DNA of 24,149 bases from a virus. The position numbers and the translations under genes were made by a program. This document shows, piece after piece, positions 1-24,149 of this stretch. A model generated the notes under the pieces. The model was given only the letters and a program-made list of their open reading frames with translations, was not told the origin of the DNA and searched no databases. The DNA is taken from the IMG/VR virus record IMGVR_UViG_3300032085_000283, positions 1 to 24,149 of that record; one strand, written 5' to 3'. How positions within the stretch are numbered: the stretch's first letter is position 1; every line of letters begins with the position of its first letter.

Positions 1-188
1 ATTTAGATGATAAAGAATATATCATTGAGGATATGACTGACGAGCAAAAGATGATGGTAAATCATATAAACGATATTCAGAACAAACAGAATAGCAATCA
101 GTTTATAGCTGACCAACTAGCTGTTGGTAAAGAAGCGTTTATTAAGATGCTTAGAGAATCATTAAACTCTGAGGAAGAATCAGAGTAA
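1..188 (+). CDS. DUF6447-like small phage protein, 5' partial
   Basis: The open frame enters from the left edge (first full codon at 3) and ends with TAA at 186-188, giving 61 visible residues. It begins LDDKEYIIEDMTDEQK and continues as one charged helical region ending in acidic residues. The opening followed by a helical repeat resembles, from memory, the small DUF6447 proteins of cyanobacteria and marine phages, whose function is unknown. The stop overlaps the next start (TAATG). The family name is recall and was not searched. The true start lies outside the window. Confidence 0.6.
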   Translation, partial: LDDKEYIIEDMTDEQKMMVNHINDIQNKQNSNQFIADQLAVGKEAFIKMLRESLNSEEESE

Positions 189-484
189 TGTTGATTAGAA
201 GGTGTGCTCAGGGTCACGATATTAAGGTATATAGGAATACTACTCCGGGTGCTACTCGTACAAAGAGTTACCCAGATGGTACAACGGAGACCCTGACATA
301 CCCTTCGTCTTATAAATACTTCTTAGTTATAGATGGTGAAATAGAAAGAAGAAGTAATAGTTGGGAAACAATAGAAGAATTATATGTTAGTAAGTGTGAA
401 GATAAACATACCACTAGTAATGGTAGGGTAATTATTGGTAAGCATAAACTAGTAAACCATGTAATAACAGAATTAGGAAGTTAA
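188..484 (+). CDS. hypothetical phage protein (98 aa)
   Basis: I do not recognise this protein. The ATG at 188 overlaps the upstream TAA and is preceded by GAGGAAG inside the previous gene, so translation is probably coupled. The 98 residues are soluble, without membrane segments. C6 and H9 near the N-terminus are not enough for a metal site. The central part (SYKYFLVIDGEIERRSNSW) alternates polar and hydrophobic residues as beta strands do. It lies among small genes ahead of the virion genes, so a virion or assembly accessory is possible, but nothing in the sequence proves it. Confidence 0.7.
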   Translation: MLIRRCAQGHDIKVYRNTTPGATRTKSYPDGTTETLTYPSSYKYFLVIDGEIERRSNSWETIEELYVSKCEDKHTTSNGRVIIGKHKLVNHVITELGS

Positions 485-485
485 A

Positions 486-794
486 ATGTCTTTATATAAA
501 TACACAGAAAAAGAAGCGGCTAATCTATTGATAGGTCAAAATGGCTTTGATGTAATAGCTGAACACGATACTACTGTTGTAAATCCAGATACTGGTTCTT
601 GGGTTGCTATACAAGCTTTAGGAAAAGACTCTAGCGGAACTACAGAGTTTTTAAAAATAAAAGTTACTTCTAATATTGGAGACAATATAGATTCATTTGT
701 TAACTTAATTCCCGGTGAGATACTTTATGGTAACTTTAGTGGGATTGTAAATCATACAGATTCTACAGCGGTATGCATAGCCTACAGGGGATAA
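486..794 (+). CDS. small beta-rich phage protein, possibly structural (102 aa)
   Basis: The ATG at 486 follows AGGAAG with good spacing. The 102-residue product is beta-rich, with SWVAIQALGKD near the middle, a PGEILYGNFSGI segment and an ending AVCIAYRG. From memory, short marine-phage proteins with a 'GEIIYGNFTSI ... VIAYR' ending sit near head and neck genes and are often annotated as virion proteins. The resemblance and the structural role are inference. No catalytic motif or membrane segment is visible. Confidence 0.7.
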   Translation: MSLYKYTEKEAANLLIGQNGFDVIAEHDTTVVNPDTGSWVAIQALGKDSSGTTEFLKIKVTSNIGDNIDSFVNLIPGEILYGNFSGIVNHTDSTAVCIAYRG

Positions 795-901
795 GAAGAA
801 CTGAAAGGCTTAAGAGGCGGTTTATAAATCCTAATAAAAAAACAGGAGTATGGGCATGGATAAAGCAAAAAATAGAAAAGATTTTAAAATTAAAAAATTA
901 G
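773..901 (+). CDS. possible small basic protein (42 aa) overlapping the gene end before it
   Basis: An ATG at 773 opens a 42-codon frame that overlaps the last 22 nt of the preceding gene and ends with TAG at 899-901. The product is strongly basic and helical with two tryptophans (FINPNKKTGVWAWIKQKIEK), which looks more like protein than random translation. The ribosome site before the ATG is weak, so translation would depend on coupling. It shares its frame with the lipoprotein gene starting at 905, two codons after its stop. A competing small frame overlaps it at 850-969. I do not recognise a family. Confidence 0.4.
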   Translation: MHSLQGIRRTERLKRRFINPNKKTGVWAWIKQKIEKILKLKN

Positions 902-969
902 ATAATGGAGATTTTGAAGTTGTTAGTACGAGTTATAATATTAGGGTGTATTACACTTATGTTAAGTAG
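856..969 (+). CDS. possible 37-aa ORF nested between two small genes
   Basis: A short frame starts at ATG 856 (or ATG 850), with AGGAG upstream at a good distance, and ends with TAG at 967-969. It encodes a basic N-terminus followed by KLDNGDFEVVSTSYNIRVYY. It overlaps both the 42-aa frame before it and the beginning of the lipoprotein gene in a different frame. It has the best Shine-Dalgarno match in this stretch, but that site may instead serve ribosomes that move on to the lipoprotein start. Treat it as a candidate only. Confidence 0.3.
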   Translation: MDKAKNRKDFKIKKLDNGDFEVVSTSYNIRVYYTYVK

Positions 970-1147
970 TTGTTCTAATGGTTGGTCTGTAGGCAATTTA
1001 GATGTTCACTCAAAGGATTCTATGTATACTTTTGTAGAAGTATTAGACCAAGATTCAACATCTCATTTTTACTCAGACCATATAAGATTTGATAGAGATA
1101 TGTGGTGCTTTGTTCACAACCAATGGGAAGTAGTAAGGAAGAAATGA
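905..1147 (+). CDS. small lipoprotein, candidate outer-membrane spanin subunit
   Basis: The 80-residue product begins with a short charged N-region, a hydrophobic stretch (residues about 5-20) and a lipobox LSSC with C23 as the lipidation site, so it should be a lipoprotein facing the periplasm. The residue after the cysteine is serine, not the aspartate that retains lipoproteins in the inner membrane, which fits outer-membrane sorting. The mature part is about 58 residues. The stop overlaps the next gene (ATGA), which encodes a membrane protein with a coiled coil. The pair resembles o-spanin plus i-spanin, though in the reverse of the usual order. No good SD precedes the start. Confidence 0.75.
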   Translation: MEILKLLVRVIILGCITLMLSSCSNGWSVGNLDVHSKDSMYTFVEVLDQDSTSHFYSDHIRFDRDMWCFVHNQWEVVRKK

Positions 1148-1464
1148 GTGAAGAGGTTAAGACAGCTAGAAGCTATAGAGGTGCTATTGTCGATGACAAC
1201 GCTGTTATTTCTATCAATATCAGATGGATATTTCAAGGCATTGCCCTTATTGGTGCTTTGGTCTATGGTTACTATAGGGTTGAGACTAGATTGGAATTAT
1301 TGGAAGATAAGTTGGCTAAAGCTGATAAGCAAATTGGGGATTTACTTAGTAAACATATCGTGGAAGAAAGGGCTGAAAGAGCAGAGTTGGCAGAAAAGGT
1401 AGCCTTTTATGAAAAAGAATTTAATATTAATCCTTTAAGCTGGGGTAAAAGGAGAAAGAAGTAA
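1144..1464 (+). CDS. membrane-anchored coiled-coil protein, candidate inner-membrane spanin
   Basis: I place the start at ATG 1144, which overlaps the lipoprotein stop and follows AAGGAAG. An in-frame ATG at 1102 would give a longer product but lies deep inside the previous gene. The 106-residue protein has a soluble N-terminus, one membrane segment (about residues 24-44), a charged coiled coil (about 45-92) and a basic end (WGKRRKK). One membrane anchor plus a coiled coil beside a lipoprotein is the layout of an i-spanin, which connects inner and outer membranes in host lysis. It could also be another membrane-anchored accessory, because spanins are too divergent to call by eye. Confidence 0.75.
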   Translation: MSEEVKTARSYRGAIVDDNAVISINIRWIFQGIALIGALVYGYYRVETRLELLEDKLAKADKQIGDLLSKHIVEERAERAELAEKVAFYEKEFNINPLSWGKRRKK

Positions 1465-1787
1465 TGGATATGATGGCAATATATGGCGAAGCAGGAATGA
1501 TAGGTATATGCGGAGCATTACTTGTTTATTTAGTTATGTCATTGTCAAAAAAATCAGAAGCGCAACAAGAGTCTTTAAAAGAATTAGAGGTGGAAAACAA
1601 AGGTCAATCTGAAAGTATTAATAATATGGAAGGAATGATTATAAAACTTATATCAAGATGGAACGATAGTGATGCTGTTAGAGATAGAAGGTATGAGCAG
1701 ATGATGGAAGCAGTAAGTGATTTAGAAAAACAACTATCAAGAATGGATGGCATTATGAGTCGTATGAACGGAAATGGAAGACACTAA
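1464..1787 (+). CDS. BhlA/holin-like membrane protein with coiled coil
   Basis: Start and stop both overlap the neighbours (TAATG at each end), and AAGGAGAAAGAAG precedes the start. The 107-residue product has a short N-terminus, one membrane segment (about residues 7-27, IYGEAGMIGICGALLVYLV) and a long, highly charged helical domain rich in Glu, Gln, Ser and Met. One N-terminal membrane helix followed by a charged coil is the design of BhlA/UviB-type holins. Between two other small membrane proteins and upstream of an endolysin, a holin role is reasonable but unproven. Confidence 0.75.
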   Translation: MDMMAIYGEAGMIGICGALLVYLVMSLSKKSEAQQESLKELEVENKGQSESINNMEGMIIKLISRWNDSDAVRDRRYEQMMEAVSDLEKQLSRMDGIMSRMNGNGRH

Positions 1788-1999
1788 TGAATAATGAAGA
1801 TTTAAGAACGCATCTAACAAGACATGACGAAAGGTTGAGAAATATATATTCTACACTAAATAGGATAGAAAAACATTTAGAAAGACTTAACGGTAAAGTA
1901 GATAGGCACGAAACCGATATTGCTAAAGTGCAAGTATGGGGTGGAGTTGCTTTAGTAAGCTTTCCAATAATCGTAAACATAATAATGAGGTTTGTATAA
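1787..1999 (+). CDS. XhlA-like small coiled-coil protein with C-terminal membrane segment
   Basis: This 70-residue protein starts with a charged helical region (residues 1-47) with leucine/isoleucine spacing typical of a coiled coil. It ends with one hydrophobic segment (about 50-69, WGGVALVSFPIIVNIIMRFV). That layout, cytoplasmic helix plus C-terminal anchor, matches the haemolysin XhlA family, which acts with holins in phage lysis. It is joined to the genes on both sides by 1-nt TAATG overlaps. Family placement rests on architecture and general likeness only. Confidence 0.75.
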   Translation: MNNEDLRTHLTRHDERLRNIYSTLNRIEKHLERLNGKVDRHETDIAKVQVWGGVALVSFPIIVNIIMRFV

Positions 2000-2175
2000 T
2001 GTTAAAGAAAATGATAGCAGATGAATTACTAGGAGATTCAACAAAAGATGAGTTGATTGACGAGATTAATAAAGCTGTTGATATTCCTATTATATCTGAA
2101 AAAACAGAAAAGGCTATACTAGAAGCTCTTTGGAAAATTATCAAGAAAGTTTTATTAGCTAAGTTAGGTGTATAG
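1999..2175 (+). CDS. small helical phage protein (58 aa)
   Basis: I choose ATG 1999, which overlaps the previous TAA (TAATG). An earlier in-frame ATG at 1936 lies entirely inside the previous gene. The 58-residue product (MLKKMIADELLGDSTKDEL...) is helical, acidic in the middle, and ends in an amphipathic basic helix (WKIIKKVLLAKLGV). There is no clear transmembrane span. I recognise no family. It sits between the membrane-protein cluster and the basic-protein cluster, and its stop overlaps a GTG start (TAGTG). Confidence 0.65.
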   Translation: MLKKMIADELLGDSTKDELIDEINKAVDIPIISEKTEKAILEALWKIIKKVLLAKLGV

Positions 2176-2465
2176 TGCCTGCTAAGAAAGACCCAAGGTT
2201 AAAAAGAGCAGGGGTGTCTGGATTTAATAAACCCAAGCGCACTCCTAGTCACCCTAAAAAATCTCACATTGTTGTAGCTAAAGAAGGGTCTAAAATTAAA
2301 ACAATTAGATTTGGTGAGAAGGGTGCTAGTACAGCAGGTAAACCAAAAGCTGGTGAATCTAGAAAAATGAAAATGAAAAGAAAATCGTTCAAAGCTAGGC
2401 ATAGAAAAAATATAGCAAAAGGAAAAATGTCTGCGGCTTATTGGGCGGATAAGGTTAAGTGGTAA
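2175..2465 (+). CDS. DUF6321-like basic phage protein
   Basis: The gene starts at GTG 2175 (TAGTG overlap) with AGGTG just upstream. Its 96 residues are very rich in Lys and Arg. The sequence PRLKRAGVSGFNKPKRTP, the segment IKTIRFGEKGASTAGKPKAG and the ending SAAYWADKVKW match a family seen in many marine phages. I recall it as DUF6321, function unknown. Its charge and place among virion genes suggest a nucleic-acid-associated or virion protein, which is inference. It is the first of three consecutive basic proteins. Confidence 0.85.
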   Translation: MPAKKDPRLKRAGVSGFNKPKRTPSHPKKSHIVVAKEGSKIKTIRFGEKGASTAGKPKAGESRKMKMKRKSFKARHRKNIAKGKMSAAYWADKVKW

Positions 2466-2466
2466 T

Positions 2467-2628
2467 ATGAATAAAAAAGTTAAAGCTCCAAAGGGTTATC
2501 ATTGGATGAAGTCTGGTTCTTCTTACAAGTTAATGAAGCATAGTGGTAAGTTTAAGTCTCACAAAGGTGCTAGTCTTATGGCTGACTTTAAAGTCCAAAT
2601 GAAACATTCAAAAGCTAAAAAGAAATAA
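2467..2628 (+). CDS. very small basic phage protein (53 aa)
   Basis: An ATG at 2467, one base after the previous stop, opens a 53-codon frame ending with TAA at 2626-2628 that overlaps the next ATG. The product starts MNKKVKAPKGYHWMKSGSSY, is rich in Lys, His and Ser, and has no acidic region. The opening resembles, from memory, tiny conserved proteins encoded beside DUF6321-like genes in marine phages. Tight packing between two conserved basic genes supports it as real, although the start lacks a strong SD. Function unknown. Confidence 0.8.
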   Translation: MNKKVKAPKGYHWMKSGSSYKLMKHSGKFKSHKGASLMADFKVQMKHSKAKKK

Positions 2629-3023
2629 TGGCTTCGGCTACTAAGACAAAACCAGCATTATGGAAACGAATTGTTTCAAGTGTAAAAGCTGGAACTAAAG
2701 GTGGAAGGAAAGGACAATGGTCTGCTCGTAAAGCTCAATTAGCAACAGCAAGGTATAAAAAAGCTGGCGGTGGTTACAAAGGAGCAAAGTCATCTAAGAA
2801 CAGTTTATCTAAGTGGACTAAGCAAAAGTGGGATTATGTTAGTAAAGGTGATAAGAAGAAACCTAAGAAGAAACGTGGTCGTTACTTACCTGAGTCAGTT
2901 AGGAAGAGTCTTAGTCCTTCTCAAAAAGCAAGCACGAATAAAGCTAAAAGAAAAGCTTCAGCAAAAGGAAAGCAAAAAGCTAAGTATAGTAAAGCTGTAG
3001 CTAGAAAAGTAAGGAGAGCATAG
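2628..3023 (+). CDS. DUF5872-like highly basic protein
   Basis: The 131-residue product is extremely rich in lysine and arginine. The N-terminal part has WKRIVSSVKAGTKGGRKGQW and a YKKAGGGYKG segment. The middle has LSKWTKQKWDYVSKG and GRYLPESVRKSLSP. The C-terminal 40 residues are an Ala/Lys/Arg-rich tail. These features match DUF5872 as I remember it, found in large DNA viruses and phages. The tail resembles histone H1 tails in composition, so DNA binding in or near the virion is plausible but not shown. Starts at TAATG and ends at TAGTG. Confidence 0.85.
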   Translation: MASATKTKPALWKRIVSSVKAGTKGGRKGQWSARKAQLATARYKKAGGGYKGAKSSKNSLSKWTKQKWDYVSKGDKKKPKKKRGRYLPESVRKSLSPSQKASTNKAKRKASAKGKQKAKYSKAVARKVRRA

Positions 3024-3403
3024 TGTATAAATTTGGTAGGAAAAGTAAAGAAAGATTAAAAGGGGTAGACGCTAAATTAGTTAATGTTCTTAATGAGCTT
3101 ATTAAGATTATGGATGTTACTATAATAGAAGGCTTACGTACAGAAGAAAGACAAAAAGAGTTACTTAAAAAAGGTGCTACTAAGGTTAAATACTCTAAGC
3201 ATATGGAAGGTAAAGCTGTAGACTTAGCTCCTTATCCTATAGATTGGAAGAATAGAGATGGGTTTCATTATATGGGTGGTATGATTAGAGGAATAGCTAA
3301 ACAACTTAATGTTAAAGTTCGTTGGGGTGGAGACTGGGATTCTGATGGTGATGTAAAAGACAATGGCTTTGATGACTTAGTCCACGTGGAGATACTTGAT
3401 TAA
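3023..3403 (+). CDS. M15-family peptidase endolysin (L-alanyl-D-glutamate peptidase type)
   Basis: Starts at GTG 3023 with AAGGAG upstream. The 126-residue enzyme shows the M15 zinc peptidase signature: GLRT at residues 37-40, SKHMEGKAVDLAP (H60 and D67 as zinc ligands) and DDLVHVE (D118 as likely catalytic acid, H121 as third ligand). The D-x-x-H spacing and the short single-domain form match phage endolysins such as that of phage T5, which cut the L-Ala-D-Glu bond in peptidoglycan. No signal peptide is visible, so release would need a holin, and holin-like genes lie just upstream. A virion-associated role is less likely. Confidence 0.93.
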   Translation: MYKFGRKSKERLKGVDAKLVNVLNELIKIMDVTIIEGLRTEERQKELLKKGATKVKYSKHMEGKAVDLAPYPIDWKNRDGFHYMGGMIRGIAKQLNVKVRWGGDWDSDGDVKDNGFDDLVHVEILD

Positions 3404-3867
3404 TGCCTAAACAATTATATACTATAAATAAATTTGATGCTGGTATAAATACAGTTAAGGACGCAAGAGATTTAATAGAACCAGAGTCAAGTGCTATAAC
3501 TAATATGGCAGTTGATGCACAAGGAAAAATAAAATCAGCAGGCACTTTAACTGGACACCTCTCTAATCCTTCTGATGTAGATGGTAGCAATCTTACAAAA
3601 TATATATCTAGTCATACTGCAAGACTTGAAATAGGTACAAGTGCTCCGGGTACAGCTACAGGAAGACTTAATCTTGGAGGAGGATATAACTTTTTTTACT
3701 TTGAATCAGACCATAGTATTTTTGATGACATAGATACTACAGGTAGTGAATTTACTGTAGGAAGTGCTGATGAAAATATAAGTTTTGGCAACCCTCAAAA
3801 TACAGCAGTAGATGGAGTAGCAACTTCAAGCTCTGCTGATATTCCGGGTGCAGGGTCTACGGAGTAA
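3403..3867 (+). CDS. N-terminal part of tail/stopper-type structural protein, ended by in-frame TAA
   Basis: The 154 codons begin MPKQLYTINKFDAGINTVKD, then have IEPESSAITNMAVDAQGKIKSAG. This N-terminal pattern is typical of long phage tail, stopper or DNA-stabilising proteins, which normally continue for several hundred residues. Here TAA at 3865-3867 ends the frame just before a beta-rich region. The next gene starts one codon later in the same frame, so this may be the detached N-terminus of one ancestral protein. GGYNFFYFESDHSIFD near residue 95 also resembles the interior of such proteins. Family likeness is from memory. Confidence 0.75.
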   Translation: MPKQLYTINKFDAGINTVKDARDLIEPESSAITNMAVDAQGKIKSAGTLTGHLSNPSDVDGSNLTKYISSHTARLEIGTSAPGTATGRLNLGGGYNFFYFESDHSIFDDIDTTGSEFTVGSADENISFGNPQNTAVDGVATSSSADIPGAGSTE

Positions 3868-3870
3868 TAT

Positions 3871-6681
3871 ATGGCTTTAGCTGTACTTCCATCAAAATCA
3901 TTTATTAAAATAACTAAATCTGGAACAGCAGATTACTGGACTTCTAATTTTGGATTCTTAGTAGGAGATGTAATAACTGTTACTGGTAGTAAATTTAATG
4001 ATGGTGTTTATCTTGTATCTGGTTTTATTCAACAAGGTGGTTCTCATTATATGATGGTTATTGGAAAACCTATTGTAGATGAAACATCTTTTTCTGTTAA
4101 TACAGATGTAAATCATAGCAATGGAGATACTACAATAAATATTGTAGATAGTCCCGATGTTAGGGTAGGTCAAACAATTACAGGTAATGGAATACCTTCA
4201 GGAACTGTAGTAAATTCAGTTACTGGAACTGAAGGAGTTGATGTAAGTGCAGTTGTCATTTCTAAAGCAGTTACAAATCTAGGTTTAGGAGATGGAACAG
4301 CTCCAAAGCCTATGACATTTACAACTTCTCCAGACGGAGCATCAACATCAGTTAGGATAAAAGCTAAAAGAGCTACGGGAGACAGGTTGTGTGCCTTTGG
4401 AGATGCGGCTAATAATAATGTAGATGTGTGGTCTTTTAATAAAGTAAGTAATCCTGCCACAACAGATGATGGTTGGGTGAATGAAGAAATAAACACAGCT
4501 ATGATTTCACCAGCTAGTGAACACGTTTCTACATCTCAATTTATATTTACATTTTCTGATGAAGTATTAAGGGTAGCTGATATAAACATAGAAAACAATT
4601 CAATACTTAAATGGTATGGTTATATACAAATGAATCAATTCGCAACTGCAAATGATTCAGTTTCCTTAGCTTTTAATGGATGGTATGAGCATCCTGCCTA
4701 CTTAGAAAGACCGGCTTCAATAACAATGGCGAGCTCAAATCAAAATGCAGTAGATACAGATAGTCACTACAATGTTTTAAATGATATAGTAGAAAACGAA
4801 GTAGGAACTGATGCTTTAATTAATGACTCAAATAACGTAACTGCAATAACTCAAGACACTCTTACTTTTGATACTGGTGGTTCTGCTCCTAGAACAGCAA
4901 ATCATTTTTTTGAAATGGGTCAAGTATACTCAGTTCTTTCTCGTTCTTCTGAAAAACCAGAATGTTTTATGGTTAGAAAAACAGCAGAAGGTAGAAGTGA
5001 TACAACACCTGTAAAAGTATATCGTGGTTATGGAGGCACTACAGATGCAGAAATAGCTGATAATAGTGGAGATATATATAAAAGAGGACTAGGTTGGAAT
5101 ATAGGAGTTATACAAGGAGCAGGGTCAGGTACTTGGGGAGCTAAACAGTATGAATTTTTTCAAACATTTATTTATGATGAAAATCAAGAAAGTAGACCTA
5201 GAAAATACGGAGGAACTTTAACAACAACAGATGAAAATAAAGCGTTAAAATGTACAGTATACGCTGATAGGTTTTATAACGGTAGAATAACTGGTGGTAG
5301 AATATATATAAGAGAGGCTGGTAGTGATAACGATTTAATTTTATTTGCAGATATAGATATAAGGCTTGGTGCAAGAATGACTCTTGATGGTAGGTATGTA
5401 CCTTGGGTAAAAAGAGTTGATACTGATGCTAATCATACTGAAAACTCTGGATATTATTCAGCTACTAGTTCATCAGAGGGATTAAAATCTACCAATCCTA
5501 ACTTTGATACTTATAAAACTCTTAACGGTTACTCTGAAGAAGTAAAATTTAACTCAATAGGCAAAGAAAAAGAATTATACAAAGCTTCTGTTATAGCAAA
5601 TAGAAGACATTTCATAGCAAATGTTAGAATTAAAAACAATGGTAATACTAAGAAAACTCACGGTGATAGAATAATGTTTAGTGAGTTAGGTAAGTTTGAT
5701 ACATTTACTGAAGATAATTTTATAGATGTTTCTAGAGGAGATTATGGAGAGTATACTGCCTTAGAATCTTTTGCTGATAAGTTATTAGCTTTTAAACATA
5801 ATACTACACACATATTAAACATATCAAGTCCTACTCCTTCTGGTTGGTTTTTAGAAGAGAGTATTAAAAACTCTGGAGTTTCTTTTCATTATAGTATGAC
5901 TAAGACTGAGTTTGGAGTTGTATGGGCAAATGAAAAAGGATGTTTTCTTTACAATGGTGCTGACACAATAAACTTAACTAAAAATAAATTAGGTATATTT
6001 GAATCTACTAACTCTGATATACCAGTTTGGTCTGATTTTGCAAATGGAAACCTTCACGCTAAAGATGTTATGTGTGGATACGATGATATAAGTAATCAAC
6101 TAATAGTAATGAGGTCTCCTTCAGACTCAAGTACAAATAGTAATCAATGTTTTATATATGACTTTGATACAAAGGCTTGGACATACAATACAAATTTATT
6201 TACAGATAGCCATTACTATACTAATTTTATAAAAGATTGGAATAATAGTTTAGTAGTAGGAAAAGAAAAAACTTCTACTGTTGTTGAGTTTAAAAAATAC
6301 AGAGCAAATATTAGTTCTCAAGGCAATCAATCTATAGTCACCAGAGATATAGATTTTGGTAACGTAGGTTTAGTTAAAAAAATATATAAAGTAATAATAA
6401 CTTATAAGTCAAATACCGACCAACTAACTCCTTTAAAGTTTGCAATAAATGGTACTGGTAGTTTTTCTAATTTTTCTACAGGTTCTAATATAACACCTGC
6501 AGGTAATGATTCTGGAGATTTAGATGCTACATCTAATTTTGATATAGGAGTTTTCAAAGCAGATAACATAGTAACTTGTCAAAGTATACAGTTTAAAATA
6601 GATTTACCAGATACTGGTACTTTTGAGGTAAATGATATAACTATTCAATATAGAACTTTAAGAGTTAAAGAAGTTTCATAA
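3871..6681 (+). CDS. large beta-rich tail/stopper-type structural protein (936 aa)
   Basis: The ATG at 3871 follows GGAG (3858-3861) at workable distance. The product is beta-rich. Near residues 85-125 it has a TTINIVDSPDVRVGQTITGNG segment of the kind found in repeat beta domains of phage structural proteins. The C-terminal third carries propeller-like strands (FGVVWANEKGCFLYNG, CFIYDFDTKAWTYNTNL) as in tail-hub or packaged-DNA-stabilising proteins such as P22 gp10. It probably forms part of the tail or head-tail connection. The frame is the same as the preceding gene, separated by TAA plus one codon, so the two were probably one protein. The stop overlaps the next ATG. Confidence 0.85.
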   Translation: MALAVLPSKSFIKITKSGTADYWTSNFGFLVGDVITVTGSKFNDGVYLVSGFIQQGGSHYMMVIGKPIVDETSFSVNTDVNHSNGDTTINIVDSPDVRVGQTITGNGIPSGTVVNSVTGTEGVDVSAVVISKAVTNLGLGDGTAPKPMTFTTSPDGASTSVRIKAKRATGDRLCAFGDAANNNVDVWSFNKVSNPATTDDGWVNEEINTAMISPASEHVSTSQFIFTFSDEVLRVADINIENNSILKWYGYIQMNQFATANDSVSLAFNGWYEHPAYLERPASITMASSNQNAVDTDSHYNVLNDIVENEVGTDALINDSNNVTAITQDTLTFDTGGSAPRTANHFFEMGQVYSVLSRSSEKPECFMVRKTAEGRSDTTPVKVYRGYGGTTDAEIADNSGDIYKRGLGWNIGVIQGAGSGTWGAKQYEFFQTFIYDENQESRPRKYGGTLTTTDENKALKCTVYADRFYNGRITGGRIYIREAGSDNDLILFADIDIRLGARMTLDGRYVPWVKRVDTDANHTENSGYYSATSSSEGLKSTNPNFDTYKTLNGYSEEVKFNSIGKEKELYKASVIANRRHFIANVRIKNNGNTKKTHGDRIMFSELGKFDTFTEDNFIDVSRGDYGEYTALESFADKLLAFKHNTTHILNISSPTPSGWFLEESIKNSGVSFHYSMTKTEFGVVWANEKGCFLYNGADTINLTKNKLGIFESTNSDIPVWSDFANGNLHAKDVMCGYDDISNQLIVMRSPSDSSTNSNQCFIYDFDTKAWTYNTNLFTDSHYYTNFIKDWNNSLVVGKEKTSTVVEFKKYRANISSQGNQSIVTRDIDFGNVGLVKKIYKVIITYKSNTDQLTPLKFAINGTGSFSNFSTGSNITPAGNDSGDLDATSNFDIGVFKADNIVTCQSIQFKIDLPDTGTFEVNDITIQYRTLRVKEVS

Positions 6682-7355
6682 TGAGAAATCACCGTAAATA
6701 TCTAACTAATAAAAAACAAGATGTTTTATATTCTAGTGAAGAAATGCATTTAGGTAATATGGTAGATGGTCAAGTATCTGTTTCAAATAATAAAAGTTCT
6801 CAACCTAGTTTAAATTTAAAAAAGAATAACTTACTTTACAAAGTAAGCCTTTCTCCAGATGGTAACAGGTTTGTAGATAAAAAACTTACTACTAATTCTT
6901 TAGAATACACAAATACATTTATAGACTATAGAATATATAAACATAATTTTTCTGATAATATCTCAACTACAGAGCATTTTATACCTTGGCAGGGAACAGG
7001 GGAACAAACAGGAATGGATGATGCTACATCAACTCTTCTTGTTCCATTTAAAATGACTTGTCATAAGATATTATTTAGACCAGAATCATTTGATACACCT
7101 ACTGCCAACTTTACTTTTAAAATTAAAAGACAAGATAGTGGTGATGCAACCGTAGATGAAGTTGCTAGCTTTACATATACAGATACATTTGTAGATAATA
7201 CAACAATAGAAATTAAAGCATCTGATTTTAATAATACACCCGTTGTAGACGTAGGAGCTAAAGCATCAATAAGCATACAAGCAAGTGCAAACCCTCACGG
7301 TTCATCTAAAGATTATTATATAACCTCTGTATGGAGAACTGAAATAACAATATAG
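6681..7355 (+). CDS. beta-sandwich virion protein, possible fibre or decoration protein
   Basis: The start overlaps the previous stop (TAATG). The 224 residues fall into a polar N-terminal half and a C-terminal beta domain (about 88-224) with TEHFIPWQGTGE, a strand-rich core and the ending DYYITSVWRTEITI. The C-terminal pattern recurs, from memory, at the ends of marine-phage structural proteins, probably as a receptor-facing or decoration domain. It lies directly after the large tail-type protein. No enzymatic motif is seen. The assignment to fibre, decoration or neck remains open. Confidence 0.75.
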   Translation: MRNHRKYLTNKKQDVLYSSEEMHLGNMVDGQVSVSNNKSSQPSLNLKKNNLLYKVSLSPDGNRFVDKKLTTNSLEYTNTFIDYRIYKHNFSDNISTTEHFIPWQGTGEQTGMDDATSTLLVPFKMTCHKILFRPESFDTPTANFTFKIKRQDSGDATVDEVASFTYTDTFVDNTTIEIKASDFNNTPVVDVGAKASISIQASANPHGSSKDYYITSVWRTEITI

Positions 7356-7363
7356 GAATTACT

Positions 7364-8737
7364 ATGTACGATAAAAAGAAAACAATTAAAGGATATATGG
7401 GCGGTGGATATATGAAGCCTATGAGTTATGCAAATGGTGGATACATACCCGGACTATCTTCAAGTAGATTTGGTTTAGGTTTAAGAAGAGACGCAAGAAT
7501 AGCCGAACAAGAAATTGAAGAAAATGCAAAAAAATTAGAAAAAGAAAAAAAGTTTAGAGGCTTACTAGGCAAACTAGGTAGTTTTGGTGGAAGCTTAGTT
7601 GGTGGGGCACTAGCCGCACCTACTGGGGGATTATCTGTACTTGCTGGTAAAGCTATAGGAACAAGTTTAGGTAAAGTTTTAGGTGAGATAGCAGGTGGTT
7701 CTTTTGTGGATACTGAAAATCTTAAGGAGTCTTCTACTGGTTTGTATAAAGATGATTTTGAATACCTAAAAAAACAAGGGGAAAAAGCTCAAGACTTTGG
7801 TAGTTTAGTTGAACGTTCTATTGGAAGTGGTGCGGCTACTTATGCTGGAGGTAAATTTACAGAAGGACTTGGTCGTGCTAAAGATTATTTTACAGGAACA
7901 AAACTTGACCTAGGAGAAATTGCTGGTGAAGACCTACTTACAAAAGATGGATTAGCTAGAACTACTGGGATAGGTGGAGATAGTTTTGCAGAAAGAGTTA
8001 GGAGTCAAGCGTTATTAGATAATCCTGAACTAGCAGAAGAATTTTCAGGAGCAGGTCTTGATTTAGTAGATATGCCAGAAAGTGATTTTTTAGATACTAT
8101 AGGTAATGTTGCAGGTGAAAGTTCTCCTAAACAACCTCAAGGACTTGGTTTTTCTAATGCTCCAATGGCTGATATGGAAGCAATTTTAAGTATGGCTAAA
8201 ACAAAAAATATGATGTCTGATGAAATGAAAGAAAGGGTAAATACTGGAGCTGCTAGTCTTTTACCCCCTGAACCTAGGACTCGTTCTGAAATGCTTATGG
8301 CTAGAAATAAAAATTTAAGAGAAATGTTCGGAAGTGTTGGAAATGCTTATGACCAATTACCCTTTGATTATTTAATGGATTTATCTCCTTATGAATATGA
8401 TATTAGAGGTCAAGCTAAGGGTGGATACGTAGAAGAATATAAAGATGGTGGTATGACAAAGAAAAAAGACATGGGGTATTTTGATAGGGAGTTTCCTGAG
8501 GATTCTTTTAAAGCTATAATACAAGAAGCTGTTTATAAGGGAGAGCTAGACCCAAGAGAAGGATTGCAACACATACTAAATAAGCAACAAAAAGATTTTA
8601 TGAAGTCTAAAGGTGACACTTCTAATGCCTTGTATAAAAGATTACAAGAGGCTGGATATAGTAAAGGCGGAAATATAGAAGAATACGAACACGGTGGATT
8701 AATAAATATAAACTCATATGCAAGGAGGATTCTGTAA
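7364..8737 (+). CDS. glycine-motif internal virion protein (457 aa)
   Basis: AGGAA precedes the ATG. The N-terminus has repeated Gly motifs (MGGGYMKP, ANGGYIPG), followed by a charged helix (42-64) and a Gly/Ala-rich hydrophobic region (65-112) that could insert in a membrane. Two similar motifs close the protein: KGGYVEEYKDGGM (352-364) and KGGNIEEYEHGGL (434-446). Between them lies a compact helical segment with FPEDSFKAIIQEAVYKGELD. Such GG motifs are typical of internal or tape-measure-like virion proteins of marine phages. The last codons after GGLININ look unlike the family, and the following gene starts with a motif that usually continues this protein, in another frame. Confidence 0.8.
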   Translation: MYDKKKTIKGYMGGGYMKPMSYANGGYIPGLSSSRFGLGLRRDARIAEQEIEENAKKLEKEKKFRGLLGKLGSFGGSLVGGALAAPTGGLSVLAGKAIGTSLGKVLGEIAGGSFVDTENLKESSTGLYKDDFEYLKKQGEKAQDFGSLVERSIGSGAATYAGGKFTEGLGRAKDYFTGTKLDLGEIAGEDLLTKDGLARTTGIGGDSFAERVRSQALLDNPELAEEFSGAGLDLVDMPESDFLDTIGNVAGESSPKQPQGLGFSNAPMADMEAILSMAKTKNMMSDEMKERVNTGAASLLPPEPRTRSEMLMARNKNLREMFGSVGNAYDQLPFDYLMDLSPYEYDIRGQAKGGYVEEYKDGGMTKKKDMGYFDREFPEDSFKAIIQEAVYKGELDPREGLQHILNKQQKDFMKSKGDTSNALYKRLQEAGYSKGGNIEEYEHGGLININSYARRIL

Positions 8738-9843
8738 TGCCAGATACAGTACCAGCAATGTTAGAGCCGGGTGAATTCGTTATCCGTAAAGATGCCGCTG
8801 AAAAAATAGGAATGAAAAACTTAGAAATGTTAAACAACGCAGATAGATTAGAAAATGGTAACTCAGCTATAGACGAACTAATAGCTCTTAGTACACTTAG
8901 TGGCTCACAACAAATGATGGGCGGTGGAGATGTAAAGAAGATGCCTCAGTCTGGATATATGCAAGAAGGTGGTAGTGTGGATGACCCATTGGAAATAGAT
9001 ATGAGAATGAGGTCAAATAATGTACAGGCTATAGGCGTAGCAAGACCAAGACCAGACTCTGAAGAAAATATATTAAGAGACTTAGCTAAGATGCAAAGAG
9101 ATATAAAGCTACTTCAATTTGTAAAACCTAGGTATCCAAAATCTAGTTCCTTTAATGAGTATAGACGTATGAAGGAAGAGTCTGGTGATATGATGAGTAT
9201 GGAAGAAATGATGGAGGTTTTAAATAGAGCGGCAGGTGCTACTCAAAACAAGTTTAAAATACCAGAAATGCAAAACGGTGGCTCAACTTATACCTATGGT
9301 TCAGGTCAAACAGAAATGCCTAATATTGCAGATGTTTATGAAGCGGCTGGTTATATGCCAACTAATGAACAATTAGAAAAATTTCAAAGTCAATTTTTAT
9401 ATGACCCTAGTAGGGAAGAAGCTAGTGTAGCAAGTTATCTTTCAAATGTTGCAAACGTAAGTTCTCAAGCTGGCTCTGCTTTAGAAACAGCAAGGTCTTC
9501 TTCTCAAAGTGCTGGTTCTGGCTTTGCCGGTTTTGGAGAAAGAGAAAGATTAATGTCTGATGCTGGAAGTAGAATACAGGAACAAGGTGTTAGAAGTCTT
9601 GAATCTGCTCAAAGAAATTTATTTGAAGATATAAGAACTCAAAGAGAACAATATTTACAAGAAGCAGGACAAGCATTATCTCAACTAGAAGGTGCAGGAG
9701 ACCAAGAATATAACATACCCGGAGGCTCTGGTGTATCTTCTCCTCCCGGATATACTGGAGGTCAACCACAAGAAGGTCAGTACTTTACAGGAACAAACAA
9801 CATTAGATATGTTTATTATAATGGCTCATGGAGGCAAGGTTAG
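8737..9843 (+). CDS. internal virion protein starting with PGEFVIRKDA motif (368 aa)
   Basis: A strong SD (AAGGAGG, 8722-8728) precedes the ATG, which overlaps the previous stop. The N-terminus DTVPAMLEPGEFVIRKDAAE is a motif usually internal in phage tape-measure and internal virion proteins, where it follows a Gly-rich linker. Here it is at the very start. GG motifs follow (MGGGDVKK, MQEGGSV, MQNGGST), then a Ser/Gln-rich helical region (about 230-320) like T7-type internal core proteins, and a Gly/Pro-rich end. A role in the ejected core is likely but inferred. It ends with TAG directly before the next ATG. Confidence 0.8.
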   Translation: MPDTVPAMLEPGEFVIRKDAAEKIGMKNLEMLNNADRLENGNSAIDELIALSTLSGSQQMMGGGDVKKMPQSGYMQEGGSVDDPLEIDMRMRSNNVQAIGVARPRPDSEENILRDLAKMQRDIKLLQFVKPRYPKSSSFNEYRRMKEESGDMMSMEEMMEVLNRAAGATQNKFKIPEMQNGGSTYTYGSGQTEMPNIADVYEAAGYMPTNEQLEKFQSQFLYDPSREEASVASYLSNVANVSSQAGSALETARSSSQSAGSGFAGFGERERLMSDAGSRIQEQGVRSLESAQRNLFEDIRTQREQYLQEAGQALSQLEGAGDQEYNIPGGSGVSSPPGYTGGQPQEGQYFTGTNNIRYVYYNGSWRQG

Positions 9844-11439
9844 ATGGCAAGAATCTTAACAAAAAGCAATAGACCTATAGTAATTCAAGAACCTCAAAGT
9901 GGTCTTGACACATTTCTTACAGAGATAGCTAAGTATGCTAGTCCTGAATACCAACAACAAAGAAAACTAAATGAACGTGCAGATGCTAGGTTTGAACTAG
10001 AAAAGCAACAAGTTAGTGACGCTAGGCAGAGATACATTAATCAACAGGCTGAAAAAAATCAAGAAAGAATCCTTGAGCAAAAAAGGTATAATGAGGCAAA
10101 AAGAATACAAGATGGAGAAAGAAAATATGTATCAACTAATAGACTTAAAAAAGAAATAGATGAAGAATTAAACAGCCTTCCTATTTCTAGCTTCCAAGAA
10201 GATGGTAGCGTTAATACTTTTAACTCTATTATTAAAAGCATAATACCATCTGAAAGCAATGATGAGTTTGGAATAGGAGATGTAGGTATTGAATATAGTC
10301 AAAATAAATACAATAAAAGGAAAATGTTATCTGATAATGCTTACGCTCAAGCAGATATATATAAACCTAATTTTCCTGAACTGACTAGAGACCAGTTAGC
10401 TAAGTCTATAGTTAGTGGTGATGTTGTTGATTTAATATCTAATAAAATAGATAAGCAGGGAAGTTTAACTGATATTGAAAAAGATAAATTAAAAGGTTTT
10501 AATAGTAGTATAAAAGAAAATCTTGAAATAATTTCAAAGGCTCAAGAAACTTTATATGAACTAGACCCAGAAAAAGACGAGGCTCTTTTCAATTCTATTT
10601 CATCAAGTATTAATACTTATAGGAACGATATTAACGCACTAAATAAACAAATAGACTCTATATACTCTAATGCAAATCAAAAAAAGTTTTCAATCGTTGA
10701 TGATAGTGCAGATTTTTCTGGAGCTAATTTAAACCTTGATGATGAAGATTCATCTACTGTTCCTATGTATTTAATGGATAACGAATCTTTTGCACAGCTA
10801 GAAGATGAAGAAAGTATTTTTGAAAGTGAAGAGCAGGAAAACCAAAGGTTAAATAGTAATATAACTAATTTATTAGCTATTGAAGATGAAAGTCAAAATA
10901 ATGATACTGTTTATTCAGATAGATTAGATGAAAGTGCTCCTCCTGCAACAGAAGAAGGAGTATTAGACTTAGTTGAAAGTAGAGAAGACGGTGAGAAACT
11001 TAATGTTCCTAGAAATATATTAGACAGTTTGCTTCCTCCGGGTTTAAAAGCAAATCAAGAAGAAGAAAAAATTTCTCCAGATGGAAGAGAAAGAGTTGGT
11101 TTTAAGAAAAAAGAAGTAACTCCTTTTAATAAACAAATACCTACCTCTCGTAGAATGAGAAATCCAAACATAGGCTCAAAAGATTTAAGGAAAAAAATAA
11201 AAGACATAAAAAGAGATTTAAGATTTGTAAGTGATGACCCTAAAAAAAGAGCACCAAACGCACAAACTAGAAAAAACATACAGGAAAAACTTCCTAGTAA
11301 AATAAACAGTTTAAAAGAATTATTTTTAAATATTTACGATGAAAATACAGGAGGGTTTTACAATCCTAGTAACCCTAATTATGGTGCATATGAAGATAGA
11401 TTAAGCGCTGATGAATTAGAATTTTTAAAAGGATTATAA
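9844..11439 (+). CDS. coiled-coil virion-associated protein (531 aa)
   Basis: Begins directly after the previous TAG. The N-terminal 30 residues are conventional (MARILTKSNRPIVIQEPQSG), followed by a long charged, Gln/Arg-rich helix (about 35-105), mixed helical regions with further coiled coil (about 210-280), and an acidic disordered stretch (about 290-380). The C-terminal domain is basic (about 400-531). There is no signal peptide and no known catalytic motif. Position between two internal-protein genes suggests a component of the ejected core, comparable in place to T7 gp15, but I see no sequence support for that specific match. Confidence 0.75.
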   Translation: MARILTKSNRPIVIQEPQSGLDTFLTEIAKYASPEYQQQRKLNERADARFELEKQQVSDARQRYINQQAEKNQERILEQKRYNEAKRIQDGERKYVSTNRLKKEIDEELNSLPISSFQEDGSVNTFNSIIKSIIPSESNDEFGIGDVGIEYSQNKYNKRKMLSDNAYAQADIYKPNFPELTRDQLAKSIVSGDVVDLISNKIDKQGSLTDIEKDKLKGFNSSIKENLEIISKAQETLYELDPEKDEALFNSISSSINTYRNDINALNKQIDSIYSNANQKKFSIVDDSADFSGANLNLDDEDSSTVPMYLMDNESFAQLEDEESIFESEEQENQRLNSNITNLLAIEDESQNNDTVYSDRLDESAPPATEEGVLDLVESREDGEKLNVPRNILDSLLPPGLKANQEEEKISPDGRERVGFKKKEVTPFNKQIPTSRRMRNPNIGSKDLRKKIKDIKRDLRFVSDDPKKRAPNAQTRKNIQEKLPSKINSLKELFLNIYDENTGGFYNPSNPNYGAYEDRLSADELEFLKGL

Positions 11440-14400
11440 TGACTCAGTTTAATACTAAAGAAGAAGTTGTAGGTGCATTTAGGACAAAGAATCCACAGTT
11501 TGCAAACATAGATGACAATAAAGTTTATAATTATGTTATAAGTAACAAACCTGAGTACGCTATTGAAAGTCGTGAAGAGCAATATCAACTTAAACCTATT
11601 CCTTCTTTAGACGAATTAAGAAAACAGGAAGGAAATCCAACTGGAAATAGTATACTAGATTCTAATCCAATACTTAATACACTTAAAGATGGATACAATA
11701 GGTCTCTTACTGGAATGGCTCAAGCTCTTAAAGATAATAAGCAACAAGTGTTTGACCTAAAAGACTATGACCCTAATATAGTTCAAGATATAGGGGCAGG
11801 TTTAGTGTCTTTTTTTATGCCTATAGATTTTGCAACTACTATCGGTGGTGGTGTAGTAGGTGGTCTAGCCGCTAAGTCAGCGGCTAAAGCTACTGTAAGA
11901 AAATATATATTTAAAAAACTTACAAATAATGGAGTAAAGAAAGCAACCGCTATTAAAAGTGCAAACTTAGCAGTTGCAAGAGCTCAAGCTGTAGGTGCAG
12001 GGGCAAACACATTAGGTTTATATCAAGGTGCTAACTCTACATTATCTCAACAGTTAAAAAATGGAGATATAGAATTTAACAAAGTAGTTAAAGATTACGC
12101 TACAGGTAGTGCATTAGGAGCTATAACTGGTGGTACTAACTTAGTATTAAGTGAAAAGGGAGTTGGTGCACTAACCAGAGTAGGTGCAGATATAGGTATA
12201 TTTACAGCTTCAGCACCATTAGCTAGGGGTGAAATATCAGCACCAACACCGCAAGATTTTATTAATTCAGCAGGTCTGGTATTAGGATTAAAAGGTGTAA
12301 GTAAAACATTTTCAGCAGGAAAAGATAAAATTTCTCCATATCTAGAAGACTATGTCAAGAATAAAAGACTTGATTCTATGACAGTAACAGATTTTTTATC
12401 AGCTCCAAAAGAAAAAAGAGAAAGACTTATTGATGACCAGTTGACAAGTTTAAGCAACAGAAGAGATGTAGAGAATATATACTATAGAAAAAAAGGTGCT
12501 CCAGTTAAAATAACTGGGAGAGATGGTGATAAAATTTTTACTGAATCCTTAGATGGTGGCTCTAAATTTAAATCATATAATAAAAAATATTTTGATGCTA
12601 ATTTTAAAACAGAATCTTTTAGTAAAAACCCAGAGGTTGCTAGGTTAAAGACAGAAAGAGATATAAGAAAATTAGAAAAGCAACTTGGTATAAAAGAAAA
12701 AGATAAAGCTGTCAGTAGGTATGTAAACTCTGGTCTTGTTAAAAAAGAAACCTTAGATGAGGTTATGAAAAATACTAACTTAGGTAGAAAACCAGAGCTT
12801 AAAAAGTTTAATTCAAAAGCTGTATTTACTTATAGAGATAGGTTGATGAAAGATTATGATTTAAAACTTACTCTTAAAAAATTAGAAAAGGAAAAAATAA
12901 TATTAAGTAAAGAGTCAAATAGTTTTTTCTTCGACACATTACTACCTAAAAAAGTAAGTAAACTTCTTGACCCATTTAGAGCTACAATAAACCAAGGTTC
13001 AAATGCTTTAGCTAGGAGAATACATAATGGAGATATGTATAGATGGGCAAAAGATGGTAGAGAAAGACAAGGTAGCGGTTTATCAGCTATGAAAGAAATT
13101 GGCTTACTAGATAAGCCTACAAATAAAGATATACAATCTCTTGCTAGAGCACTTGGTAAACCTTTCAAAGAAGTATCTGATAACTACAATGAGAATCTTA
13201 CTGAGGCTGTAAGAGCTGGAAAAACTGAAGTCCAACAAGTATTAAATATAAGAAAAATATACGATAAATTTCACAATGAAGCTAGGATAGCAGGTGTTCC
13301 TGTTTCTGGTAAGATACCTAACTATCTTCCCAATATATCTAAAGAAAGTGTATCTGCAAAAATAATTAGAGATTTAGATAAAATTTCCAAAGAAGTGTAT
13401 AAGACAGATAGAGATGCTAAAGAAAAATACGCAAATGCAACAGAGTTTTTTGACTACTTGGTAACTGCAATGATTGAACCAGATAAAATGGCTAGGCTTA
13501 ATCCGGGAACAGCAAATATAATAGATACGGTTGTAAAAAATTCTCAGAATCTAATGAGCAAGAAAACTAGAAATGCTATAAACTATGTTAGGAATGAAAA
13601 CAAACAAAGCAAACTATCTTATTTTAAAGCATTAAGCGATGTAGGTAATGAACTATATAGAGTTAAACACGGAAGAAGTGGTCACTTAGAAACAAGTAGA
13701 AAAAGAATACTTCCAGATAGTTATTATGAAAATGATATAGTAAAACTTACAGCTAGATATATTAGCGATGCTTCAAAAAGAACATCAGAAGTTAAGATAT
13801 TTGGAAAAGGAACTGAGTATATAGACAAGCTATTAAAGAATAGAGATATAAGTCAAATAGATAAGGATATAATAGCAGAGCTACAAGCTCACGTATCTGG
13901 TTCTATAAACTATCAAAGTCAATATTCTAAAGGTAGGATGGGAAATATTATAAGCCAACAAAACATTGATAGAATTTTATTTTGGAATACAGCTACAAAA
14001 ATTGGACTAGGTACAGCTACAGCTTTAAACTTAACTCAGCTCTTAACTTCAGCAGGTATGGAAGCTGGTTATGGTAGGATGCTTAAAGGTAGTTATAAGT
14101 ATATAACTGATAAAAATTTTAGAAAACTAGTTGATTCTTCTGGAGCAGACCTATATAAAATATCTCACGAACTAATGGGTTTTTCAAATTCTGAGACTTG
14201 GCTTAGGTCATTTGCTGATGTAACAACAAAGTGGTCTGGTTTCAACAGTATAAACTCTGTTAATAATGTTATAGCCGCATCTACAGCTAGTGTTTTTGTA
14301 GACGACTTAATAAATATAGTACAAAAAGGTGGTACTTTAAGATTAGGAAATCTTTCTAGAAAGCAACAAGTTGCTTGGGCAAAAAACAAATTAAGTGTTT

Positions 14401-14744
14401 TAGGTATAGATATAAAAGATGTTCAAAGAAAAGGTAGGTTAAGTAACAAAAAAAGATTAGAAGTAATGGGTTCTTTTGCTGGTAGGACACAGCTACAAAG
14501 AGATTTACTTCAAGACCCTTTGTTTTTAAATAGACCATCTCTAAGATTGTTTACTCAGTTTAAAACATTTGGAGTTAGAAACGCTAACTATATGGCTAAG
14601 TCAATAGAGAATGATTTATATAATTACAACTTTATGCCTTTACTAAGATTAGCGGCAACAGGAATAGCTGGTGCAGGTATAGCTTTAAAAGCAAAAGAAA
14701 AAATTAGAAACTTTTTTTCGGGAGAAGAGTCTTTTGAACCTTAA
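11439..14744 (+). CDS. giant internal virion protein, LPD-like, ended by in-frame TAA (1101 aa)
   Basis: AAAGGA precedes the ATG (TAATG overlap). An N-terminal helical part (1-105) is followed by a Gly/Ala-rich hydrophobic region (about 110-280, e.g. IGGGVVGGLAAKSAAKA) that could cross membranes, then long charged helical regions. The C-terminal part (about 850-1090: LNLTQLLTSAGMEAGYGRML, PSLRLFTQFKTFGVRNANYM, LLRLAATGIAGAGIALKAKE) resembles the C-terminal domains of phage large polyvalent or ejected proteins as I remember them. TAA at 14742-14744 cuts this domain, and the same frame stays open for 182 further codons. It probably enters the host with the DNA. Confidence 0.85.
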   Translation: MTQFNTKEEVVGAFRTKNPQFANIDDNKVYNYVISNKPEYAIESREEQYQLKPIPSLDELRKQEGNPTGNSILDSNPILNTLKDGYNRSLTGMAQALKDNKQQVFDLKDYDPNIVQDIGAGLVSFFMPIDFATTIGGGVVGGLAAKSAAKATVRKYIFKKLTNNGVKKATAIKSANLAVARAQAVGAGANTLGLYQGANSTLSQQLKNGDIEFNKVVKDYATGSALGAITGGTNLVLSEKGVGALTRVGADIGIFTASAPLARGEISAPTPQDFINSAGLVLGLKGVSKTFSAGKDKISPYLEDYVKNKRLDSMTVTDFLSAPKEKRERLIDDQLTSLSNRRDVENIYYRKKGAPVKITGRDGDKIFTESLDGGSKFKSYNKKYFDANFKTESFSKNPEVARLKTERDIRKLEKQLGIKEKDKAVSRYVNSGLVKKETLDEVMKNTNLGRKPELKKFNSKAVFTYRDRLMKDYDLKLTLKKLEKEKIILSKESNSFFFDTLLPKKVSKLLDPFRATINQGSNALARRIHNGDMYRWAKDGRERQGSGLSAMKEIGLLDKPTNKDIQSLARALGKPFKEVSDNYNENLTEAVRAGKTEVQQVLNIRKIYDKFHNEARIAGVPVSGKIPNYLPNISKESVSAKIIRDLDKISKEVYKTDRDAKEKYANATEFFDYLVTAMIEPDKMARLNPGTANIIDTVVKNSQNLMSKKTRNAINYVRNENKQSKLSYFKALSDVGNELYRVKHGRSGHLETSRKRILPDSYYENDIVKLTARYISDASKRTSEVKIFGKGTEYIDKLLKNRDISQIDKDIIAELQAHVSGSINYQSQYSKGRMGNIISQQNIDRILFWNTATKIGLGTATALNLTQLLTSAGMEAGYGRMLKGSYKYITDKNFRKLVDSSGADLYKISHELMGFSNSETWLRSFADVTTKWSGFNSINSVNNVIAASTASVFVDDLINIVQKGGTLRLGNLSRKQQVAWAKNKLSVLGIDIKDVQRKGRLSNKKRLEVMGSFAGRTQLQRDLLQDPLFLNRPSLRLFTQFKTFGVRNANYMAKSIENDLYNYNFMPLLRLAATGIAGAGIALKAKEKIRNFFSGEESFEP

Positions 14745-15293
14745 AAATTTATTAATACATATGGTAAAGAAATCATAGAAGCTATCTCTTCAGTTGGTGC
14801 ATTTGGTTGGTTTTCTTCTGTACTATCTCCATTAATAGAAGATGGTAAAGGATTTGGTTTTGTAGGTACGGCTAAGTTTTTAACTCTTCCAGCTTTTTGG
14901 TCTGATATTGAAAACGCATTTAAAATATTATCTTCTATGGAAAAAGACTTTTCTAACTATAAAGGAGAAGCTATAACTAGAGTACCAAATAAACTGCTTA
15001 AGTTAACTAACTCACCTATAGGTAGAGATATAGCTAAAGCAGTAGAGACTAAAGGATTAAAAGAGGGAAGAATTAAATCCTTAAGGTCAAGAAGGCTAGG
15101 TGATTTAAGAAGTGCTCTTATAGAAGATAGAGGTTCTGAAGCTAGGGCAAAAGCAAAACAAGATATTAGAGATTGGAATAGATACATATCAAGTTTACCT
15201 GCTTATTATAGAAAGTATAGAATAGCTCCAACAGATATTAGCATAGAAGAAATTATAAAAGCTATAAAAAGAAAAAGAGAAAAAGAAGTTTAA
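14745..15293 (+). CDS. detached C-terminal part of the giant internal protein
   Basis: Directly after the TAA the same frame continues (KFINTYGKEIIEAISSVGAF, then ...LTLPAFWSDIENAFKILSSM) to TAA at 15291-15293. It contains the hydrophobic and helical end expected of the preceding domain, followed by a basic tail (IKAIKRKREKEV). The first in-frame ATG is at 14937 (a 118-residue product), but no SD precedes it and the 64 codons upstream are plainly protein-like. So 14937 looks like an internal methionine, not a natural start. Either this is a broken gene, or a short product is made from a rare start, or the TAA is read through or is a sequence error. Confidence 0.75.
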   Translation, partial: KFINTYGKEIIEAISSVGAFGWFSSVLSPLIEDGKGFGFVGTAKFLTLPAFWSDIENAFKILSSMEKDFSNYKGEAITRVPNKLLKLTNSPIGRDIAKAVETKGLKEGRIKSLRSRRLGDLRSALIEDRGSEARAKAKQDIRDWNRYISSLPAYYRKYRIAPTDISIEEIIKAIKRKREKEV

Positions 15294-16183
15294 TGGCTAG
15301 CATAAAAGATTATTTAAATACATCAGCTCCTTCTTCTACAGGAGTACATAGCAATATAGACAACTTAATATTAGAAGCAGAGTTAAATAAGTTTGATAAG
15401 ACTGGTGTTATGTACGCAGATAGAAGAGGTCAGTATGTAGGTGGCGTAGACCCTGTTGTAGAGAACGTAGCTATGTCTCCTATACTTACATTGAAAAGCT
15501 TAGGTGATGTAGGTAGAAGAATATTAAGTAAGACTGGTTTACGTAATCCAGTATCTCATTATACTGGAGGATTATCCGCAGAGAATATATTAAAACAAAA
15601 AAAAATTGTAGGGTTTGGAGAATTTCCGGGAAGAGGTTATAAGTCTGGAAAATATGCAGGTGCTGTTTCAGTAACTAGAGACCCTTTATTTGCATCGAGA
15701 CCTCATCACAGTATAGGAACAGATATTAAATTTGTATTAGATAGGGATGATATGATTAAAAAAGGGTTTTCTTTAGAACCTATAGCAGTTAATAATTATA
15801 AGAAAACACTTAACAGATATGACTTACCACCGGTAACTCTTAAAAAATATCAAGAGATACATGGAGTTTCTCCTAACCAAATGAACCCTAGGTTTGAGTT
15901 TGAAGAAAGAGTTCTTGGAAAGATTCCTACTGACAATGTTAAACTTATAGATATACTTAGGCTACCTTTAAACTCAAGTAATAGTTCTCAAGATTTATTA
16001 GAGTTAATATCTAGACTTTCTAAAACTAAAATACCTATTATAAAAAGTTTAGAAGCTGAAGACAGACTTAAAAAAGTAAATATAAAATCAAATAAAGATT
16101 TAGAAAATATATATCGACTTATAAAAGAAACACCTACTTACAAATTCAACCCTTTTAAAAAACGTAGGCAACCTTTTTCTTAA
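15293..16183 (+). CDS. virion-block protein with possible ADP-ribosyltransferase-like signature (296 aa)
   Basis: Overlaps the previous stop (TAATG). The first 85 residues are a linker with VDPVVENVAMSPIL. The core shows SHYTGGLSAENILKQKKI (H89-Y90), then AVSVTRDPLF (S126, T128, R129, D130), IKFVLDRDDMIKKGF and FEFEERVLGKIP (E204-E205). A His-Tyr start, a central S-T strand and a late Glu pair are arranged as in R/H-S-E-type ADP-ribosyltransferase-like folds. I cannot confirm the fold by eye. If correct, it could be ejected with the internal proteins and modify host targets, as T4 Alt is. The C-terminal 70 residues are basic. It is the last gene of the + block. Confidence 0.8.
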   Translation: MASIKDYLNTSAPSSTGVHSNIDNLILEAELNKFDKTGVMYADRRGQYVGGVDPVVENVAMSPILTLKSLGDVGRRILSKTGLRNPVSHYTGGLSAENILKQKKIVGFGEFPGRGYKSGKYAGAVSVTRDPLFASRPHHSIGTDIKFVLDRDDMIKKGFSLEPIAVNNYKKTLNRYDLPPVTLKKYQEIHGVSPNQMNPRFEFEERVLGKIPTDNVKLIDILRLPLNSSNSSQDLLELISRLSKTKIPIIKSLEAEDRLKKVNIKSNKDLENIYRLIKETPTYKFNPFKKRRQPFS

Positions 16184-16188
16184 AAAGG
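16172..16188. terminator. short inverted repeat at the convergent gene ends
   Basis: CCTTTTT (16172-16178), loop CTT, AAAAAGG (16182-16188) forms a 7-bp hairpin lying exactly on the two convergent stop codons. It is symmetric, so it could work on both strands, but five of its seven pairs are A-T and neither strand has a clear T tract after it. It is a weak candidate for a bidirectional terminator, supported mainly by its position. Confidence 0.25.
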
Positions 16189-17511
16189 ATTAGGCGTACC
16201 TCTTACCCCATCACCTCTATTATTAGCCATAGCTACAGCTTCTTGCTCTGAGTCTGTTACTGTACAACTGTTACCGTGATAACCTACCTCACAAGAATTA
16301 GTTTGCCCATATCTATTCTTAGCTACTATAAGCTCTAAGTAGCAATCACTATTGCCATCATCACCATATCTAGATACCCAAGGGTAATGAGAGAATACTA
16401 CTATCTCTGCGTCTTGTTCTAAGTTACCAGACTCTGCTAGGTCAGATAACCTAGGCACTCTATCATTTCTATGCTCCATATTTCTATTCATTTGAGATAC
16501 TAGTATAACAGACATATCCTCTGACTTAGCTAACCACTTATAGTTTCTACTTACATCTCCTATCTTAAGTCTTAAGTCTCTTCTATCTTGAGGAGGATGC
16601 TCTATCAATCCTATATGGTCATCAATAACTACGTCCGGCTTAACTGCCTTTATCTCTCTAAATGTATTCTCCATATCCCTAACATCATCAAACATAAATA
16701 ACTTACCATTATATAACTCTGATATTTTGGCAGACACATCTTCTATTACTTTACTATCTATATCTATATTGTTACGAAGGTTTCTGTATTGTATAGCATC
16801 TGATTCCATAGCTAAGAACTTCTTCATCATCTCTGTGTTAGGCATCTCTCTATTAAACATAGCCACTTTCATACCTTGGTGTACTAGATTCCTAGCTATA
16901 TTAGCTGATACTGTAGTCTTTGCATTACCCGGTCTACCTGCTATAATAGTTATTTCACCTCTAGTCATACCGGTAATTACCCTATCTAAGGTATGTATAC
17001 CTGTCTGTATAAGGGTAGTAGAATTAAATATAGATTCTTTAGTCTTATCTAATAAACCATCTATGTTAAAAGTCTTATTAGGTTGTAGCTTTATTATATT
17101 ACCTATGGTAGTATGTGCATCTTCTAATAATCTATTCGTATCAAGAGAACCATCGTTTATATCATTTGATATAGTATGCATTTGCTTATCTAGTATTCTT
17201 CTTAGATAATAAGAGTGTAATCTCTTTGCATATGTATTAGCTTTTGATGGTGAGATAACCTTTTCCAAGAACCCACTAATCTCATACATAGAATGATAAC
17301 CATCCTTAGAAGAACCAACCTCTTCACATACTGTATTTAAATCTATATCAATACCTCTGGAGTGTAGCTTATCTAATGCTTTCCAAACCTTTTGATTGAA
17401 CGATGAGTAGAAGAAGTCATCATCCGGTATCCATTGTTTAACAGGGTCTATATACTCACTATCCTGTATTAAGCATCCTAACAATGCTTTCTCTAATTCA
17501 ACACTATTCAT
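16180..17511 (-). CDS. dnaB: DnaB-type replicative DNA helicase
   Basis: The 443-residue protein starts at ATG 17511 with AAAGGA upstream. An N-terminal DnaB domain (1-105) is followed by a RecA-like motor: Walker A GRPGNAKTT (192-200), Walker B DVVIDD (293-298), sensor region ILVSQMNR (336-343), LSDLAESGNLEQDAEIV (355-371) and the arginine-finger region AKNRYGQT (397-404). These are the standard replicative helicase motifs. A hexamer that unwinds DNA at the phage fork is expected. It is slightly shorter than bacterial DnaB. Its stop overlaps the last + strand gene by 4 nt. The upstream gene ends 1 nt before the start and may encode a partner. Confidence 0.95.
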   Translation of the reverse strand: MNSVELEKALLGCLIQDSEYIDPVKQWIPDDDFFYSSFNQKVWKALDKLHSRGIDIDLNTVCEEVGSSKDGYHSMYEISGFLEKVISPSKANTYAKRLHSYYLRRILDKQMHTISNDINDGSLDTNRLLEDAHTTIGNIIKLQPNKTFNIDGLLDKTKESIFNSTTLIQTGIHTLDRVITGMTRGEITIIAGRPGNAKTTVSANIARNLVHQGMKVAMFNREMPNTEMMKKFLAMESDAIQYRNLRNNIDIDSKVIEDVSAKISELYNGKLFMFDDVRDMENTFREIKAVKPDVVIDDHIGLIEHPPQDRRDLRLKIGDVSRNYKWLAKSEDMSVILVSQMNRNMEHRNDRVPRLSDLAESGNLEQDAEIVVFSHYPWVSRYGDDGNSDCYLELIVAKNRYGQTNSCEVGYHGNSCTVTDSEQEAVAMANNRGDGVRGTPNPF

Positions 17512-17512
17512 A

Positions 17513-17887
17513 TTAATCCTTTAATTTTGGTGGTATCCTATCTAGGTTCTTTCTCTCATACTCTTGCCGTAGTAAGTAACTCTTGTTCTCGTTTTTTATT
17601 ACAGCAGATAAATACCTTATACCATAACCTTTATCTATACCACTTTTCTTTGCAAACTTATTTATAGATTCAATAACAATGTTATCATCTATGCCTTGTA
17701 TTTCTGTAAGTAAACCACAAATATCTACATCTTGTATATCCCAATGAGTAGAGAGATTAGAAACTATTTTATCCACAACCTCTAAAACTCTAGGAGACCT
17801 AGCTAATCTTAATCTCTCTAAACTCAATGAAACATCTTTCTTGTTTATTGTGCCTTTACATAATGGACACTTAGCCACAGGAATCAC
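17513..17887 (-). CDS. small protein upstream of helicase with one CxxC knuckle, possible helicase partner
   Basis: The 124-residue frame begins at GTG 17887. A second GTG at 17878 is possible, and the start is uncertain because the SD-like AAAAGGA lies very close. C7-P-L-C10 is the only cysteine pair, so any zinc site needs other residues or a partner. The rest is helical, with a C-terminal segment SGIDKGYGIRYLSAVIKNEN that recalls the C-terminal end of DnaD-like loader proteins. Being directly upstream of dnaB in the same operon supports a loader or accessory role. That is inference, and I cannot assign a family. Confidence 0.75.
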   Translation of the reverse strand: MIPVAKCPLCKGTINKKDVSLSLERLRLARSPRVLEVVDKIVSNLSTHWDIQDVDICGLLTEIQGIDDNIVIESINKFAKKSGIDKGYGIRYLSAVIKNENKSYLLRQEYERKNLDRIPPKLKD

Positions 17888-18302
17888 AATCCTTTTTATT
17901 TAATGGTACGTTATTAAATATGGTAGGATTTAAATACTTATCTCCTACAACTTTGCCTGCAGAATCCATACTTCTAGTTTCATAAGGTCTCTTACACTTA
18001 AGACATTTATAAACTTCTGAAGTACTAACTTCTTTAATCTTCTTGCCTTTAAACTTCCTGTATATTTCTGTACTACCACTTGCAACATCTACACACTTCC
18101 AATCTATCCAATCTTCTCCTAAATAGTAAACTAAATCAGCGACTTTAGCTTTTGAAATATCTTCGTACTCCCCGTAACTTCTTTTATCAGAGATATTAAT
18201 GTTAGAAACATTGTCATCTCTATTATAACGTACGACTTGCCTCTTGACTCTTTTACTAATTGAAGGTGTAATCCCTCTATTTCCTCCGAAGGTTTCAACC
18301 AT
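17871..18302 (-). CDS. zinc-ribbon protein (143 aa)
   Basis: ATG 18302 follows AAAGGA at good spacing. The C-terminal part has two CxxC knuckles, C100-LK-C103 and C139-DS-C142, 35 residues apart, as in zinc ribbons. The middle (AKVADLVYYLGEDWIDWKCV) is mixed helix and strand. The first 57 codons overlap the upstream nuclease gene in another frame, and the first 50 residues are polar and may be flexible. It ends inside the next gene. A nucleic-acid-binding or replication accessory role fits the operon but is not shown. I do not recognise the family. Confidence 0.75.
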   Translation of the reverse strand: MVETFGGNRGITPSISKRVKRQVVRYNRDDNVSNINISDKRSYGEYEDISKAKVADLVYYLGEDWIDWKCVDVASGSTEIYRKFKGKKIKEVSTSEVYKCLKCKRPYETRSMDSAGKVVGDKYLNPTIFNNVPLNKKDCDSCG

Positions 18303-18490
18303 TCTGCTATCCTTTTTCTTACTTTACATTGTACTGTAAATTCTTCTATTACCATATCTACTTCAGCGTGTAATCCTAAAGACCTACCATCAGAACCCCA
18401 CGCTCTCTTTGAATCTAATCCAAACTCAAGAGCTTTATTAACACACTCTCTCTCGTAACGATTACCTTTTGCTTTGCTTTTTGATGGCAC
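18131..18490 (-). CDS. Holliday-junction-resolvase-like PD-(D/E)XK nuclease
   Basis: Starts at GTG 18490 with AGGAG upstream. The 119 residues show KGNRYERECVNKALE (E13 in the first helix), HAEVDMVI (D45) and FTVQCKVRK (Q54 and K56), the E...D...(E/Q)xK pattern of archaeal Hjc-like and VRR-type nucleases. LKPSEEIEGLHLQLVKES and YVIIEMTMFLTLI complete the fold as in phage resolvase-like proteins. It probably cuts branched DNA during replication or packaging. Gln replaces the usual Glu in the ExK position, which is common in such families. The C-terminal 25 residues look atypical and overlap the next gene by 172 nt. Confidence 0.82.
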   Translation of the reverse strand: MPSKSKAKGNRYERECVNKALEFGLDSKRAWGSDGRSLGLHAEVDMVIEEFTVQCKVRKRIAEWLKPSEEIEGLHLQLVKESRGKSYVIIEMTMFLTLISLIKEVTGSTKIFQKLKSLI

Positions 18491-18492
18491 GT

Positions 18493-18753
18493 CTACTCCT
18501 TCTCTTCTTTCTCTTCTTTGGGAATGGACTCTCCAGAAACTTTATTAATCCCTTGCCTGCCTTCTGTAAGAATGTCATCTATTCTCTCCTTCATAAACTT
18601 AGTATATTTTTCTGTATCTCCCTTCATCTCTAGGTAGTTATATAGAAAGTCACTAAGTATTGTTAACGATGATTTATTAGATAAAGCTATCTTAGTTAAA
18701 ACATCTAGTTGTTTTATTACTTCTCTATTAGTTATTTTATTTTTTCTTTTCAT
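18493..18753 (-). CDS. small helical phage protein (86 aa)
   Basis: I place the start at ATG 18753 because AAAGGA precedes it by 4 nt. A longer frame from TTG 18789 lacks support. The product begins MKRKNKITNREVIKQLDVL and has helical segments around SSLTILSDFLYNYLEMKGD, ending in a Glu/Lys-rich tail. From memory, short phage proteins with 'NREVI..L..L' and 'YVEMKGD' segments are common and uncharacterised. It lies downstream of the largest intergenic gap of the - block, whose leader may control it. Its stop is 2 nt before the next start. Confidence 0.75.
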   Translation of the reverse strand: MKRKNKITNREVIKQLDVLTKIALSNKSSLTILSDFLYNYLEMKGDTEKYTKFMKERIDDILTEGRQGINKVSGESIPKEEKEEKE

Positions 18754-18902
18754 AGATTCCTTTATAGAGAAAGGGGAGCTGAGTGCCAACCCATTAATTT
18801 AAACACAACACTATATTCTAGTACAAATATAAGAAACACTCCCTGCTTACTTATTTTATTCTGTTTGCAGGATAAGAGGTTATTGTTTTAATTAAGCTCC
18901 CC
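18754..18902 (-). promoter_or_regulatory. possible structured mRNA leader before the 86-aa gene
   Basis: This gap holds no convincing gene. On the - strand, GGGGAGCT (18902-18895) and AGCTCCCC (18780-18773) can close a domain of about 130 nt. Inside are a 6-bp hairpin (18812-18817 with 18826-18831) and a 5-bp CCTGC/GCAGG hairpin (18842-18846 with 18867-18871). CCTTT (18774-18770) can pair with AAAGG (18763-18759), hiding the SD of the 86-aa gene, and shares two bases with the closing stem. The two folds would compete. No clear promoter boxes are seen. In AT-rich DNA some of this may be chance. Confidence 0.35.
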
Positions 18903-18916
18903 AAGTCTCTAGTTAT

Positions 18917-19045
18917 TTAAAGATTATTTTCTATTCTATTTAACCTTATAGTAATGAACGCCCATAAAGCAACTCCATATAAAGTTTGTATAATAGTGTC
19001 AAACTCTTGTGTTTGTAATATTTCTATCATAGTATATTCTAACAT
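18917..19045 (-). CDS. tiny membrane protein (42 aa)
   Basis: ATG 19045 is preceded by AAGGAG at ideal spacing, and the 42-codon frame ends with TAA at 18919-18917. The product has a polar start (MLEYTMIEILQTQEFD), one hydrophobic segment (IIQTLYGVALWAFITI, about residues 18-33) and a polar, basic end. This is a convincing single-span small membrane protein lying in a gap otherwise without genes. Its function is unknown. Host-membrane interference or a lysis-timing role can be imagined, but nothing in the sequence decides this. Confidence 0.75.
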   Translation of the reverse strand: MLEYTMIEILQTQEFDTIIQTLYGVALWAFITIRLNRIENNL

Positions 19046-19068
19046 AGTCTCTCCTTGTTTAAAGTTAA

Positions 19069-19092
19069 GAGGGTGTTTAATGGTACACCCTC
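19069..19092 (-). terminator. 8-bp perfect hairpin between early genes
   Basis: GAGGGTGT (19069-19076) and ACACCCTC (19085-19092) form a perfect 8-bp stem with an 8-nt loop. It lies 14 nt past the end of the 68-aa gene and 24 nt before the tiny membrane-protein gene. On the - strand only a broken T-rich stretch (TTAACTTT) follows, so termination would be partial. An attenuator or RNA-processing hairpin is equally possible. Confidence 0.45.
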
Positions 19093-19105
19093 AAAACCAT
19101 TAGGC

Positions 19106-19312
19106 TTACTTAGTTGTCAGACTATATGTAGCAAACCCCTTTTTATTTATGCTAGTAGTTATATCCATACTAAACGTAGTACGCAGTACGTGTATAATTG
19201 CGGCTAATCTGTAGGCACCAAATCTACTGATAGCTGATTTCGCTGTTAAGTTCTTTCCTGTATTTAGAAAGTTCATTACTTTAACCACTTGGCTTTTTCT
19301 TTTTCTAGGCAT
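19106..19312 (-). CDS. small helix-turn-helix DNA-binding protein (68 aa)
   Basis: ATG 19312 follows AGAGGAGG, a strong SD. The 68 residues begin basic (MPRKRKSQVVKVMNFLNTGK) and contain LTAKSAISRFGAYRLAAIIHVLR (residues about 22-45), a helix-turn-helix with a conserved FG turn. A beta-like C-terminus follows, as in small winged-helix phage proteins of the HTH_39 type. It probably binds DNA, perhaps regulating the - strand operon. The start lies inside the upstream gene (37-nt overlap). A hairpin follows the stop. Confidence 0.75.
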   Translation of the reverse strand: MPRKRKSQVVKVMNFLNTGKNLTAKSAISRFGAYRLAAIIHVLRTTFSMDITTSINKKGFATYSLTTK

Positions 19313-19500
19313 TTTGCCTCCTCTTTGTATTTGCTTCTTAGCTTTTTAATTAATAGATAGTCTTCATTACTGTTAAGTTCATATACACTTCTATACTTTA
19401 GAACATCTCTTGCAGTTGAAGTCATATATTCCAAACCTTCTAGCCATCCGAACTTGCTAGTAAATTTATTTTCTATCTCATTCCATTTTGCTACTGTCAT
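19276..19500 (-). CDS. hypothetical helical protein (74 aa)
   Basis: I choose ATG 19500, preceded by GGTGGAG at good spacing. An in-frame ATG at 19524 would add eight residues but has no SD. The product (MTVAKWNEIENKFTSKFGWL...) is helical and ends in a Lys/Glu-rich helix. I do not recognise it. It overlaps the gene before it by 23 nt and the HTH gene after it by 37 nt, so the three are tightly coupled. Confidence 0.65.
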   Translation of the reverse strand: MTVAKWNEIENKFTSKFGWLEGLEYMTSTARDVLKYRSVYELNSNEDYLLIKKLRSKYKEEAKCLEKEKAKWLK

Positions 19501-19726
19501 TAGGTACTCCACCGTATTCATCATAAACTCTACTAGGATATAACTCTTCTTCGTCTGTCGTCATACCTTCTGCTATATTCATCTCCGCTATCCTATTGTA
19601 CTCTTTCTTGAGCTTATCTTTCAAAGCCTTAGCGTCTTTTACATACAAGTCTGAGTCTTTATGATAATGAATTAATACGTTTAGAGACCTAATGATTACT
19701 TCGTATTCGTTATTAGTTACTTTCAT
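19478..19726 (-). CDS. hypothetical small protein (82 aa)
   Basis: The ATG at 19726 comes immediately after the SSB-like gene's stop, without a clear SD, so translation is probably by re-initiation. The N-terminal 50 residues are two amphipathic helices (NEYEVIIRSLNVLIHYHKD...), followed by an acidic, disordered-looking end. It ends with TGA inside the next gene. I recognise no family. Its only functional hint is its place after the SSB-like and Rad52-like genes. Confidence 0.65.
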   Translation of the reverse strand: MKVTNNEYEVIIRSLNVLIHYHKDSDLYVKDAKALKDKLKKEYNRIAEMNIAEGMTTDEEELYPSRVYDEYGGVPNDSSKME

Positions 19727-20299
19727 TTAGAATGGCAGGTCGTCTACGTCTACTTTACCATTCTTCCAAGAGAAAACATTGAACGCTTTAGGACTTACCA
19801 TATCTTCACCATCTCTATTAGTCCAGTTCTCGTGCTTTACTCTTATGATTGCAGGTTTACCCTCTGAGTTTGTAGGAGTTAATGTAGGTAGTGCGAACAC
19901 TTTCTTACCATCTACTTCTTTCTCTTCAGGAGATATACCTAATGATTCTAAAACCTCTTTAAACTCTCTATTACCTCCAGAGTTAGGCTCTAGGTTAGGA
20001 CTATTAGGGTTCTTAAACCTAAAGAAACCTTTAGACCTTACTGTCTTACCTACGAATAAGTTCCCACTATGTTCTCCGAATTGTTTATCAGAGTTCTCAG
20101 CGGCTAACTTAAATGTTAGATTGTAGATGTCAGCCATATACTTACCTCGTATAACGACATCTTCTTTCATAGTAAATTCCTTTACGTGAGCATAGTACTC
20201 ACCCTCTGGAATCATTACATTAGGTTTATCTAGTGTTGGGTCATAGTATGATTCACCACCCATAACACCACCTAATACTTCATCTATTGAATTACTCAT
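19727..20299 (-). CDS. ssb: single-stranded DNA-binding protein-like
   Basis: AGGAAG precedes ATG 20299. The 190-residue protein ends DVDDLPF (184-190), the acidic tail with terminal Phe by which SSB proteins recruit replication and repair partners. The body is beta-rich (EGEYYAHVKEFTM, ADIYNLTFKLAAE, GKTVRSKGFFRF, PAIIRVKHENW), compatible with an OB fold, but lacks obvious E. coli SSB sequence. The gene sits directly after a Rad52-like annealing gene, a classic recombination pairing. It would coat ssDNA at the phage fork. The name rests mainly on tail, size and context. Confidence 0.8.
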   Translation of the reverse strand: MSNSIDEVLGGVMGGESYYDPTLDKPNVMIPEGEYYAHVKEFTMKEDVVIRGKYMADIYNLTFKLAAENSDKQFGEHSGNLFVGKTVRSKGFFRFKNPNSPNLEPNSGGNREFKEVLESLGISPEEKEVDGKKVFALPTLTPTNSEGKPAIIRVKHENWTNRDGEDMVSPKAFNVFSWKNGKVDVDDLPF

Positions 20300-20915
20300 T
20301 TATTGCTTCCTCTTTTAACTGATTTATTCTACTTATTACTTTACTCATATCTCGCTTCTCTACATCACCATTTTCTATCGAGCTAGATATTTTTACTTTC
20401 CACTCTTCGTCTAAGCCTTCCATCTCTGCTGTCAAAGTCTCTATATCTTCTTTACTTAACGAAGGGTCTTCCACTCTATTACGATACACATCATCTGCTA
20501 TGTTTAGGTACATATTAAAAGCCTTCTTAATACAATCTGTATTAGCTGATTTAATATCATTACCTACATCAACGAACCCACTACCATCTCTCTTCTGCAT
20601 TATTCTATGAGCCGCTGTCATATCACCTAGTCTCCATATACCACCCTCGTACCATTTCAATCTTCCGTGTACCATAAATGCCTCACTACCTAGGTTGTCT
20701 GTATTAACTATAGTCCAAGACCAACCCGGATAATACTTGTCTGCAACTGAACGCATATAAGAATACTCTACATAATCTGTTCCCATCTTATTCTTTACAA
20801 AAGACTTCGGGGTATCTAGGTTAGATACAGACTCGTGTAAGTCCCTTATTAAATTCAATCCTATGTCAGTAATTATCTCTGTAGGACTTTCTATTATTTG
20901 AACCTCACTACTCAT
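20292..20915 (-). CDS. Rad52/Sak-type single-strand annealing protein
   Basis: AAGGAG precedes ATG 20915. The 207 residues have a Rad52-like layout: DYVEYSYMRSVADKYYPGWSW (47-67), a central strand MVHGRLKWYEGGIWRLGDM (81-99), and VGNDIKSANTDCIKKAFNMYL (117-137), the 'N..K.A.TDA.K+A' helix typical of Rad52/Sak annealing domains. Proteins of this kind anneal complementary single strands as rings and drive phage recombination. The C-terminal 60 residues are charged and probably bind partners. The gene overlaps the SSB-like gene by 8 nt. Family placement is by recognition of motifs only. Confidence 0.85.
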   Translation of the reverse strand: MSSEVQIIESPTEIITDIGLNLIRDLHESVSNLDTPKSFVKNKMGTDYVEYSYMRSVADKYYPGWSWTIVNTDNLGSEAFMVHGRLKWYEGGIWRLGDMTAAHRIMQKRDGSGFVDVGNDIKSANTDCIKKAFNMYLNIADDVYRNRVEDPSLSKEDIETLTAEMEGLDEEWKVKISSSIENGDVEKRDMSKVISRINQLKEEAINE

Positions 20916-21102
20916 TCACACTCCTTTCTTTTACTTTTATTATCTGTGCTGATAGATATACACAAGCATCAAGCAACTCTTCTAAAGTCTCTTGCATCCA
21001 ATCTCTACCATCGTATACATCTAACTCTTGGTTATATTCTCTCTTTCCTTTCTCTAGCCTTTCTTCTATGAGAGAAATTATATGTTTATTATCTTTAGAC
21101 AT
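20908..21102 (-). CDS. MazG-like small all-alpha protein (64 aa)
   Basis: GAGG precedes ATG 21102. The 64 residues are helical with a MazG-type acidic cluster: RLEKGKREYNQ (15-25), then E38 and EELLDA (E41, E42, D45), the EExxD arrangement that binds magnesium in nucleotide pyrophosphohydrolases. It is shorter than complete MazG enzymes, but short phage relatives with 'DGRDW..E..EELLDACVY' are common in my memory. It may hydrolyse a nucleotide or have lost activity. It overlaps the annealing-protein gene by 8 nt. Confidence 0.75.
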   Translation of the reverse strand: MSKDNKHIISLIEERLEKGKREYNQELDVYDGRDWMQETLEELLDACVYLSAQIIKVKERSVNE

Positions 21103-21312
21103 CTAAGCCTCTGCTTTATTAGAAGATAGCAGACCACTAATTATAGAGTCATCATCTGTTAGCTCTTTGGCTCTCTCTAACGACTTCTTAAACTCTGGTA
21201 GTTCTTCTTCTTGATTTGCTACAACTACCATCAAGTGCATCAGAGCCATCTCCATTTCTATAACTCTATTCTCTATGTCATCTATCTTATTTAGTATTTT
21301 TGTCTTTTCCAA
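21103..21312 (-). CDS. hypothetical coiled-coil protein (69 aa)
   Basis: The frame opens at TTG 21312, with GAGG about nine bases upstream. The product begins with a coiled-coil helix (about residues 1-50, ILNKIDDIENRVIEMEMALM), Met- and Glu-rich, then a short acidic end. It overlaps the upstream gene by 26 nt and ends 1 nt before the next ATG. A later ATG (21255) is an alternative start but would remove part of the coil. I recognise no family. Confidence 0.6.
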   Translation of the reverse strand: MEKTKILNKIDDIENRVIEMEMALMHLMVVVANQEEELPEFKKSLERAKELTDDDSIISGLLSSNKAEA

Positions 21313-21529
21313 AATGCCAAACCTCTACTATCTCTGTTTTCCAATTACCTTCTCTATTTAAATTATTAGAGAACAACTCTGCATCTCTTCTCTCTTTAAA
21401 TAATCTCTTTGGGTATTTGTTATTTACTTTATTAGAGAAAGCACCACCTCTTATCATCCACCAATCAGAGCCATCCCTAACTTCTTTTATTGCCCACGTT
21501 CTACATTTATCTACACTATCTTTAGTCAT
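21287..21529 (-). CDS. hypothetical small protein (80 aa)
   Basis: AAGGAGGTG, a full match to the anti-SD, precedes ATG 21529, so strong translation is expected. The product is basic and tryptophan-rich (WAIKEVRDGSDWWMIRGGAF; VEVWHFGKDKN) with a beta-alpha-beta feel: strand, charged helix (KERRDAELFSNNLN), strand. Small phage proteins of this shape are often host-directed, but I see no specific family or motif. It starts 9 nt after the end of the Cas4-like nuclease gene. Confidence 0.7.
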   Translation of the reverse strand: MTKDSVDKCRTWAIKEVRDGSDWWMIRGGAFSNKVNNKYPKRLFKERRDAELFSNNLNREGNWKTEIVEVWHFGKDKNTK

Positions 21530-21538
21530 TACACCTCC

Positions 21539-22411
21539 TTAATTTACGTATGGACAAACATCTCTTACAGAACAATAAGACTTACACTTAATACCATCCC
21601 AAGTCTCACTATCTGTACACTTACTAGGTAGTGTCTTGCTCTCTAGTGCTTTAAGTAGTTCATCTTTCTTTTTATAGAACTTATATTCCAAGTGCTCATT
21701 ATCTATAAAGGGAACTTCTATCATATATATATTTCTATCAATACCTCTGCTAGTTGCTACTTGTAATCCACCATCTCTAACTGTAGCTTGTATATACATA
21801 CTGTTTACTTCCAGACCTTTTTGTTTCTCTAGTAAGTATCTGTAGAAGTTTAACTGCCATCCCCAATCTTCTAGGTCTGCTTTATCTTTATCTATATAAA
21901 ACTCTTTTACTCTTCTAGGTGTACCCTTCTTCCCGTGTCTACCACTAGTCTTATATACTTCAGTAGGATGAAAGGAATGTCTTACCTGTACACCTAAAGC
22001 CTTAGCTATCTTATATGAGCCAGACATTTTATAATCTACTAACATCTTTCTCTCTACATCATACAAGTCTGCAGTTCCTGTTATACCATCATACTCTAGT
22101 TCAATCTCTGTCATCTGACTAGAGCTATCTAGTGCTGACTTCTCTAGTAAGTCGTGATGTCTTGTACCTGCTATAGAGAATGCTTGTGAGTCTGGAGACT
22201 CAAAGTAATCTGTTGTTCTTTGTAGATATGCCTGACAAGTACCACTTAATAACTCTGTAGTAGAAGGCATCCTATCAGAAGGTCTCTGCTTAGACATCTC
22301 TAGTAATGTAGGTAGGGTAACACCCATTCTACCTAAGTCTACTTTATTATTAGCTACATCCTCTAGTGATATTGTATCTCCGTCAGGGTATCTAAATCCA
22401 ATTAATGACAT
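21539..22411 (-). CDS. Cas4/RecB-like PD-(D/E)XK exonuclease with probable Fe-S cluster
   Basis: GAGGAAGAAGAG precedes ATG 22411. The 290 residues show a RecB-like nuclease: GTRHHDLLEK (H85/H86), ITGTADLYD (D115), MLVDYKM (D126 and K128) and WGWQLNFYRYLLEK (Q186). C59 lies early (SGTCQAYL), and C276, C280 and C286 (with C265 nearby) lie at the C-terminus, the one-plus-three cysteine layout that holds a 4Fe-4S cluster in Cas4 and AddB. A DNA exonuclease that feeds single strands to the Rad52/SSB pair is the likely role. There is no CRISPR context. The stop is 9 nt from the next start. Confidence 0.9.
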   Translation of the reverse strand: MSLIGFRYPDGDTISLEDVANNKVDLGRMGVTLPTLLEMSKQRPSDRMPSTTELLSGTCQAYLQRTTDYFESPDSQAFSIAGTRHHDLLEKSALDSSSQMTEIELEYDGITGTADLYDVERKMLVDYKMSGSYKIAKALGVQVRHSFHPTEVYKTSGRHGKKGTPRRVKEFYIDKDKADLEDWGWQLNFYRYLLEKQKGLEVNSMYIQATVRDGGLQVATSRGIDRNIYMIEVPFIDNEHLEYKFYKKKDELLKALESKTLPSKCTDSETWDGIKCKSYCSVRDVCPYVN

Positions 22412-22575
22412 CTCTTCTTCCTCTTCTTAGCTTCTTTATGCTTAGAAGTTACACAGCATTTACTACTTGTGCAAGTATTTTCTGTCTTTGTAGACAAAAA
22501 GTTTCTAACTTCTCTAAACCTAGCCTCTTCATCTAAGTGTTCGTAGTCTAATAGTAATGATTTTACTTTACCCAT
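22402..22575 (-). CDS. small cysteine-containing basic protein (57 aa)
   Basis: ATG 22575 follows GGAGGTG at good spacing. The 57-codon frame ends at 22402, overlapping the nuclease start by 10 nt. The product has an acidic helical N-terminus (LLLDYEHLDEEARFREVRNF) and a C-terminal part with C35, C40, C41 and C56 in a very basic context (KEAKKRKKRCH). The cysteines could bind metal or the tail bind nucleic acid. Its overlap with the Cas4-like gene suggests a partner, but this is inference. Confidence 0.75.
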   Translation of the reverse strand: MGKVKSLLLDYEHLDEEARFREVRNFLSTKTENTCTSSKCCVTSKHKEAKKRKKRCH

Positions 22576-22832
22576 CTCTCTTTCACCTCCTCTCTTTCTC
22601 CTTTAAAACTTGGAAAGCTCGATAGTTCAGCTTGTGAATCTATATACACCAACTCTTCTTCTAAGTTTTCTACATCTGATGTTACAGAAGATACTGCAAT
22701 ACCATAATCTTCTAACTCATTAGATATAATATACTCTATAAAACTTTCTAGAGTTACACCTTCTTGTAGAATCCTATGGTCTCTCTCTGTGTTATTGTCT
22801 ACATTTAATTGTAGGTTTATTACTTTTTTCAT
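22563..22832 (-). CDS. hypothetical small acidic protein (89 aa)
   Basis: I place the start at ATG 22832, because a strong SD (AAGGAG) precedes it. An in-frame start at 22871 would give 13 extra basic residues inside a leader-like stretch. The product begins MKKVINLQLNVDNNTERD, has a helix SFIEYIISNELEDYGIAV and an acidic middle, and ends Glu/Lys-rich. It overlaps the next gene by 13 nt. The ribosome site is identical to that of the gene at 23111. I recognise no family. Confidence 0.7.
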   Translation of the reverse strand: MKKVINLQLNVDNNTERDHRILQEGVTLESFIEYIISNELEDYGIAVSSVTSDVENLEEELVYIDSQAELSSFPSFKGEREEVKERWVK

Positions 22833-22880
22833 TGTACTTCTCCTTTTTAATTTAGTTATAATTATTTTCAATTGCTACGA

Positions 22881-23111
22881 TTAATATACGAGCTTCCATG
22901 CTTTCTTATATGTCTCACCGACAACTCCACATTGAATCAATCTCTGGCTGTGTAGGTAGTCTGCTTCTCTCTCTCCTATCTCTCCATCTTGGTAGTAGTC
23001 TTCAGGTGCATGGTCTGGAAACATAATAGCACCTATCTGTTCCTTGTTTAATTTTCTGTAATCAATCCCAACTTCTGTAAGTGATTCTATTGTATGCTTA
23101 TCCAGTTTCAT
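22881..23111 (-). CDS. hypothetical small protein (76 aa)
   Basis: AAGGAG precedes ATG 23111 in a leader shared with the next gene. The product (MKLDKHTIESLTEVGIDYRK...) is mixed helix and acidic loop, with APEDYYQDGEIGEREADYLH in the middle and a basic end. No metal or catalytic motif is obvious. About 50 nt of AT-rich DNA separates its stop from the next start. It follows the amidoligase gene by 20 nt. I recognise no family. Confidence 0.7.
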   Translation of the reverse strand: MKLDKHTIESLTEVGIDYRKLNKEQIGAIMFPDHAPEDYYQDGEIGEREADYLHSQRLIQCGVVGETYKKAWKLVY

Positions 23112-23131
23112 TGTACTTCTCCTTGTTTATA

Positions 23132-24149
23132 TTATAAAAACTTATACTGTCTCTTAAGAAAGTAAGAGTGAAGTTCATCACCTAGTACTTTCTTAAATTT
23201 ATATTCTGTGTTATCTCCTAGAAACTTATCTATATGTTCTTTACTACTCTCTAACTCTATACCTTTTTCTATAATTGCATTTAGTATACGAATCCAATTA
23301 CGTATCTTAGTAAAGTTAGTAGTTCCAGAGTGTAGTCTAAACTCTAAGCTACCGTGAAAGTATCTAGAGTGTATATTGAGACCACAGTATCTAGCGTCAT
23401 TATACTTATCTGCACTAGGGACAGAGTCCATACTCTCATAGTAGATGTCTATTAAATCTTCTTCGCTATCTACTCTTAATAGGTCGTCTATACTTAATGG
23501 AAACTCTTGACACCATCTAGAGTCTTGTCTAGAGGGAGGCATCATAGATTTTAAGTATGGCTCAAACTCTTTATACACTATTGCTATATGAGCAACCTGC
23601 CTATAGGTTAAGTCAGTAGAGTCAAAGTGTATATGTAATCCACAACTAGAATTTACTGTTGCGTCGTGTTCTTTTGCCCAATCCGACAAATCTCTTATCT
23701 GTTGTTGAAGTATATCCCCACTTGAAGGAGAGCTTACCATCTCTATTCCTTCATACTCTGATGGTGGACTTATAGAGCCATCATAAGTATGAGCCCAATT
23801 CTTAGGATAGTACATACTATCTTGAACAGGGTATACACATTCAGATTCTATGCCTACTAACCTCTTAACATTTAAGTAGTCAAATGTTTCTGCTACCCTA
23901 GACCTGCTAGGAGGCTCTGCATTCTCTATTCTATCCACACATATAGATAAACCACAAGGTTCACATTCTTCACAGTATGGCTCATCATCATACCAATATG
24001 CATTATCTCTATGTATCTCATATTCGCAATCATAACAATGAGTGTAATTTTCATAGTAGCAATCGCTACAATAGTAATCACCATTAGATGAAGTTAAATG
24101 GTCTTCTAAGAGAATCTCAGTACTGCAAGACTCACACTCGCAATACTGT
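23132..24149 (-). CDS. amidoligase-family protein with N-terminal zinc-binding repeats, 5' partial
   Basis: The frame is open to the right edge, so the GTG at 23938 is not the real start. About 70 residues before it carry repeated cysteine pairs (CSDC, CYDC, CEEC, with CEC and C further out), a LIM/zinc-ribbon-like region. The rest is an amidoligase (COOH-NH2 ligase) as in Pfam Amidoligase_2: GIESE, DGSI, GIEMVSSP, CGLHIHFD, then YCGLNIHSRYFHGSLEFRLH with SGTTN following. Such enzymes use ATP to join a carboxyl to an amine, often on peptides or cell-wall material. The substrate here is unknown. The zinc part may bind protein or nucleic acid. Numbering from 23938: E31, E33, H102, H104, E199, R201. 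Confidence 0.88.
   Translation of the reverse strand, partial: QYCECESCSTEILLEDHLTSSNGDYYCSDCYYENYTHCYDCEYEIHRDNAYWYDDEPYCEECEPCGLSICVDRIENAEPPSRSRVAETFDYLNVKRLVGIESECVYPVQDSMYYPKNWAHTYDGSISPPSEYEGIEMVSSPSSGDILQQQIRDLSDWAKEHDATVNSSCGLHIHFDSTDLTYRQVAHIAIVYKEFEPYLKSMMPPSRQDSRWCQEFPLSIDDLLRVDSEEDLIDIYYESMDSVPSADKYNDARYCGLNIHSRYFHGSLEFRLHSGTTNFTKIRNWIRILNAIIEKGIELESSKEHIDKFLGDNTEYKFKKVLGDELHSYFLKRQYKFL

Follow-up and report, generated by a model that had tools for sequence, protein, structure and literature searches.

An amidoligase with a predicted zinc-finger array closes a four-gene cassette in uncultured phages

Uncultured phages known from metagenomes carry an amidoligase whose N-terminus consists of repeated CxxC pairs, predicted to bind zinc, and whose gene is the last of a conserved four-gene cassette. 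We regard both the zinc-finger/amidoligase fusion and the cassette as real, with hardly any reservation. The DNA under study is a stretch of 24,149 nt from a virus (IMG/VR record IMGVR_UViG_3300032085_000283, positions 1 to 24,149; hereafter the window), which ends inside the gene of this amidoligase, here called AmdB. The most telling context, namely a second CxxC-bearing amidoligase (AmdA), a glutamine amidotransferase and a small partner (SM), lies beyond the contig edge, and the cassette was therefore read from relatives of the window, all of which are metagenomic fragments.

Results

One gene encodes the Cys region and the amidoligase

A minus-strand frame without a start codon is open from the window edge to its stop codon and is a single gene truncated by the contig end (Table 1). 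A sequence-only reading of the window had noted that this frame extends to the edge with about 70 CxxC-rich residues; the number is 71 up to a GTG at 23938. It had also warned that a gene call beginning at this GTG would miss the N-terminus and had taken the Cys region to be fused to the amidoligase domain. Both points are borne out by three IMG/VR contigs, L002, L003 and L004, on which the complete gene encodes 371 aa from an ATG as a single frame, with 93%, 78% and 76% identity to the window copy, respectively. Through these relatives the true start was found: it lies 103 codons upstream of the GTG, the first 33 residues are missing from the window copy, and the ATG falls beyond the contig edge. 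In the relatives this ATG follows one base after the stop codon of the preceding gene, SM, and the AGGAG Shine-Dalgarno sequence of amdB is embedded in the last codons of SM. Between the window and L003, dN/dS is 0.22 for the Cys region compared with 0.19 for the catalytic domain, so that purifying selection acts on the two to a similar degree. Because the GTG is replaced by ATA in L003 and L004 and because the Cys region is under this selection, the GTG is internal to one protein. Together with the full-length relatives, these observations exclude the scenario that the sequence-only reading had named as fatal to its claim, a separate gene that carries the Cys region and ends before 23938.

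Table 1 Features of the AmdB region in the window.
Feature	Position	Strand	Basis
AmdB amidoligase with N-terminal zinc-finger array, 338 aa present	23132..24148	-	open frame and full-length relatives
Visible part of the predicted zinc-finger array, 11 Cys, 5 CxxC	23936..24148	-	LIM matches by profile and fold; purifying selection
GTG, internal valine codon, possible gene-caller start	23936..23938	-	ATA in L003 and L004
Amidoligase_2 catalytic domain (PF12224), glutamine-synthetase/GCS-like fold	23273..23845	-	Pfam, invariant columns, fold
76-aa ORF after AmdB, outside the cassette	22881..23111	-	insertion absent from L002-L004
89-aa ORF, directly after AmdB in L002-L004	22563..22832	-	conserved neighbour

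The N-terminus is LIM-like

The density of CxxC pairs is well above chance. When the whole protein was shuffled, 71 residues held on average 0.13 CxxC and five were never reached in 20,000 trials, while shuffling the Cys region's own letters gave 1.5 CxxC (P = 0.005 for the observed five). Across 45 AmdB relatives the modules follow the pattern CxxC-x17-19-CxxC and are joined by x7, with mostly six CxxC per N-terminus (range four to eight). By profile, the solved proteins that match best are LIM domains, led by CRP1 (1.1e-4) and PINCH1 (2e-4) and followed by many other LIM chains, and the predicted model of AmdB (pLDDT 89.8) has weak fold matches to LMO2, CRP1, Isl1 and PINCH. The Pfam LIM profile (PF00412) scores 13.8 bits, which is below its cut-off of 22.9, and gives 10.2 bits for L003 and 11.0 for L004, with L002 absent from the list.

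What AmdB has in common with the LIM domains of CRP1, PINCH and FHL are CxxC-x17-CxxC modules that end in YCxxCY followed by a short helix. It differs in that x7 rather than x2 separates the modules, CxxC takes the place of HxxC, and two to four modules are present; the modules thus depart from the LIM spacing C-x2-C-x16-23-H-x2-C-x2-C-x2-C-x16-21-C-x2-C/H/D. Of the earlier suggestion of a LIM/zinc-ribbon-like module, the LIM likeness holds by profile and, weakly, by fold, but the array is not a standard LIM domain. "LIM-like single-zinc modules" is a fair name, with zinc binding as a prediction from the cysteine pattern. A phage "LIM domain containing protein" in BFVD also aligns with AmdB, so the LIM likeness had already been noted by automatic annotation; our literature search turned up no paper about it. 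It is plausible that the zinc modules bring the enzyme to a macromolecule, but their role may equally be structural alone, as it is in certain other ligases.

The catalytic domain belongs to the Amidoligase_2 family

Residues 102-292 of the window copy match Pfam Amidoligase_2 with 87.8 bits (cut-off 22, E = 1.4e-24). AmdB carries the motifs GIESE, DGSI, GIEMVSSP, SCGLHIHF and LEFRLHSGT, and the residues of E-x-E, DGS, CGxHxH and EFR hardly vary, if at all, across 44 sequences each of AmdB and AmdA, for which reason both are probably active ligases. In the predicted model, AmdB residues 122-371 are of the glutamine-synthetase/gamma-glutamylcysteine-ligase (GS/GCS) fold, with YbdK (1r8g) matching at Z 12.4 (rmsd 4.0, 224 residues aligned) and glutamine synthetases at Z of about 11-12.

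Relatives encode AmdB in a four-gene cassette

Upstream of AmdB in L002-L004 the gene order is AmdA, class II glutamine amidotransferase, SM and then AmdB. The cassette, with AmdB as its last gene, is present in about 50 uncultured phage contigs. All 50 loci retrieved with SM as query lie in the cassette, and contigs retrieved by the amidotransferase at 37% identity or more have the same order except where the contig ends. AmdA (615-619 aa) combines a CxxC-rich N-terminal half with an Amidoligase_2 domain (Pfam 75.2 bits), and the model of its catalytic domain matches YbdK-type structures of the GS/GCS fold (Z 13.2); for the N-terminal half, the whole-protein fold search gave no clear fold. 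AmdA and AmdB carry three to eight CxxC each, and a single clade of the two is compatible with the tree test (p = 0.59), as would fit a duplication. One record, IMGVR_UViG_3300030101_002855 (63,940 bases; L052, L061), has two different cassette copies and two cyclotransferase genes of the type described below; it could be a chimera that joins the genomes of two related phages.

The amidotransferase of L002-L004 has 334 aa, begins with MCGIFGF, is GlmS-like (PF13522, E 8.5e-18) and has two CxxC in its tail. It keeps Cys2, Arg88, Asn113, Gly114 and Asp133, and in 35 sequences Met1-Cys2 and the four tail cysteines are invariant. The zinc modules of AmdA resemble those of AmdB more closely than a Cys-spacing control in 18 of 44 cases, and those of the amidotransferase tail in 7 of 46. 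That all three enzymes share one zinc docking module is thus supported in part, the similarity being mostly no more than Cys spacing.

SM has 103-105 aa in L002-L004 and a strongly conserved core, and it had no clear match in Pfam, PHROGs, NCBIfam, PDB sequences or INPHARED, where nothing appeared at E up to 1. Its C-terminal end, NIGV, is conserved, in part because the amdB Shine-Dalgarno sequence is embedded in these codons; the last residue of SM is mostly Val, Ala, Ser or Thr and never Glu or Gln.

Downstream of AmdB, the 89-aa ORF has no family match above cut-off. The 76-aa ORF, found elsewhere by tblastn only in one contig (L143/L275, 57% identity), looks like a small accessory insertion. 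At the other end of the window, positions 3023-3403 (+) encode a 126-aa M15-type peptidase of the D-Ala-D-Ala carboxypeptidase family, probably the endolysin. No host was found: the nearest capsid relatives are 21-26% identical, no tRNAs were found and megablast of the window returned no match.

A gamma-glutamyl cyclotransferase accompanies the cassette

A GGACT-type gamma-glutamyl cyclotransferase is encoded about 6 kb from the cassette on the opposite strand, adjoining the terminase genes. It is present in 43 of the 50 cassette contigs, and the other seven stop within about 6.4 kb upstream of AmdA. By comparison, it occurs in 4 of 20 further contigs with an amidotransferase; nearly all of these have a plain amidoligase, and those of L086 and L087 are zinc-bearing. 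Of four phages that have just one zinc-bearing amidoligase, two encode it. The cassette phages appear to form a single lineage, so the link is one of co-occurrence, without proof of a shared pathway, and it may reflect shared phage lineage only. Also beside terminase genes, on contig L165 (2754-3512, +), a 253-aa protein reads like a calcineurin-type phosphoesterase, with no Pfam match at 0.01; OM43 phages with an amidoligase have been reported to carry calcineurin-type phosphoesterase-like genes.

Zinc-bearing amidoligases adjoin amidotransferases in bacterial genomes

In GTDB genomes, an amidotransferase adjoins 28 of the 33 CxxC-bearing amidoligases versus 2 of the 33 plain ones (Fisher 5e-11, a test that ignores kinship). 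The zinc-bearing amidoligases as one clade were rejected (p = 3e-6), so the zinc fusion has recurred or has been lost repeatedly. We compared the clostridial and Omnitrophica pairs L171-L173, L185, L213, L220 and L232 with the cassette. Like AmdB, their amidoligases have an N-terminal CxxC array and an Amidoligase_2 domain with an amidotransferase next door, and in Omnitrophica the tail of the amidotransferase bears two CxxC, as it does in the cassette. They differ in having one amidoligase and no SM, and the clostridial amidoligase branch is far from AmdB in the tree. By our reading of the neighbouring sequences, the Omnitrophica pairs stand beside RadC-like and conjugation-type genes and one clostridial pair beside an integrase, which suggests that these pairs lie on conjugative or integrative-type elements. 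With L226 added, the same set of loci comprises CxxC-amidoligase/amidotransferase pairs from Omnitrophica and gut Clostridia, several of them on integrative/conjugative-type elements. A Brachyspira sp. locus (L238) holds three amidoligase ORFs in 10 kb, each with two to four CxxC, and a GGACT-like gene adjoins; in transposon Tn6164 an amidoligase is reported to adjoin a gamma-glutamyl cyclotransferase (GGCT) (PMC3485107).

Discussion

Class II amidotransferases free ammonia from glutamine, ligases of the GS/GCS fold spend ATP on activating a carboxylate, which is usually glutamate's gamma-carboxyl, and GGCTs cleave gamma-glutamyl groups off as 5-oxoproline. On this background, the amidotransferase of the cassette would hydrolyse glutamine and supply ammonia (or glutamate), AmdA and AmdB with ATP would activate a carboxylate, probably the glutamate gamma-carboxyl, and the activated carboxylate would be joined to ammonia or to an amine of a target macromolecule, the likeliest candidate being a protein. 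Through their zinc modules the enzymes would be held on the target or on each other, and the GGACT encoded elsewhere in the same genomes would remove gamma-glutamyl groups as 5-oxoproline. The cassette would likely serve to change a macromolecule of the host (or of the phage) in the course of infection. That a gamma-glutamyl or amide mark is written and erased in this way, with the zinc modules directing the ligases to a macromolecule, is a tentative proposal from gene content, which, although the best of the readings considered here, we rate as possible rather than probable. The complete version, a reversible system of two zinc-guided GS-fold writers, an amidotransferase feeder, an SM adaptor and a cyclotransferase eraser, is unlikely to be right in every part; we know of no such guided writer/eraser set in phages.

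The same enzymes might instead act on the cell wall, amidating or glutamylating the stem peptides of peptidoglycan, or some other part of the envelope, and thereby blocking superinfection, with the zinc in a structural role. MurT/GatD offers a precedent, as it amidates lipid II by means of a ligase and an amidotransferase and MurT has a Cys4 zinc ribbon. The idea has also been put forward for phiEco32-type clusters, after Iyer et al. 2009, in PMC10580990 and PMC11318856. The N-termini of the cassette proteins, judged by eye, are without a hydrophobic signal sequence, and it is less evident how the zinc-bearing pairs on conjugative-type elements would exclude superinfection through wall chemistry, so that we rate a wall target as rather unlikely. 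Small molecules would be the targets if the cassette served auxiliary nitrogen metabolism, acting on glutamine, glutamate and gamma-glutamyl compounds. According to PMC10945688, Phage-ZRK32 carries an amidoligase, a glutamine amidotransferase, a glutathione synthase and a GGCT, and its addition raised host growth with nitrate or ammonium, an effect of the whole phage. Two amidoligases with three to eight CxxC each would be unexpected for small-molecule metabolism, however, and the tie to mobile elements speaks for a role in conflict more than in feeding; we consider a nitrogen-metabolic role distinctly unlikely.

DNA could also be the target, if the ligases amidated or extended a carboxylated phage base as a protection against restriction and the zinc modules bound DNA. 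Zinc arrays can bind nucleic acid and amidotransferase-dependent base hypermodification exists in phages, both of which fit, but no base-modification gene was recognised among the scanned proteins, which represent part of the contigs' ORFs, and the nearest solved matches of the fingers are LIM domains, which are mostly protein-binding. We judge such a role to be improbable. Least credible is Pup-like conjugation, with SM as a protein tag that one amidoligase attaches and the other detaches, as PafA and Dop, both of the GS fold, do with Pup. Two paralogous GS-fold enzymes with an obligately linked partner of about 100 aa recall that system, and Dop is among the fold neighbours of AmdA (9cku, Z 10.3). 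Yet the C-terminal residues of SM are not the Glu or Gln of such a tag, its conserved C-terminus overlaps the amdB Shine-Dalgarno sequence, its conserved core is unlike Pup, which is disordered, and the amidotransferase would be left without a role; SM as a Pup-like tag is thus disfavoured and, in our estimate, highly improbable. The sequence-only reading had thought host modification or defence evasion conceivable; a known defence system was set aside, as PADLOC returned no defence-system match.

For the targets of phage amidoligases, the cassette provides a compact, testable unit of two ligases, an ammonia source and an obligate small partner. CxxC regions are present on three of its four proteins, and the zinc modules hint at a macromolecular target. 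Elements of Clostridia and Omnitrophica pair zinc-bearing ligases with amidotransferases as well, which suggests that the strategy is a wider one among mobile elements.

Comparison with known phage systems

The cassette was not seen in isolated phages or other INPHARED records, where no listed match reaches AmdB residues before 94 and, among the matches listed, no record has two amidoligase places. The amidoligases of 10 of the 11 INPHARED records inspected lack any CxxC, the exception being the uncultured phage L162 (Manatee Spring). In the OM43 phages MEP401 and MEP402 and relatives, an amidoligase gene is reported along with one for a glutamine amidotransferase (PMC10580990); these are phages which we compared by description only and for which that paper leaves zinc unmentioned. 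In Arthrobacter phage Kovu, a GGCT, an amidoligase and an amidotransferase stand side by side.

The closest comparison is with the phiEco32-type clusters, which, according to citing papers, go back to Iyer et al. 2009 (Mol Biosyst 5:1636) and were represented here by the Zobellviridae PQ867840 and MG592660 and by MW202615. These clusters combine an amidoligase, a PF14395 ligase, an amidotransferase, a GGCT and an ATP-grasp protein. Each such phage, like the cassette phages, has an Amidoligase_2 protein, a glutamine amidotransferase-like gene and a gamma-glutamyl cyclotransferase; an amidotransferase beside an amidoligase, with a GGCT in the genome, is found in the relatives, outside the window. 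The phiEco32-type phages use a PF14395 COOH-NH2 ligase and ATP-grasp, and their amidoligases are without zinc modules, whereas the cassette phages have a second Amidoligase_2 protein, CxxC-rich regions on three enzymes and SM. PF14395 and RimK-type ATP-grasp were each found in none of 25 cassette contigs, which are possibly incomplete, while the reference phages were positive. Both kinds of phage thus have a core of two ligases of the GS fold, one class II amidotransferase and one GGCT in common. What is new in the cassette phages is the presence of zinc modules and of SM, with AmdA substituting for the PF14395 ligase.
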